The position numbers and the translations under genes were made by a program. This document shows, in pieces, positions 1 to 64,000 of a stretch of 64,000 bases of DNA (within the stretch, counting starts at the first letter, position 1; the number at the start of each line of letters is the position of its first letter). This DNA comes from an uncultured Ignavibacteria bacterium (GTDB lineage Bacteria > Bacteroidota > Ignavibacteria > Ch128b), in contig CALDZP010000046.1 of assembly GCA_937944105.1 (NCBI GenBank), positions 1 to 64,000 on the forward strand. Direction: 5' to 3'. The notes under the pieces were generated by a model. The model worked only from the letters and a program-made list of their open reading frames with translations. It made no database searches and had not been told where the DNA came from.

Positions 1-140
1 ATCCTTTACAAAAACACAAATATGCAAAATGAAAATTTTTGCCATGACCAGAAAAGATTGCTTCCCCGCCTTTGGCGGGTCGCAATGACAGTTCCTTATA
101 GCAGTCATTGCGAGGAGTGAAACGACGAAGCAATCCTTTA
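1..140 (-). repeat. Inverted copy of a roughly 140 bp repeat block
   Basis: The reverse complement of this block aligns to 35124-35263 with about 8 substitutions and one single-base gap, so the two copies are about 94% identical. The block contains two short palindromic units (53-90 and 104-139) and the AT-rich spacer between and beyond them. It runs into the left edge of the window, so the duplication may be longer. The two copies are in opposite orientation and bracket about 35 kb. Confidence 0.85.
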
Positions 141-406
141 CAAAAGAACAAAATTGGAATTTTTACTCGTAATTACTTTTCCAATTAGTCTGTCATTGCG
201 AGAGACAGCCTCTGGCTGTCTCGAAGCAATCCTTTACAAAACAGAAACATGTGGCATTTTGGGAAATTATTGGCTTAACCACAAAGGATTGCTTCGCTCC
301 GCTCGCAATGACTGGTATTAGACAAAAGATTGCTTCGTTTCGCTCGCAATGACTGATATGAGAGTAAGGATTGCTATACCGATCTTCATCGGGACTCAAA
401 ATGACA
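53..406. repeat. Cluster of short palindromic interspersed repeats
   Basis: Six units share the arms GTCATTGCGA and GAAGCAATCCTTT: 53-90 (minus), 104-139 (plus), 192-235 (plus), 283-312 (minus), 325-353 (minus) and a degraded unit at 366-406. The sequence between the arms differs from unit to unit but can often fold on itself: CCCGCC with GGCGGG at 53-90, and GAGACAGCC with GGCTGTCTC at 192-235. The short reading frames across the cluster are artefacts of the repeats. This type of arm sequence is a familiar dispersed repeat in AT-rich bacterial genomes. No transposase of the RAYT type is seen in the window. Confidence 0.85.
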
Positions 407-558
407 GGTATTAGAGAAACGGCTGCTTCCTCGATTTTCATTAAGACTTAAAATTACAAGTAAAAGAAAAGTATGGATTAGTTATACTAAAAATGTCTGA
501 TGCATATGAAGTAAAAATCGCTTTGTATGATTTAATCAAGTTTTACAATAAAATTCTA
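407..558. other. Gene-free stretch downstream of the UbiD gene
   Basis: This AT-rich sequence lies between the repeat cluster and the stop codon of the UbiD-family gene. No convincing reading frame, RNA or hairpin terminator was seen. Confidence 0.4.
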
Positions 559-2337
559 TCAATTTTTAAAAATCTTACTCATCTTTTCATCGACTTTCTT
601 TACAATCTCTTCGTTCATTCTCAATGGTTTTGGATATCCAACTTTCCATGTTGCATCAATCCCCATCACACCTTTGTAAACAGGACTAATTCCAATTAAT
701 GATTGTTCCGTAAAAACTATATCTCTTTCGGCATCAAAACGCGTAAAAATTCCCCAGATTGTCTTTTCTTGATTGAAAATCTCAACATCTTCACTCACTA
801 CAGCAATGATCTTGAATGATTGTAATTCTTTTTGAACGACAAGTTTTTCAATTGTTTCTCTTCCATCTCTATCTACTTTTATTACCAATAATGTATCTTC
901 ATATGTGTTAAATTCTCTGATTGCTGGATCAACCTTCATTAAAACTTTCTTAATTCGATCATAATCATGATAATCCGATTTTTCTTCGATGTTTTTCGAA
1001 AGTTCATCCGACGTTGCATCAATGATCATTTTACTCCCTAAATTCATTTTGAAACTCGTAAAATCAAGTGTATCAAGAGGTACTTTAGGAATCATTATAA
1101 AATCATAGTGAGGATCAAAATTTCTTTTTATTTCACGAAGTACCGATCGAAAATCGCGAGGATTAATTCCTCGATCAACAAGAATGACACATTTTGTTAA
1201 AGAAAGCTGTCCTTCTCCCATAATGCTTAAAGCTGTTTTAGCAGCTTCTTTATGATATCTTTCATCAACCGAAACAACAAGAAGATTATGAAATCCAGCT
1301 TCATAGTAAGCCCACAAGGATTCAACTTCAGGATGAATTAATTTTATCAAAGGACCAAGAATTTTCTGTGTTGCATCTCCCAGAAATTTATCTTCCATTG
1401 GTGGGATTCCCACAATGGTTGCAGGATAAATGGGATTTTTTGCTGAAGTAATTGTTTTGATTCGAAATATTGGAAATTCAGCAGCAGCAGAGTAATGCCC
1501 AAAATGATCGCCAAAAGGTCCTTCCATTCTTCTGAAATTTGCCGGAACATATCCTTCTAAAACAAATTCGGCATTTGCAGGAACTAAAATATCCACTGAT
1601 TTTCCTTTTACCATTTGTGTTCTTTTCTTTCTTAAAAATCCTGCAAACATAACTTCATCAATATTTTCTGGAAGAGCAGCTATAGTTGCAAAGAGCATTG
1701 CCGGATCTGTACCGAGAGCAACAGCAACTGGCAAATCTTTCCCAAGTTTTTCAGATTGATAAAAATGAAATCCTCCACCTTTTTGGATTTGCCAGTGCAT
1801 CCCTGTGGTTTCATCATCAAAAACTTGCATTCGATACATTCCAACATTTCTCTTTTTAGTAATCGGGTCATAAGTAAAAACTTGAGGTAATGTAATAAAT
1901 CTACCCCCATCTTCGGGCCAGCATTTTAATACTGGAAAATCACTTAATCGAACTGGAACAATTTCACTTTGTGAATATGAGCCACCTGATTTTGAAAATG
2001 TTGAAAGAACCCTTTTTAGAATTTCTCTTCTTTTCAAAATTTCATTAAATCTTGGTGGCATTAACAACTCGACAAATTTTAGAAGTTCATATCCGAGTTC
2101 ATCTGGATCCTTTAAGAGCGCTAATTCAACTCTTCGCTCTGAAGCGTATGTATTCATTAATAATGGATATTTAGAACCAACTGGTCTGGTAAAAAGTAAG
2201 GCTGGTTTATTCATCAACAATGCACGATGTGAGATTTCTGTAACCTCAAGAATTGGATCTACTGGCTCGTCAATTATTAGCAATTCGTTTTCTGATTTCA
2301 ATTTTTCAAGATATTCTTTAAGATTTGAATAACTCAT
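559..2337 (-). CDS. UbiD-family decarboxylase (menaquinone/ubiquinone type)
   Basis: A 592-residue protein of the UbiD family, whose members decarboxylate aromatic or unsaturated acids using prenylated FMN. Family landmarks are present: NVGMYRMQ near residue 164, TTGMHWQ just after it, and EGPFGDH near 272, which line the prFMN site in known members. Its length fits the long quinone-pathway enzymes. The frame can also open at a GTG two codons upstream (2343); neither start has a clear Shine-Dalgarno sequence, so the ATG is preferred. UbiX, the prFMN synthase, is not in the window. In this lineage a role in menaquinone synthesis is likely, but the sequence alone does not fix the substrate. Confidence 0.88.
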   Translation of the reverse strand: MSYSNLKEYLEKLKSENELLIIDEPVDPILEVTEISHRALLMNKPALLFTRPVGSKYPLLMNTYASERRVELALLKDPDELGYELLKFVELLMPPRFNEILKRREILKRVLSTFSKSGGSYSQSEIVPVRLSDFPVLKCWPEDGGRFITLPQVFTYDPITKKRNVGMYRMQVFDDETTGMHWQIQKGGGFHFYQSEKLGKDLPVAVALGTDPAMLFATIAALPENIDEVMFAGFLRKKRTQMVKGKSVDILVPANAEFVLEGYVPANFRRMEGPFGDHFGHYSAAAEFPIFRIKTITSAKNPIYPATIVGIPPMEDKFLGDATQKILGPLIKLIHPEVESLWAYYEAGFHNLLVVSVDERYHKEAAKTALSIMGEGQLSLTKCVILVDRGINPRDFRSVLREIKRNFDPHYDFIMIPKVPLDTLDFTSFKMNLGSKMIIDATSDELSKNIEEKSDYHDYDRIKKVLMKVDPAIREFNTYEDTLLVIKVDRDGRETIEKLVVQKELQSFKIIAVVSEDVEIFNQEKTIWGIFTRFDAERDIVFTEQSLIGISPVYKGVMGIDATWKVGYPKPLRMNEEIVKKVDEKMSKIFKN

Positions 2338-2618
2338 ACTCACACCAATTTTAGTAAGAAATAATTGTTTATTGCAATTTAATTTATTAAAGATGTGCTT
2401 TCAAGGATTTGGAAATCTTATCACACTACAAATCAAATTATAAGAATAAATTAGTCAAAGTATTAGTCTGAATTTTCAAAATCACAACACGGAATAAAAA
2501 TTTTCTTTATCAAATATAAAACCAATCTGATTCCTCGTATCATCACAGTAAAAACTTTTTTGATTAAATTAGAAAAACTAAATGAAAATTTTCTATAACC
2601 AAATTTCAAAGAAATATC

Positions 2619-3755
2619 ATGTTAAATAAATCAGACATTCGAAAACACTTTAAATATATCGAAAACGGTATTATTTATTTTAATCATGCTTCCATTGGTC
2701 CAATCCCCGATTTTACTATAGATGCTTTGAACAATTATTTAATAGAAAGAAGTCAAAAATCAATAGATAATTACGAAAAACTTTTAAAGATCAATAATGA
2801 AACAAAAATTCTTGTTGCACGCTTTATAAACTCAAGTCCGGATAGAATAGCTTTTGTTGATAATGTTTCGAATGCAATGAACTTACTCGCTCAAGGATTA
2901 AAATGGGAACGAGGTGATGAAATAATTCTATTTGATATTGAATTTCCAGCAAATGTTTATCCTTTTCTAAACTTACAAAAGAAAGGTGTAAATGTAAAAA
3001 TTTTGCCTTCTAAAAATGGAATGATTGATTTACTTGAGATTGAAAGAACAATTACAAACAAAACGAAGCTTTTATCCATCAGTCATGTACAATTTCTCAG
3101 TGGTTATAGATGTGATCTTGAGTTAATTGGGAAACTATGTAAAGAGAATGGAATTATCTTTTCAGTTGATGCTATTCAATCATTCGGCGTTGTAAATATT
3201 GATGTTCAAAAAATGAATGTAGATTTTTTAGCTTCGGGTATTCAAAAATGGTTTCTTGGTCTTGAAGGGTTAACTTTCATTTTTATTTCAAAAGAACTAC
3301 AGGATAAAATAGATCAGCAATCTGTAGGTTGGTTAAGTGTAAAGAATCCGTGGAAAATTCTCGACTACAAACTTGAACTTGATGATACAGCCAGAAGATT
3401 TGAAAACGGAACATTAAATTTTTCTGGGTTAATTTCCTTTAATTCCAATATTAAATTCTTCTCTTCTATAGGTATAAATGAAATTGAAAAATCTGTTCTC
3501 AACAACTCAAAGCTCTTAATTCAATTGCTTGAAAGGGAAAAATTCGAACTTCTTTTCAAACCAAATTCAGATAATGAGATTGCAGGAATTGTTACGATTA
3601 AAATTAATAATCCCGATGATGTTCACAAAAAATTAAAAGAAAGGAAAATTATCACTTCAGTGCGTGAAGGTTACTTGAGATTTTCTCCACATTTTTATAA
3701 TACGGAAGAAGAAATTTACTCCGTCTTTAAGGCTTTATGTGAAATAAAAAATTAA
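2619..3755 (+). CDS. Class V PLP-dependent aminotransferase
   Basis: A 378-residue fold-type I PLP enzyme of the class V group (cysteine desulfurase/isopenicillin N epimerase relatives). FNHASIGPIP near residues 21-30 is the usual N-terminal substrate loop, SVDAIQSFG (182-190) carries the cofactor Asp and Gln, and K210 in GIQKWFLGLEG is the likely Schiff-base lysine. No cysteine-rich desulfurase active loop is obvious, so the substrate is open; an aminotransferase or lyase role is as likely as sulfur transfer. The next gene begins 16 bases downstream on the same strand, so the two are probably co-transcribed. Confidence 0.85.
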   Translation: MLNKSDIRKHFKYIENGIIYFNHASIGPIPDFTIDALNNYLIERSQKSIDNYEKLLKINNETKILVARFINSSPDRIAFVDNVSNAMNLLAQGLKWERGDEIILFDIEFPANVYPFLNLQKKGVNVKILPSKNGMIDLLEIERTITNKTKLLSISHVQFLSGYRCDLELIGKLCKENGIIFSVDAIQSFGVVNIDVQKMNVDFLASGIQKWFLGLEGLTFIFISKELQDKIDQQSVGWLSVKNPWKILDYKLELDDTARRFENGTLNFSGLISFNSNIKFFSSIGINEIEKSVLNNSKLLIQLLEREKFELLFKPNSDNEIAGIVTIKINNPDDVHKKLKERKIITSVREGYLRFSPHFYNTEEEIYSVFKALCEIKN

Positions 3756-3771
3756 AATTTAGGTTGATAAA

Positions 3772-4335
3772 TTGATTCTTATAATAGATAATTATGATTC
3801 TTTTACTTATAATCTTGTTCAGCAAATCGCTACCCTTAAACTAAACTATTTAGTAATGAAAAACGACGAATTAACCACGGAATTAATTAAAGAGCTTTCT
3901 CCAGAAAAAATTTTAATTTCTCCAGGTCCTGGCAGACCTGAAAATTCTAAATCCTCACTAATTGCAATAAAAGAATTTTATAAACAGATTCCGATTCTTG
4001 GAGTTTGTCTTGGTCATCAGGCAATCGGTTATATCTTTGGTGCAAAAATCATCCGGGCAAAAAGAATCATGCATGGCAAAATTTCCATGATTAAACATGA
4101 TAATAAAACAATATTCAAAAACATACCTCAAATATTTAAAGCCGCTCGATATCATTCACTCGTGATTGATGAAGCTACACTTCCAGATGATTTTGAAATA
4201 TCTGCAAGAAGTGAGGATAATGAAATAATGGCTATTCGTCACAAAATTTATCCTGTTGAGGGAATTCAATTTCATCCTGAATCTATTTTAACTCAATATG
4301 GTAACGAAATAATTTATAACTGGATAAATCAATGA
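3772..4335 (+). CDS. Glutamine amidotransferase, PabA/TrpG type
   Basis: A 187-residue class I glutamine amidotransferase that supplies ammonia to an aminodeoxychorismate or anthranilate synthase. The catalytic triad is visible: C79 in GVCLGHQAIGY, H168 and E170 in QFHPES. The PGPG oxyanion motif (51-54) and RIMHGK are typical of PabA/TrpG. The start is TTG, supported by AGG eight bases upstream and by the conserved opening ILIIDNYDSFTYN. The synthase partner (PabB or TrpE) is not in the window, so PabA and TrpG cannot be told apart. Its stop overlaps the permease start in ATGA, which suggests translational coupling. Confidence 0.9.
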   Translation: MILIIDNYDSFTYNLVQQIATLKLNYLVMKNDELTTELIKELSPEKILISPGPGRPENSKSSLIAIKEFYKQIPILGVCLGHQAIGYIFGAKIIRAKRIMHGKISMIKHDNKTIFKNIPQIFKAARYHSLVIDEATLPDDFEISARSEDNEIMAIRHKIYPVEGIQFHPESILTQYGNEIIYNWINQ

Positions 4336-5573
4336 TCTTTAAGAATATCGACATAAAACTTTTTTTAACAACAACCATTACATTAATCACACTATTTGGA
4401 ATTGCTATCGGAAGTCTCCCAAAACTTAGAATGAACAGAGCAACTATTTCACTGGTCGGTGCAACTTTCCTTATTTTAACTGGAGCAATTACTTTAGAAG
4501 ATGCATACACTTCAATTGATCTGGATACGATTTCATTATTACTCGGTATGATGATCATTAATGTAAATCTTGGTATCTCTGGTTTTTTTCAATTCATTTC
4601 ATCAAAAATTATTCATTACTCAAAGACACCAATTGATCTCTTACTATTAATCATTTTTTCATCCGGAGCTCTTTCCGCTATTTTTTTAAATGATACCATA
4701 TGTCTTATGCTTACTCCACTTATCATTGAAATTACCACACAACTTAATAGAAATCCTGTACCTTACTTGATAGCTCTTGCTACATCAGCTAATATCGGGT
4801 CGGTGGCAACAATAATCGGTAATCCACAAAACATGATTATTGGAATGAGCTCCAATATTTCCTTTATTCATTTTACAAAAGCTTTGATTATTCCTTCACT
4901 TCTCAGTTTGTTTATTTTGTTTTTAATAATCGTAACCATATACAGAGGAGAATTCTCAAAATCTAAATTTGTTCAAAACCCTGAATTTAAATTTAGAATC
5001 TACAAACCTTTATTTAATAAAAGCATTTTCTCAGGTATTATATTCATAATAATGATTATTACCGGCTATCAGTTACCTCTTGCTGCTTTAACTTCCGCTT
5101 CAATTTTACTGATAACAAGAAGATTAAAACCCCAGAGAGTTTTTATTGAAATCGATTGGTCGTTACTTGTTTTCTTCGCGAGTTTATTCGTAATAACTGG
5201 CTCTATTGAAAGAAATGCTCTTACTCAAAAGTTATTTCATTTAATTGAACCAATGACAAGAGGAAACAGCCACCTATTTGTTTTCTTTTCAGCAATGTTA
5301 AGTAATCTGGTTTCTAATGTACCTGCTGTTATGTTAGTCAAACCATTTATTATTCAATTTGTAAATCCTGAAAAAACGTGGTTATTACTTGCTATGTCTA
5401 CAACTTTTGCAGGAAATTTAACATTAATTGGCTCAGTGGCAAATTTGATTGTTGCCGAATCGGCTAAACATTATGGTATTAAATTAAATTTTGGAGAATA
5501 TTTAAAAGTAGGTTTATTAATAACAATAATTTCAATAGTAATTGGCACATACTACCTCGAGTTTATCTACTAA
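4332..5573 (+). CDS. ArsB/NhaD-superfamily anion or cation permease
   Basis: A 413-residue polytopic inner-membrane protein with about ten hydrophobic segments across its whole length. The pattern RMNRATISLVGATFLILTG near the N-terminus, LNDTICLMLTPL in the middle, and the matching SNVPAVMLVKPF in the second half fit the inverted-repeat fold of ArsB/NhaD/SLC13 transporters, with N-T and N-P tips in each half. The substrate cannot be read from the sequence. It overlaps the amidotransferase gene by four bases, so it is probably the third gene of that operon, though the functional link is unclear. Confidence 0.8.
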   Translation: MIFKNIDIKLFLTTTITLITLFGIAIGSLPKLRMNRATISLVGATFLILTGAITLEDAYTSIDLDTISLLLGMMIINVNLGISGFFQFISSKIIHYSKTPIDLLLLIIFSSGALSAIFLNDTICLMLTPLIIEITTQLNRNPVPYLIALATSANIGSVATIIGNPQNMIIGMSSNISFIHFTKALIIPSLLSLFILFLIIVTIYRGEFSKSKFVQNPEFKFRIYKPLFNKSIFSGIIFIIMIITGYQLPLAALTSASILLITRRLKPQRVFIEIDWSLLVFFASLFVITGSIERNALTQKLFHLIEPMTRGNSHLFVFFSAMLSNLVSNVPAVMLVKPFIIQFVNPEKTWLLLAMSTTFAGNLTLIGSVANLIVAESAKHYGIKLNFGEYLKVGLLITIISIVIGTYYLEFIY

Positions 5574-5772
5574 ACCACCAATTCAAAGATTAATTTAAGC
5601 GATTAAATAATTAAGATTTTATTCTACCATGAAATAATTTTTGCTTATTAAAATTGCTCATATTTCTCCGAAAGCAAAATTTTGAATAATTCATATAAAT
5701 CAAATCCAGAATTTTCATCTAAATCATTTATTAAAACCACAAAATGATTTCGGAATCTTTAAAACCTAATAG

Positions 5773-5819
5773 GTCATTCCGCACGTGCTTCTGAATCCAA
5801 AAAGATGCTGAACCAAGTT
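5773..5819 (+). repeat. Degraded interspersed-repeat remnant
   Basis: The segment reads GTCATTCCGCACGTGCTTC, then GAATCC, then AGATGCTGAACCAAGTT. It resembles another dispersed family built from GTCATTCC, GGAATCC and TGCTGAA-AAGTTCAGCA arms. The right arm no longer pairs fully, so this looks like a decayed copy. The match is made from memory of the pattern. Confidence 0.35.
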
Positions 5820-6125
5820 AAATATGAAAGTTAAGAAAAGATACTGAAATATATCCATCACAAGGTTCGAAACATAGCTTTACTATTAATTTTCATTATT
5901 CACCCCTTTCTGATGAATATTAGTGTTTTTTCATAATCTAAATTTTGATGATGAGCTAAAAACATAAACTAATTCAGAAAAATCGAAAAGTTGACAAAAA
6001 GAACTTTTTGAACAATCTCAAGCTTAAAAATATACAAGCTAACAAATGATTATTTAAAAATTCGTTTAGTTATTTTTTGAATAATAATAGATTCCCTTCG
6101 ATTCATTATTTATAACTATCTTTAA

Positions 6126-6156
6126 TTGATAAAAAAAACCTTTCAAACTATATTTG
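6126..6156 (+). promoter_or_regulatory. Bacteroidota-type promoter candidate
   Basis: TTG at 6126-6128 is followed after 20 bases by TATATTTG at 6149-6156. This matches the TTTG/TAnnTTTG form of primary-sigma promoters in Bacteroidota. It lies about 45 bases upstream of a strong Shine-Dalgarno (AAAGGAGA, 6187-6194) and the ATG at 6202. Confidence 0.5.
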
Positions 6157-6201
6157 TATACTTTGTTTAAGTAAAAAAATGATTGAAAAGGAGAAATTCG
6201 A

Positions 6202-8301
6202 ATGGCAATTATGACTAAAATGCGGGATAATATGCCCGCAATTTTAATTGGTCTTGTAGTAATGTTTTTAATTACAATTATATTCGATTGGGGAATGAAC
6301 TATCTTGGATTAACCTCACAAAGGCAGGACCCAATTGTTGGTATTATAAATGATAAAGAAATTAAATTTTCTGAATTTAATCAGATTGTTGATCGAGCAA
6401 GAGAAAATCAAAAAGCTCAAAGCGGTCAAGATATTGAAGATGATCAACTTGCAACATTTAGAGACCAGGTCTGGGAATCCTATGTTAATCAAATTCTTAT
6501 TGAACAAGAAGTTCAAAAACTTGGAATTAAAGTGACTGACGATGAAATCTACAATATCATAACAGGTGAAAATCCTCCGGAATTCTTAAAAAGGAATTTC
6601 ATAGATTCACTTGGTAATTTTAACAGGCAAATGTACCTTCAAGCGATAATGGATCCAAGAAACAAAGAGGCTCTTGCTCAAGCAGAAGAATTTGTCAAAC
6701 AGCAAAGACTACAAGAAAAACTTATCTCTTATCTTAAAGCAACAATTATTGTCCCGGAAAATGAAATAAAGAAAAGATTTTATGAACAAAATGTAAAAGC
6801 AGATGCTAAATTTGTTTTACTTGATTTAAATTCTATTAAAGATAATGAAGTAAACTATACCGAAGAAGATTTGAAAAATTATTACAAAAAGAATATTGAT
6901 CAATTCAAAGTTGAAGCTCAACGAAAATTAAAATATGTAATATTCAGGCGGCAGCCAAGCAAAACTGACTCCCAATCGGTTTTTAAAAGTCTTATTGCAA
7001 TTGCAGAAGAAGCAAAAAGAGATACAGACTTTGCTGGAATTATTAAACTTTATACAAACCAGAATTATTCAGAAAGAGCAATTTTACATGGTTCACTTCC
7101 CTATGAAAGTGAAGTTCAACTTTATAAACATAAGGCCGGTGATGTTGTTGGTCCCGTTCTCACGTACTCTGGATACTCTATCTTTAAAATTGTAAGAGAT
7201 AGTATCGGTAATGATGAATATGTCCATGCTTCGCATATTTTAATTCCTGCATCCGTTGATACTAACTCTGCCCTCAAAAAAGTAAATGAAATATTACAAC
7301 GGATAAAGAACGGGGAAGATTTTGCAAAGCTTGCAAAAGATTATTCACAAGATCCAATTTCTGCAGCAAGAGGTGGAGATCTTGGTTGGTTTGGTAAAGG
7401 AATGATGGTCCCACCATTTGAAAAAGCTGCATTTGGTGGAAAAGTTGGTGATGTAATTGGTCCAGTTAAAACCGATTATGGTTATCATTTAATTAAAATT
7501 CATGATAAAAGTAAGAGAATAATTATTGCCTCTGAACTCAACATGCCGGTTAAATTGTCAGCACAAACTGAAGAGGAACTTTATCAAGCTGCTCAAGATT
7601 TTGCATATATAGTAAAGAAAAATGGAAATTTTGAAAAAGAAGCAGAATTAATGAAATACCAGGTTCTTGAAACAACCCCATTCAACAATAAAGCAGAATT
7701 TATTCCTGGCATTGGAATGTACAAACAACTTGTAAAATTTGCATTCGATAATAAAGTCGGTTCAATTAGTGATGTATTTCCAACTTCACAAGGATATGTG
7801 GTTGTCAAAATTTCTGATGCAACTGAGGAAGGAGTAAAAAGTTTCGACGAAGTCAAACAGCAAATAATTCAAAATGTAATTAAAGAGAAAAAATTTGAAA
7901 GATTAAAAAAGAAAGCTGAAGAATTAAGAAATAAAATTCCTCAAGGTCAAGGACTTGACTACTTAAGAACAATTGACACTACCATAGTCGTAAATCAAAC
8001 AGGGTTATTTAATTATGGACAATTTGTTGGTGGTGGAGTTGGAAGAGATTTTAATTTCAACTTTGCCGCTTTCAAATTAAAAGTTGGTGAAGTATCGCAA
8101 CCTGTAAAAGGAAATCGTGGTTACTATTTGATTGAACTTGTAAGCAAACAAGATTTTGATAAAACCGCTTTTGATGTTCAAAAAAATTCAATACGCAATC
8201 AGATTTTACAGGAAAAACAAAATATGATTATTAATAACTGGGTAAATGAGCTTAAGAAAAAAGCAAAGATTGAAGATCTCAGATATAAATATTATCGTTA
8301 A
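6202..8301 (+). CDS. PpiD/SurA-like periplasmic peptidyl-prolyl isomerase
   Basis: A 699-residue foldase with one N-terminal membrane anchor (about residues 12-33, after [12 protein letters not shown]), a SurA/PpiD-type N-terminal chaperone domain, and parvulin-like segments. The clearest rotamase domain spans about 338-437, with [15 protein letters not shown] and YGYHLIKI. Partial parvulin-like endings occur before it (GYSIFKI near 330) and after it (GYVVVKI near 530), so up to three copies may exist, with only the middle one fully typical. It should act on secreted proteins leaving the Sec channel. A strong ribosome site (AAAGGAGA) and a terminator at 8323 make it a single-gene unit. Confidence 0.9.
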
Positions 8302-8322
8302 TAAAAATTCTTGTGTTTGTTT

Positions 8323-8350
8323 AAAATGGACGGTTATCCGTCCATTTTTT
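8323..8350 (+). terminator. Intrinsic terminator of the PpiD-like gene
   Basis: An 11-base perfect stem (AAAATGGACGG with CCGTCCATTTT) closes a TTAT loop and runs into a T-tract, 22 bases after the stop codon. Confidence 0.9.
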
Positions 8351-8525
8351 GTTTTTAAAATAACACTGACTAATAAATTATGCTCGCAAACTAAAAACTT
8401 TGTAAAAATATAGTTAGAAAATTATCAAATCAAGTTTACCGAAACATTTAATCTTTGAGATTATTACTTTTTCAACTTGACAAACTATAAACTTAATTAA
8501 GTTTTAAAACTTCAAGGTATAGATT

Positions 8526-9881
8526 ATGCCCCACTTCAGATTAAATAAATTAAAACTAAAAGCAGTAGAACTGGATGAGAATGAATTTATTTCAAAGCTA
8601 AATAATTTTTTACCTTCAGAACACAAAATTAAAAAAGAAATTATAGGGGGAATAAGTATTTACAAAACCAACTTCCCTGTTGGTAAATTATTAGAACACG
8701 CTCTTGGTTATATTTACATTCAAAGCAAATCATCCATGCTTTCGGCAATTACACTCTCACCAAAAAAAAATGAGAAAGTTTTAGACTTATGTTCAGCTCC
8801 TGGATCAAAGACAACTTTAATTGCTGAAATGATGAACAACGAAGGTTTCATCCTTGCAAATGAAATTTCTCTAGATAGAATAAAAGCATTAATGTTTAAT
8901 GTTGATCGACTGGGTATCTTAAACACAACTATTTCAAATAACGATGGAATCAGAATAGCTAATTTATTTCCTGATTACTTCGATAAAATTTTGGTAGATC
9001 CTCCCTGTACTGCCTTGGGTGACACAAGATTTACACCGAAGAAACAAATAGAAAGAAATCTCTCGAGAATTGACAACCTTACTCAAATTCAGTATCAGCT
9101 ACTTGTTGCTGCAGCAAAAATGGTTAAAGTTGGTGGTGAAATTGTTTATTCAACCTGCACAACAACACTTGAAGAAAACGAGTATCTAATTGATAAATTT
9201 ATTACTAAATATCCTTTTGAAATTACTAAACCAGAAATTTCTGAATTAAAGTTTGAAAACTATACTGGCAGAAACATCAGAACTGATTTGTTTCACTCTG
9301 TAAGAATTGATCCAACCGATGATGATGAAGGTTTTTTTATTATCAAACTAAAAAAGTCAGATGAATTTAGTTACGATAAACAAAAAAATAAAGAATTAAA
9401 ATCATCCAATACAGAAATTTATTTTTATGATTCAAAAAAAATTTCTTCGATATTAAATCAAATTTCGATCAATTATGGAATAGATGAAAATTTCTGGAAG
9501 AGTTTTCTTTTTGTTTTGCGCAGCGGGGATATATTTTTCTCTGCATTAAATGACTTTGATTATTCCAGATTGAAAATTCTACGCACTGGAATTAAACTGG
9601 CAACTCTTGATAAGAAATCAGGATGGCGGCTCTCTTCTAATGCGGTTCAAATTTTAAGTAAACATATTCAAAAAAATATCATTGAATTAGAAACCAAAGA
9701 ACAACTTATCACTTATTTCATGGGACATAAAACAAAAGTGAAATTCCACGATTCGGATTTTGTTACAGTAAAATATGGTAATTATTATTTAGGTAGTGGA
9801 AAAGTTAGAGATTCAATTTTACTTTCTTATTTTCCGAGAAGTCGAAGAACAACTGAAATTGATTTTTCTTTGATTGTTTAA
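8526..9881 (+). CDS. RsmB/NOP2/Sun-family RNA cytosine-5 methyltransferase
   Basis: A 451-residue SAM-dependent RNA m5C methyltransferase. VLDLCSAPGSKTT (about 85-97) is the SAM-binding motif I. DPPCTALG holds C161 and STCT holds C211, the two cysteines used for product release and attack in this family. After the catalytic core there is a C-terminal extension of about 170 residues with no motif that could be named; it may bind RNA like the C-terminal domains of RsmF/YebU. The target (16S, 23S or tRNA) is not evident. The ATG follows AAGG at a fair distance. It converges with the next gene; the two stop codons are one base apart. Confidence 0.85.
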   Translation: MPHFRLNKLKLKAVELDENEFISKLNNFLPSEHKIKKEIIGGISIYKTNFPVGKLLEHALGYIYIQSKSSMLSAITLSPKKNEKVLDLCSAPGSKTTLIAEMMNNEGFILANEISLDRIKALMFNVDRLGILNTTISNNDGIRIANLFPDYFDKILVDPPCTALGDTRFTPKKQIERNLSRIDNLTQIQYQLLVAAAKMVKVGGEIVYSTCTTTLEENEYLIDKFITKYPFEITKPEISELKFENYTGRNIRTDLFHSVRIDPTDDDEGFFIIKLKKSDEFSYDKQKNKELKSSNTEIYFYDSKKISSILNQISINYGIDENFWKSFLFVLRSGDIFFSALNDFDYSRLKILRTGIKLATLDKKSGWRLSSNAVQILSKHIQKNIIELETKEQLITYFMGHKTKVKFHDSDFVTVKYGNYYLGSGKVRDSILLSYFPRSRRTTEIDFSLIV

Positions 9882-9882
9882 T

Positions 9883-10821
9883 CTAAATCAACGTAAAAGT
9901 CTGACCTACTTCAAAAATCATAACTTTTGTTTTATAATTCGGTGAAGAAGACCTTAACCATTGAATAGGTTCTTCGAACGGTTCTCTACCATGAGGAAAA
10001 GTTCTTGTATGCATTGGTAAAAAATATTTTGCGTTCATATCATCCGCCATTTTCAAAGCTTCCTCAGGATTACAATGCGATGAAATCCATGGTTTATATG
10101 CTCCAACTGGCATCAATGCAACATCAATATTCTCGTCTTTGAGTGATTTAAAGGTATCAGTAAATGCTGTATCACCACCAAAAAATATTTTCTTACCTTT
10201 CTTTTCAATTAAATATGCGTTATAACTTCTACCATTTACAAAACCTTTTGAACGATCATTTTCCCAGGGATAACGCCATCCAAAATGTTTTACTTTAATA
10301 GCTCTTATTTTTAAATCGAGAACATCAGTTGATTCATCCCAATCCAGTTCAATTATTTTTTTGAATGGAAGATCTTCAATTACATCTTTTGTCTTAAAAG
10401 AAGTAACAGCTAAAACTTTATCTTTAAATTTTTCTGAAAAAAATTTAAGTGTTGGATAATCCATATGATCAAAATGTGCATGAGAGAGTAAAATTAAATT
10501 TGGCTCAGGAATTTCTTCAGGTCTTATCGCAGGAGCAACAATTCTTTTTGGTCCTAGATTGCTGATTAAAGCATATAATCCTATTCGATTTGAAAATACG
10601 GGATCAGTTAAAATTATTGTTCCAAAAAAATTAATCAAATATGTAGAATGTCCAATCCAGCAAAAGTTAATTTTTTCATCTGACCAAATTCTTAAATCAG
10701 GTTTGTATGGTGCCTCTTTTGGTTCTAAACTTTTACTGACAAAAATTTTATTTACTGGATTTGTTAAGAGAATAGAAATCGAACTCAACGAAAAAAATTT
10801 CAGAAATAACCTTCTGTTCAT
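9883..10821 (-). CDS. Exported metallo-beta-lactamase-fold hydrolase (NAPE-PLD/UlaG-like)
   Basis: A 312-residue MBL-fold enzyme. The metal-binding signature is H114-A-H116-F-D118-H119, followed by a conserved KHFGWRYPWE, GGDTAF and MHTRTF. The PW and SHCNPEEAL region recalls N-acyl-phosphatidylethanolamine phospholipase D and related UlaG-like hydrolases, so a phosphodiester or lipid substrate is possible but unproven. The N-terminus MNRRLFLKFF resembles a twin-arginine signal (RRxFLK) followed by a short hydrophobic stretch, so folded, metal-loaded export via Tat is plausible. It lies 11 bases downstream of the EamA gene and is probably co-transcribed with it. Confidence 0.82.
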   Translation of the reverse strand: MNRRLFLKFFSLSSISILLTNPVNKIFVSKSLEPKEAPYKPDLRIWSDEKINFCWIGHSTYLINFFGTIILTDPVFSNRIGLYALISNLGPKRIVAPAIRPEEIPEPNLILLSHAHFDHMDYPTLKFFSEKFKDKVLAVTSFKTKDVIEDLPFKKIIELDWDESTDVLDLKIRAIKVKHFGWRYPWENDRSKGFVNGRSYNAYLIEKKGKKIFFGGDTAFTDTFKSLKDENIDVALMPVGAYKPWISSHCNPEEALKMADDMNAKYFLPMHTRTFPHGREPFEEPIQWLRSSSPNYKTKVMIFEVGQTFTLI

Positions 10822-10832
10822 TATTCGCTGTT

Positions 10833-11681
10833 CTAATTTTTTTTAAAGTTTTGTCTTCGCTTTTCTGCTATAATTGTTCGAACTGATATTGTTGACAAAA
10901 TTATCAATCCTCCTAAAATTGCAAAAGGTGACGGTTTTTCTCCATAACCTAAATAAACCCAAATAGGATTCATAACTGGTTCAATCATTGCAATTAAAGC
11001 CGCTTCTATACCTTCAATCCTTTTTATTGAATAAGTGAAAACAGCATAAGCCAGACCGATCTGAAATACTCCTAGATAAACTACCATCAATAAATTTTTT
11101 GAATCAATATTAAATTCAGGATACACAGAATTAAAACACAACATTGGAATAAAAATATTTCCCCAGAAAATCGCTGGGACACGATAACTCTCATCGCTTT
11201 TTCGAATTCCGAGTAAAAATGCGGCAAAGCAAATTCCTGATAGCAATGCGACAATATTTCCTTCAAAGTGTGCGGGTGAAAGTTCACCAACAAAAAATAA
11301 TGTCATCCCAAGAAATGCAAGAAAAACTGACACTACATTAATTCTTTTTAGTTTTGTTTTTAGTATGATTGGTTCTAATATCAAAACATAAATTGGTGCT
11401 GTGTATTGTAAAAAAATTGCATTTGCAGCGGTAGTAAGTTTTGTGGCAACTACAAAAAGAATTAAAATGCCTGCGTAAAAAAGACCATTCAATAAAATTG
11501 AATAATTAAAAACAAAAACTTTTTTTCTAAACAAAACTATAAACGTTAATGCTGAAAAAATTGATCTGTAAAATGAAAGTTGATAAGCATTTAGTGAAAT
11601 TAATTTTATAAAAAGACCACCCGTGCTCCATAATAATGCCGCAATAATTATGGCTATTATACCTTTTTGATGTTCTGACAT
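10833..11681 (-). CDS. EamA/DMT-superfamily transporter
   Basis: A 282-residue inner-membrane protein with about ten hydrophobic segments in two related halves, the layout of EamA drug/metabolite exporters. ALLWSTGGLFIK near the N-terminus and FLQYTAPIYVLILEP in the first half are family-like. The second half contains a matching IEAALIAMIEPVMNPIW. The substrate is unknown. It is the first gene of a two-gene unit with the MBL hydrolase. Confidence 0.85.
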   Translation of the reverse strand: MSEHQKGIIAIIIAALLWSTGGLFIKLISLNAYQLSFYRSIFSALTFIVLFRKKVFVFNYSILLNGLFYAGILILFVVATKLTTAANAIFLQYTAPIYVLILEPIILKTKLKRINVVSVFLAFLGMTLFFVGELSPAHFEGNIVALLSGICFAAFLLGIRKSDESYRVPAIFWGNIFIPMLCFNSVYPEFNIDSKNLLMVVYLGVFQIGLAYAVFTYSIKRIEGIEAALIAMIEPVMNPIWVYLGYGEKPSPFAILGGLIILSTISVRTIIAEKRRQNFKKN

Positions 11682-12005
11682 AACATTTCATGATTTTTTA
11701 TATACTTACATAAAAATAAATATTTCATTATCAATATCCTTATATCTTACAACTCAATTAAATCTGACTGAAATATATAAACATTTTTGTAACCTATCCT
11801 TACTTAAAAATAATATTCTATAAATTTGCTAAATTAAAATTAATAATGTCATAATATTAAAAGCTAAATCCAGTTTCTGAAAAAAACACTTTTAAAAACT
11901 CTACAGAAACATTATAAAAACTAAACTACTTAGAAAGAATTTTCTATTGAATTTCTCAGCTTTTTTAATCATTATTAATTTACAAAAATGATAAATGGAG
12001 TTTTT
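11682..12005. other. AT-rich spacer between divergent units
   Basis: About 320 bases separate the divergently read EamA gene and the outer-membrane protein gene. It should carry both promoters, but no motif could be assigned with confidence. Confidence 0.4.
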
Positions 12006-12722
12006 ATGACAAATAAAATTATCCTCTTACTAATTTTTTGTTTTTCTTTTTACAATATAGGTAATACACAATGGGGACTACTGAGACGAATGGGAATTGG
12101 GGGTGGTATTCATTTTGGAATTCTAAATCCATCAATGGCGGATTTAAATGAAGAATTAAAAAAATATGATCTACCACAATTAAACAAATCACTTTTTGGA
12201 TTTGGAGGTGGTGGCAATCTAACCATTGGTGGTATTAGAATTGGTGGTTTTGGAATAGGTGCATCAACTGAAAAAGAAAAAATTCGTTCTCTTTACGGAA
12301 CTAACTATCATTCAAAAGTTAATTTAGAATACGGAGTTGGATTCGGAACAGTTGGTTACGAACTATATCATTCAAAAAAGTTTTCAGCAAATGTTGATCT
12401 TGGAATAGGTGGGGGTTCGCTTGATTTATATATATCTGATAAAACAACAGATTATAATTCTTGGAACGAAATTCTTTTAATACCTGCGGGAATAAACAAC
12501 ATCACTCGTAAATTAAGTTATTCATTCTTCTCGCTTTTACCTATAATTACACTTGAATATTTTTATGGAAATTTTATTAAACTCTTTTTATCTGGAGATT
12601 ATAATATTATTCTAAGTGACAACTGGTCAAAAGATAATGATTTAAAATTAATTAATGTTCCAAAAATGAATTTTCGTGGTTTATCTATTCGGTTTGGTAT
12701 TTATACTGGATTATACTTTTAA
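12006..12722 (+). CDS. Predicted outer-membrane beta-barrel protein
   Basis: A 238-residue protein with a signal peptide (MTNKIILLLIFCFSFYNIGNTQ) and a glycine-rich, alternating pattern typical of small outer-membrane barrels. No family could be named. The start at 12006 is chosen because GGAG (11997-12000) lies five bases upstream and the signal peptide begins there; an in-frame ATG at 11988 has no ribosome site. It ends 26 bases before the subtilase gene, so the two may be co-transcribed. Confidence 0.65.
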   Translation: MTNKIILLLIFCFSFYNIGNTQWGLLRRMGIGGGIHFGILNPSMADLNEELKKYDLPQLNKSLFGFGGGGNLTIGGIRIGGFGIGASTEKEKIRSLYGTNYHSKVNLEYGVGFGTVGYELYHSKKFSANVDLGIGGGSLDLYISDKTTDYNSWNEILLIPAGINNITRKLSYSFFSLLPIITLEYFYGNFIKLFLSGDYNIILSDNWSKDNDLKLINVPKMNFRGLSIRFGIYTGLYF

Positions 12723-12748
12723 TATCTTGAAAAAAATAGGAGAAAAAA

Positions 12749-15610
12749 ATGAAGCGCTTAATTTTTATCTCATTAATTTCTTTAATATTCTTTTTGGGGT
12801 TTGAACAAAACTATAATGGTGAAATAAAATTAATTTCTAATGGCGATATACTGTATAGCTCTAATGAAATTATTGTAAAATTTAAAAATGAAATTAATGA
12901 TAAAACTAATCATCTTAATCTCATAAGTTCATTTCTGAAAATATTTAATGTCACAAATGTAAAATCCATTGAACCTGTTTTTACAGATAGAAGTAATTTA
13001 TCATTAAAAGCATCATTTGGATTAACAAGAATCTATTCTATCAAATTCTCAGGGAACGTTGATCCATTAATACTTGCTAAGAAAATTAGTCAACTTGAAA
13101 ATATCGAGTACGCCGAACCTCGCTATATATATAAAATCGATTTTTATCCTAATGATCCATTAATCGGCTCACAAAATTATCTATCAATTATCAAAGCTTT
13201 CGATGCTTGGGATATTTCCAGAGGTGATTCTTCAATCGTTATTGGAATTATCGATACTGGAGTTTATTGGAATCATCCAGATTTACAGTCTAATATATGG
13301 ATAAATAGTGGCGAAATTCCTGATAATAACATTGATGATGATGGTAATGGTTACATTGATGATATCCGCGGTTGGGACTTTGGTGGCCTTAATGGAAATC
13401 CCGATAACGATCCAAGAGAAGATTCCCCCTATCACGGAACGCATGTCGCTGGTATTGCATCAGCTGCGACAAATAATGGAATAGGTGTTGCAGGAGTTGG
13501 GTTTAAATGTAAGATAATGGCAGTTAAAACTTCTCGAGATGATAAAAAAGACCCAGGTTCTGGCGCTCCTTATATCTGGTATGGTTATGAAGGCATTGTA
13601 TATGCTGCAGATAATGGTGCTAAAGTCATTAACTGTAGCTGGGGTGGCGGTGGATTTTCACAGTTCGGACAAGATATTGTAAACTATGCTACCTCTAAAG
13701 GTGCACTTATAGTTGCAGCTGCTGGTAATGAAAATTCTGCAAGTGATCATTATCCATCAGGTTACGAAAAAGTTTTATCTGTCGCTGCCACAGGCTCAGA
13801 TGACAGAAAAGCAAGCTATTCAAATTATGGGTACACAATTGATGTATGTGCTCCGGGTAATAACTTATATAATACGTGGTCCTCAAATACATATTCTTTT
13901 TTAACAGGAACATCAATGGCATCACCAGTTGTTGCAGGTATTGCAGGTCTAGTTAAGGCAAGATATACTAATTATTCTCCTGAACAACTTACAGAAAAAA
14001 TTCGTGTAAGTTGTGATAATATATATAATGTAAATTCATCATATAATTATAAACTTGGTAAAGGTAGAGTCAACGCCTGGAAAGCATTACAAGATTCAAT
14101 AAACACCGCAGTCAGAATGTTATCTTATGAATTAAATGATAATCCTCCATTCGGAAATGGTAACGGAACATTAGAACCAAATGAACAGGCTGAAATAAAA
14201 GTCGTTTTCAAAAATATTCTTTCTCAAACAAGCAATTTAAATATAACATTGAGTTCTCTTACGGCAGGGATTTCAGTAACAAATAATTCATTTAATGCCG
14301 GCTCAAAATCAACAAATGAAATTTTTAATAATTTTAATTCTCCATTTAGAATACAAGCAAGCAATTCAATTGGTTATGATGTAAGTGTTACTCTTCTTAT
14401 TTCATATTCAGATGGAAGTTACTCGGATTGGCAAATAATAAACTTTGTAGCAAACCCAAGCTATGTAGTTTCAAATAACAATAACATTACAATCACAATT
14501 GGAAGTAAAGGGAATCTTGCTTTTAATGATTATCCTAATAATACTCAAGGCAAGGGATTTAAGTATAAGTCAAGTAACAATTTACTATTTGAAGGTGCAT
14601 TGATAATTGGAACAAGCCAATCGAAAATTTCAGATGTGGCACGAAATCAATCGGGTAACGCTCAAAATCAAGATTTCACAATAGTTACTCCAATTAAATT
14701 ATACCAGCCTGGTACAGTCGCAGATATGCAAGCCGTTTCTGTTTTCAATGATAACGGTGCAGGCAGTAATAAAATAGGGATCAAAGTAGTTCTCAATTCT
14801 TATTCATATTCTGATTTTCTAAACTCAGACTATGTAATTCTACATTATAAATTTATTAATACTACTAATACCACTATTTCTAACTTTCACGCTGGATTAT
14901 TTTTTGATTGGGATTTAATTGATGGAAGCGGTGCTGATGATATTGCTCTATGGGATTCTCTTAGCAAAATGGGTTATGTTTATAACCAACCAGGAACAAC
15001 TCCTTACTTTGTTGGTTCTGCATTGATCTCTCACTCAAATTATCATTTCAGAGCTATAAATAATGCTGGCAATGATGGAGGATGGGGAATTTATGATGGT
15101 TTCACAGATTCGGAAAAATGGCAGTCAATTAGTGGTGGTGTTTCTAAAACACAAGCAGGTGCGGGAGATGTTTCGTTTGTTGTAGCAAGTGGACCATTTA
15201 CAATCAATGCTGGTGACACATTAAATATTTCATTTGCTGTTTTAGCAGGAAATAATTTAAATGAATTACGATCGACCTTATCATACGCCAAACAAAAATG
15301 GAATCAAATAATTACTTCAGTAAATGAAGATCTGCAAGAACACTTATCTTTCAACCTTTATCAGAATTATCCAAATCCATTTAATCCAAAAACCAGCATT
15401 AAATTTACACTTCCAGAGAGTGATATAATCACACTCAGAGTCTATAACTTGCTTGGTAAAGAAGTTGCAACACTTATAAATGCCCGAAAATTTAATCCTG
15501 GTTCTTATGAATATAATTTTGATGCCTCAAATTTACCAAGCGGAACTTACATTTACGAAATCAGAACCAGCAAATATCAACAAACCAGGAAAATGGTATT
15601 AATCAAATAA
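12749..15610 (+). CDS. Subtilisin-like S8 protease with T9SS sorting domain
   Basis: A 953-residue secreted serine protease. In order it has a signal peptide, a propeptide with the fervidolysin-like ILAKKISQLENIEYAEP pattern, and a catalytic domain with D169 (IIDTGV), H229 (HGTHVAG) and S389 (GTSMASP). A long region of about 400 residues resembling beta-sandwich modules follows. The last 85 or so residues (FNLYQNYPNPFNP to RKMVLIK) are a classic T9SS type A sorting domain that would send the protein across the outer membrane. AGGAG lies just upstream of the ATG. The catalytic triad is complete. Confidence 0.93.
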   Translation: MKRLIFISLISLIFFLGFEQNYNGEIKLISNGDILYSSNEIIVKFKNEINDKTNHLNLISSFLKIFNVTNVKSIEPVFTDRSNLSLKASFGLTRIYSIKFSGNVDPLILAKKISQLENIEYAEPRYIYKIDFYPNDPLIGSQNYLSIIKAFDAWDISRGDSSIVIGIIDTGVYWNHPDLQSNIWINSGEIPDNNIDDDGNGYIDDIRGWDFGGLNGNPDNDPREDSPYHGTHVAGIASAATNNGIGVAGVGFKCKIMAVKTSRDDKKDPGSGAPYIWYGYEGIVYAADNGAKVINCSWGGGGFSQFGQDIVNYATSKGALIVAAAGNENSASDHYPSGYEKVLSVAATGSDDRKASYSNYGYTIDVCAPGNNLYNTWSSNTYSFLTGTSMASPVVAGIAGLVKARYTNYSPEQLTEKIRVSCDNIYNVNSSYNYKLGKGRVNAWKALQDSINTAVRMLSYELNDNPPFGNGNGTLEPNEQAEIKVVFKNILSQTSNLNITLSSLTAGISVTNNSFNAGSKSTNEIFNNFNSPFRIQASNSIGYDVSVTLLISYSDGSYSDWQIINFVANPSYVVSNNNNITITIGSKGNLAFNDYPNNTQGKGFKYKSSNNLLFEGALIIGTSQSKISDVARNQSGNAQNQDFTIVTPIKLYQPGTVADMQAVSVFNDNGAGSNKIGIKVVLNSYSYSDFLNSDYVILHYKFINTTNTTISNFHAGLFFDWDLIDGSGADDIALWDSLSKMGYVYNQPGTTPYFVGSALISHSNYHFRAINNAGNDGGWGIYDGFTDSEKWQSISGGVSKTQAGAGDVSFVVASGPFTINAGDTLNISFAVLAGNNLNELRSTLSYAKQKWNQIITSVNEDLQEHLSFNLYQNYPNPFNPKTSIKFTLPESDIITLRVYNLLGKEVATLINARKFNPGSYEYNFDASNLPSGTYIYEIRTSKYQQTRKMVLIK

Positions 15611-16175
15611 AAATACTTAAAAAAGATTTATTAAAAGTTATTCTATTAAAAATTAATCAGATTTGAAACTTTTCGATAGAGGAATCTTTTTATTTTGAAA
15701 AAATCAAAACATTTAATAATTCCTAGAAAGGGAAAATACACTAATACTTAATAATTAACCTTCAATTTTTATTATAAAACTTTTATAAAATAGTCTCATT
15801 ATAAAAATATTCAGTGAAATATTCTGAAAAAGTTAATTTTCTTTTCTCGACACTCTATTTAAATTTTAAATAATCCATAATAGAATGAACTCACTCCCGC
15901 AGAACTTAACATATATATTATTACAAGAGATAAAAGAGACTTGTATAACTTTAATTTTCAATACGAATTTATTACAGAATCAAAATTTTAAATTTTAAGT
16001 AAAAATAAAACTCGCTCCAGATAAATAATAATAGATTATGATAATCTTACTACAGAGATAGTTTTATTTTTGCTCCAGTGATTTTTCCAATATCTTTATC
16101 AAATTTCCAGCGAAGTCTCATCTTACAATAGTTATTCATTTCATATCTATAGTAATTGTATTGTATAGTTTTTTA
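15611..16175. other. Gene-free region between converging units
   Basis: This stretch lies between the subtilase and the terminator of the OmpA-like gene. Apart from the possible coding remnant at 16050-16172 it appears to hold only AT-rich sequence. No clear terminator follows the subtilase. Confidence 0.4.
16050..16172 (-). pseudogene. Possible remnant of a coding 3' end
   Basis: An open frame of 40 codons ends in TAG at 16050. Its residues include YNYYRYEMN, CKMRLRWKF and GAKIKLSL, which resemble the last strands of an outer-membrane barrel, and the codon choice is richer than in the flanking AT-rich DNA. There is no upstream body, ribosome site or start with support. It may be chance or the tail of a deleted gene. 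Confidence 0.2.
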
Positions 16176-16207
16176 AAATAAAAAAGCCGTCCAAATTGGA
16201 CGGCTTT
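16176..16207 (-). terminator. Intrinsic terminator of the OmpA-like run
   Basis: AAAGCCGTCC pairs with GGACGGCTTT around an AAATT loop; on the minus strand it is followed by a run of T. It lies about 20 bases after the stop of the 462-residue OmpA-like gene. Confidence 0.9.
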
Positions 16208-16226
16208 ATCAGTTTGATCGACTCAA

Positions 16227-17615
16227 TTATTTCTCAAGCAATTCAATTACAAGTACTCTTCTATTCTTCCAGTATTCTTTTCTAACTTTTGTAACTGGTC
16301 TTTCTTCACCAAACCATTTTGTCATAAATCTGTTCTTATCAATACCTTGACTTACTAAGTATTTATAAACTGTATTTGCTCTTCTCTCAGAGAGTTTCAT
16401 ATTATATGCAGCAGGTCCAATTGGACATGCATGACCTTCGATTGAGAACATTACATCTGGATTTTCTTTCATAAATTTAACAGCTTCATCAAGTTTAGCT
16501 TTTTCTTCTTTTCTTAAATCATATCTGTCAAAACCAAAGTACACTGTTACCTGATAAGCTTCTTCTTTTACTGGACAACCGTCTTTATCTACTTTCACAC
16601 CAGCAGGTGTATCTGGGCATTTATCTAAGTAATCTGGTACTCCATCACCATCGCTATCAACTGGACAACCATTAGCATCTACTTGAACACCAGCAGGAGT
16701 ATCTGGGCATTTATCTAAGTCATCTGGTACTCCATCACCATCGCTATCATCTGGACAACCATCTTTATCAACTTTTACACCAGTAGGAGTATTTGGACAT
16801 TTATCTAAGTAATCTGGAACACCGTCACCATCACTATCAACGGGACAACCATCTTTATCAACCTGGACACCTTTCGGAGTATTCGGGCATTTATCTAAGT
16901 AATCAGGTACCCCATCCCCGTCACTATCAATTGGACAACCAAATTTATCAACTTTTACACCTGATGGTGTATTTGGACATTGATCGTATTTATCGGGAAC
17001 TCCATCACCATCTGAATCAACACCTTTAACAAAAGTAAATCCTAATCCTAAAGTAACCGTTGCATAACCATCATTTGATTTTCCACTCTTTATACCTTCA
17101 AAATAATCCTGACCACCAAAGTTATAAGCACCTGCGAGATTTAAACTAAACATATCTGATAATAAATATTTTAAACCAGCTTCACCATAAAATCCCAAAG
17201 CTTTATTATCATTTGCAATTTTCTTTGAATGATAAAAAGTATAATTCAATCCAGCACTTAAATATGGTAACCAATCTGAGCTCCCATAAGAATAAAGTGC
17301 TCCAAATTTACCATCGTAAACAAAATTTCTTTGAGCATCGCCAGTCATATTCTTAAACTGGAGAAAATTATATCCCACAAGAAATCTCAAACCAAATGCA
17401 TGCCTATTATCTGTTGAAAAGAAATATTCTAATCCTCCCCTAATAGTTGGTAAATTCACCCGGTTACCTGGATCTACTACAGAAATATTTATACCACCAT
17501 CAAGTGTAGCACCGAAATATCCACTTAAGGGATTATATTTAACTTGTTGTGCTTTTAAATTCAGACTAAAGCACAATACTACCACAAAAAAAGTAAGTAT
17601 TATTTTCTTAAACAT
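16227..17615 (-). CDS. OmpA-like protein with barrel and five TSP3 repeats
   Basis: A 462-residue outer-membrane protein. Residues 1-23 are a signal peptide and about 25-198 form a predicted beta-barrel. Residues 200-349 are five 30-residue thrombospondin type 3 repeats (DSDGDGVPD, then CPNTP and GCP), which usually bind calcium and form a stiff rod. Residues 352-462 are an OmpA domain (EGHACPIG, LSERRANTVYKYL, NRRV) that grips peptidoglycan. It should tie the outer membrane to the cell wall. GGAGG lies upstream of the ATG. It is third in a run with two related genes. Confidence 0.92.
   Translation of the reverse strand: MFKKIILTFFVVVLCFSLNLKAQQVKYNPLSGYFGATLDGGINISVVDPGNRVNLPTIRGGLEYFFSTDNRHAFGLRFLVGYNFLQFKNMTGDAQRNFVYDGKFGALYSYGSSDWLPYLSAGLNYTFYHSKKIANDNKALGFYGEAGLKYLLSDMFSLNLAGAYNFGGQDYFEGIKSGKSNDGYATVTLGLGFTFVKGVDSDGDGVPDKYDQCPNTPSGVKVDKFGCPIDSDGDGVPDYLDKCPNTPKGVQVDKDGCPVDSDGDGVPDYLDKCPNTPTGVKVDKDGCPDDSDGDGVPDDLDKCPDTPAGVQVDANGCPVDSDGDGVPDYLDKCPDTPAGVKVDKDGCPVKEEAYQVTVYFGFDRYDLRKEEKAKLDEAVKFMKENPDVMFSIEGHACPIGPAAYNMKLSERRANTVYKYLVSQGIDKNRFMTKWFGEERPVTKVRKEYWKNRRVLVIELLEK
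16569..17018 (-). repeat. Five in-frame 90 bp tandem repeats (TSP3 coding)
   Basis: The DNA encoding residues 200-349 of the OmpA-like protein is five near-identical 90 bp units. The first unit (highest coordinates) is the most diverged and the later ones are very similar. This pattern fits tandem duplication or gene conversion. It is a coding repeat and not a CRISPR array. Confidence 0.9.
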
Positions 17616-17651
17616 TTTAATCCTCCAATTTTTGTTTTTAATATAATAAAT

Positions 17652-19121
17652 TTATTTAATTTTTGTAATAACAACTCTTCGATTTTTTTGACGTCCTTCT
17701 TCTGTTTTGTTGTCAGCTATTGGATAATCTTCACCCATTCCTTGAGCTATTAAAGATTTTTCTGGAATACCTAAACTAATTAAATATTTCTTCACTGCTT
17801 CAGCTCTTTCTTGTGAAAGTTTTTTATTAAACTCTGATGAACCCTGACTATCAGTATGACCTTCTATTCTCCAAAATGAATTCGGGTATTTTTTAATTTT
17901 TTCTGCCAGTTGTTTAAGTTCTTTTTTTGCATTCTCTGTCAAAGTCGATTTACCAACTTCAAATGTTGTCATACTCTGAAGAATGAAAGTTTGTTCCTCC
18001 TGTTGAATATTAATTAATTCTTCAGGACACCCTTCGGAATTAACTTTAACTCCAGTTGGTGTATCAGGACATTTATCAAATGAATCCGGGATCCCATCAC
18101 CATCTGAGTCTTTTGGACAACCTTTATCATTCACTAAAATATTTCTTGGAGTATCTGGACATTCATCGAATGGATCAAGAACACCATCACCATCAGAATC
18201 CAATGGACAACCTTTATCATCAACAGGGAAACCAGTGTGAGTACCAGGACATCTATCAAGATAATCCGGGACACCATCACCGTCAGAATCTATTGGACAT
18301 CCATCTTTATTAACAACAACACCTGAAGGAGTATCAGGACATTTATCAAATTCGTCTTCTACTCCATCCAAATCCGAATCCTTCTTAACACGAACAGGAC
18401 AACCAAATTCATCAACTTTTATATTAGGAGGCGTATTTGGACATAAGTCAAATCTATCAGGGACTCCATCTTTATCAAAATCCCTCAAACCTCCAAAATA
18501 CACTGAAAAACCTGCAAGACCAGTAACAAATAAATCTTTTTTTGAACTTATCCTTCCATCAATTTCATCTGTATTTGGATAGTTAACTATACCGGAAAGA
18601 TTTAGAGTTAATCCATCAGCAAGTTTTATTTTTAATCCACCCTCACTAAAAAATCCTAATTGAATATTCCTTTTGGTATTGAAAGCTTCATTTCTTAATT
18701 GATCCAAAACTTTTATCCAGTAAGTTGTATAACCACCGAAAGTAACATAAGGAATTAATGTATTGTAATTTAGCAAAAATGATAGTCCCACACCTGCATC
18801 AAGGAAATAAGTCAAAAAATTCATAGAATTTCTTTGAGGTGAGCCGATAGATAAAGGATTTGTATTTTCCCCTGAAAGAGATCCATATCCCGAAAAAACT
18901 TTTAATCCGAATAATGATTTTGCTTCTGATTCAAAAAGATATTCAAATTCACCACGACTATAGAATTCAGTATTAGATTTAGAAAAATTTCCTTTGTAAT
19001 AATTTAAACCACCACTAACTCCTAACCAGAATGAATTACTCAAAAAATTTGGATATTCTCTTATTTGTGAAAAAATAAATAGAGGTAAAAAAAAGTAAAA
19101 AATTAAAAATGGTTTTTTCAT
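17652..19121 (-). CDS. Second OmpA-like protein with TSP3 repeats
   Basis: A 489-residue paralogue of the next gene. It has a signal peptide ([19 protein letters not shown]), a barrel region to about residue 210, TSP3 repeats at about 214-366 (less regular, with one five-residue insertion RVKKD), and a canonical OmpA domain (about 375-489) with [25 protein letters not shown] and QKNRRV. The peptidoglycan-binding Asp and Arg positions are intact. The gap to the next gene is 30 bases and to the previous gene four, so the three form an operon. Confidence 0.92.
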
Positions 19122-19125
19122 TTCT

Positions 19126-19824
19126 TCACCTTATTCTTTCTTTTCTAAATAAGTGCATCGATATTCCAGTTGTTATAGTTATAAATGAGTCATTTTTTCG
19201 AGAAACAAAACCATCAAATTCATCTATCGCACCTTTGAAATATTTTACAGATATATTATAACTAAAATCTTTGTGAATGAAAGTTCTTATTCCAAATTCA
19301 CCAGAAAAGGTTAAAAATGGACTCCTTTTACTATTTGTAAAAAGCGAATAACTATTATTTTCAAGTGGAATAAATGCTAAAAAATAATCAGCTCCAACTG
19401 CTAAATATGGTATAAATCTACCTTTACCCAAAGCAATCGTAAATGAAGGTTCTAAAAGCACAAAAGGTGTATTAAAAGTTTTTACTAATCTTCTTAGAGT
19501 TCCATCACCACTAAGTCGACCGGTATTTGATTCTCCTTTTAATTCACCATATGAGCCATGTAATCGTAATCCAAATGTTAAAAAAGATTGAGATGGGAAA
19601 TAATACTCTAACCCCGCCTTCCCTATATACCCTACACTAGGAGTTTGAAAGTCACTAAATGGCATCGAAAGTCCTACTTCAAAGGTTCCTACCCAAAATT
19701 TATCAAGTGAATTATATTTTGATCTTAATTCTATTATATTTTCCTGTGACATCAAATTATGAATTGTTACAAAAAAAATTGTAACCGTTAAAAATATTGA
19801 AAATTTTTTATGTCCCTTATTCAC
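19126..19824 (-). CDS. Barrel-only paralogue of the OmpA-like proteins
   Basis: A 232-residue protein with a signal sequence and a beta-barrel that shares layout with the N-terminal barrels of the two downstream genes ([48 protein letters not shown]-like FVSRKND). It ends where the TSP3 repeats start in the others, so it is a barrel without linker and OmpA anchor. The start is GTG, supported by GGAG seven bases upstream. It is first in the three-gene run. Confidence 0.7.
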
Positions 19825-20027
19825 CTTTTAACTCCAATTTTAATATCAATTTCACAAAAAAATTATTGTTTGTCAAGTGACTATAATTTTTTTTAATGTA
19901 AAAAAATATTGAAACTATTGAAAGTAGTAAATGAAGGCATTGCATTTAACTTTTGTTATTATTAGCAAATGAAGTTAAAAACATTAATAATGCTTTGATT
20001 CTTTAATATTTAATAGCAAAATAAATA
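19825..20027. other. Spacer between divergent units, upstream of the nadA leader
   Basis: This AT-rich region separates the barrel operon (minus) and the structured leader of nadA (plus). A perfect TTGACA box occurs on the minus strand at 19871-19876, but no good partner box was found 17 bases away, so it is only a hint of a promoter. Confidence 0.3.
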
Positions 20028-20138
20028 GACTGCCAGAGAGGAGGGAAACTCTGGCAGTAGGAGAATTACGAATTTAAGGAGGTCTAAGGAGGAGGTTTTA
20101 TCTTCTCAAATTCGTATGCAAATTTCTAAATTTTTTTT
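20028..20138 (+). ncRNA. Two-hairpin structured leader or small RNA with AGGAGG loops
   Basis: Hairpin 1 (20029-20058) is a perfect 10 bp stem (ACTGCCAGAG with CTCTGGCAGT) with the loop AGGAGGGAAA. Hairpin 2 (20067-20116) pairs TACGAATTT with AAATTCGTA, then after one A-C mismatch AGGAG with CTTCT, leaving the loop GTCTAAGGAGGAGGTTTTAT. A run of eight T follows at 20131-20138. Both loops present AGGAGG. The element ends about 70 bases before the nadA ATG, which has its own ribosome site. It may be a cis-regulator of nadA or a separate small RNA. It does not match the NAD-I riboswitch as remembered. Confidence 0.55.
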
Positions 20139-20210
20139 GAATATTTCAAATTGATGTTTGGTTTATTTTTAAAAGAAAACTAGCTTTGTAATTGAAAAGG
20201 AATTGTATCT

Positions 20211-21149
20211 ATGGACGTAATGACTGAATTAAATTTGAAACAAGAAATAAAAATTTTAAAAAAAGAACTTAATGCTATAATATTAGCACACTATTATCAA
20301 GAAGCAGATATACAAGACTTAGCTGATTTTGTTGGCGATAGTCTTGAGCTATCCAAACAAGCTGCTAAAACAAATGCTGATGTGATTGTTTTTGCTGGTG
20401 TTCATTTTATGGCAGAAACTGCAAAAATTCTAAATCCAACCAAAAAAGTTATCATTCCAGATATTACAGCGGGATGTTCACTTTCCGATAGTTGCCCTGC
20501 TACATTGTTTAAACAATTCCGTGACAAGCATCCAGAATATTACGCTGTTACTTATATAAATAGTAGTGCTGCTGTTAAGGCTTTGAGTGATATAATTTGT
20601 ACATCTTCAAATGCTGAAAAAATAATCCGTTCTATTCCTGAAAATCAAAAAATACTTTTTTCACCTGATAGAAACCTCGGTAGATATTTAATGGAAAAAA
20701 CAGGTCGTAAGATGCTTCTTTGGGACGGAACCTGTATAGTTCATGAACAGTTTGTTCAACAGAAAATTGAAAAGATAAAATTGGAAAATCCTGATGCATT
20801 ATTAATTGCGCATCCAGAATGCGAAGAAAAAGTCCTTGATATTTCTGATTTCATAGGTTCAACGAGTCAATTACTTAAGTTTGTCAAAGAAAACCCTGCC
20901 AAAAAATTTATTGTAGCTACAGAAGTAGGTATATTACATCAAATGAAAAAAAGTTGTCCAGATAAAATTTTTATCCCAGCTCCACCTGAAAATTCAACCT
21001 GCGCTTGCAACGAATGCCCTCACATGAAAAAAAATACACTTGAAAAACTATATTTATGCATGCTAGAACTTCAACCTGAAATAACCTTGCCTGATGATTT
21101 AATTAAAAAAGCGTATATACCAATTAAAAGAATGATGGATCTAAGTTAA
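20211..21149 (+). CDS. nadA: Quinolinate synthase A
   Basis: A 312-residue NadA, which condenses iminoaspartate with dihydroxyacetone phosphate to give quinolinate in NAD synthesis. The three cluster cysteines appear to be C89 (AGCSLSD), C175 (WDGTCIVH) and one of C261/C263/C266 in the tail [20 protein letters not shown] near residue 26 and the HPEC motif are also typical. The ATG follows AAAAGGA about ten bases upstream. NadB and NadC are not in the window. The leader at 20028-20138 may control it. Confidence 0.95.
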
Positions 21150-21156
21150 TATAAAA

Positions 21157-22382
21157 TTAAATTTTTTTTAGTACGATTCTCATTACACTCCCTTTTCCAG
21201 GTGTGCTCGATTTAACGAAAATTTTCCCCTTGTGATATTCTTCAACAATTCTTTTTGCTAAACTAAGACCAAGACCCCAACCTCTTTTCTTTGTGCTGAA
21301 TCCTGGTCGGAAAATTTCTTTTCTGAATTTTAAATCAATCCCTTTGCCAGTATCTATTACATCGATATAAATATTTTTCTTGTCTGACGATAGTTGATAA
21401 ATAATTTTTCCTGATTTTTCTTCTATTGCATCAATTGAATTCTTGGTAAGATTTTCTATTACCCATTCAAATAGTTCTGAATTTATTCTGGCAGTAAAGT
21501 TTTCTTTATCCGATTTAGTACCATTTTTCAACTCAATCTGAAGTTCTATATTTTTACCTGTTTGAGGAATTCTTCTCTCAAAGTAATTAATCACTCTTTC
21601 AATCAATTTAACTAAGTTTTCATTTTTCATTTCAGGAATTGATCCAATCTTCGAAAATCTATTTGCAACTTTCTTTAATCTTTCAAGATCATTTTCCACT
21701 TCAGAAATTAAATCATTCACTTTATCAGGATCTCTATAGTTTAATTTTAAAAGTTCAATCCAGCCCATCAGACTTGAAAGTGGTGTACCAAGTTGATGAG
21801 CTGTTTCACGAGATAAACCAACCCAAATTTTACTATGCTCATTTTTTTTAACATAACTAAATCCAATGTAAGCCATTAGAATAAACGCTGCTGCAATTAA
21901 CAATTGAACATAAGGATAATATTTTAATTGTTCTACAAGTTTCGAGTTACCATAATGAATCTTACTTAAAACAATTGAATCTGCATAAGTTACCAGTATT
22001 GGTTGATGATCTTTATCCATCTTTTCAATTAGACTTGAGATAAATCTTATTTTTTGCTCACGAGTCCAATTTGAATCAATTTCAACATTTCTAATTTCAG
22101 TGGGATTATCTGGATCAAAATTATTTTCAGAATCTGTCAAAATTAATGGGAAATCAATCTCCTGGATAATGTTTTCAAAGATGAATGTATAGTCTTTTTC
22201 AGGTTCATTTGAATTTGCAACATACTCAAGACCTTTTGCAAAAAGAGTAGCAACTCGTTTTTCTCTTTCTTGCAATTGCTTTACTACATTATTTGTGTAA
22301 ATCAAAGTTGATGCGGCAATTATTGTTGCAATGGCAAGAAGAATAAATTTAATGTACAAAGGGAATTCTCTTTTAAACTTTA

Positions 22383-22386
<4 letters not shown>
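21157..22386 (-). CDS. Membrane sensor histidine kinase
   Basis: A 409-residue sensor kinase. Membrane segments at about 9-31 and 159-179 bracket a periplasmic sensor of about 130 residues. H197 in RETAHQLGTPLSSL is the phospho-accepting residue. The ATPase domain has an N-box (NLTKNSIDA), DTGKGID and GWGLGLSLAKRIVEE. No response regulator is next to it, so its partner is elsewhere. It overlaps the upstream amidase gene by four bases (ATGA), which suggests that it watches the cell wall or is co-expressed with its remodelling enzyme. Confidence 0.93.
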
Positions 22387-25585
<3,199 letters not shown>

Positions 25586-25612
25586 TGTAGGTTTATGTAA
25601 AAAATAAAATTT

Positions 25613-25960
25613 TTAGTTTTGGTTTTGATAACTTTTAACAGCTTCTTCAACTGATTCGTAATGTTCAAATATGGTAATTAATTTAGTTATCATAAGAAGA
25701 CTTTGAATTTTCTCAGTCACATTAGCAAGTTTTAAATTTCCACCACCATTTTTCATTGTAGTTAATGCACTAATTAGAATTCCAAGCCCTGAGCTGTTAA
25801 TGAACTTAACATTTGAGAGGTCAATTACAACATTTTTTTTACCTTCATCTAAAAGTTTATGTAAAAGAGTATTTAATTCGGCAGCATCGGGGCCACCCAT
25901 TACATTTCCATGAAGTTCAAGAACAACGGCGTTGTAAAGTTCTTTTTGTTTAATTTTCAT
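25613..25960 (-). CDS. STAS-domain anti-sigma factor antagonist
   Basis: A 115-residue SpoIIAA/RsbV-like protein. The STAS fold is seen in the pattern AVVLELHGNV, VVIDLSNVKFINSSGLG and GGGNLKLANV; a serine of NSSGLG is the usual phosphorylation site. Such proteins free a sigma factor or other partner by binding an anti-sigma kinase. No RsbW-type kinase or RsbU phosphatase is nearby. It is placed between secF and purA and ends in its own terminator. Confidence 0.88.
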   Translation of the reverse strand: MKIKQKELYNAVVLELHGNVMGGPDAAELNTLLHKLLDEGKKNVVIDLSNVKFINSSGLGILISALTTMKNGGGNLKLANVTEKIQSLLMITKLITIFEHYESVEEAVKSYQNQN

Positions 25961-26038
25961 AAAAAGCCTATAATTTTATTGAAATATATTTACGATTCAA
26001 AGAACATTCAAGTTACATTTATACTTTTTTCAAAATTC

Positions 26039-27184
26039 TTAAAATTCAATTTTCCCTTTCTTTCTTTTCATCGACCAATCATATACTGTAGCAGATGCAA
26101 CATAAATTGATGAATATGTTCCAGTAATTATACCAACCAGGAATGTAAAAGCAAACCCTCGGTTTACTTCTCCACCGAAAAGGAGCAAAGCAAGAACAAC
26201 CAAAAATACTGTACCCGATGTAAGAATAGTTCTGGAAAGAGTTCTATTTATACTCATATTAATTAAATCCTTCAAATCCATTGTTTTATGGATTTTTAAA
26301 TTTTCTCTTATCCTATCAAATACTACAACCGTATCGTTAACAGAAAATCCTACCAGTGTTAAAAATGCTGCTATCACCGATTGAGTTATTTCAAGGTTTA
26401 AGCCTGGTAATAATCCATTAAAAAATGAAACAATACCCAGCGTAAACAAGACATCATGAAAGAGTGCAATAACGGCTCCAAATCCGAATACAAATTTGAA
26501 CCTAAATCCAAGATAGATAAGAATGACAATTAAGGAAAGTAAAATAGCTATAATCGCATCTCTTCTTAGTTCTTTTCCAATTTTTGGACCTACTTTATCT
26601 TCTTTAATAATTTCAAATGAATAATCCTTAAATTTTTTCTTTAAACCTTCTCTAATAAGATCAGATATTCCAACTCTAACAATGACATCTGTGTTAGTTT
26701 CTTCTTGAGAATATAATCCTGCTTGAAAACCTTTAGCAAGTAAATAATCCGTCACAATATTTGCTGAATCTGGCGAAGGGAATGTAAACACAATTGAGTT
26801 AATAGTTTTTTCTTTTATACTAAAAAGTGTATCAGGTATTAATTCAGTAATGGCTGCTTTTAAGTTAGTTACAATTTCATCGAATTGTTCTGAAGTAATT
26901 TCTTGAAGTGGGGTTCTGATTAAAACATTTTCTGAAGTGGTTCCAAAAGTTTTAACCTCAACATTACCTATTCCAATTTGACTTGCAGCCATTCGGACAT
27001 CACTGAGCTCAACGGGTTTATTAAAACTAACAATTACTTCTGTTCCACCTTTAAAATCAATTCCATAATCTAAGCCTTTAATAAGAACAGTCAAAAGACT
27101 TAAAAGTAATAAACTCGCAGAAATTTTATAGAATAATTTTCTTTTGCCGAGAAAATCTATATTAATATTTTCAAATAGTCTCAT
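26039..27184 (-). CDS. secF: Protein translocase subunit SecF
   Basis: A 381-residue SecF with six predicted membrane segments. DYGIDFKGGTEVIV near the N-terminus is the conserved D-F-x-G-G signature, and the C-terminal half has SVNDTVVVFDRIREN and TSGTVFLVVLALLLFGG. With SecD it uses the proton gradient to help proteins leave the Sec channel. It follows secD after a 15-base gap. Confidence 0.96.
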   Translation of the reverse strand: MRLFENINIDFLGKRKLFYKISASLLLLSLLTVLIKGLDYGIDFKGGTEVIVSFNKPVELSDVRMAASQIGIGNVEVKTFGTTSENVLIRTPLQEITSEQFDEIVTNLKAAITELIPDTLFSIKEKTINSIVFTFPSPDSANIVTDYLLAKGFQAGLYSQEETNTDVIVRVGISDLIREGLKKKFKDYSFEIIKEDKVGPKIGKELRRDAIIAILLSLIVILIYLGFRFKFVFGFGAVIALFHDVLFTLGIVSFFNGLLPGLNLEITQSVIAAFLTLVGFSVNDTVVVFDRIRENLKIHKTMDLKDLINMSINRTLSRTILTSGTVFLVVLALLLFGGEVNRGFAFTFLVGIITGTYSSIYVASATVYDWSMKRKKGKIEF

Positions 27185-27199
27185 ATTTTCTCCTGAATT

Positions 27200-29101
27200 C
27201 TAACCGAAGTTTGGTTTCTTACCTTGTTCTACGAATACATCAAAGATTAATCTAGTAATAAATAATTGTGTAAATAATGTAGCAGCAATACCAATCATTA
27301 AAGTAAGAGCAAAACCTTGAATGGGACCACTACCAAATTGATAAAGGATTAATCCAGTAAAGAATGTCGTAATGTTACCATCAAAAATTGCTGAGAACGC
27401 TTTGGAATAGCCCGCATCAATTGCTGCTTTAATTGTTTTACCAGTTTTTAATTCTTCACGAACTCTTTCATTCACAAGTACATTAGCGTCAACAGCCATA
27501 CCAATAGTTAATATAATACCCGCAATACCTGGTAATGTTAGAGTTGCACCAAAACCTGCAAGTACAGCAAGGATAAAAAAGACATTTAGAATTACTGCGA
27601 AATCGGCAACACCGCCTGCAAATCTATACCAGAAAACCATAAAAATAATAACAAGAACACCACCAAGTAATGCCGAGGTTATACCTTTCTGGATCGAGTC
27701 TTGACCCAGAGAGGGACCAATTACTCTTTCCTCAATGATTTCCACTGGTGCTGGTAATGCACCTGCTTTCAAAACAATTTCGAGAAGTTTAGCTTCATCA
27801 AGAGTTCCAATATTTTCAATTTGTGAACGGCCCCCTGTAATTTTACTTCTCACTGTAGGAGCTGAAAAAACAACACCATCAAGAATAATTGCAATTCTTT
27901 TATCAATGTTATTACCTGTGATCCTTGCCCAATCGCGTGCTCCTTCTGCATTCATTTCCATAGTTACTATAGGTGAACTTGTTTGCGGATCGAGTGTTGC
28001 TCTTGCATCTGTAATTACTCCACCTGTTAGTTCAGGGGTAGCTTTAACACAATATAATCTATAAATTCCCTGACCCTCTGCATAAAACTCTGGTCTGGCA
28101 CTCCATACGAATTTCACATCTTTTGGAATTACATTTTGAACCTCTGGTCGATTTAACATCAACTCTACTTTGCTTCTGTCGTTTTCCCTGACAAATAAAT
28201 CTGCTGTTTGAGATTGAGGATTGGGCATGGCTACTGTAAACAATGGATATTCTTTTGCAAACTCTTCCTGTGTCATTTGTTCAGGTGATTTTTTAGTGGT
28301 ATCGGTTTTAGTAGTATCACTTTGAAGGGTATCTTCTATAGATTTTCCAGCAAGAACTTTATTGATTTTTTCAAGGAGTGAAAATGTAAACTCAGGATCT
28401 TTTACAAGATTAAATTCAAGTAACGCTGTTCCTTGAAGTAACTGGCGAGCTTCTTCTTTTCTTGCAACACCAGGTAATTCTACTATAATTCTGCGTGAAC
28501 CTGATAAATGGATACTTGGTTCAGAGACACCATATTGATCAACTCGATTTCTAATAATTTCTTGAGCCCGGGTAACTGCATCTTCAGCTTGCTTTTCAAG
28601 CATACTGACTATTTTGTCATCATCATCTCTTATTTCTCCAAAATATCTGCTCAATCTGATACCTCTTTTTTTCGCTTCTTGAGCAAATACTTGTACAACT
28701 GGTTCCTCACTAATTTTTACAATATTTTCAGTTGCTCTGAGAATTTCATAAAAGTTCTCATCAGGGTTTTTAGCAAGCTTTTCCAAGAGTTTTAATGTAT
28801 TAACTTCAAGAACGATGTACATTCCACCTTGTAAATCAAGACCTAATTTTATTCTCTTCTCTCTAGCTTTTTTAATAGAGGGGTTAGCATTTCGAATACT
28901 ATCTTCAACTTGAGTTAAATATTTGTCTAATTCAGTAGGTTTTGCATTGGGATTTTCTTTTAAGAAAGATTCTTTCCGTTCTTGAAGGATTCTTTTAATT
29001 TCTTGTGTATTATAATAATCCTGGATTGTGGGATATAAAAAGTATATTCCCAAACCAATTATAGCTAATGTTAGAATGATTTTAAATCTGTATTTTTTCA
29101 T
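27200..29101 (-). CDS. secD: Protein translocase subunit SecD
   Basis: A 633-residue SecD. One N-terminal membrane segment is followed by IKLGLDLQGGMYIVLEV (the DLQGG signature) and a large periplasmic region, then five membrane segments with MAVDANVLVNERVREEL. An insertion of roughly 60 residues (about 240-300, rich in T, K, D and Q) enlarges the periplasmic part. It leads the secD-secF operon. Confidence 0.96.
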   Translation of the reverse strand: MKKYRFKIILTLAIIGLGIYFLYPTIQDYYNTQEIKRILQERKESFLKENPNAKPTELDKYLTQVEDSIRNANPSIKKAREKRIKLGLDLQGGMYIVLEVNTLKLLEKLAKNPDENFYEILRATENIVKISEEPVVQVFAQEAKKRGIRLSRYFGEIRDDDDKIVSMLEKQAEDAVTRAQEIIRNRVDQYGVSEPSIHLSGSRRIIVELPGVARKEEARQLLQGTALLEFNLVKDPEFTFSLLEKINKVLAGKSIEDTLQSDTTKTDTTKKSPEQMTQEEFAKEYPLFTVAMPNPQSQTADLFVRENDRSKVELMLNRPEVQNVIPKDVKFVWSARPEFYAEGQGIYRLYCVKATPELTGGVITDARATLDPQTSSPIVTMEMNAEGARDWARITGNNIDKRIAIILDGVVFSAPTVRSKITGGRSQIENIGTLDEAKLLEIVLKAGALPAPVEIIEERVIGPSLGQDSIQKGITSALLGGVLVIIFMVFWYRFAGGVADFAVILNVFFILAVLAGFGATLTLPGIAGIILTIGMAVDANVLVNERVREELKTGKTIKAAIDAGYSKAFSAIFDGNITTFFTGLILYQFGSGPIQGFALTLMIGIAATLFTQLFITRLIFDVFVEQGKKPNFG

Positions 29102-29442
29102 AGTAATCCACTCTTTATATGAGAAAATTTAGCCTTCAAATATATTATTTGAGGCTCTGAAAAACAATTAAAAAATGAATTTTCACTTTTTTAAGTAAAA
29201 TCTTTTGTGGGTTTTCTGTTAATTTTTCGATTTAATATCAACAAATATTTCAACTAAATTAAATCAAGCTTGAATTTTTAAAGTAGATTTTGAGAATCCT
29301 CATTAATTTAATAAATAAAAATTTTATTCAAGTTCAGTCCTTTGATTGTTATAATTATAAATTAAATCTTATTGTTTTTTAATGAGAGCTTTGCTGAATG
29401 ATTAAAATTAAGTCGATAATCGCAATATTAAATTATTTTTAA
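29102..29442. other. Gene-free spacer upstream of secD
   Basis: About 340 bases of AT-rich sequence, which should contain the secD promoter. No reading frame, hairpin terminator or motif was identified. Confidence 0.35.
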
Positions 29443-30060
29443 TTATTTCTTGAAAGGTAAAATATATTTCTGTTGAATATCAATTGGATATAATTCAAAG
29501 TTATCAACCCATACTCTTCCTCTTCCTATCAAGTTACATTTCACAATGATATACTGCAAGTCAGGGTTAATGGTTCTTACCCATGTGGTTAAATGATTCC
29601 AATCATTAGTACCTTTTAATGTATCGCTGAATGCTTGGGCTAATAAACTATCTTTATTGGACAATAATTCAATGCTCAGAAAAACAGCATTTACATTTTC
29701 AGTTCTAACTTTAGCATTAAAAATTAACTTTTTATTTATGGGAAAGTCAAAAATTTTTTGTTCAACCCAAAGATTTGTATTGTCTAAATCTGAAGTGATG
29801 TTCAAACTATAATTACCTTCAAATTTTACTATTTCATCAACAAAAGCAAAATATTTCATATTATTTCTAAAATTTTTCCACCAGTGTTCTAAGTCACCTG
29901 TTTCAAATCCAGGATTTTTTAACTTATTAACAGTAAATTCAACTTCGTTTACTGATTCGTCGATGGTTTTTCCATCCCTTGAAAAAATTACAGCTAACAT
30001 AATAATTATTGCTATTGCTAATAAGCTTAGAATTACTAGAAATTTTTTATTGTTTTTCAT
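29443..30060 (-). CDS. Membrane-anchored protein with a carbohydrate-binding-like domain
   Basis: A 205-residue protein with one N-terminal membrane segment (about residues 7-26). The rest resembles a CBM4/9-type jelly roll: NPGFETGDLEHWW near the start, a central YSLNITSD, and RVWVDNFELYP near the end, where such domains hold a calcium or sugar site. The function is unknown. It diverges from the glycosyltransferase with about 60 bases between the starts. Confidence 0.6.
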   Translation of the reverse strand: MKNNKKFLVILSLLAIAIIIMLAVIFSRDGKTIDESVNEVEFTVNKLKNPGFETGDLEHWWKNFRNNMKYFAFVDEIVKFEGNYSLNITSDLDNTNLWVEQKIFDFPINKKLIFNAKVRTENVNAVFLSIELLSNKDSLLAQAFSDTLKGTNDWNHLTTWVRTINPDLQYIIVKCNLIGRGRVWVDNFELYPIDIQQKYILPFKK

Positions 30061-30123
30061 AGTGTATCTATAATTGTTAATTTTATAAACAAATTTATCT
30101 CTAATAATTCTGATAAAAAATTT

Positions 30124-30951
30124 ATGCCTAGACTTTCACTTATAATTTCATTTTATAATCGAATTGATTATTTGAAACTTGTATTTGCCGGAATTGAAAA
30201 TCAAACTTTTGAAGATTTTGAAGTAATTATCGCTGATGATGGTTCCAATGAACTTATTGTTCAGGAGCTTAAAAGTTTTATTCAAAGATTCAGTTTCACT
30301 ACAATTCATTTATGGCATGAAGATCAAGGGTTCAGAAAAAACAAAATCTTAAACCACGCAATCAAACAAAGCAAATCAGATTATCTTGTATTCATAGATG
30401 GCGATTGTATACCCCATTCGGAATTTCTGAAAGAGCATTACGAAAATCGCGAAAAAAAGATTTGTTTGACCGGTAGACGAGTAAACTTGTCAAAAAATAT
30501 TACTGAAAAATTAACCCCTGATCTAATTAAAAATAAATTTCTGGAAAACAACAATTTGTTGTTATTTCTCGATAGTATTTTTAACAACACTGTTGATCCA
30601 GAAAAAGGAATTTATATTAAATCAAAATGGCTTAGAAAGATATTGAATAGAAAACAAAGAGGATTGCTCGGTTGCAATTTTTCAATTCATAAAGAGGACA
30701 TACTATCAGTAAATGGTTTTGATGAAAGATACATATATCCATCTATTGGAGAAGATAGTGATTTACAATTTAGACTTGAGTTGAACGGCGTAAAAATAAA
30801 ATCATTAAATAATATTGCAATACAATATCATCTTTACCATAAATTGCAGGATAGGAGTAAAGAGAACCTTAAAATTTTTGAAGAAGTAAAAAAATCGCGA
30901 ATTGCCTATACACCATTTGGCATTAAAAAACTAATTGTGTCTGATCACTAA
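30124..30951 (+). CDS. Family 2 glycosyltransferase
   Basis: A 275-residue GT-A fold enzyme. SLIISFYNRIDYLK opens the nucleotide-sugar domain, IADDGSNE is the first acidic motif, FIDGDCIPH is the DxD metal motif, and GEDSDLQFRLEL is the ED motif that binds the acceptor. The last part matches the galactosyltransferase-like C-terminal module. The sugar and acceptor are unknown. No clear ribosome site precedes the ATG. Its 3' end overlaps the end of ychF by 21 bases. Confidence 0.85.
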   Translation: MPRLSLIISFYNRIDYLKLVFAGIENQTFEDFEVIIADDGSNELIVQELKSFIQRFSFTTIHLWHEDQGFRKNKILNHAIKQSKSDYLVFIDGDCIPHSEFLKEHYENREKKICLTGRRVNLSKNITEKLTPDLIKNKFLENNNLLLFLDSIFNNTVDPEKGIYIKSKWLRKILNRKQRGLLGCNFSIHKEDILSVNGFDERYIYPSIGEDSDLQFRLELNGVKIKSLNNIAIQYHLYHKLQDRSKENLKIFEEVKKSRIAYTPFGIKKLIVSDH

Positions 30952-32013
30952 GATATCACCATCTTTAACAATATATTCTTTCCCTTCAAGTCTCCAGACT
31001 CCATGTTCCTTAGCTTTTGCGAAAGAACCATACTTAATGAAATCATCATAATGAACAACTTCAGCACGAATGAATTTGTGATAAAAGTCAGAATGAATTT
31101 CACCGGCTGCTTCTTGAGCATTCATACCTTTTCGAATTGTCCACGCACGAACTTCTTCTTCCCCTGCTGTAAAGAAAGATTGTAAACCCAGCAAGTCGTA
31201 TGATTCTCGAATTATTTTAGATAACGCAGATTCTTTAATTCCATATTCATCCATAAAAGATTTAGCTTCATCATCAGATAGTTCAGATAACTCCATTTCA
31301 ATTTTTCCATAGAATGCAATTGCACGAGTATTCCTGGAAATTTTAGTTTTTATTAAAGTATCAAAAAATTGATCTTCTTTATTTATTAAAGATTCATCAA
31401 GATTAAGAGCGATAAGCATAGGCTTAAGTGAAAGTAATTGATAAGCGCGAAGTATTTTTATTTCATCTTTTGTGAAATCTGCATCACGCAAGGGAATCTC
31501 TTTGTTTAGAATATCAAGACACTTTTCAAGAATGGGTATTTCCTTTTTTAGATTTTCATCTTGAGTTTTTTGAATTTGCTTTTTGATTTTCTCCAGACGA
31601 TTTTCAATAATCGATAAATCAGAAATTATAAATTCAGATTCAATAATATTAATATCTCTCATCATATCATTGGAACCATAAGGATGAGGTGCATACTCAT
31701 TTTCAAACAACCTGACAACTTGAATTAAGGCATCGTTATTTTTAACCTTTGCTAAAAAATTTGTTGTAAATTGAGGAGTACCTGTTTCTCCCTTTTGAAG
31801 TCCCACAACATCAACTATTTCAATAGTTGCATTTACTTTTTTCTTTGGTTTGAAAATCTCATATAATTTATCAAGTCGTTCATCCGGTACTTTTATTACT
31901 GCTTGATGTGTTTCGCCTTTCATCAATGAACTCTGATCTATATGTGTTTTTGTTAAAGTCTGAAACAAAGTCGTTTTACCTGAAAGTGGCAAGCCAATAA
32001 TCCCTATTTGCAT
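30931..32013 (-). CDS. ychF: YchF-type P-loop ATPase
   Basis: A 360-residue YchF/OLA1 protein of the TRAFAC class, which binds ribosomes and prefers ATP. GLPLSGKT is the P-loop (most YchF have GLPNVGKS), DVVGLQKG replaces the usual DIAGLVKGA, and NLDES provides the NxxE in place of NKxD that favours ATP. The helical RDINIIESEFIISDLSIIE and the C-terminal TGS domain ending in DGDILVIRHN are typical. It is a divergent but complete version. Confidence 0.9.
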   Translation of the reverse strand: MQIGIIGLPLSGKTTLFQTLTKTHIDQSSLMKGETHQAVIKVPDERLDKLYEIFKPKKKVNATIEIVDVVGLQKGETGTPQFTTNFLAKVKNNDALIQVVRLFENEYAPHPYGSNDMMRDINIIESEFIISDLSIIENRLEKIKKQIQKTQDENLKKEIPILEKCLDILNKEIPLRDADFTKDEIKILRAYQLLSLKPMLIALNLDESLINKEDQFFDTLIKTKISRNTRAIAFYGKIEMELSELSDDEAKSFMDEYGIKESALSKIIRESYDLLGLQSFFTAGEEEVRAWTIRKGMNAQEAAGEIHSDFYHKFIRAEVVHYDDFIKYGSFAKAKEHGVWRLEGKEYIVKDGDILVIRHN

Positions 32014-32113
32014 TATTTCTCCATTATTAAATTGAAAATCAAACTTAGACTAAAAAAGCAATTAATTATAACATGCAATTACATTACAAAAATATTGACG
32101 AACTTCAGTTATA

Positions 32114-32160
32114 ACAAAAAAAGAATGACCTGTAAATCGTGGTATGATTTACAGGTCATT
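32114..32160 (-). terminator. Strong intrinsic terminator after the GDSL gene
   Basis: A perfect 15 bp stem (AATGACCTGTAAATC with its complement) around a GTGGTAT loop, followed on the minus strand by a T-rich run. It lies about 27 bases after the GDSL stop codon. Confidence 0.9.
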
Positions 32161-32187
32161 TTGAAAGGAGGCATTAAAAAGATGTAA

Positions 32188-33468
32188 TTAGAATAATAAA
32201 TTATCTAAAGCACCAACTGGTAAAATTGGTAATCCAAGCTGGTTGTATCCTTTAACCAAAATTAAACTACCAGGTATATTAGCAACATTAACCAATGGAA
32301 TATTAGCACCCCATTTTTGATTAATTACTTTTATAAATTCATTTGCAATTATTGCATAACCACGACTCGTTGGATGTACACCATCAAGGCTGAAAAGCCC
32401 CCCGGTTACATATTGAGTTGTAAATTTAATTCCATTGACCGTTAAGCCTTTCTTAGCATTATTAAGTAAGGCATTGGCATCAACCAAACCAAATCCCTTA
32501 GCTGTTGCCACAGAAGCTATAGTTGTGTTATAATCATTAATAACATTTTTAACATTTAAAGCTTCCAAAGAATCGAGTACAACGGAATTTGGTAATGGAT
32601 TAGGTTTGCTCAATCCTTTGCCTTGATTAAGTAAATCAATGGCTTTTAGTGTCAAATAGTTTGTCATTACATTCACCGGGATGGTATCACCAACACCCCT
32701 AACAACCCATACAGCACTAATCCCTTGTGCAGCTAAAGTTGGTCCGACTGTTGTAAAAAATGGAATCGCTGTAACATCTGGAATATTTGCCACAACAACT
32801 TTTGCACCTGTTGCAGCAAGTTCATTTGCCAATGCATTATAAAGAGCTGCAAAATTTACACTTGGTGTATATGGAACTGTTGCTCCACTTGTAGCATGAC
32901 CTAAAATATCATTATTTCCGATCCATAAAGTTACAACTGTTGGATTGAGAACTTTTGCTTGCGACAACATAGATCCCTGTCCTCTTAAAACAAGATCAAA
33001 TAAAGGATTAGCCTGTCCACCAAAAACATAAGAGTAACAAGTTGTACTACTTGTAGCGTTTGCAACATCATATAAAAATGCACCAGGTACAGCGAGATTG
33101 TTGTATGGACGATTCAAATTCAAATTTTTCGGTTGACCTTGATTAGGATTTGTGTATATTTTAATTCCAGTAGCAGTCAATGCTTCAACTTCCAACCTTC
33201 CACCAGTTCCAGGATCAGAAACTATTGGTTGTTCAAATGGGATACCAACCTGATCAGCAATCAACTTACCAATAGAATACATTTGAGAAGATTCATAAAG
33301 AGCGCCATTTTGATATGCTGCTGTTAAACTATTACCAAGCGTTACAAATGTTGAAAAATTGACCTGTCCAGTTGAAGGTGGAGCTGGTGGAGTTAATTCG
33401 CTTCGGTCTTCACAACCAATTGCGAATAAAACTATAAGAATTAAAAAGATTGATAAAACTTTTTTCAT
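32188..33468 (-). CDS. SGNH/GDSL-family lipoprotein esterase
   Basis: A 426-residue lipoprotein. The signal ends in the lipobox FAIGC (C19), so it is tethered to a membrane. Catalytic blocks are FVTLGNSLTAAY (GxSL serine), WIGNNDI (block III) and DGVHPTSRGYAI (Asp-His). It should be an esterase or lipase acting in the periplasm or on the cell surface. The ATG at 33468 follows GGAG with six bases spacing; a second ATG two codons upstream overlaps that site. It follows the FadL gene closely and may act on the same lipids. Confidence 0.88.
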   Translation of the reverse strand: MKKVLSIFLILIVLFAIGCEDRSELTPPAPPSTGQVNFSTFVTLGNSLTAAYQNGALYESSQMYSIGKLIADQVGIPFEQPIVSDPGTGGRLEVEALTATGIKIYTNPNQGQPKNLNLNRPYNNLAVPGAFLYDVANATSSTTCYSYVFGGQANPLFDLVLRGQGSMLSQAKVLNPTVVTLWIGNNDILGHATSGATVPYTPSVNFAALYNALANELAATGAKVVVANIPDVTAIPFFTTVGPTLAAQGISAVWVVRGVGDTIPVNVMTNYLTLKAIDLLNQGKGLSKPNPLPNSVVLDSLEALNVKNVINDYNTTIASVATAKGFGLVDANALLNNAKKGLTVNGIKFTTQYVTGGLFSLDGVHPTSRGYAIIANEFIKVINQKWGANIPLVNVANIPGSLILVKGYNQLGLPILPVGALDNLLF

Positions 33469-33487
33469 TGTCATCTCCTTTCTCTAA

Positions 33488-34714
33488 TTAAAAATTATAT
33501 GTGACATTAAATCCAAAGAGATGCGTTGTAGTATTATAAGTTCCATTAAATGGATTACTTCCAGAATAATAAACTTTGGAACTTGATATAGTTCTTTCAG
33601 CTACTCTCAAAAACATGTAAGAGAAGTCTAAAGTTATATTTTGCATCTTATAACCTGCACCAAAAGTAAATCCTAATCTATCTGAATCTGGTAATGTAGG
33701 ATCTACATATTCATCCCTTATTGGGTTTTTGTCATAAAGCATTCCAGCTCTTAAATCCAGGTTTGAAAGGAGATTATATTCACCACCAAAACGAATGATA
33801 TATGAATCAAACCAATTTTTCGGTGAACTTAAGTCTGGCCATTTTGGGTCCACGAAATCCACTTTAAGGTCACGATATGATGACCATGTTACATATTGCA
33901 AAGATGCAGCAACTAATAACTGTGGATTTACTTTATATGCTAATCCAAAATTAAAATTCTGTGGAGTTGTCAATTCAGTTTTTACATCGCCGTTTGGTAA
34001 GTTATTTTGCAATTGAGCTGGACCTTTTGTTTCAGCTGTACCTTTGAATTTTAATCTGACATCGCCACGATAAGAGAATCCAACTGATAAATCTTTGAGA
34101 GGATTTGCAAGAATACCAAAGCGATAACCGAAACCGGTACCACTTCCTTCAAGTTTAACATTACCTTCGCCTGCGAAGGGAGCAAGGTCAGCTTTTCTTT
34201 TAAGTAAAACCTGACCATAAACAAAATCTAAACCCCAGCCTACTGAGATATCTTCAGTAACTTTATATGCAACAGATGGAGTAACAAAGAATGTTCTGAG
34301 TCTTGTTTCAGTTGCGAGAAATCTTCCGACCCAATCTTCAGGCCATTTAGTTCCAAGTCCAAAAGGATTATTTAATCCGAGCCCTACAACTAACTTATTA
34401 GTCAATTGATAGCTCCCGTATAAATTAATCGGGTAAAAAATTTGCTTCACCATTTTATGTTCGTCAACACTTGGAGCTGGACCACGGAAAGTTGTTCTTG
34501 GTGCAATGAATGTCGCTCCTAACATAATCTTCATTCCTTTTAACTGGGCTAAGCCCGCGGGATTAAAATAGATTGCCGAAGGGTCATTTGCAACGGCAAT
34601 GAAGGCACCACCCATACCCATTGCACGGGAACCATGTTCATTTACTTGAAATCCGCCTGCAATTATTAATGTATGGGAGAAAACGAGGAGAGCAATTGTA
34701 AGAAGTTTTTTCAT
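33488..34714 (-). CDS. OmpP1/FadL/TodX-family outer-membrane transporter
   Basis: A 408-residue outer-membrane barrel that takes up hydrophobic compounds such as long-chain fatty acids or aromatics. After a signal peptide, GGFQVNEHGSRAMGMGGAFIAVANDPSAIYFNPAGLAQL matches the family N-terminal hatch, and the chain ends in the aromatic FGFNVTYNF typical of barrel insertion. GGAGG precedes the ATG. It leads a two-gene unit with the GDSL lipoprotein 19 bases downstream. The promoter must be in or near the repeat-rich region above 34715. Confidence 0.9.
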   Translation of the reverse strand: MKKLLTIALLVFSHTLIIAGGFQVNEHGSRAMGMGGAFIAVANDPSAIYFNPAGLAQLKGMKIMLGATFIAPRTTFRGPAPSVDEHKMVKQIFYPINLYGSYQLTNKLVVGLGLNNPFGLGTKWPEDWVGRFLATETRLRTFFVTPSVAYKVTEDISVGWGLDFVYGQVLLKRKADLAPFAGEGNVKLEGSGTGFGYRFGILANPLKDLSVGFSYRGDVRLKFKGTAETKGPAQLQNNLPNGDVKTELTTPQNFNFGLAYKVNPQLLVAASLQYVTWSSYRDLKVDFVDPKWPDLSSPKNWFDSYIIRFGGEYNLLSNLDLRAGMLYDKNPIRDEYVDPTLPDSDRLGFTFGAGYKMQNITLDFSYMFLRVAERTISSSKVYYSGSNPFNGTYNTTTHLFGFNVTYNF

Positions 34715-35050
34715 TTATCCTCCAAATTTTTTTTACTTGCAATAATAGTCAAGATATTTAATAAAAGTCAAATATCCCTAAAAGTTACGACTTATAATTA
34801 TTATGTGCAGAAATCACATTTTTATTTGTAAATAAATTTTCAGCAATTACGGACTTGCAAATGGTAAGAATTAAATTCTTTTCTTTGTTTATTTCCTTGG
34901 AAAAATTAACATCTCAAAAAATTTGAATAGATTGATTGAAAAATATTATATATATCAGTCATTCTTAGCCCAAATTAAAATCGTGAAAGCGATCTTTTTT
35001 TCTTACAAGTCTATTAAAATTAAGCCAAGCAATCTTATCTCTTTGGTTAA

Positions 35051-35335
35051 TCATTACGAGCGAAGCGAAGTAATCTTTTATGTTTAAACCAAAAATTTCA
35101 AAAATGTCTTTTCTGCTCTTTTATTAAGGATTGCTTCGTCGTTTCACTCCTCGCAATGAAAGCTACAAGGGACTGTCATTGCGACCCGCCAAAGGCGGGG
35201 AAGCAATCTTTTCTGGTTACGGCAAAAATTTTCATTTTGCATTTTTATGTTTTTGTAAAGGATTGCTTCATCGTTTCACTCCTCGCAATGACATCTACAA
35301 AGAATTGTCACTGTGAGTGAAACGAAGCAATTTTT
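35051..35335. repeat. Second cluster of palindromic interspersed repeats
   Basis: Units at 35051-35079 (plus), 35126-35159 (minus), 35175-35212 (plus), 35257-35292 (minus) and 35307-35335 (plus) share the arms seen at 53-406. The core at 35175-35212 is CCCGCC-AAA-GGCGGG, the same as at 53-90. A decayed unit is also seen at 35574-35607. The cluster includes the inverted partner of the block at 1-140. Confidence 0.85.
35124..35263 (+). repeat. Partner of the inverted block at 1-140
   Basis: This segment matches the reverse complement of 1-140 at about 131 of 140 positions, including the unique spacer sequence between the short palindromic units. It therefore represents a duplicated block and not just chance pairing of short repeats. 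Confidence 0.85.
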
Positions 35336-35759
35336 TGTGGTAAAGATGTTTACCACAAAAATATTTTTTATTTATCACAAGCTGAAGCCTACGGGTACCG
35401 TAATCTTTTTTCTTAATTTTCAATCATATTCATTTTACAAAAACAATCATTAATTTTACAATTCATGTAGCCGCAAGATTTAGCTTTCGAACGTTCTGAG
35501 TTAGAACATTTTTATCTTAAATTTCGCCTTTTGCTTTCTCGATAGAAATTCCTGATGATTTACTTATTTGTTGAAGATCGTTTCGTCGTTTCATCCCTCG
35601 TTATGAGTGGTTAACAAGTGAAGGTATGCTTCTCCCAACTTGTTTGGTTCATAATGACTGAATGAAAAGGGGGAGTTATTTTAACTACAATAGAATTGGA
35701 ATCTTTCAATTACGAATATTTTAAATAGTTCATGCTTGCGATATAAGCCAAAAATATTT

Positions 35760-37373
35760 CTAATTACAAACTCGTTTAAAGACTCTTAAAAAATTTTCGC
35801 CATAAATTTTTCTTATATCAGATATGGAATAACCTCTACGCAGAAGTGCTTCAGTTAGATTTGGAAACTTCGTCACATCCTCAAGTCCAACAACAACTCT
35901 TTCGATGCCATCAAAATCTGATCCAAGCGCTATATAATCAACACCAACAAGATTTTTAATATAATCTATGTGTGCAATTACATTATTAATTGTAGCTGTG
36001 GAAGAACTTGTCAAATATGGTGGATAAAAAATTACACCAATTACACCACCTTTCTGAGCTATTTTAATTATTTGTTGATCAGTAAGATTCCGGTAATGAT
36101 TCCTTAATGCTTTAACACCCGAATGTGTTGCAATTATTGGGTTAATAGTTGTTTCCAAAATATCATCTATTGTTTTTGAACCAACATGTGAAACATCTAT
36201 TATCATTCCGAGAGAATCCATATGTCTGATTACCTCTCGACCAAAATCAGATAAACCTTTTGTTGCTGCTTGTGGGTCTTGCGCTGAAGTTGCCCAGGTC
36301 GTAGAATTATTCCATGTAATTGTCATATATCTTACGCCAAGTTTATAAAGTGAATCTAGTTTATAAATATCGTTTTCAATTGCATGACCACCTTCAACAC
36401 AAAGTACCGCAGCAAACTTACCAATCTTCACAAGGCTATCGATTTCTCTCGAATTTCTTGCCTGAACAAATAGATTTTGATATTTATTTAATTGAATTTT
36501 AAATGAATCAATCATTCTTATTATTTGCTGAAAAGGATTGTTTGGATACAGGGTTGGACTAACCCATAAAGCCATAAATTGAACATCAACGCCACCTTTA
36601 TAAAACCTTGGAAGATCAGAATGATTAATTGAGTTCCATTTCCCAAGATCATATCCATTTACTACCTTTTCAAGAACATCGTTATGTAAGTCTATTAAAA
36701 TTGAATTTTGATGAACTGTTTCAAGAGAGAAAATAACATGATGATTTTGAGAATTATCAATTTCTAATGTATCGGGAACATAAAGAAATCTTTCAGCTAC
36801 GAGATAATAATTACTTGTAAAAATTTTTTTCAAATCAGAAAAAGAACTAACATTTTGATTTTGGATTTTTAATCCTCCTCCCTTTTGATAGCCAATTTGA
36901 ATAATTTTCTTAACTATAGTTTGAGAATTAGTTCTAAAAACTAAAAAATAAACTCCACCACTTTTATCCCCTTCATATTGAATTCTATGTCGACCTGCAG
37001 ATAAAATAAAATTTTTTCGCTCCATTAATTTTCCAAGAGCATCATATACTTCAACTACTAAGGTTTCCGATCCTGGAAGATATATATCAATATTTACAGA
37101 AGGATTAAATGGATTTGGGAAGGGATTTGAAACAAAAAAATCTTTAAAAATCGGTGAATCGTCTTGAGTCGCTAAAATGAAAGAAAAGAATCCAGTATTA
37201 TTTGCGAAAAATGTATCCCTCTGATTTAAATTGTTTTTGTTAATAAGAATAACATATGCTGAGTCAAGTCCTGCCCCAGTATATTTATCTGTGATGAAGC
37301 CACTTATTGAAATTGACTGTGAATAAATATTTAGAATTGTTGAAATGAGTAATAAAAGAACTATTTTTATCAT
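35760..37373 (-). CDS. M19 dipeptidase with an N-terminal T9SS-like sorting domain
   Basis: A 537-residue exported metallopeptidase. A signal peptide (MIKIVLLLLISTIL) leads to a carboxypeptidase-regulatory-like module, then at about residues 80-161 a complete T9SS type A-like domain (SNPFPNPFNPSVNI, VEVYDALGKLM, GGVYFLVF). The renal-dipeptidase domain follows, with DLHND, EGGHAIE, HSGVKALRNHYRN and GSDFDG supplying the metal ligands. Such sorting domains normally sit at the very C-terminus, so this order is odd. The start at 37373 is chosen over one at 37394 because the signal peptide begins there. Confidence 0.85.
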   Translation of the reverse strand: MIKIVLLLLISTILNIYSQSISISGFITDKYTGAGLDSAYVILINKNNLNQRDTFFANNTGFFSFILATQDDSPIFKDFFVSNPFPNPFNPSVNIDIYLPGSETLVVEVYDALGKLMERKNFILSAGRHRIQYEGDKSGGVYFLVFRTNSQTIVKKIIQIGYQKGGGLKIQNQNVSSFSDLKKIFTSNYYLVAERFLYVPDTLEIDNSQNHHVIFSLETVHQNSILIDLHNDVLEKVVNGYDLGKWNSINHSDLPRFYKGGVDVQFMALWVSPTLYPNNPFQQIIRMIDSFKIQLNKYQNLFVQARNSREIDSLVKIGKFAAVLCVEGGHAIENDIYKLDSLYKLGVRYMTITWNNSTTWATSAQDPQAATKGLSDFGREVIRHMDSLGMIIDVSHVGSKTIDDILETTINPIIATHSGVKALRNHYRNLTDQQIIKIAQKGGVIGVIFYPPYLTSSSTATINNVIAHIDYIKNLVGVDYIALGSDFDGIERVVVGLEDVTKFPNLTEALLRRGYSISDIRKIYGENFLRVFKRVCN

Positions 37374-37831
37374 AACATTTTCAAGATAAACCATTTCAAA
37401 AAATTAAAAAAGTTTAAACCAATTTTTATTTTTCTTTCTTGGTTTAGGATTTTTTTCATTATTAAAATAGCAAAAAGTGATTTTAAATTTCGATTTCTCT
37501 ACTAAGATTTGAGTAAATGGTTTTTTAAACAAACGAATAATGAAAATTATATTCATGTTGAGGTATTAAAATTATGTTCAACTTTAGTTGAATTTTTTGA
37601 GGTGGATTTCCTTACATTTAATTCTAAGAGTGATTATCAAAATAAAGGCGAAATAAAAGGAATGATATTCTCTAAGAATTTAAGATTTGAAATATTTCAC
37701 ATCAATCGAGTGTAAAAGCACAAGCGAATAATTACCTAACGAAGAATAAAAACCAAATTAGATATTATTAATTCCTTTTATAAATTCATGAGACTGAAAA
37801 GTAGGAGAGTAGCTTAAATCACTAATAAAAA
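37374..37831. other. Gene-free spacer upstream of the dipeptidase
   Basis: About 450 bases lie between the dipeptidase start and the TonB stop. A 68-codon TTG-initiated frame on the plus strand has no ribosome site or recognisable motif and is not called. No hairpin terminator after tonB was seen. Confidence 0.35.
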
Positions 37832-38512
37832 CTATTCAAGCCTATAAGGAATTGTAATTATCACCGTTTGTTCGAATTGAATTTGATTAGGTCTCAATGG
37901 TTCGAATCGCCAGGTTTTTAATGCTTGTATAGCTGCATCTTCTAATTGGGTATCGGCTTTAATTAAAGGAATTGGGGAGACAACAGAGCCATCTGGTAAA
38001 ATGGTGAATTTAATTTTAATATCAATTTCTTTTTGAACTCCAGGAGGAAATTTTGGTTTTTCCCATCTTAAAATTTTGCGTGTTCCTCTTCCACCCCAGT
38101 CAAAACTATATCCACTTGAACCAAATGGTTGATCACCTGTTTCACTCTTAGAAACATTTTTTGAAATACTTTCTGATTGCTTTGCTCTTTCAATTCTCTT
38201 TTTGCTTTCCTCAACCTTATTATTTTTCTTAACTACTTCATCAAATTCTTGTTTAACTATTGGAGCTTCAACCTTTTGCTTAAGATCTTCAGTTGTCTCT
38301 GTTGGTATTTCTTCCAAAGCAGTATTTGATTTTTCATTTAATGGAGATTCACCCGCTTTGCCTGAACCTGGACTGCCAAAATCAACTGTTACATATTCTG
38401 GTTCTTCGATTGTTGTTCCTAATGAAATGAATGAGAAGAATACTAAAATCAAAAAATGAAGAACTAAAGAAATTAAGTAAGTATTTTTTCTATTGGTCAG
38501 GAAACTAATCAT
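37832..38512 (-). CDS. TonB-family energy transducer
   Basis: A 226-residue protein with one N-terminal membrane segment (about 12-32), a charged, Glu/Lys-rich linker (it lacks the usual long proline run), and a C-terminal TonB domain (about 135-226) with IKFTILPDGSV and AAIQALKTWRFEP. It should carry force from ExbB-ExbD to an outer-membrane partner. It overlaps exbD by four bases and is the last gene of the operon. Confidence 0.9.
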   Translation of the reverse strand: MISFLTNRKNTYLISLVLHFLILVFFSFISLGTTIEEPEYVTVDFGSPGSGKAGESPLNEKSNTALEEIPTETTEDLKQKVEAPIVKQEFDEVVKKNNKVEESKKRIERAKQSESISKNVSKSETGDQPFGSSGYSFDWGGRGTRKILRWEKPKFPPGVQKEIDIKIKFTILPDGSVVSPIPLIKADTQLEDAAIQALKTWRFEPLRPNQIQFEQTVIITIPYRLE

Positions 38513-38913
38513 ATTGATTCTTTTTCTGTCGCAATCGTAAACTTATTTATACCAGAACTTTTAGCGATATCGATGACTCTAATTAAAATTTCAATAGGGA
38601 CTTCTTTATCAGCTCTAATGATAAGATTTTTTTCGGTTTGTTGTAAGGGTGATTTAATGATTTTATCTGCAAGTTCACCAAGACTTATTTTTTCAGTACC
38701 AAAATAAATTTCATTGGTTTTTGTAATTGTAACGACAAATTGATTCTCGTTAACAATTTCTGAAGTTTCAGATTTAGGTAACTTTACCTGAACACCAGTA
38801 GTGATCACAAATTGAGAGGTTAGCAAGAAAAATATCAATAAAAGCATAACAATATCAGTTAACGAAGAATAATTAAATGCTGTTAATAATTTTGATTCAG
38901 AATCGAATTTCAT
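38509..38913 (-). CDS. exbD: ExbD/TolR-family proton-channel protein
   Basis: A 134-residue protein with one membrane segment near the N-terminus that contains the key aspartate (D20 in SLTDIVMLLLIFFLL), followed by a periplasmic domain ending in IDIAKSSGINKFTIATEK. ExbD dimers sit within the ExbB pentamer and turn proton flow into motion. It overlaps exbB and tonB by four bases on each side. Confidence 0.92.
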   Translation of the reverse strand: MKFDSESKLLTAFNYSSLTDIVMLLLIFFLLTSQFVITTGVQVKLPKSETSEIVNENQFVVTITKTNEIYFGTEKISLGELADKIIKSPLQQTEKNLIIRADKEVPIEILIRVIDIAKSSGINKFTIATEKESI

Positions 38914-39539
38914 CTTTTTCTACCATGCTCCTGTTCATAAATTACATCAATAAAATCAGTAGAAGAAATCTCCATTTCAGAGACAAGCTTATTGATTTTA
39001 GTAACAAAATAATTGTAAAAAAGATAAGCTATAATACCAACTGAAAGTCCAAAAGCCGTTGTCAACAAAGCTTCCCATATTCCACCTGCAAGATCAGTTG
39101 GAGAAGCATTACCACCAAGCGATTCAATTTTCATAAAAGCTGAAATCATTCCAGTGACAGTTCCAAGAAAACCTAATAATGGAGCCACTCCTGAAATAGT
39201 AGCAAGTACTGAAAGTCCTCTTTCAAGTTTATAAATTTCTTGTCGTCCAGCACTCTCTATAGATTCTTTAATTCTATCCATACCAAAATAATATTTCGAC
39301 AATCCTTTTCTCACAATATTTGCAATAGGCGAATTAAATTCAGAACAATAATTAATTGCTTCAACTATATCTCCTTTTTTCATATGTTCACGAATTTGCA
39401 TCATAAATCGGGGAACATTAACCGATGCTTGACGCAGAACAAAATATCTTTCGATAACTATTCCAATGGTAATAATAGAACATAAAAGAATGGGCCACAT
39501 AAGTAGCCCACCCTTTAAGAAACCAGTCAATAAATCCAT
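38910..39539 (-). CDS. exbB: MotA/TolQ/ExbB-family proton-channel protein
   Basis: A 209-residue inner-membrane protein with three membrane segments. ILCSIITIGIVIERYFVL is the first, and GLSVLATISGVAPLLGFLGTVTGMISAF is the conserved pore region. It forms the pentameric motor with ExbD. It starts seven bases after the HU-SPOR gene and overlaps exbD by four bases, which places the motor in the same operon as the HU genes. Confidence 0.93.
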   Translation of the reverse strand: MDLLTGFLKGGLLMWPILLCSIITIGIVIERYFVLRQASVNVPRFMMQIREHMKKGDIVEAINYCSEFNSPIANIVRKGLSKYYFGMDRIKESIESAGRQEIYKLERGLSVLATISGVAPLLGFLGTVTGMISAFMKIESLGGNASPTDLAGGIWEALLTTAFGLSVGIIAYLFYNYFVTKINKLVSEMEISSTDFIDVIYEQEHGRKR

Positions 39540-39546
39540 ACTTTTT

Positions 39547-40941
39547 TTATCTCCTATCTACAAAAATATCTTCTTTTTTTAGCATAAGTCTTAATGAATG
39601 ATAATCTTTTGAAGCAGCATCTTCATCGATGTAAAATCCAACTTTAACTCTATAAACTTTACCATAATTCGGGACATCAGCACTTTCTACAAAAGCACGA
39701 TATCCTTTGTTCCTTAACTCTTTAGCAAATGCATCGGCAAATCTTTTTTCGGTATAAGAATTTACTTGAATGAAATAATCTCCATAAGCAGTTGATAAAG
39801 GAGTTTTCTTGATCACTTCTCGTCGAGTAACAGTCCTGCGAGTTAATGGTTTTTTCTTTTCAGTTATAGGAGCTTGTGAAATTTTTTCTTCACCCTTTAA
39901 AGGTTCGGGAGTTTTTTTAACTAATTCCTTTTTAGGCTGAGTTGGTTCTTCGACTAACAACGAAGTTTTCTCTTTAATTGATGTATCTTTTGGGATTGTA
40001 GCATATTCTTCGGGGGCAATAATAATTTCTTTTTTACCAGATTTAATTGGTTGTTTTTCAATTACTACTGGTGGAGTTGTCTCTGTTTTAGTAGTTACAA
40101 CAGGTTCTTTTTTTGGTTCAGTTACATCTGTACTTAAAGCCCAGTAAACACCAATACCGATGATACCAATCAAAAGAATAATTAAAGTTACCCAGAGAGC
40201 ATTCGAACTTTCTTTTTCTTTATAAGCTGGAGCATCAGATGTTGTAGCTGATGGAAAAGATTGTTGATATCCTCCTGATGAAGATGGAGTAGTTAAATCT
40301 TCACCATAAGTAAATTTTGGTTTTTCTTGATTGAGGTTCATTTCTGGCATTTTTGTAACCTCCTCTTTTTCTTTTTTAGTCTCCTGAAGCTCAGGAATTT
40401 TTGTCTCTTTTTCTTCCAGTTGTGGTTCAGGAACAGATTCTGTTTCTTTTAGAGCCTCAAACAACTCAGAAGAGAGACTTACATCTTCAGTAGAGATTGA
40501 TTCAATTGATTTTTTAGATTCATTTTCTTCAAGTTTAGAAATCTCCTCGAGAAATTTTTCTACTTTTGAAAATTCTTCTTCTTTTTCTGATGGCATAATT
40601 GATACTCTCTTTTCAATTTCTCTTTCTTCTGCTTCTTTAATTACTTTAGGTTTTTCATCTTTGAATCTAATATTAATGTCCTCTGCAAGTTTTGAAGATG
40701 GTGAAAAGGATAATGTAAATTTTTCAGGTATTTCAATTTCCCGATTTAAGATTGCACTAAATTTTTTCGTTGCTTTTGTAATTCTCGGTGCGAAAGTTCC
40801 AAAATTAGCAATATTTACTTTCTCCCCATCACGAAGTGCAGTAACTGTCAAATCAATAAATTTTTGAAAAACTTTTTCAACCTCACTTAATTCAGCCCCG
40901 ATTTTAGAAGCAACCCTTTCAAAAAATTCTTTTCGTTCCAT
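39547..40941 (-). CDS. HU-domain protein with membrane segment and SPOR domain
   Basis: A 464-residue fusion. Residues 1-93 form an HU-like DNA-binding domain (REFFERVASKIG-like start, VNIANFGTFAPR, SFSPSSKLAEDIN). Residues 100-245 are acidic and low complexity. Residues 248-269 are a membrane segment. A Pro/Lys-rich periplasmic linker leads to a SPOR domain at about 385-462 (GDYFIQVNSYTEKRFADAFAKELRNKGY), which binds denuded glycan at division sites. It could tie the chromosome to the septal wall. It shares one base with the upstream HU gene (TAATG). Confidence 0.88.
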   Translation of the reverse strand: MERKEFFERVASKIGAELSEVEKVFQKFIDLTVTALRDGEKVNIANFGTFAPRITKATKKFSAILNREIEIPEKFTLSFSPSSKLAEDINIRFKDEKPKVIKEAEEREIEKRVSIMPSEKEEEFSKVEKFLEEISKLEENESKKSIESISTEDVSLSSELFEALKETESVPEPQLEEKETKIPELQETKKEKEEVTKMPEMNLNQEKPKFTYGEDLTTPSSSGGYQQSFPSATTSDAPAYKEKESSNALWVTLIILLIGIIGIGVYWALSTDVTEPKKEPVVTTKTETTPPVVIEKQPIKSGKKEIIIAPEEYATIPKDTSIKEKTSLLVEEPTQPKKELVKKTPEPLKGEEKISQAPITEKKKPLTRRTVTRREVIKKTPLSTAYGDYFIQVNSYTEKRFADAFAKELRNKGYRAFVESADVPNYGKVYRVKVGFYIDEDAASKDYHSLRLMLKKEDIFVDRR

Positions 40942-41210
40942 TATTCAGTCTTAAATATATTTTTTGATGGTTTAAAGACTAATACTTCTTTAGGAGGAAT
41001 TAAAATTAAGTCCCCCGTTTTAGGATTAACGCCTTTTCTTTCTTTCCTGACTTTTTTCTCAAACTTGCCAAAATTGGTAAATGTTATAGCACCTTCCTCT
41101 TTGACGACCTCTACAATTGAATCTAAAATTGCATCAAGAATTTCATTTACTTTTTTCTGAGTAAGATTTGTTTCCTTGGCAATATTTGAAATAAGTTCAC
41201 TTTTATTCAT
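40941..41210 (-). CDS. HU-family DNA-binding protein
   Basis: An 89-residue HU/IHF-type nucleoid protein. ITFTNFGKFEKKVRKERKG and NPKTGDLILIPPKEVLVFKPS are the beta-arm and C-terminal motifs. It is a full-length stand-alone HU directly upstream of the HU-SPOR fusion. It starts immediately after the stop codon of the barrel gene (TAAATG) and its stop overlaps the next ATG by one base. Confidence 0.93.
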   Translation of the reverse strand: MNKSELISNIAKETNLTQKKVNEILDAILDSIVEVVKEEGAITFTNFGKFEKKVRKERKGVNPKTGDLILIPPKEVLVFKPSKNIFKTE

Positions 41211-42818
41211 TTAAAACCTTGATTTTAAGTTAAGCAAAATTTCAATGGGTCTCTTATTATAATTTAACCATTGATAATTTTTTTTGTTCAATAAATTTTT
41301 AATTTCTACACCTGCGTTTAACCATCTGTTAATTTCGTAATCTCCCTCTAAATCAAAATTTATTAAAGGTGCTACCTCATTCTTAAGACTTTTATCTCCA
41401 TAACTAACTGAATTATACAAAAAACTTAATTTCAAAGAAAGGGGGTTGATAAATTTATAACCATATGTAAATTTTAATTGTAATTTAGGAACATGTGGTT
41501 CCTGGCGAGTTGTTTCTGTTAATTTTGAATTGATGTATTTGAAATTAAATAACAGATTACCAAAATTCTTAAAATCAAGGAAAAGAAATGTATTTATTTC
41601 AATGGCATTAGTTTCTAATTTTTGCAAATTGAAATACCCACTATCTTTTGGACTCGTTCCTGCAACAAAAACATTTTTCCCCATTACACGATAATTCGAT
41701 AATTCAAATTTAATATTGCTTCTCCTATCAAAATAAATGATTGTTCCGAAACCGAAACGATTCTTATATCTTTCTATTGAATAATTAAATGACGAGGTAT
41801 CTAAATAAGGATTTTCATTCCATAAGTTGATTGGCGTTTTATTGAGCAATTTATTTTCATAAAATAAATTTAAAGTCCAATAATCGCTTAAACCAAAACC
41901 CAATCGAACACTTGGAGCTAAAAATTGTTTACCATCTTCTTTTTCTGACTGATAATCCATTCGAGTAATAATGTTCATAACTTTAAATAATTTTCTAAAA
42001 TAGAGCTCTCCATAGGCTGAAAGAATTAGAGTATTTTTTGTAAAATCTTTTGATACTTTGTAAATCATCGGTTGAGCTGAAGCTGTTAACTCAAAATGTT
42101 CAAAAGAAGATTTAAGAACACCAAAAGCACTTAATTCAGCAAAAGAAAAATCCCATTTGCTCAATTTTTGATAATCAAAATTCCCACCAAATGTCAGATT
42201 AAATTCTCTATAAAAAAGATTTTCAAAACTTCCTTTGAGATTAAAGTTTGTAATTGTTTTAAAAGTATCTGCATCAAAAGATTTAAAGTTTGAGTATTTA
42301 AAATAATCAAATTGGCCTGTAATATTTAATCGAGCAGGTGGTTGATCTTCCTTTTTTATTATTAATGTGTTATTAGCATAAATATTTGATTTAAAAAATC
42401 TGGAATTCTTTTCATAATCTCGGCTATTGATTAAATTTCCACCTATGTTAAAATTATATTGTTCAACTTTTAATGCATAATAAAAGTCTAACTCGGGTAA
42501 AGTATAAATTCCTAATGCAGTTTTAATCCTTCCATTATACTTAGTTGATGAATCTATAATTGAAGGCTGCTGTTTTGCTGGGTCAGATAGTCCTTCAAGT
42601 TTTAATTCTTGAACTTTAATTTTAGGTAAAATGAATTCTTTTGAAAGTGGAGTGATTAATTCGATAGTATTTTTATTCTGTTGAGGCATCTCAACGGTTG
42701 CCTGACCTGTAATAACAAAATCAGGGAGTTCTATCTCGGGAATTTTTGATCTAACTGTATCTGTTTGAGCAAATAACTCAATAAAACTTATTAAACAGAA
42801 AAAAATGATCTTTTTCAT
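41211..42818 (-). CDS. Predicted outer-membrane barrel protein of the TonB operon
   Basis: A 535-residue protein with a signal peptide (MKKIIFFCLISFIELFAQ). It has a short N-terminal segment with PEIELPDFVITGQATVEMPQ, then a long alternating pattern rich in Y, F, N and K ending in EILLNLKSRF, as in outer-membrane barrels. No TonB-receptor plug domain is evident, although the leading VITGQA segment resembles the start of one. It overlaps the TPR gene by four bases. Its position suggests it is the outer-membrane client or partner of the TonB system. Confidence 0.7.
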   Translation of the reverse strand: MKKIIFFCLISFIELFAQTDTVRSKIPEIELPDFVITGQATVEMPQQNKNTIELITPLSKEFILPKIKVQELKLEGLSDPAKQQPSIIDSSTKYNGRIKTALGIYTLPELDFYYALKVEQYNFNIGGNLINSRDYEKNSRFFKSNIYANNTLIIKKEDQPPARLNITGQFDYFKYSNFKSFDADTFKTITNFNLKGSFENLFYREFNLTFGGNFDYQKLSKWDFSFAELSAFGVLKSSFEHFELTASAQPMIYKVSKDFTKNTLILSAYGELYFRKLFKVMNIITRMDYQSEKEDGKQFLAPSVRLGFGLSDYWTLNLFYENKLLNKTPINLWNENPYLDTSSFNYSIERYKNRFGFGTIIYFDRRSNIKFELSNYRVMGKNVFVAGTSPKDSGYFNLQKLETNAIEINTFLFLDFKNFGNLLFNFKYINSKLTETTRQEPHVPKLQLKFTYGYKFINPLSLKLSFLYNSVSYGDKSLKNEVAPLINFDLEGDYEINRWLNAGVEIKNLLNKKNYQWLNYNKRPIEILLNLKSRF

Positions 42819-45784
42819 TTTAATTTTTTTAACTTATTTTTTGCTTGCAAACCAAGTTCACCTTTGGGATCAATTTTAGTTACCTCTGTATAAAATTCTT
42901 TCGCTTTTCTTTTGTCTTTCAATTGCTCATAAATTTCTGCAACTCTAAAAAATCCTTTAACAAGCCAATCTGTATGACCAGCAAAAGCATAACGAAGTTT
43001 AAGGAATTCAGCGATTGCATCCTGATATTTTTTCTTGTTATACAAAATTTCGCCAATAAGATATTGACTTTCAGCACCAAATTCATCATTTCTTAATTCA
43101 ACAACTTTTCTGAAATAAGTCAATGCAGAATCAGGATTAGCATTCATTTCGATTTTTCCAATTTCGAATAAAGCTCGTGAATAAAACCCTGTCCCTTGAT
43201 ATTTTGTAGTTACGTCATTAAAATATTTTCTTGCTCTTGTAATATCCCCTTTTTCGAAATATGCTTTGCCAAGCCAGTAGTTTGCCTCTGCAATTAAATT
43301 TGAATTTGGAAAATTTTTAATAAGAATATCGAATTGTTCTATTGCTTCATCAAATTTATTTAGAGTTCGATAAATATTACCTGATTCAAGAATTGCATCA
43401 TCTACGAGTTCATCGTTTGAATAATTTTTAATTATTAATGAGAGATTAAAAAGTGCATCATCGTATGCTTTTAATTGAAGAAATGATTTTGCTATAGAGA
43501 AATATCCAAGTGGAACAAGCGAACTATTCGGGAAAAAAGAAATAAATTCACGATAGGCTGCAATGGCTTCTTGAAATCTCCTTTGACTTAAATACAAATC
43601 TCCTTTTTTTATTAAAAGTTTATCGAGATGACGATTACCAGGATTGGAATAAACGAATTCAGTTATTGCCTGAGCAGCTTGATCAATTTTACCCTGAGAA
43701 ACATAAGCATATTGTATTCCATTCATTGCATCAAGTACAAAATCTGATTGAGGATAATTTTTCAAAACCTGATTATAATTTGAAATTGCTAAATCGTATT
43801 TGCCAAGATTAAAGTAAGCATCTCCAATTGAATAGTAAGCAAGAGGAATAATTGGTGAATTTGGAAAAGTTTGTATTAGTTTTTGATATTCTTCGATGCT
43901 TAATTCATATTTTCCCTGTTTAAATCTTATCCATCCTATTAAATATTGAACCTCATCGGCATATCTTGAGGCAGGATATTTGGATAAAAATCTTTTCAAT
44001 TCTTCAATTGATGCTTCAAGATTTCCAGCACGAAAGAGTGCCTGAGCAAGTTGATAAGAAACATAATCGCTACCTCGAGCATCTGGATCGGAAAAATAAT
44101 CACGATATAATTGACTTGCCTTTGAAAAATTCTTCTGTGCGTAATATGAATCCGCTAATCTTAATTTTATCTCGTTAAAATATCTGGAATAAGTAAAATC
44201 TTCTAAAAATTTTTGAGCAAGTTGAATTACTCTTGAATAGTTTTTGAGATTAAAATTACTATAAATTAAACCGTAATAAGAAAGTTCTTTGAGCAAATCG
44301 TCACGAGTAATTTTTATCGCATTTTCATATTCACGAATTGCCTCTTTGAATTTATTCTGAGCATAATAAGATTCACCTAGATAAAATCTAACTTTATCTT
44401 CTTCTCGAATTTTCTTTAATGATAAAATTTTATTGAGTGCAAAATTAGTCGCATCATAATTATTTAAATAAAAATTCGAGATAGCCAAACCAAGTAATGC
44501 ATCGTTGTAATCCTCATCATCCTCACTTAACAAACTTACTGCAAGTTCATAATTTGTTTTAGCTATTCTAAAATTTTTTCTCTCCAGATAGATAGTCCCA
44601 AGGATCAAAGCGGCACTCGATCTACTTTTTTCATCCAATGTGTCTTCAACGACTTCAATTAAATATCTTTCTGCATCGGAATATTTTTTCAACTCATAAT
44701 TAATCAATCCAAGTTGATACTTTGCCTTTGTTGTGTATTCATTTGAAGGGAAGTTATTAATATATTCTTTAAATTCTTCAATTGCCCGCTTATTATTTTC
44801 TAAATTACGGCTAATAAAACCAAGCCAGTAAAGAGAGCGTTCGGCAATTGAATCAGTATCAAGAGAAAGTTCTTTAAATACTTTATGAGCCTGTTCAAAT
44901 TTATTTTGTTGATAAAAACTCCAGGCGAGTCCATATTTTGCAGGTCTCACCATAGGCGAGTTCGGGAAACGATTTACAACATTCTGAAACTCAACCTGAG
45001 CTTCATAAAATTTACCAATTTTATAATAACTATTCGCAAGTATGTAATAAGCTTCAGCCATACTTTGCTGGGAAAGAGTTCTGATTTTTGGATCACTCAG
45101 TCGAGTTATTGCTTTATTGTATGAACCATTAATGTAATGGGCATAAGAAACTCTTACTAACGCATGGGGTGTTAGATTCGAAGTAGGAAAATCCATTATC
45201 AATTTTTCATAATAATATTCAGCTTTATCATAAAATTTCAATTTCTCATACAGAAAAGCCAATGAAAATAAGGTGTGATCATATCTTGTATTAGTTTCAT
45301 TAAAATTGAGAGCTTTCAAAAAATTTTTTTCAGCTTTATCAAATTGATTTTGAGCTGAGTAAACTTCACCTAACCAATAATAAGCAAGACCAACATATTT
45401 ACTTTCACTTTCATTTTCGATTAACTTCAATAAAAATTTTTCTGAATTACTATATACACCAAGTGAGTAGTAAATTTCACCGAGTCGAAGTAAGGCAAGA
45501 TCATAATTTCTATCGTAAGGGAATCGTATTATATAATTTTCAAAATCAAGACTTGCTTCAATAAATTCATTCTGACGATATTTTATATCCCCTAATAAGT
45601 AATAAATCTGAGCAAGTGATTCATAACTTAGATCTTTATCTTCTTTAATTTCATTGAGTATCTTATAAGCTTCTGAATAAAAACCATCCTCATAAAGTTT
45701 TAAACCACGATCAAATTTATCTACAATAGATTGAGCAAAAGTTACTCTAATAATTAATAATGCTATAAAAATTTTCCTTTTCAT
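42815..45784 (-). CDS. Large TPR-repeat protein
   Basis: A 989-residue periplasmic protein with a signal peptide and about 25 tetratricopeptide-like repeats filling the rest (repeated A-x-Y-x-L-G, YDKAIxxY and FPNSxxxxxA patterns). YbgF/BamD-like spacing (FPNSPxxPxAYYxIGxAY) is frequent, so it should act as a scaffold for envelope proteins. It has no catalytic motif. It overlaps the DUF92-type gene and the barrel gene by four bases each, so it is firmly part of the operon. Confidence 0.85.
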   Translation of the reverse strand: MKRKIFIALLIIRVTFAQSIVDKFDRGLKLYEDGFYSEAYKILNEIKEDKDLSYESLAQIYYLLGDIKYRQNEFIEASLDFENYIIRFPYDRNYDLALLRLGEIYYSLGVYSNSEKFLLKLIENESESKYVGLAYYWLGEVYSAQNQFDKAEKNFLKALNFNETNTRYDHTLFSLAFLYEKLKFYDKAEYYYEKLIMDFPTSNLTPHALVRVSYAHYINGSYNKAITRLSDPKIRTLSQQSMAEAYYILANSYYKIGKFYEAQVEFQNVVNRFPNSPMVRPAKYGLAWSFYQQNKFEQAHKVFKELSLDTDSIAERSLYWLGFISRNLENNKRAIEEFKEYINNFPSNEYTTKAKYQLGLINYELKKYSDAERYLIEVVEDTLDEKSRSSAALILGTIYLERKNFRIAKTNYELAVSLLSEDDEDYNDALLGLAISNFYLNNYDATNFALNKILSLKKIREEDKVRFYLGESYYAQNKFKEAIREYENAIKITRDDLLKELSYYGLIYSNFNLKNYSRVIQLAQKFLEDFTYSRYFNEIKLRLADSYYAQKNFSKASQLYRDYFSDPDARGSDYVSYQLAQALFRAGNLEASIEELKRFLSKYPASRYADEVQYLIGWIRFKQGKYELSIEEYQKLIQTFPNSPIIPLAYYSIGDAYFNLGKYDLAISNYNQVLKNYPQSDFVLDAMNGIQYAYVSQGKIDQAAQAITEFVYSNPGNRHLDKLLIKKGDLYLSQRRFQEAIAAYREFISFFPNSSLVPLGYFSIAKSFLQLKAYDDALFNLSLIIKNYSNDELVDDAILESGNIYRTLNKFDEAIEQFDILIKNFPNSNLIAEANYWLGKAYFEKGDITRARKYFNDVTTKYQGTGFYSRALFEIGKIEMNANPDSALTYFRKVVELRNDEFGAESQYLIGEILYNKKKYQDAIAEFLKLRYAFAGHTDWLVKGFFRVAEIYEQLKDKRKAKEFYTEVTKIDPKGELGLQAKNKLKKLK

Positions 45785-47259
45785 ACAGTCAAAAATATAA
45801 AATAAAGTAAACTTATGAAAAATACGGAAGAAATATTTACCAAATCGTTATCAATAAATTTTATCCCCTTGAAATATTGAGTAGAAGATTGACAATGAAT
45901 TTGTTTTTCGGTCAGTTTATTACAAACAGGACATTTATAAACTACCTGAACGGTTGATCCAAGTAAACTATCAAGTAAATTTCCGAAAAGCGAAAAAATC
46001 AGAATAGTAATGAGAATAGTAGCCGATAAATTTTCGAAATATGAACCACTTATCAAAATTACAATCGAACCTAAAATTCCACCAAACGTTCCAATTAAAG
46101 AAATTCCACCTGATATCCCTGCTTCGACTTTTCTAAACGAAGTTATCAGGTAAACATTCTTTGCCAGTAAAACTCCAAATTCAGTTGACCATGTATCAGC
46201 AGTAGAAATTGCAACAGCCAAAAGATAAACAAGATACCAATTAACTTTTTCTGGTAATAAGATACTTAAAACACAAATTAAAAGCGGAACCCCACCATTT
46301 GCCAGAACTTGTTTATAATCTCTTCTGCTTCCTTTTTCAAATATTTGATGAACTTCTTTTCTGGATAGTCTTTCTGCAATTTTTGAAAGTAAAGAAGATA
46401 AAATAAAGAAAGTTAAAATAGGGACAGTCCATTTCCATCCACCTATTCCAAAAATGAACAAAGCTAAAATAAAAGTTACAGCAGAACCACTAAGATCTAG
46501 AAATTTTAATCGGTATGAAATTATTGAAATTAGAATTGCTAACACCGATGCAAGTAAGAAGTTATTAATATCAATTCCAGAATAAAAGAAAATCATTCCC
46601 GAAGTAGAGAGAATAACTGGTAGACTTAAATTATCTGTGCCTTTCGTACTGATTGATTCCGTGATACCACCAATGAACGAAAAAACTAAAGCAACAAAAG
46701 TAAAACTAAGATTGTCATAATCAATAAAATTAAATTTATCCCACATAGTAAATTTTACAATCCACATCAAGATGAATGAGGAGATAAAAAAAGCAATTGA
46801 ACCATTAAAGGTCTTGGGCTCTTTAGTAAATTTAGTGTAAACTTTAGATTTTGCATTCATTCCGAATAGAGCAGCTAAAGCATCACAAATTGAAAATATT
46901 AAAAAAGCAAAACTGATTAAATATTTATTAACATTCCAGAAAAACAAAACACTTATCAAAAATGACAGAGGATAATAAAAAATTCCAAGGTTTTCCGAAT
47001 GATTATGATCTATTTGCTTCAGCAATTGTTTTTTAATAAGAATAAAATTAGTCAGCGTAAAACCCACACCAATAAATAAAACAAGATAAAAACTGCTTAT
47101 GATAAAGGGGACATAAAAAACAATAAGACCTGTAGTGATATGAAGTAATTTCCTTGCAAGAGATCTGGAGAGAAGATTCTTTCTTGACAAGAATTCAAAT
47201 AAAAAAAGAAAAACAAGAGTTAAGAAAGTTAAGAATAAAAGTAGCTTGAACTCATTCAT
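45781..47259 (-). CDS. Fusion of a VTE5-like and a VTE6-like (DUF92) lipid kinase
   Basis: A 492-residue membrane protein. The first half (about 1-230) resembles the CDP-alcohol/dolichol-phytol kinase (VTE5) family: SRSLARKLLHITTGL, ICDALAALFGMN and FIGGITESISTKG. The second half (about 240-492) is a DUF92 (VTE6) domain with GSRRDYKQVLANGGVP and ADTWSTEFG. In plants the two act in turn to phosphorylate phytol. Here they sit in one chain. A zinc-like CPVCNKL-HC pair lies near the end. It leads the TPR-barrel-HU-ExbBD-TonB operon. Confidence 0.8.
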   Translation of the reverse strand: MNEFKLLLFLTFLTLVFLFLFEFLSRKNLLSRSLARKLLHITTGLIVFYVPFIISSFYLVLFIGVGFTLTNFILIKKQLLKQIDHNHSENLGIFYYPLSFLISVLFFWNVNKYLISFAFLIFSICDALAALFGMNAKSKVYTKFTKEPKTFNGSIAFFISSFILMWIVKFTMWDKFNFIDYDNLSFTFVALVFSFIGGITESISTKGTDNLSLPVILSTSGMIFFYSGIDINNFLLASVLAILISIISYRLKFLDLSGSAVTFILALFIFGIGGWKWTVPILTFFILSSLLSKIAERLSRKEVHQIFEKGSRRDYKQVLANGGVPLLICVLSILLPEKVNWYLVYLLAVAISTADTWSTEFGVLLAKNVYLITSFRKVEAGISGGISLIGTFGGILGSIVILISGSYFENLSATILITILIFSLFGNLLDSLLGSTVQVVYKCPVCNKLTEKQIHCQSSTQYFKGIKFIDNDLVNISSVFFISLLYFIFLTV

Positions 47260-47313
47260 TTTTTTTAATGGTCAAAATAATAACAGTTTCTATTAATCTC
47301 AATGAAAAGTTTA

Positions 47314-47340
47314 AAATAAAAAACCGCCTCGAAGAGGCGG
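47314..47340 (-). terminator. Intrinsic terminator of the TPR lipoprotein-like gene
   Basis: CCGCCTC pairs with GAGGCGG around a GAA triloop, followed on the minus strand by a T-rich run. It lies about 20 bases after the stop codon at 47360. Confidence 0.88.
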
Positions 47341-47359
47341 GCTTAATCAGATTTTATTT

Positions 47360-48118
47360 TTATTTGGTGAGGTTTTTCAATTCATAATCACAGACTGCTT
47401 TATAGGTAGGATCTTTCTTCCCTTCTTCAAAAGCTAATTTTGCTTCATTCATTCTACCTAAATTTTTCAATGCAAGTCCCTTGTAATAAAAAATTCCGCC
47501 TTTCGAAACCTTTTGACGATACTTCAAAGCATTATCTGCGGCAGCAAGCGCATCTTCATACTTTCCATTCTCAACATATGCTCGGGCAAGTGCCAGATAA
47601 GCTGCGTCATTTTTGGAATCATTCTGAATAGCTTTCTTAAGGTTATCTATTGCTTTATCATATTCGAAATTTTTTAATTGTTGATCTGCAAGTTTTAAGT
47701 ATGAAAGTGAAATATTTTTTTCAACCTGATTTTTTAATTGAGCATTCTTTGTAAGTTCAAGGGTTTTTAAGAAGTTATTTATTGATTGCTCATAATTTCC
47801 TCGTGTGAACTCAAGTGTACCAAGTGCATTATATGCTAAATCGAAATCTGATTTTAATTTTAATGCCTCATTTAAATCATTATACGCTTGATCAAGTTGA
47901 TTCATTTTCCGATGAGCTATACCCTTCTGATAAAAGATTCTGTAATCTTTTTGAATTTTTAATGCCTGTTCATATAATTGAATAGCTGCGGAGTAATTGC
48001 CTTCTTTCATTTTCTGATTACCTTCGTTATAAAATTTTGCAGCATCGGGATTCATATCCTGGGCAATTAAAAGATGGATTGAAAACAGTAATACGAAGAT
48101 TATTTTCAATAACTTCAT
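47360..48118 (-). CDS. Periplasmic TPR protein
   Basis: A 252-residue protein with a signal peptide (MKLLKIIFVLLFSIHLLIAQ) and about five to six tetratricopeptide repeats (YNEGNQKMKEGNYSAAIQLY, then AYNALGTLEFTRGNYEQSI and similar). It should be a small periplasmic scaffold. It follows the tRNA-Leu gene by about 60 bases and ends in a terminator. Confidence 0.82.
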   Translation of the reverse strand: MKLLKIIFVLLFSIHLLIAQDMNPDAAKFYNEGNQKMKEGNYSAAIQLYEQALKIQKDYRIFYQKGIAHRKMNQLDQAYNDLNEALKLKSDFDLAYNALGTLEFTRGNYEQSINNFLKTLELTKNAQLKNQVEKNISLSYLKLADQQLKNFEYDKAIDNLKKAIQNDSKNDAAYLALARAYVENGKYEDALAAADNALKYRQKVSKGGIFYYKGLALKNLGRMNEAKLAFEEGKKDPTYKAVCDYELKNLTK

Positions 48119-48178
48119 TTATTAACTCCTTTTATAGGTAATGATGGATGAAAAATAACTCTACTAAAGTAGATATAG

Positions 48179-48260
48179 TGCGGAAGGCGGGACTTGAACC
48201 CGCACGCCTCTCGGCGCCACCCCCTCAAGATGGTGTGTCTACCAGTTCCACCACTTCCGC
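48179..48260 (-). tRNA. tRNA-Leu (anticodon GAG)
   Basis: The minus strand folds as a type II tRNA. The acceptor stem is GCGGAAG with CTTCCGC, the D-arm GGAACTGGTAGACAC is typical of tRNA-Leu, the anticodon loop is TTGAGGG with GAG at positions 34-36, a long variable arm is GCGCCGAGAGGCG, and the T-arm has GGTTCAAGTCC. The 3' CCA is not encoded and would be added after transcription. Confidence 0.95.
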
Positions 48261-48330
48261 AAAGAACCAACGCAAAAATAAAAGTTTGAAAAAAAATTTC
48301 AAAAATTAATTCAGGGCTCAAAAAAAATTA

Positions 48331-48804
48331 TTAATCTAAAGGATTATCCCGATTTTTCTTCATCATTAAAAGGCGATTTACCTCTCTCATAAATTCTCTT
48401 TCAAATACATAGAATTTAGCAGCTTTAAAAGGATTTAATATATTTTTTAAGTTGGCGTGGAACTCTTGTCTATTTCTAAATAATTCTTGTTCAAGTTCAT
48501 TTAATCTTTTTTCGAGCTCTTCAAATCTTTTTTCATTAAACTTGGACTCATTTTTGGTTAATCGTTCAAACTGATCAAAGATTTTTTCTCTTTCTCTTTG
48601 AATTGACATTACCTTCTTCTGATGTTCGTTATAAAGTGTAAAAAACTTTATTGATTCCTCTCCTGAAAGATCGAGGGTTTCAATCAATTTAATTTTCTTA
48701 AATTCTTCAAGGCGCTTTAATCTTTCTTCTCTTGGACCCCACCTCTGAGCAAACAAAGCCTGGGTGATTACAAATAGCATCGCAATTAAAATTAATCTTT
48801 TCAT
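48331..48804 (-). CDS. Spy/CpxP-like periplasmic helical protein
   Basis: A 157-residue protein with a signal peptide (MKRLILIAMLFVITQALFAQ) and a long, charged, helical body with ESIKFFTLYNEHQKKVMSIQ and LEKRLNELEQELFRNR, and FKAAKFYVFEREF near the end. This recalls the Spy/CpxP/CnrX/ZraP group of periplasmic chaperones and metal sensors, although the LTxxQ motif is not strict. AAGGAG lies six bases upstream of the ATG; a TTG two codons earlier was rejected. It is the third gene after the ECF sigma and anti-sigma genes. Confidence 0.7.
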   Translation of the reverse strand: MKRLILIAMLFVITQALFAQRWGPREERLKRLEEFKKIKLIETLDLSGEESIKFFTLYNEHQKKVMSIQREREKIFDQFERLTKNESKFNEKRFEELEKRLNELEQELFRNRQEFHANLKNILNPFKAAKFYVFEREFMREVNRLLMMKKNRDNPLD

Positions 48805-48814
48805 TTCCAACTCC

Positions 48815-49450
48815 TTAAAATTTTCTTGTTTCTAGTTGAGCAATTATTTCATTTATTTCATCATCATTCAAATCTGCAGTATTTAAATTATAAAATTCAT
48901 TTTCATAAAAATTGTTTATTAATTGATTTTGCATTTCACGAAGCGAATTGACGATACCTTGAAAATATTCACTTCTCAAAATGTTTAGGTTCTCTGCATT
49001 TTCAATTAAATATTCTTCATTCAAATAAAAATTGGTCAATTCTTCTGAATCGGTCTCAAACGAACTCTCCAAATTTTGATTTTTATCTTGCAAGTATTTA
49101 TTCGCAACTTGATTGAGTTGGTCATCTGAAAAATTGAAGAAAACTAAAAAGATAATTAAAACAAGACTTGCAAGACTTAAATATGGGTTTAAGCTCAATT
49201 CATACCATTTCCGTTTTGACTTTTTACTTACAATTTCCAGAGGATCTAAATTTCTAAAGTAATGCTCCTTTGTTTCAAGTAAATTATTATTTTCCTTTTC
49301 TAAAACTAAAAACAATTTTTCTAGATCTTTAAATTCGGAAAGACAAGTTTTGCACTCTCCAAGATGGTGTTGAAGCAATGCTTTCTCAGGTTCATTCAAT
49401 TCACTATCAAAATATCTTACAATTAAATTCTTAATTTCTTCACAATTCAT
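48815..49450 (-). CDS. Zinc-finger anti-sigma factor
   Basis: A 211-residue anti-sigma factor. C3, H29, C33 and C36 (HHLGECKTC) form the zf-HC2 zinc site that clamps an ECF sigma. One membrane segment (about 86-106) places the remaining 105 residues, rich in N and E, in the periplasm. Its start overlaps the end of the sigma gene by 11 bases, so the two are translated together. The Spy-like gene follows after about ten bases. Confidence 0.9.
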   Translation of the reverse strand: MNCEEIKNLIVRYFDSELNEPEKALLQHHLGECKTCLSEFKDLEKLFLVLEKENNNLLETKEHYFRNLDPLEIVSKKSKRKWYELSLNPYLSLASLVLIIFLVFFNFSDDQLNQVANKYLQDKNQNLESSFETDSEELTNFYLNEEYLIENAENLNILRSEYFQGIVNSLREMQNQLINNFYENEFYNLNTADLNDDEINEIIAQLETRKF

Positions 49451-49994
49451 TTTTTAGCTCCTTTTGCAACTTATTAATCGCATGAAAATAATTTGCTTTC
49501 AAAGCACCAACAGATGTTCCAAGAATATCTGAAATTTCTTCATAAGAAAGACCATCATAATACCTTAATGTAAAAACAATTCTCTGTTTTTCAGGCAATT
49601 TATTTATTGCTTCTTGTATTTTATTAGACAACTCATTCTCTCTATAGCTTAATTCAGGCGATTGTTTATCATCTTTGAATAACCATTCGTCTACCTCGTC
49701 ATAATCGAAAAAATTACGAATTTTCCTTTTTTTCAATTCATTTAGAGAAAGATTAGTCACTATTCTATATAGCCATGTATATATTGATGATTCCCTTCTG
49801 AAATTTTTAAGTTCTTTATACATTTTAATTATTACTTCCTGAGTTATATCATTTGCGTCTTCGTGATTTCCAAGTAATCTATAAGCTGTTAAATAGACTT
49901 TTCTTTTATATTTATCAATTAATGCTTTAAAGGCACTATCATCCCCCTCAAGAAATCTATCTATCAGAATATTATCATCAATGATATTTTTCAT
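49440..49994 (-). CDS. ECF RNA polymerase sigma factor (partner of zf-HC2)
   Basis: A 184-residue ECF sigma. Region 2 is DANDITQEVIIKMYKELKNFRRESSIYTWLYRI, and region 4 is LPEKQRIVFTLRYYDGLSYEEISDILGTSVGALK with a helix-turn-helix. The ATG at 49994 is used in place of a TTG one codon upstream. No clear ribosome site was found. It leads a sigma/anti-sigma/Spy-like operon that is probably self-activated under envelope stress. Confidence 0.92.
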   Translation of the reverse strand: MKNIIDDNILIDRFLEGDDSAFKALIDKYKRKVYLTAYRLLGNHEDANDITQEVIIKMYKELKNFRRESSIYTWLYRIVTNLSLNELKKRKIRNFFDYDEVDEWLFKDDKQSPELSYRENELSNKIQEAINKLPEKQRIVFTLRYYDGLSYEEISDILGTSVGALKANYFHAINKLQKELKNEL

Positions 49995-50093
49995 CAAAAT
50001 ATTGACTGTAAATAAGCTATTAAAGTTTAATTTGTTATTAAAATTTTTTAAGTTTTTTTCAGAAGGTCAATTCAGAATAGATGTTTTTCCAAA

Positions 50094-50660
50094 TTAACGA
50101 ATCTCGAGTGTATTAATTACACTTTCTTGAATCGAGAATAGTTCAATTAATGAAATTTCCCCATAACCCTTTCCAGCAGAGTAAGCGACAGATTCGAAAT
50201 AATTCCCCTTTTTCTCGGTGATTAAGACTCGTGCAAACTGATTATCACCGAATCTATATTCAAATACCGAATAAATTAAATTCCCATTTCGCATTAAAGT
50301 AGGTTCAGTCATTAACTTAAATTTCTCCCCATACTTTCGTTTATAAAGTATGGCAGTAACCTTTGCAATATCTAAGAGATTTTCTAAATCATCACCGGAT
50401 TTTTTGATCCCAATTAAATTAATTTTCCTTATAACTATTACACCAATATAATTTTCATGAATAATCCAGATTTCATTACCCTCATATCGAACATCTTTCG
50501 TGTAGAACCAGTCTTGGGGAACTAAAACAAAAAAGTCTCTATCTCTGGATTCTGCAATTTCATTGGTCAGATTAAAAATTCTATACTCTGATTCAACTAT
50601 TTTAAGTGAAGGTAAACAACCAGAGATAAAAACTAAAAGAACTATAATTAACTTTTTCAA
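50094..50660 (-). CDS. Lipoprotein of unknown function
   Basis: A 188-residue lipoprotein (lipobox FISGC, C15). The body has an alternating beta pattern with VPQDWFYTKDVRYEGNEIW and EISLIELFSIQES, but no family could be named. Its start overlaps the PorV-like gene by four bases, which suggests a joint role at the outer membrane, possibly as the lipoprotein partner of the barrel. Confidence 0.65.
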   Translation of the reverse strand: MKKLIIVLLVFISGCLPSLKIVESEYRIFNLTNEIAESRDRDFFVLVPQDWFYTKDVRYEGNEIWIIHENYIGVIVIRKINLIGIKKSGDDLENLLDIAKVTAILYKRKYGEKFKLMTEPTLMRNGNLIYSVFEYRFGDNQFARVLITEKKGNYFESVAYSAGKGYGEISLIELFSIQESVINTLEIR

Positions 50661-51679
50661 TCTAGAGTTCGTTGATATTTTGGTTCTTGCAATGTAAGCA
50701 TAAGAGAAATTCGGTGAGTATTACCCAGTTCCCCTTGTCGATCAAACTTTACAAATGAATAATCTATATTAAGTTTAGGGAGAACCAAACCAGCACCAAA
50801 TGTAAATTGCTTTACATCATTGTAACCCAGACGAATAGAGATAAGATTATCGTAGGTATATTCAATTCCAGAATGAAAATCGAAGCTAACTGGTCCAACA
50901 TTCATCATGGATGCAAATTTTCTATTTTCAAAGCGAACATCAACATCAAATGCAGGAATAAGATAACCATTAAAAATTTTAAATTGATAAGCAGCACCAA
51001 CCTTTAGCGTAGGCGAAATTAACTGAGTTGTTCCATTATCCCAGGCAACAATTGTGGTTGTTATATCCTGGAAATTAGCACCAAGGAATAGATTCTCTAC
51101 AGGAGAATAAATCGCACCAATGTCGAAACCAATTCCCCATGCCCCGAATTCTGCAATATCCCTTTTTATTACTTTAAGGTTAGCCCCGTAAAGTAATTTT
51201 TCACTATACCGTTTAGCAAATGAGAAAAGGAAAGCCCAATCGGCATAATTAAATTCAGTTATTTTTGAATAATCAAGATTCTCATTATCATCAAGGATTC
51301 TATTTCCATTTAAATCAATAAGAGCATTTCGAGTATCTGGTATACCATCAACACCAAGACGAATAACACTAAAACCCAGTGACATATCGGATTTGTATGG
51401 AAAAGAAACAGCACCAAAATTATAGTTAACAAGTCCAGCAAATCTTTCATCGTGCATTAACATCATTTGTGGATAATTTAATTGAGCAAGCCCTGCTGGA
51501 TTCCAGTATCCGGCTGAAACATCATTTGCAATTGCAACAAATGCGCTACCCATTCCAAGAGCGCGTCCACCAACACCAATTGCAAGAAATTCACCTGAAT
51601 ATTTTCCAACCGACACACTTTGCGAAAACACTTTTGAAAGAACAAAGAAAAAAACGAGTGTTAAGAATAGTTTTTTCAT
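50657..51679 (-). CDS. PorV/PorQ-family outer-membrane protein
   Basis: A 340-residue outer-membrane barrel. A signal peptide leads to YSGEFLAIGVGGRALGMGSAFVAIANDVSAGYWNPAGLAQL, the hallmark of the PorV/PorQ/UPF0164 branch of the FadL superfamily. PorV shuttles T9SS cargo to the attachment complex, so this gene is a plausible part of the secretion path of the subtilase here, though many paralogues of unknown role exist. It overlaps the lipoprotein gene by four bases. Confidence 0.82.
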   Translation of the reverse strand: MKKLFLTLVFFFVLSKVFSQSVSVGKYSGEFLAIGVGGRALGMGSAFVAIANDVSAGYWNPAGLAQLNYPQMMLMHDERFAGLVNYNFGAVSFPYKSDMSLGFSVIRLGVDGIPDTRNALIDLNGNRILDDNENLDYSKITEFNYADWAFLFSFAKRYSEKLLYGANLKVIKRDIAEFGAWGIGFDIGAIYSPVENLFLGANFQDITTTIVAWDNGTTQLISPTLKVGAAYQFKIFNGYLIPAFDVDVRFENRKFASMMNVGPVSFDFHSGIEYTYDNLISIRLGYNDVKQFTFGAGLVLPKLNIDYSFVKFDRQGELGNTHRISLMLTLQEPKYQRTLD

Positions 51680-51841
51680 TTTTATACCTCTCTTTTTATA
51701 AGTCAGTAGAGATTTAGTATGTCGGTTGTCCTTTAATATTTTATCGCAATATTCTTATTATTCTAAAAAAAAATCAAGCTGAAAGATTTCTGGAATTAAA
51801 TATTAACTTTTTATTAATTGAATTAAAAACTAAACCATAAA

Positions 51842-53206
51842 TTAGTAGTTCATAATATCTGAATAAATAACAAAAGCCATAAAAAGTAATAGAATAATAA
51901 AACCAATGTTTTGAATAACGATTTTTATTTTTGGTGGGATTTCTTTTTTCAGTACACCTTCCAATAATACAATAATCAGATGACCACCATCAAGTACAGG
52001 AAAAGGTAAAATATTGATAATTGCCAGACTTAAACTTAACAATGCAAGGAAATTAAGAAAGCTTAGTAAATTTACATCTGCTGTTTGAGCCGCTATTTTT
52101 GCAATTTTAATTGGTCCACCAAAAGCATTTGCAAATTCAACTTTACCAGTAATAACCTTTGCGATTATTGAGAAAAAAAGAACTGTATTTTCATAAATAT
52201 TTTCCAATGCTCTAATACCTGCCTGTATGAAATTATAGTTTTGCAATTCAATCGGTGCATAAATTACTATTCCGCTAATAATTCCAATCTTGCCTTCTTT
52301 CGAAGGAATAACTTGAATATTCAAAGTATCAAAATTTCGCTGAACAATCATATCAATTGGTTTTTCAGCTGATGCACTAATAATATCAATTAATTGTTGT
52401 GATGAAATTATTTCAACATTGTTAACATAAATTATCGTATCATTTTTTTGCAATCCTGCTTTCTGAGCTCGTGAACCTGAAAGGACATCGGCAATAAAAA
52501 CTTTAGATTCTCGAGGTAAAAATGAAAAACCAGATTTCTTATCGGATTGAAGTAGTTTACTATTAAGTTGAAGTTCTAAAACTTTTCCATCTCTTTCAAC
52601 CTGAACAGTGAATTCTTCCCCAATTTTTTTGACAAAAATATAATTTAAAATTTCATCCCAATATTTAACAGAATTACCATCGATTGACAGAATTTTATCA
52701 TTCGTCCTTAATCCAGCAAGTTCTAAAGCACTTTTTGGCGGAATATATCCAACTGTAGTAGTTTTCAGATGCTGAACTGGTTTTGTAAAGTTAATTCCCC
52801 AGAAAATAGCCAAAGCTAAAAGCACATTCATTAATACACCAGCAGAAAGAACAAAAAGCTTCTTAGGAGTTGATTTTGATCTAAATTCCCATGGTTGAGG
52901 ATCATGAGATAGAAATTCTTTATCCAGGCTTTCATCAATCATTCCAGCAACTTTAACATAACCGCCAAGTGGAAGAATACAGACTCGGTAATCAGTATTT
53001 CCTTCAAGATCGAGATCCTTTGGAAGCGAGCCAAAACTGAACCCAATTTTTTTATTATAGCCAAAAAGTCTATAACCAAAACCAATAGCAAATGCATCTA
53101 CTCGCATGCCCGATAATTTTGCTGCGATGAAATGACCCAATTCATGAACAAAAACAAGAATGGCTATCGTAATTATGAAGTAAAAAAGAGAATTAAAAAA
53201 TTCCAT
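51842..53206 (-). CDS. rseP: Site-2 intramembrane protease RseP
   Basis: A 454-residue zinc metalloprotease in the membrane. H21-E22-L-G-H25 is the active-site HExxH, and NILPFPVLDGGH (about 397-408) provides the second motif. Two PDZ domains lie near 160-230 and 240-310. RseP cuts anti-sigma factors and signal peptide remnants in the membrane, and two anti-sigma genes lie within 6 kb. AAGGTGA precedes the ATG. It overlaps dxr by 14 bases. Confidence 0.95.
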   Translation of the reverse strand: MEFFNSLFYFIITIAILVFVHELGHFIAAKLSGMRVDAFAIGFGYRLFGYNKKIGFSFGSLPKDLDLEGNTDYRVCILPLGGYVKVAGMIDESLDKEFLSHDPQPWEFRSKSTPKKLFVLSAGVLMNVLLALAIFWGINFTKPVQHLKTTTVGYIPPKSALELAGLRTNDKILSIDGNSVKYWDEILNYIFVKKIGEEFTVQVERDGKVLELQLNSKLLQSDKKSGFSFLPRESKVFIADVLSGSRAQKAGLQKNDTIIYVNNVEIISSQQLIDIISASAEKPIDMIVQRNFDTLNIQVIPSKEGKIGIISGIVIYAPIELQNYNFIQAGIRALENIYENTVLFFSIIAKVITGKVEFANAFGGPIKIAKIAAQTADVNLLSFLNFLALLSLSLAIINILPFPVLDGGHLIIVLLEGVLKKEIPPKIKIVIQNIGFIILLLFMAFVIYSDIMNY

Positions 53207-54359
53207 AGTTCACCTTATTTGATTTTTGAAGATATTCCCGGACTCTCAAATCCCACTCAAATATTTCATTTATATCTGGTTCTTTTGAATCTCCAAATTT
53301 TTCAAGTGATTTTTCAATAATCTCAGGAATTTGAGTAAACTTTATTTCATTGTTTAGAAACTTTTGAACAGCAATTTCATTTGCTGCATTTAAAATTACA
53401 GAATAGTTTCCTCCAAGTTCTAAACTTTTATATGCAAGAGCAAGGCATTTAAATTTTTTATAATCTGGTTCAAGAAAAGTCAACTGTGAATATTTTATGA
53501 AATCCATTGTAGAGTAACTTACAGAAAATCTTTCGGGATAACTTAAAGCATATTGAATTGGAAGTTTCATATCTGGGATTCCAAGTTGTGCTTTAATAGA
53601 ACCATCAACGAATTCAACCATTGAATGAATAATTGACTGGGGATGAATAATTACATCAATTTGATCTTTTTTCATACCAAATAACCAGTGAGCTTCAATG
53701 ACTTCAAGTCCTTTATTCATCATCGTGGCAGAATCAATTGTTATTTTGTTTCCCATCTTCCAATTAGGATGTTTCAGTGCTTCATTAATTGTGATTGTAT
53801 CAAAGTCTTCAATATCACGGTTAAGAAATGGTCCACCAGAAGCAGTTAATATAATTTTTTTTATTTGCGATTTATTTTCTCCAACAAGACATTGCAAAAT
53901 GGCAGAATGTTCAGAATCTATTGGAATAATAGTTGCACCACTTTCTTTAATTATTTTTGTTATGATATGACCTGCAACAACCAAAGTTTCTTTGTTTGCA
54001 AGGGCAATTTTCTTACCACTTTTTACAGCTTCAAGAGTTGATTCAAGACCTGCAAACCCAACCATCGCAGCAATAACAATGTCAATATCATCCCTCAATA
54101 TAATTTCTTGAAGATCAAATTTTGAGTAAACTTCTAAATCAAGTTTTAAGGATTTTACTTCTTTATAAGCCTCATCGTCAGTAATGATAATTCCACGAGG
54201 TCGAAATTTTTTTGCCTGCTCAAGAATTAAATCGATTCGTGTGTTTGTGGAAAGATAAGTTACTTTGAACTTGTCTGGATTATTCTCAATTACCTCAAGA
54301 GCCGATGTTCCAATTGAACCAGTTGAACCAAGGATAATTATGTTTTTAATTTTCTCCAT
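53193..54359 (-). CDS. dxr: 1-deoxy-D-xylulose-5-phosphate reductoisomerase
   Basis: A 388-residue Dxr, the second step of the MEP isoprenoid pathway. IIILGSTGSIGTSALEVI binds NADPH. ALANKETLV, IPIDSEHSA and ASGGPF are the conserved active-site motifs, and SATMMNKGLEVIEAH is the flexible loop. The ATG at 54359 is preferred to a TTG one codon upstream. The dxr-rseP pair is common in many bacteria, where the pathway feeds lipid carriers and quinones. Confidence 0.96.
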   Translation of the reverse strand: MEKIKNIIILGSTGSIGTSALEVIENNPDKFKVTYLSTNTRIDLILEQAKKFRPRGIIITDDEAYKEVKSLKLDLEVYSKFDLQEIILRDDIDIVIAAMVGFAGLESTLEAVKSGKKIALANKETLVVAGHIITKIIKESGATIIPIDSEHSAILQCLVGENKSQIKKIILTASGGPFLNRDIEDFDTITINEALKHPNWKMGNKITIDSATMMNKGLEVIEAHWLFGMKKDQIDVIIHPQSIIHSMVEFVDGSIKAQLGIPDMKLPIQYALSYPERFSVSYSTMDFIKYSQLTFLEPDYKKFKCLALAYKSLELGGNYSVILNAANEIAVQKFLNNEIKFTQIPEIIEKSLEKFGDSKEPDINEIFEWDLRVREYLQKSNKVNYGIF

Positions 54360-54467
54360 CAATTATCAGATATAAATTTCATCTTAATATATTAATTTTT
54401 TACTATAAAAATCTCTGCTCTAAACATCAATTTATCAAATTAAAATAGATCGGTAAAATTTTTTCTA

Positions 54468-55064
54468 TTACTTTCTCCTATTATTTATTAATCTAATCGA
54501 GTCTTTGTTTTCATTTGCAATTCCAATTCGTTCAAATTCTCGGTTGAAGATAGCCTCGGGAGGAGGGATTCTAATAGTTACTGGTTCTTTTGGAAATGGG
54601 AAAGAAATAAATGAAGATTTTTCTGATTCGGAAGGATTTAATGAGTAATCATTTTCATCAAGGCTAACACCTGGTCCAAGATTTAGTTTAATTTTATCTC
54701 TTTTAACGACAAAGTCTCGCCTTTTGGGCACAGAAATTTTTTGCGGTTGACTTGATTGTGATTCTATTTCCTGAACGATAGGAGTAGCTTTTTCAATTGC
54801 ATTTATTTTAGTTTTAGAAATCGATTGATTTCTATCAATAGTAAAAACAATAACAATGGCAACCAGTACTATTGTAAGAGCAGGAACATAAATAGGGTTA
54901 TAATATAAATCAACAAATCTTTTTAAGAATGATTCTCCCGATGACTTTTTACTTTCAAATAAAGATATTCTTTGCAAGAGTTTAAGTTCAAAATCTTCGG
55001 GGGCATTTTGTTTTGGCAGATTTTTTAAATCTATAAGAAGTTTTTCTAAATTTTTTGTTTCCAT
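54468..55064 (-). CDS. Membrane anti-sigma-like protein
   Basis: A 198-residue protein with a cytoplasmic N-terminal part (METKNLEKLLIDLKNLP), one membrane segment (about 58-75) and a periplasmic tail with PRRDFVVKRDKIKLNLGPGVS. No zinc-finger cysteines are present. Its place two bases after the ECF sigma gene suggests it is the cognate anti-sigma factor of a zinc-free type. The family was not recognised. Confidence 0.6.
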   Translation of the reverse strand: METKNLEKLLIDLKNLPKQNAPEDFELKLLQRISLFESKKSSGESFLKRFVDLYYNPIYVPALTIVLVAIVIVFTIDRNQSISKTKINAIEKATPIVQEIESQSSQPQKISVPKRRDFVVKRDKIKLNLGPGVSLDENDYSLNPSESEKSSFISFPFPKEPVTIRIPPPEAIFNREFERIGIANENKDSIRLINNRRK

Positions 55065-55066
55065 AG

Positions 55067-55678
55067 TTATTCGTTATAAATGTCTTTTAATAGTTCCTGT
55101 AAGCGGGCTCTGCCGCGATTAATTCGTGATTTTACAGTTCCAATTTTTAAACCAGTAATTTCAGCTATCTCTTCATAAGAAAGCTCTTGAATGTCTCTCA
55201 AAATGATTAGCTCACGATAAATAGGTTTAACTTTCAATAAAGCCTTTTGAATTATTTCACTTTTTATATTGCTATCGGTTTGAATATCCGGACGGTATCT
55301 ATCATCTGGTAATTCATACTCGGAGATTTCTTCACCTTCTTCCTTTGAATTACCACCATGAATAGAAAAGATTGCTCTACGATTTCGTCTTCGAAGTTCT
55401 GTCTTCGCTAAATTTGCAGCGATTGTATAAATCCATGTAGAAAATTTTGCAACTGTTGTGTAATAATCTTTATTTCGATAGAGTCTGAAAAAAGTTTCTT
55501 GTAAAATATCTTCGGCTAAATCTTTTGAACCAACAAATTTGAAAATAAAATTCATTAATGGGTCCTTATATCTTTTGACCAATTCGTTGTAAATATCAAT
55601 TGAATTAGTCTTCTGGAATTCAAGAATTAATTCCTCATCAGTTTTTTCAGCGAGTTGTTTTTTATCAATTTTATCCAT
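55067..55678 (-). CDS. ECF RNA polymerase sigma factor
   Basis: A 203-residue ECF sigma. Region 2 has DLAEDILQETFFRLYRNKDYY and FSTWIYTIAANLAKTELRRR; region 4 has ELSYEEIAEITGLKIGTVKSRINRGRARL, which forms the -35 binding helix. A 30-residue acidic linker joins the two. It lies 31 bases after holA and two bases before the anti-sigma-like gene. Confidence 0.94.
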   Translation of the reverse strand: MDKIDKKQLAEKTDEELILEFQKTNSIDIYNELVKRYKDPLMNFIFKFVGSKDLAEDILQETFFRLYRNKDYYTTVAKFSTWIYTIAANLAKTELRRRNRRAIFSIHGGNSKEEGEEISEYELPDDRYRPDIQTDSNIKSEIIQKALLKVKPIYRELIILRDIQELSYEEIAEITGLKIGTVKSRINRGRARLQELLKDIYNE

Positions 55679-55709
55679 TAAACTTAGAGATGTTTTTTGA
55701 GTTCCTTGA

Positions 55710-56777
55710 TTATAGCTTTCTTATCACAAGTCCTATTTCGGAAACCATTGAAATATAAAGAACATCATCTTTCAAGTTCAATGATTTCAATTCAATATCT
55801 TTATTTAGCAAAATATCAAAAATTTTTTCAAGTTCTTCAAACCTGTATCTCTTCGAAGCCAGTTCATAGTCTTTCAAAAAGTAAGGATGGCATCCCATTA
55901 CTGCGGCAACTTTTTCATCCGATTTGTATTGATTTCTTACTTCATTAAATGTTAAAAGACTGAAAAAGTATTTTTGCAACATTGATATGATATAAACGAG
56001 AGGTAAATTATTGTTAATTAGATTTAAACCAACTTCAAGAGCATTTGAGATATCTTTATCTCGAAAAGCATTAAGTAAATCGAATATTGAATATTTTCTG
56101 ATAGGGATGATAAATTTTTTGATTGTTTCAAGATCTATTCTTTTTAATCCTTCAATTGAAATAAAAAGTCGATTTAATTCAGATTCAATATCATAAAGAT
56201 TATTTCCAACTGTTTTGTAAATATATTCTATTGTTTGGTAATCTACTTGAATTTTTCTTTCGGTAAATTTTTGTTGAATGAAATCAAAAATTTCTTTTTC
56301 ATAAATTCTTTTCGCCTGATAAAAAGGAATTAGTTTAGAAGCTTCTTTATAAAATTTTAATCTCATATCAATTCGATCGGGATGAATAAGAAACAAATAA
56401 GTAGAAGGATTTGGATTTTTCAGATAGTCAATAAGAAGTTTCACAAGCCCCGATGATTTCGATGGTTTTAAGTCTTCTTCATCGTCTGTTTCTTTTGAAG
56501 CACCACTTTTAATGAACTTTCCAAATTCCTTTACAACTAAAATTTTTGATGAACCGAAAAGAGAGTTTTGTTCAACAAGCTCAAGAAGGTCGTTTAAATT
56601 AAAGTCAGCTGAAGAGATTTTGGAAATAACGAAGGATTTTTTTCTTGCCAATAAATCAATTTTTTCTAAAAGTTTATCAATAAAAAAAGTCTCTTCACCA
56701 AAAATCAAACAGGATTGAGGGAGCTCACCTTTATCGATTTTTATTGACAAGGATCTAATATCCTGAATCTCAGCCAT
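55710..56777 (-). CDS. holA: DNA polymerase III delta subunit
   Basis: A 355-residue HolA, the clamp-loader wrench. The N-terminal domain has SCLIFGEETFFIDKLLEKI and ILVVKEFGKF, the middle IKKFIIPIRKYSIFDLLNAFRDKD, and the C-terminal collar LLTFNEVRNQY with YFLKDYELASKRY. Its start overlaps the last codons of the small MetS-like gene by eight bases. Confidence 0.88.
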   Translation of the reverse strand: MAEIQDIRSLSIKIDKGELPQSCLIFGEETFFIDKLLEKIDLLARKKSFVISKISSADFNLNDLLELVEQNSLFGSSKILVVKEFGKFIKSGASKETDDEEDLKPSKSSGLVKLLIDYLKNPNPSTYLFLIHPDRIDMRLKFYKEASKLIPFYQAKRIYEKEIFDFIQQKFTERKIQVDYQTIEYIYKTVGNNLYDIESELNRLFISIEGLKRIDLETIKKFIIPIRKYSIFDLLNAFRDKDISNALEVGLNLINNNLPLVYIISMLQKYFFSLLTFNEVRNQYKSDEKVAAVMGCHPYFLKDYELASKRYRFEELEKIFDILLNKDIELKSLNLKDDVLYISMVSEIGLVIRKL

Positions 56778-56886
56778 TTTTTAATTTAAAGTTATTTTTC
56801 CTCAATGTTTTAATAAGCAGGAATAGAAATCCTCCCCACACAATTGAAATAGAAAGAATCATTACAATTATTGAATCAACGCTCAT
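56770..56886 (-). CDS. MetS-like small subunit of an SNF transporter
   Basis: A 38-codon gene, MSVDSIIVMILSISIV followed by WGGFLFLLIKTLRKN, with one membrane segment (about 5-27) and a basic tail. It overlaps the SNF transporter stop by 11 bases and the holA start by eight. This matches the MetS family, a tiny protein encoded directly after NSS/SNF-type methionine or alanine transporters and needed for their activity. The length, membrane topology and position make this more likely than chance. Confidence 0.75.
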   Translation of the reverse strand: MSVDSIIVMILSISIVWGGFLFLLIKTLRKNNFKLKNG

Positions 56887-58345
56887 TATTATTTCTTACC
56901 TTCTTAGCAATTTTATTATTAACTAAAAGCAAAAATAGAATAACGATAAGCCATTGAAAAATTGCAGTACCAGCCGATTCTGCCTTGAAAGGGTTGTACC
57001 ATTCTTTTTCCCAATTAAATGATGCTGTTATCCACCAGATCAATAATATAATAGCCTGAAAAGGTATAAAAAATTTTATAAGAATATTAAACCATTTGCC
57101 AAAAATAAACTCGTTATTTTCTGTATTTAATATAGACTCTCTAAATTTATTAACACCAAATTTTATCACGGCAAAACTTAAAAATCCACCGCTAAGAATC
57201 AAAGCAACTCCCCAAACCCAATCCTGGTTAATTAAAAATTTTAAATTCAAACTGGAAGGTAATCCACAAAGCAATCCAAATATCATAACAATAGAAATTG
57301 ATTTCTTCCTTTCAAGTCCAAAATCAATTAAAGTTTTGGTTGCAAGTTCAACTAAAGATATTAATGAAGTGAGGGCAGCAAAACTCAAGGCAAGAAAGAA
57401 AAGAAAGGTAAATAAATTTTGAACAAAGAAACCACCCGGCATATGACGGAAAAGGTTTGGAAGAGAGATAAAGGTTAAACCTGTATTAGCTGGACCAGAA
57501 ACAGTGATTTCTCTCAAAGCATCTCCGGTCGTTAAAGCGAAAACTGTTGCAAATATCGTCATTCCAGCAAGTAACGAAATTGAGTTATTACCAAAAGCAA
57601 CAAGTGCACCATTGATAGTAGTGTCTTCTTTTTTTTGAGCATAAGCGGCATAGACTAAAATCAATCCCCAGCCAGCACCTGTATCCCATGCATTTTGTGT
57701 TAAAGCTTGAATCCACACTTTATGATTTAGAAGTAAATTAAGATCGGGTTTGAAGAAAAATTCAAAACCTTTAATTGAACCTGGGAGTAACAAAGCTCTA
57801 ACAAACAAAAGTATTAAAATAACGACAAGTGATGGAACAAGAACCTTACTAACTTTTTCAATTCCCGATTTAACACCACGAAAGACCACATATGCTGAAA
57901 TTAACATTGCAATTAAATGAAAAAGAACAGGTTGATAACCAGAACTAAAGTTATTCCAGTATTGATTATAATCTTCAACTAAAAGAAGATTATCTGTAAA
58001 TATTCCCGTAAGGTATTTTAAACACCAACCTGTAACGACAGAATAATAGAACATAATTGCAGTTGATACAATTACCACAAAAGCACCCATCCAAGCAAAT
58101 TTTTCGCCGGCTAAATAAACGAAAGCACCAACAGGACCTTTTCGAGTGTATTTGCCAATTGTAAATTCAAGAATAATTAGTGGAACAGACCACACGAAAA
58201 GAAAAATAATCCAGGGAATTAAAAAAGAACCTCCACCATTTTGAGCGACTATTCTGGAAAATCGCCATATGTTGCCTGTACCAACTGCAATACCAAGGAC
58301 AGAAATAAGCAATGCCCATCGTGATGAGAAAGTCTCTTCTTTCAT
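56876..58345 (-). CDS. Sodium-dependent SNF-family amino-acid transporter
   Basis: A 489-residue LeuT-fold symporter with about eleven to twelve membrane segments. SVLGIAVGTGNIWRFSRIV is the family motif in segment 1 with its unwound sodium site, QNAWDTGAGWGLILVY is segment 6 with the substrate contact, and ALSFAALTSLISLVEL is segment 8. The substrate is unknown; the small gene at 56770 suggests methionine or alanine. It starts seven bases after the cyclophilin gene. Confidence 0.92.
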   Translation of the reverse strand: MKEETFSSRWALLISVLGIAVGTGNIWRFSRIVAQNGGGSFLIPWIIFLFVWSVPLIILEFTIGKYTRKGPVGAFVYLAGEKFAWMGAFVVIVSTAIMFYYSVVTGWCLKYLTGIFTDNLLLVEDYNQYWNNFSSGYQPVLFHLIAMLISAYVVFRGVKSGIEKVSKVLVPSLVVILILLFVRALLLPGSIKGFEFFFKPDLNLLLNHKVWIQALTQNAWDTGAGWGLILVYAAYAQKKEDTTINGALVAFGNNSISLLAGMTIFATVFALTTGDALREITVSGPANTGLTFISLPNLFRHMPGGFFVQNLFTFLFFLALSFAALTSLISLVELATKTLIDFGLERKKSISIVMIFGLLCGLPSSLNLKFLINQDWVWGVALILSGGFLSFAVIKFGVNKFRESILNTENNEFIFGKWFNILIKFFIPFQAIILLIWWITASFNWEKEWYNPFKAESAGTAIFQWLIVILFLLLVNNKIAKKVRNNNER

Positions 58346-58352
58346 ATGAAAA

Positions 58353-58949
58353 TTATTTCTTTACTTTTCGTCTTTCGATTTTAACTCTTTTCATAACAAC
58401 ATCTTTCACAGGTCTATCGCCAGGTTTAATGGTCTCAACCTTTCCAATTTTTCTAACTACATCCATACCCTTAATAACTTCTCCAAAAATTGAATGTCTG
58501 TTATCGAGCCATGGAGTTGGAGCCAATGTAATAAAAAACTGGCTACCATTGGTATTTGGACCTGCATTTGCCATGGAAAGTACTCCGGCTTTATTATGTT
58601 TTAGGTCAGGATGAAATTCATCTTCAAAAGGATGACCATAAATACTTTCGCCACCACTTCCTGTGCCAGTTGGATCACCACCTTGAATTACAAAGTTATC
58701 AATCACACGATGAAAGATTACTCCATTGTAATAACCTTTTTCAGCAAGACCAACAAAATTCGCTACTGTTTTTGGTGCTTTATCTTCAAACAGAACGCAT
58801 TCAAAGTTTCCCATATTAGTTTCAAAAACAGCCACAAGTTGAGTTATGGTTTCTTTTTCAGTTTTCGATTTTGACTTTGATTGTTGTGCATAAGTACAAT
58901 TAATTAATAGTAAAGAAACTAAAATTGAGAAAAATAAAGCTCTTTTCAT
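58353..58949 (-). CDS. Cyclophilin-type peptidyl-prolyl isomerase, exported
   Basis: A 198-residue protein with a signal peptide ([22 protein letters not shown]) and a cyclophilin domain ([44 protein letters not shown]). The catalytic arginine in FHRV and the Phe and Trp of the pocket ([10 protein letters not shown]) are intact. It folds periplasmic proteins. The ATG at 58949 follows GGAGG; a GTG four codons upstream was rejected. Confidence 0.92.
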
Positions 58950-58961
58950 TTTTTCCTCCAC

Positions 58962-59786
58962 TTATGGTTTAATAAAATTAAAGTTAATTAAAATCAAAAG
59001 TAAAATTCCAAGGATGATTCGATACCAGACAAACACAAAAGTTGTATGAGTTCTCAGGTATTTAAGTAAAAACTCAATTGCCAGAATTCCACTTAAAAAT
59101 GAAAATAAAGTTGCAATAAATAACGATAATGTAAATTCTTGAGTTAATTCAGGAAAGATTTTATAAAATTCATAAACTCCACTGAGAAAAATAGCTGGAA
59201 CACTTAAAAGGAACGAAAATCGAGCAGCTGTTTCTCTATTAAAGCCAACAAATAAACCACCAGTTATTGTAACTCCCGATCTTGATGCACCAGGAATCAA
59301 TGCAAAGGCTTGAGCAATTCCAACTATAAATGCTTTTGATAAAGTCATCTGAGAGATGTCTAATTTTCTTTTCGAAAATTTTTCAGCAAGTGCTAATAAT
59401 AGAGCAAAAAATATCAATGAAAATATAATTACATAAAGTGAACGGAATTCATTTTCAATTAAATCTTCGAAAAGTAAACCTGCAATACCAACAGGAATAG
59501 TTCCAAGAATTATATACCATCCGAGTTGTGAATTTAAATCTGTAATGAATTTTCCTTTGAAAAGATTAATTAAAACACTTTTATATATCGTGACCAGATC
59601 TTTAATAAAATAAATTATGACAGCCAGCATTGTACCCAATTGAATAACTGCGGTATATGCTGCACCGGGATCATTCCAACCAAACAAAGCTGGAACAATT
59701 CGTAAATGTGCTGTACTGCTAATTGGCAAAAATTCAGTTAAGCCCTGAACTATACCAAGTACAATTGCTTTAATTATTTCATTCAT
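58962..59786 (-). CDS. uppP: Undecaprenyl-diphosphatase
   Basis: A 274-residue UppP/BacA membrane enzyme that recycles the undecaprenyl carrier. GLTEFLPISSTAHL is motif 1 with the key Glu, and PGASRSGVTITGGL is motif 2 with the catalytic Arg and Ser. About eight membrane segments are seen. Its start shares one base with the stop of the barrel gene upstream. Confidence 0.95.
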   Translation of the reverse strand: MNEIIKAIVLGIVQGLTEFLPISSTAHLRIVPALFGWNDPGAAYTAVIQLGTMLAVIIYFIKDLVTIYKSVLINLFKGKFITDLNSQLGWYIILGTIPVGIAGLLFEDLIENEFRSLYVIIFSLIFFALLLALAEKFSKRKLDISQMTLSKAFIVGIAQAFALIPGASRSGVTITGGLFVGFNRETAARFSFLLSVPAIFLSGVYEFYKIFPELTQEFTLSLFIATLFSFLSGILAIEFLLKYLRTHTTFVFVWYRIILGILLLILINFNFIKP

Positions 59787-60433
59787 TATAATTGATACCT
59801 CACTCCAAGTTTTATTCCAAATGAATTAAATGAGAGATTTAATTGCTCGTATGGTTGTCTATTAATTAAAAAATTATACATAGAAAGATCATTCAAGAAA
59901 GCCATTCGATAGTTCAAACCAAGATCGACATAAAGTTGATGACTTAATGCAGTATACACAACAGATTTAATTTGAAAGCTTAATCCTTTTGTCTCTTCTG
60001 TTAATTTTTGTAGAGAACCTGGTTGTGTTTCATTCACTGCTCCGAGAATATATCCTGCTCCAAATCCAAATTGAAAACCGTAAAAAGGAAATTTTAAATC
60101 ATAAAGAAAATTTGCTTCAGGATAATAGAAAACATACTCAAACTGATAATTTCCAATACCGTAATTATTTGAGAATGAATTAAGTGAAAATCCAAAACTG
60201 GTTTCGATTGAAAAATTTGGAGTAAGATTTGAACCTACGAGTGCATAAAATTCTATTTCGGAATGTGAATCATCACGACGGTTATTAAAATTCCAATTGT
60301 AATGGAGATAGTCATTTAATTTTTCTATTGTTTTGTAATTTAATCCCATTCCACCAGATAAATAAAATTCCTGCGCCTCCGATTTTCCAATAATCAAGAC
60401 AAAAAGTATTAAAGTAATTCTAATATTTTTCAT
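59786..60433 (-). CDS. Predicted outer-membrane barrel protein
   Basis: A 215-residue protein with a signal peptide (MKNIRITLILFVLIIGKSEAQ) and an aromatic-rich alternating pattern throughout, ending in NSFGIKLGVRYQL, as in small outer-membrane barrels. The family is unknown. It shares one base with uppP and starts a run that continues through cyclophilin, the SNF transporter, holA and the sigma genes. Confidence 0.65.
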   Translation of the reverse strand: MKNIRITLILFVLIIGKSEAQEFYLSGGMGLNYKTIEKLNDYLHYNWNFNNRRDDSHSEIEFYALVGSNLTPNFSIETSFGFSLNSFSNNYGIGNYQFEYVFYYPEANFLYDLKFPFYGFQFGFGAGYILGAVNETQPGSLQKLTEETKGLSFQIKSVVYTALSHQLYVDLGLNYRMAFLNDLSMYNFLINRQPYEQLNLSFNSFGIKLGVRYQL

Positions 60434-60668
60434 AATTCATTTGTTTGAAGTGTAAAGTTATGAAGTGATAAGGACTATTTCAAAGAATTGTATCAAGTAC
60501 ATATAAAACTTTTGATATGTTTGTTCTTCCTTTATTTTGAAAGATCAATTATCATATATTCACTGTAAAAAACGAATAGCGATTTGATATTGAATACAAA
60601 ACCGTTACATATTTTTTTATTTTTGAAAGTTAGATAAAAAAATTCCTAATTTAATCAGGAACAGTATA

Positions 60669-61325
60669 ATGAAAAAAATAAAAATTCAAAATTCACAAAA
60701 AGAATTTGTTGTTGGTAAAATTGCCTGCGTTGGTAAAAATTATCTTGAGCATGCAAAAGAATTAGGAGATGCTATTCCAGAAAAGCCAGTCATCTTTTTA
60801 AAGCCTGCATCATCCATAATTTTCAGCGGTGAAAAGATTATATACCCAGAATTTTCAAAATCACTTCATTACGAAACTGAGCTTGTTCTTTTAATTGGTA
60901 AGACTGGTAAAAAGATTTCAAAACAAAATGCACTTGAACACATTGAAGCATATGCAGTTGGTCTTGATATGACGCTTAGAGACTTACAATCTGAAGCAAA
61001 AAGTAAAGGTCATCCATGGACAATTTCAAAATGTTTTGATACTTCAACTGTGCTCAGCGAATTTATTCCAAAAGTTGATGTAAAAAATCCAAATTCTCTT
61101 GAACTTAAACTCTGGATAAATGGTGAATTAAAACAACACGATAACACTTCAAATATGATTTATTCCGTTGAAGAAATTATTGAATATTTGTCTTATTATT
61201 TTACACTTGAAGAAGGTGATTTAGTATTTACCGGAACTCCTAAAGGAGTAGGTGAAGTCAAAAGAGGTGATAAATTAATTGCAGAGATTTCTGGAGTTGG
61301 CAAACTAAAAACTGAAGTAATTTGA
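60669..61325 (+). CDS. Fumarylacetoacetate hydrolase-family protein (acylpyruvase-like)
   Basis: A 218-residue FAH-fold enzyme. GKIACVGKNYLEHAKELG and PVIFLKPASSII form the start, and HYETELVLLIG gives the two metal Glu residues, with the third ligand in GLDMTLRDLQ. KGHPWTISKCFDT and TGTPKGVG complete the active site. Its short length fits the FAHD1/acylpyruvase and oxaloacetate-tautomerase group rather than the long fumarylacetoacetase. AGGAA lies upstream of the ATG. Confidence 0.9.
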   Translation: MKKIKIQNSQKEFVVGKIACVGKNYLEHAKELGDAIPEKPVIFLKPASSIIFSGEKIIYPEFSKSLHYETELVLLIGKTGKKISKQNALEHIEAYAVGLDMTLRDLQSEAKSKGHPWTISKCFDTSTVLSEFIPKVDVKNPNSLELKLWINGELKQHDNTSNMIYSVEEIIEYLSYYFTLEEGDLVFTGTPKGVGEVKRGDKLIAEISGVGKLKTEVI

Positions 61326-61355
61326 GATTTCTACAAAACTTTTGAGATTAAGATC

Positions 61356-63392
61356 TCAACTTTTAATATAGAAAATTCTACCATAATGGAATTCACCATT
61401 TGTAACTTGAATTGTATAAAGAAAAGCTCCAGTCGAATTCAAAACTTCATCAAGATTGAGCTCAATTTCGTGGTTCCCGGGTCTTAAAAAACCACTATAG
61501 ATAGATTTGATAAGTTCCCCTTTTAGATCATACAAGTTGATTAAAACGAATTCAGATTTAAATGGGTTAAGAATATCTCTTGCCTTTGAAATTTTAAATT
61601 TGAGAGAATACTTCTTTTCAAATGGATTGTTATTCCAATAAACTTTAACAGGATTTTCCTTAGCTCTAAAATAGAAGTTAACAAGGTTCTGAGGAAAATT
61701 AGATTTATAATAATAGAAATTCCCTTCATAGTCACCAATCACAAGTTCCATTTTACCATCACCATCAAGATCAGCAAAACCAGGTGAGGAGTTCTGCTTC
61801 ACCTTTACATCTTTAAATAAATCTCTATTTAATTCAAAGATAGGGAAATTACGAGTGCCAGTATTTTCATAATAAATTAATCTCCCATCTCTACCACCAA
61901 TTACAAGATCAAAATCACCGTCATTATCAACATCAGCAAAAGTTGGTCGAGAATCGTAAAGGAAATTTACATTTTTCAAAATCGAATTATCAACTCTAAA
62001 TTTATTTGATTCTTGATTTATCAACATTAAAAATTGATTTGGTAATCCACCACAGATTAGTAAATCTACCAAACCATCTCCATTTATATCTGCAGCAGCT
62101 GGAGCACTTTTCTCAGCTAATCTAAAATTTTTAAAGATGTTAATGTTTTCTACGAAATTCGACTTATTGTTAATGAAGCAATAAACTTTTCCGTCAAGGG
62201 CACCAGAAATAATATCAAAATCTTTGTCATTATCGATATCAACAAAAATAGGAGTACTAAATGAAGAAACTCTTAAATTTGAAAAAACTTTGTTATCCTT
62301 CTTGAAAACAGGATTAAATTTTGAACCTTCATTTCTAAAGAATTGAAATCCTCCGAGATAGTCTCCACTAAGCAAATCAAAATCGCCATCATTATCAAAA
62401 TCGGCAAAAGAGACAGAAGCAGAACCACCAGAAATTCGAATTGGTTCAAATAACTGTGGTTCTCTTTTAAATTTTGGAATTTTATTATTACCAATATTAC
62501 GATAAAAATAAAGTTCACCATCAGCTGAACCATAAATTAAATCATAATCACCGTCATTATCTAAATCAACGAAGGTAGGAGTTTTCCAATACGATTTAGT
62601 TTCAAATTCGCCAAATGTAAAGGATTGGCGAGACCATTGAGGATTTTTCTTCGAACCAACATTTACAAAATATGCAAATGTATTTTGATCTCTCCCAATT
62701 AGAAGTTCAACTTTTCCATCATTATTTAAATCAGCAAAAGCCGGAAAAGCATTCATCCCAACATCTTGAATTCCTCTGGTTAATGCTTTATCAATTACAA
62801 ATCTTGGAAAAGTTTTTCTTCCCGTGTTTCTGAAACCTAAAATTGTTCCAGGAGCTGGACCACCAAATAATGACTCCCCAATTCCAATAAACAAATCTAG
62901 ATCACCATCGCCATCTATGTCAACAAAGACAGGTTTGGCATCATTACCAATAAGTTTATTCACTTCGAAAAAGAAATTATCAATTTTAAAAAAGATAGGA
63001 AAAGTTTTATCACCAACATTTCTGTAGTATTGAAGTCCTCGAAAGGAACTAAGAATTAAATCATAATCACCATCACCATCCAGATCAACAAGAAAAGGAT
63101 AAGAAATAGAGTTATGATATTCTTTTTCATTTACTTCTTTAAGCAAATTATCGTCTCGCACAAATCTTGGATTTTCTGGAGTCCCAACATTTTTGAAAAA
63201 TAAAACATTATTTAACGAAGAACTCCCAAGAAATAAATCAAGATCACCATCTCCATCAATGTCACAAAAGAAAGGAGAACTGAAACTAATTGCTTGAATT
63301 TCATTAGGCGTGAAAATAGAATCAACACGAATCCAGTTTTGACTATAACTTAAATGAGTTAGTATGATTAATAAAACAGAGGTTAATTTCAT
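61356..63392 (-). CDS. Secreted FG-GAP/VCBS-repeat protein with a T9SS-like tail
   Basis: A 678-residue exported protein. After a signal peptide (MKLTSVLLIILTHLSYSQ) come about ten to twelve repeats with FVDIDGDGDLDLFLGS, FADFDNDGDFDLLSGD and similar, which fold into a beta-propeller with calcium-binding D-x-D-x-D-G loops. The last 90 or so residues (from KVYWNNNPFEKKYSLKF to GRIFYIKS) resemble a T9SS sorting domain. The start at 63392 is chosen because the signal peptide begins there and it avoids an overlap with the STAS gene. Confidence 0.85.
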   Translation of the reverse strand: MKLTSVLLIILTHLSYSQNWIRVDSIFTPNEIQAISFSSPFFCDIDGDGDLDLFLGSSSLNNVLFFKNVGTPENPRFVRDDNLLKEVNEKEYHNSISYPFLVDLDGDGDYDLILSSFRGLQYYRNVGDKTFPIFFKIDNFFFEVNKLIGNDAKPVFVDIDGDGDLDLFIGIGESLFGGPAPGTILGFRNTGRKTFPRFVIDKALTRGIQDVGMNAFPAFADLNNDGKVELLIGRDQNTFAYFVNVGSKKNPQWSRQSFTFGEFETKSYWKTPTFVDLDNDGDYDLIYGSADGELYFYRNIGNNKIPKFKREPQLFEPIRISGGSASVSFADFDNDGDFDLLSGDYLGGFQFFRNEGSKFNPVFKKDNKVFSNLRVSSFSTPIFVDIDNDKDFDIISGALDGKVYCFINNKSNFVENINIFKNFRLAEKSAPAAADINGDGLVDLLICGGLPNQFLMLINQESNKFRVDNSILKNVNFLYDSRPTFADVDNDGDFDLVIGGRDGRLIYYENTGTRNFPIFELNRDLFKDVKVKQNSSPGFADLDGDGKMELVIGDYEGNFYYYKSNFPQNLVNFYFRAKENPVKVYWNNNPFEKKYSLKFKISKARDILNPFKSEFVLINLYDLKGELIKSIYSGFLRPGNHEIELNLDEVLNSTGAFLYTIQVTNGEFHYGRIFYIKS

Positions 63393-63423
63393 ATTGATTT
63401 CATTTAGTGACGGGAAAAAACAA

Positions 63424-63771
63424 CTATATCTTTGTGGAAACAAAATTCTGAATTGCTTCCTGTTTGTTTGAAAATATCTTAAATATTTTATCCATTCTCG
63501 TCATTTCAAGACTTGTAATGATGTTAGGATTATTAACAACAAGATGGATATTACCACCAAGTGGTAGTAATTTTTTATAAGAGACAACAAGAACACCAAG
63601 AAAAGTGCTGTCAACAAACTCACACGGTGAAAAATCAACAACCAAAAACTTTTCACCGCTATCTATTGCACCGAAAATTATCTCTTTAAAGTCATTTGCA
63701 AGATAAATACTTGTTCTAACTATATTAACTTCTATTACTAAAACATTATCCTGCTTAATAGATTGAATCAT
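63424..63771 (-). CDS. STAS-domain protein
   Basis: A 115-residue protein of the SpoIIAA-like STAS fold (FLVVDFSPCEFVDSTFLGVLV, GGNIHLVV). DSTFLG holds the likely phosphorylation serine. It differs from the STAS protein at 25613 and is followed by the FG-GAP gene. No kinase or phosphatase partner is nearby. Confidence 0.8.
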   Translation of the reverse strand: MIQSIKQDNVLVIEVNIVRTSIYLANDFKEIIFGAIDSGEKFLVVDFSPCEFVDSTFLGVLVVSYKKLLPLGGNIHLVVNNPNIITSLEMTRMDKIFKIFSNKQEAIQNFVSTKI

Positions 63772-64000
63772 TTTACTTTCTTATTCATTACCTTTTGTAC
63801 TCTTCAAAAATAAAAAAAAGAAGGTTAAATGCATAAAACTAAATAAAAATATCATTAGTGAATTTGCTTATTAAACTTTCTCACCCATCAACATTGATTT
63901 GAACCCTCATCTTTTCAATTTATAACCATAATACCTTTTGAAATTTTTCAATAAAAATGATTACCCCACAAAACTTAAATAACAAAAACTTTCAATTTTC
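63772..64000. other. Right-hand edge of the window
   Basis: AT-rich sequence upstream of the STAS gene. No feature is recognised; a gene may begin beyond the edge. Confidence 0.3.

Follow-up and report, generated by a model that had tools for sequence, protein, structure and literature searches.

What would bring HU proteins, a wall-binding SPOR protein, a TonB motor and an outer-membrane barrel together in one operon? The locus lies in a window of 64,000 nucleotides, the whole stretch of DNA analysed, from an uncultured Ignavibacteria bacterium (genome size 2.74 Mb). The original prediction was that its eight genes could form a Tol-Pal-like machine coupling chromosome position or division to constriction of the outer membrane. 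The eight open reading frames, all on the minus strand, run from 47259 to 37832 with joins of −4 to +7 bp; the tight packing and the order of the genes stand as predicted, and the families are confirmed by Pfam or NCBIfam for every gene except the barrel. The features are as follows.

47324–47340, minus strand: intrinsic terminator-like stem-loop with T-run, upstream bound of the operon (CCGCCTCTTCGAGGCGG TTTTTTATTT)
45781–47259, minus strand: DUF92 protein, 492 aa, with an N-terminal multi-transmembrane half (PF01940, 8.7e-61, residues 240–482)
42815–45784, minus strand: periplasmic TPR scaffold, 989 aa, with signal peptide and many repeats (TPR families to 1.8e-79)
41211–42818, minus strand: outer-membrane barrel, 535 aa, predicted to be of TonB-dependent-receptor type without plug (profile, AlphaFold2, Foldseek)
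42705–42731, minus strand: TonB-box-like strand ELPDFVITG, barrel residues 30–38 (homologue alignment)
41217–42533, minus strand: predicted 22-strand barrel domain, residues 96–534 (AlphaFold2 model)
40941–41210, minus strand: small HU protein, 89 aa, with canonical arm NPKTG (PF00216, 6.7e-29; arm alignment)
39547–40941, minus strand: HU-TM-SPOR protein, 464 aa (PF00216, residues 1–90; PF05036, residues 386–451)
40672–40941, minus strand: HU domain of HU-SPOR, arm diverged (PF00216 and arm alignment)
40135–40200, minus strand: single transmembrane segment of HU-SPOR, residues 248–269 (hydrophobic stretch)
39589–39786, minus strand: SPOR domain of HU-SPOR (PF05036, 1.3e-11 for the whole protein)
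38910–39539, minus strand: ExbB, 209 aa (PF01618, 7.2e-34)
38509–38913, minus strand: ExbD, 134 aa (PF02472, 3.3e-28)
37832–38512, minus strand: TonB, 226 aa, with its C-terminal domain at 37838–38020 (PF03544, 3.3e-7)

Overlaps of 4 bp join DUF92 to TPR, TPR to barrel, ExbB to ExbD and ExbD to TonB; barrel and HU abut (0 bp), HU overlaps HU-SPOR by 1 bp and a gap of 7 bp separates HU-SPOR from ExbB. The terminator-like stem-loop divides the operon from the upstream gene of TPR252, a 252-aa TPR protein (47360–48118) that is kept beside the operon, across the terminator, in relatives of the family and in some other Ignavibacteria. At 35760–37394 lies an M19 dipeptidase whose N-terminal half contains a T9SS C-terminal sorting domain.

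Conservation and boundaries of the gene set

All eight genes are present in identical order in four genomes of the same family (G001–G004), and in a fifth (G005) the contig ends after HU-SPOR. Through Bacteroidota the order TPR, barrel, HU, HU-TM-SPOR, ExbB, ExbD, TonB is met again, with genes lost or fused in places, so that the arrangement proposed for this locus is kept across the phylum. The barrel itself was found by a first profile in 322 of 390 good phylum genomes and by a broader one in 381 of 393, mostly as strong and full-length matches, the weak or absent ones clustering in few families. Unbiased linkage figures come from the 40 loci selected by the barrel only: TPR adjoins it in 37 (it is missing in L081, L082 and L085), and within 7 kb downstream SPOR is present in 35, TonB in 28 and ExbB in 21. 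A search with the operon ExbB, whose GIWEA-type motif was used for finding orthologues, gave 80 named loci with the order seen in Ignavibacteria, Balneolaceae, Rhodothermales and Cytophagales, ExbB linkage being built into these loci (L100–L179) by their selection.

The loci titled KSB1 (L136, L152) and the unassigned bin522 (L122) contain TPR, barrel, ExbB, ExbD and TonB; in all three the interval from barrel to ExbB is free of HU and SPOR genes. A short Calditrichota contig contains barrel, ExbB, ExbD and TonB. Since the KSB1 loci carry them without HU/SPOR, the TPR protein, the barrel and the motor look like an older core, to which HU and SPOR would have been added in Bacteroidota. Eight Omnitrophota loci (L138, L145, L147, L151, L153, L154, L162, L171) combine a TPR gene of about 800–860 aa with ExbB-ExbD and give no barrel match; such loci, with a TPR gene of about 830 aa beside ExbBD, were rejected as members for lack of the barrel and are possibly a related motor-TPR unit.

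The flanks vary by lineage, with DUF92 in some Ignavibacteria and different genes in Cytophagales. In Balneolaceae (L127–L142, L081) the operon is preceded by FtsK, LolA and a lysylphosphatidylglycerol-synthase-TM (flippase-like) gene. The first gene of our locus had been read as a lipid kinase fusion belonging to the unit: it is indeed the first gene of the transcript, but DUF92 sits beside the core only in some lineages, adjoining TPR in several Ignavibacteria families only, and as a lineage-specific neighbour it was dropped as a working part. Its N-terminal half has no Pfam match; it carries the motifs RK..H..G, D..A...G and DN...P, which we take to resemble those of CTP-dependent polyprenol/phytol kinases, and the protein may be a fusion of a phytol kinase and a prenyl-phosphate kinase. 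The TPR protein exceeds the cut-offs for YbgF and BamD, although its assignment as YbgF/CpoB, BamD or PorW was set aside as repeat cross-matching.

The barrel and its motor

The barrel matches no Pfam or NCBIfam family. A profile of 26 barrels searched against the PDB gave, at E ≤ 0.01, 51 matches, all 51 of them TonB-dependent receptors (best 3.5e-12), and the 50 best listed Foldseek matches are likewise all TonB-dependent receptors, with E about 1e-15 to 1e-13 and TM-score about 0.6. The AlphaFold2 model, built from 46 sequences (pLDDT 82, pTM 0.77), has 22 strands as counted from the listed elements, while residues from about 17 to 90 are mostly of low confidence and unstructured and form no plug. 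PF07715 is not matched by the barrel, and its gene is absent among the 20 plug matches of the genome. The KSB1-like barrel of L122 scores 26.1 bits, just under the Pfam receptor cut-off of 27. As predicted from profile and model, the protein is a TonB-dependent-receptor barrel that has no plug and keeps a TonB-box-like strand. The Syntrophaceae locus L168 was matched by the barrel profile, but its sequence is that of a genuine receptor of the plug type, and it was left out.

The strand ELPDFVITG starts straight after the signal peptide, and its equivalents in other lineages read LPEFVITG, DPQDIEIRS, DAEIVIRK or LKEYTILG. Ile36 is identical in 46 of 46 aligned barrels, the sole invariant column, and KSB1 barrels as well as a genuine TonB-dependent receptor have a box-like strand at the matching position. 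When box and adjacent TonB gene were scored in the 40 class loci, 29 had both, four the box only, two TonB only and five neither (Fisher p = 0.003, phylogeny being ignored); two of the four box-only loci are cut off by the end of their contig, and in the two TonB-only loci there are box-like variants outside the pattern.

As in a TonB-ExbB-ExbD system, the motor consists of proteins of the ExbB, ExbD and TonB_C types with conserved motor residues. The transmembrane aspartate D20 of ExbD and the threonines of the conserved ExbB motifs are invariant among aligned members, and TonB carries the transmembrane histidine H19. The roles of these motor residues are well established, and a transmembrane histidine is a property of motor-coupled transducers. 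With its TonB-box-like strand and its predicted TonB-receptor fold, the barrel appears linked to the motor on better grounds than the original prediction had available, and a dedicated, proton-driven trans-envelope machine of TonB type is a well supported reading of the operon. Beyond the operon, the genome encodes a further TonB and three further ExbD proteins and gives the 20 plug-domain matches; ordinary nutrient receptors therefore have another TonB available, and given those 20 matches the operon TonB could serve additional clients. In L094 (G000:C7, near 162100) there is a separate ExbB/ExbD-type pair beside a protein that is presumably DUF4159-like.

The HU and SPOR proteins

From its domain types, HU-TM-SPOR is taken to be oriented with the N-terminus in the cytoplasm, followed by the membrane segment and the SPOR domain, an FtsN-like topology; its score against the FtsN equivalog TIGR02223, 31.4 bits, is far below the cut-off of 107.65. 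FtsN, DedD and DamX share this cytoplasmic N-terminus, single transmembrane segment and periplasmic SPOR domain, and differ in that here the cytoplasmic part is an HU domain. The small HU keeps the canonical DNA-binding arm in this family and has it shortened elsewhere, and the arm of the HU head in HU-SPOR has diverged here and is lost in many relatives. Nearly every Balneolaceae locus examined has an HU gene of about 69 aa between barrel and HU-SPOR, PF00216 being confirmed for three of them.

At L160 a single HU-HU-TM-SPOR protein matches the Pfam HU-CCDC81 families, and L088, L141 and L173 resemble this fusion. The fusion of both HU units in these relatives suggests that the small HU and the head of HU-SPOR form a pair. 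The model of the L160 protein is poor overall (pLDDT 64), with the two HU units and SPOR folding acceptably. The best fold match of the fused HU-HU protein is a chain of a eukaryotic doublet microtubule, and phmmer found no match for the fused pair in the PDB. HU-CCDC81/SPOR proteins of Bacteroidetes (PF18174, PF18175) were reportedly described by Burroughs et al. in 2017; they share with L160 the HU pair, the one transmembrane segment and the SPOR domain. The set described here differs from them in that each HU unit has a gene of its own, with PF00216 as the best match in both cases, and in that these genes stand in a motor-barrel operon, a context not found in the literature searched.

The composition of this anchor varies. 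L123 and L126 have HU and no SPOR, some Bacteroidota have SPOR without HU, and in the SPOR proteins of L083 (7998–8846) and L156 (9067–9924) a lysine-rich, histone-H1-like cytoplasmic tail takes the place of HU. In several Cytophagales the HU region is replaced by acidic tails. The cytoplasmic tails of the Cytophagales SPOR proteins encoded before ExbB in L140, L149, L161, L167, L175 and L178 are mostly acidic, and close to their N-termini these proteins have in common a short sequence, DFGLPxL or a variant of it, that may serve for docking. Coupling to the chromosome is possible and is a weaker claim than the other parts of the proposal, since the HU-SPOR arm is lost in many heads and HU or SPOR is missing in some lineages and in the outgroup core.

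Relation to Tol-Pal and alternative readings

In this genome neither a genuine TolB nor a genuine Pal turned up. TolB (TIGR02800) exceeded the cut-off in none of 31 genomes and did so in two control genomes, and TolB_N gave no match here or in 12 of 13 further relatives tested, the remaining one giving a match below cut-off; in the TolB_N search a Syntrophaceae genome matched strongly as expected, with the caveat that Bacteroides ihuae, one of the controls, matched as well. The genome has only two OmpA-domain proteins, encoded by neighbours at 16278–17966 and both OprF-like (barrel, thrombospondin type 3 repeats and OmpA), with no Pal lipoprotein and no PorE-type protein among them. ExbB and ExbD match PF01618 and PF02472, and they reach only 106 against the tolQ equivalog cut-off of 221 and 56.9 against the tolR cut-off of 127. 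A search of the literature gave no relevant work on HU-SPOR, plugless receptors or the operon apart from PMC12204202, whose text never uses the word SPOR. According to that work, no tol-pal loci can be identified in Bacteroidetes, and PorE, a CpoB-TolB-Pal-like fusion, is put forward as an outer-membrane tether (PMC12204202). PorE shares with our operon the status of a proposed answer to the missing tol-pal, and differs in being a single lipoprotein with an OmpA-like domain.

Tol-Pal (TolQ-TolR-TolA-TolB-Pal-CpoB) and the operon have in common a motor of the ExbB/TolQ and ExbD/TolR families, a transducer with a transmembrane histidine, a periplasmic TPR protein, a wall-binding element and an expected trans-envelope reach. 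In contrast to Tol-Pal, the operon lacks TolB and the Pal lipoprotein, its outer-membrane partner is an integral barrel, its transducer has a TonB_C domain, its TPR protein is of about 1000 aa, wall binding is by a SPOR domain on the inner membrane, and HU heads are added. With TonB-ExbB-ExbD and its receptors it shares the motor families, the TonB C-terminal domain, the TonB-box-like strand and the predicted 22-strand receptor barrel, whereas the plug is missing, the barrels are one phylum-wide family, usually beside their own motor and TPR partner, and no nutrient substrate gene lies near. By membership the operon is neither Tol-Pal (no TolB, no Pal) nor an ordinary TonB receptor system (no plug), though its parts are plainly of TonB type.

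Considering (i) the SPOR domain, (ii) the missing Tol-Pal and (iii) the near-universal spread, we prefer a role at division, for which a Tol-Pal-like function is plausible. In the model, TonB would grip the N-terminal strand of the barrel and pull, with the TPR protein as the periplasmic partner of the barrel; SPOR would place the motor on denuded septal peptidoglycan, and the HU heads would tether the complex to the nucleoid or to some other partner in the cytoplasm. To this dedicated proton-driven machine, most likely Tol-Pal-like and coupling the outer membrane to the wall and the inner membrane at division, we give an even chance of being right. The earlier proposal of such a machine is supported in part, by the conserved order and the failure to find tolB or pal and, as regards a motor-barrel link, by the TonB-box-like strand and the receptor fold; action at division, constriction of the outer membrane and coupling to the chromosome are its hypothetical parts, and it loses the lipid-kinase gene, which falls outside the unit. 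Against a Tol-Pal-like role count the lack of a Pal-like outer-membrane wall anchor in the gene set, the absence of HU or SPOR from several lineages and of both from the outgroup core, and the Flavobacteria-like loci L085 and L086, where the TPR-barrel pair or the barrel does not adjoin a motor.

The barrel could instead be a transport route and not a mechanical handle, and the complex would then serve TonB-driven transport, secretion or outer-membrane biogenesis, the barrel being a TPR-gated conduit and the SPOR/HU anchor only positioning it. A predicted 22-strand receptor-fold barrel without plug would suit such a conduit, an outgroup core of TPR, barrel and motor has neither wall nor DNA module, and Balneolaceae have LolA and the flippase-like gene upstream. 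Across the sampled lineages, however, the core is accompanied by no gene for a substrate, a secreted partner or a lipoprotein, its near-universal presence amid divergent flanks hints at a housekeeping function, and the SPOR protein has been added to it more often than any other part; we consider transport possible, though rather unlikely. Near-universal presence also argues against DNA uptake, which was dropped; a motor of the Myxococcus gliding type, a matter of resemblance only, was considered and dropped as well. That the grouping is merely transcriptional, with unrelated envelope genes on one promoter, would agree with the breaking up of the set in some lineages (L085, L086, L090) and with flanking genes that differ by lineage. 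Yet barrel homologues at 13–25% identity still sit in the same gene order, outgroup included, the fold and box of the barrel suit the adjacent motor, and HU and HU-SPOR fuse. The original prediction would have yielded to this explanation had the order been poorly conserved and a complete tol-pal set been present elsewhere; the order is conserved and this genome gave no genuine tolB or pal, and we regard a purely transcriptional grouping as strongly disfavoured and highly improbable.

A further alternative concerns the HU heads, which would bind protein and not DNA, as a CCDC81-like module that connects the envelope complex with some protein of the cytoplasm; chromosome coupling would then be wrong. 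A protein-binding role is kept open because L160 has its closest match by fold in a doublet-microtubule protein, and it agrees with the placing of relatives in the HU-CCDC81 families by Pfam, with the loss of the arm of the HU-SPOR head in many lineages and with the acidic tails that stand in for HU in several Cytophagales. Conversely, the arm of the small HU is canonical in this family, even if shortened elsewhere, and the lysine-rich H1-like tails of L083 and L156 point to a polyanion such as DNA. We judge protein binding to have somewhat less than an even chance, an estimate not exclusive of the others, as this alternative is compatible with either a division or a transport function of the machine.

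Returning to the preferred division role, its boldest form would have Tol-Pal replaced in Bacteroidota by a receptor that lost its plug and turned into a mechanical handle, pulled by a motor of its own and at a later stage bound, by way of a split HU-HU-TM-SPOR anchor, to the septal wall as well as the nucleoid. This form we hold to be improbable; if true, it would mean that constriction of the outer membrane is physically linked to chromosome position. The literature has yet to settle how the outer membrane is attached and constricted in Bacteroidota, where no Tol-Pal is recognisable (PMC12204202), and the operon, with its near-universal barrel, its own motor and its wall-binding anchor, is a concrete candidate for this work. 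A further suggestion drawn from it is that the barrel of a TonB-dependent receptor may lose its plug and yet stay as a motor-coupled part, which would widen the uses of TonB systems.
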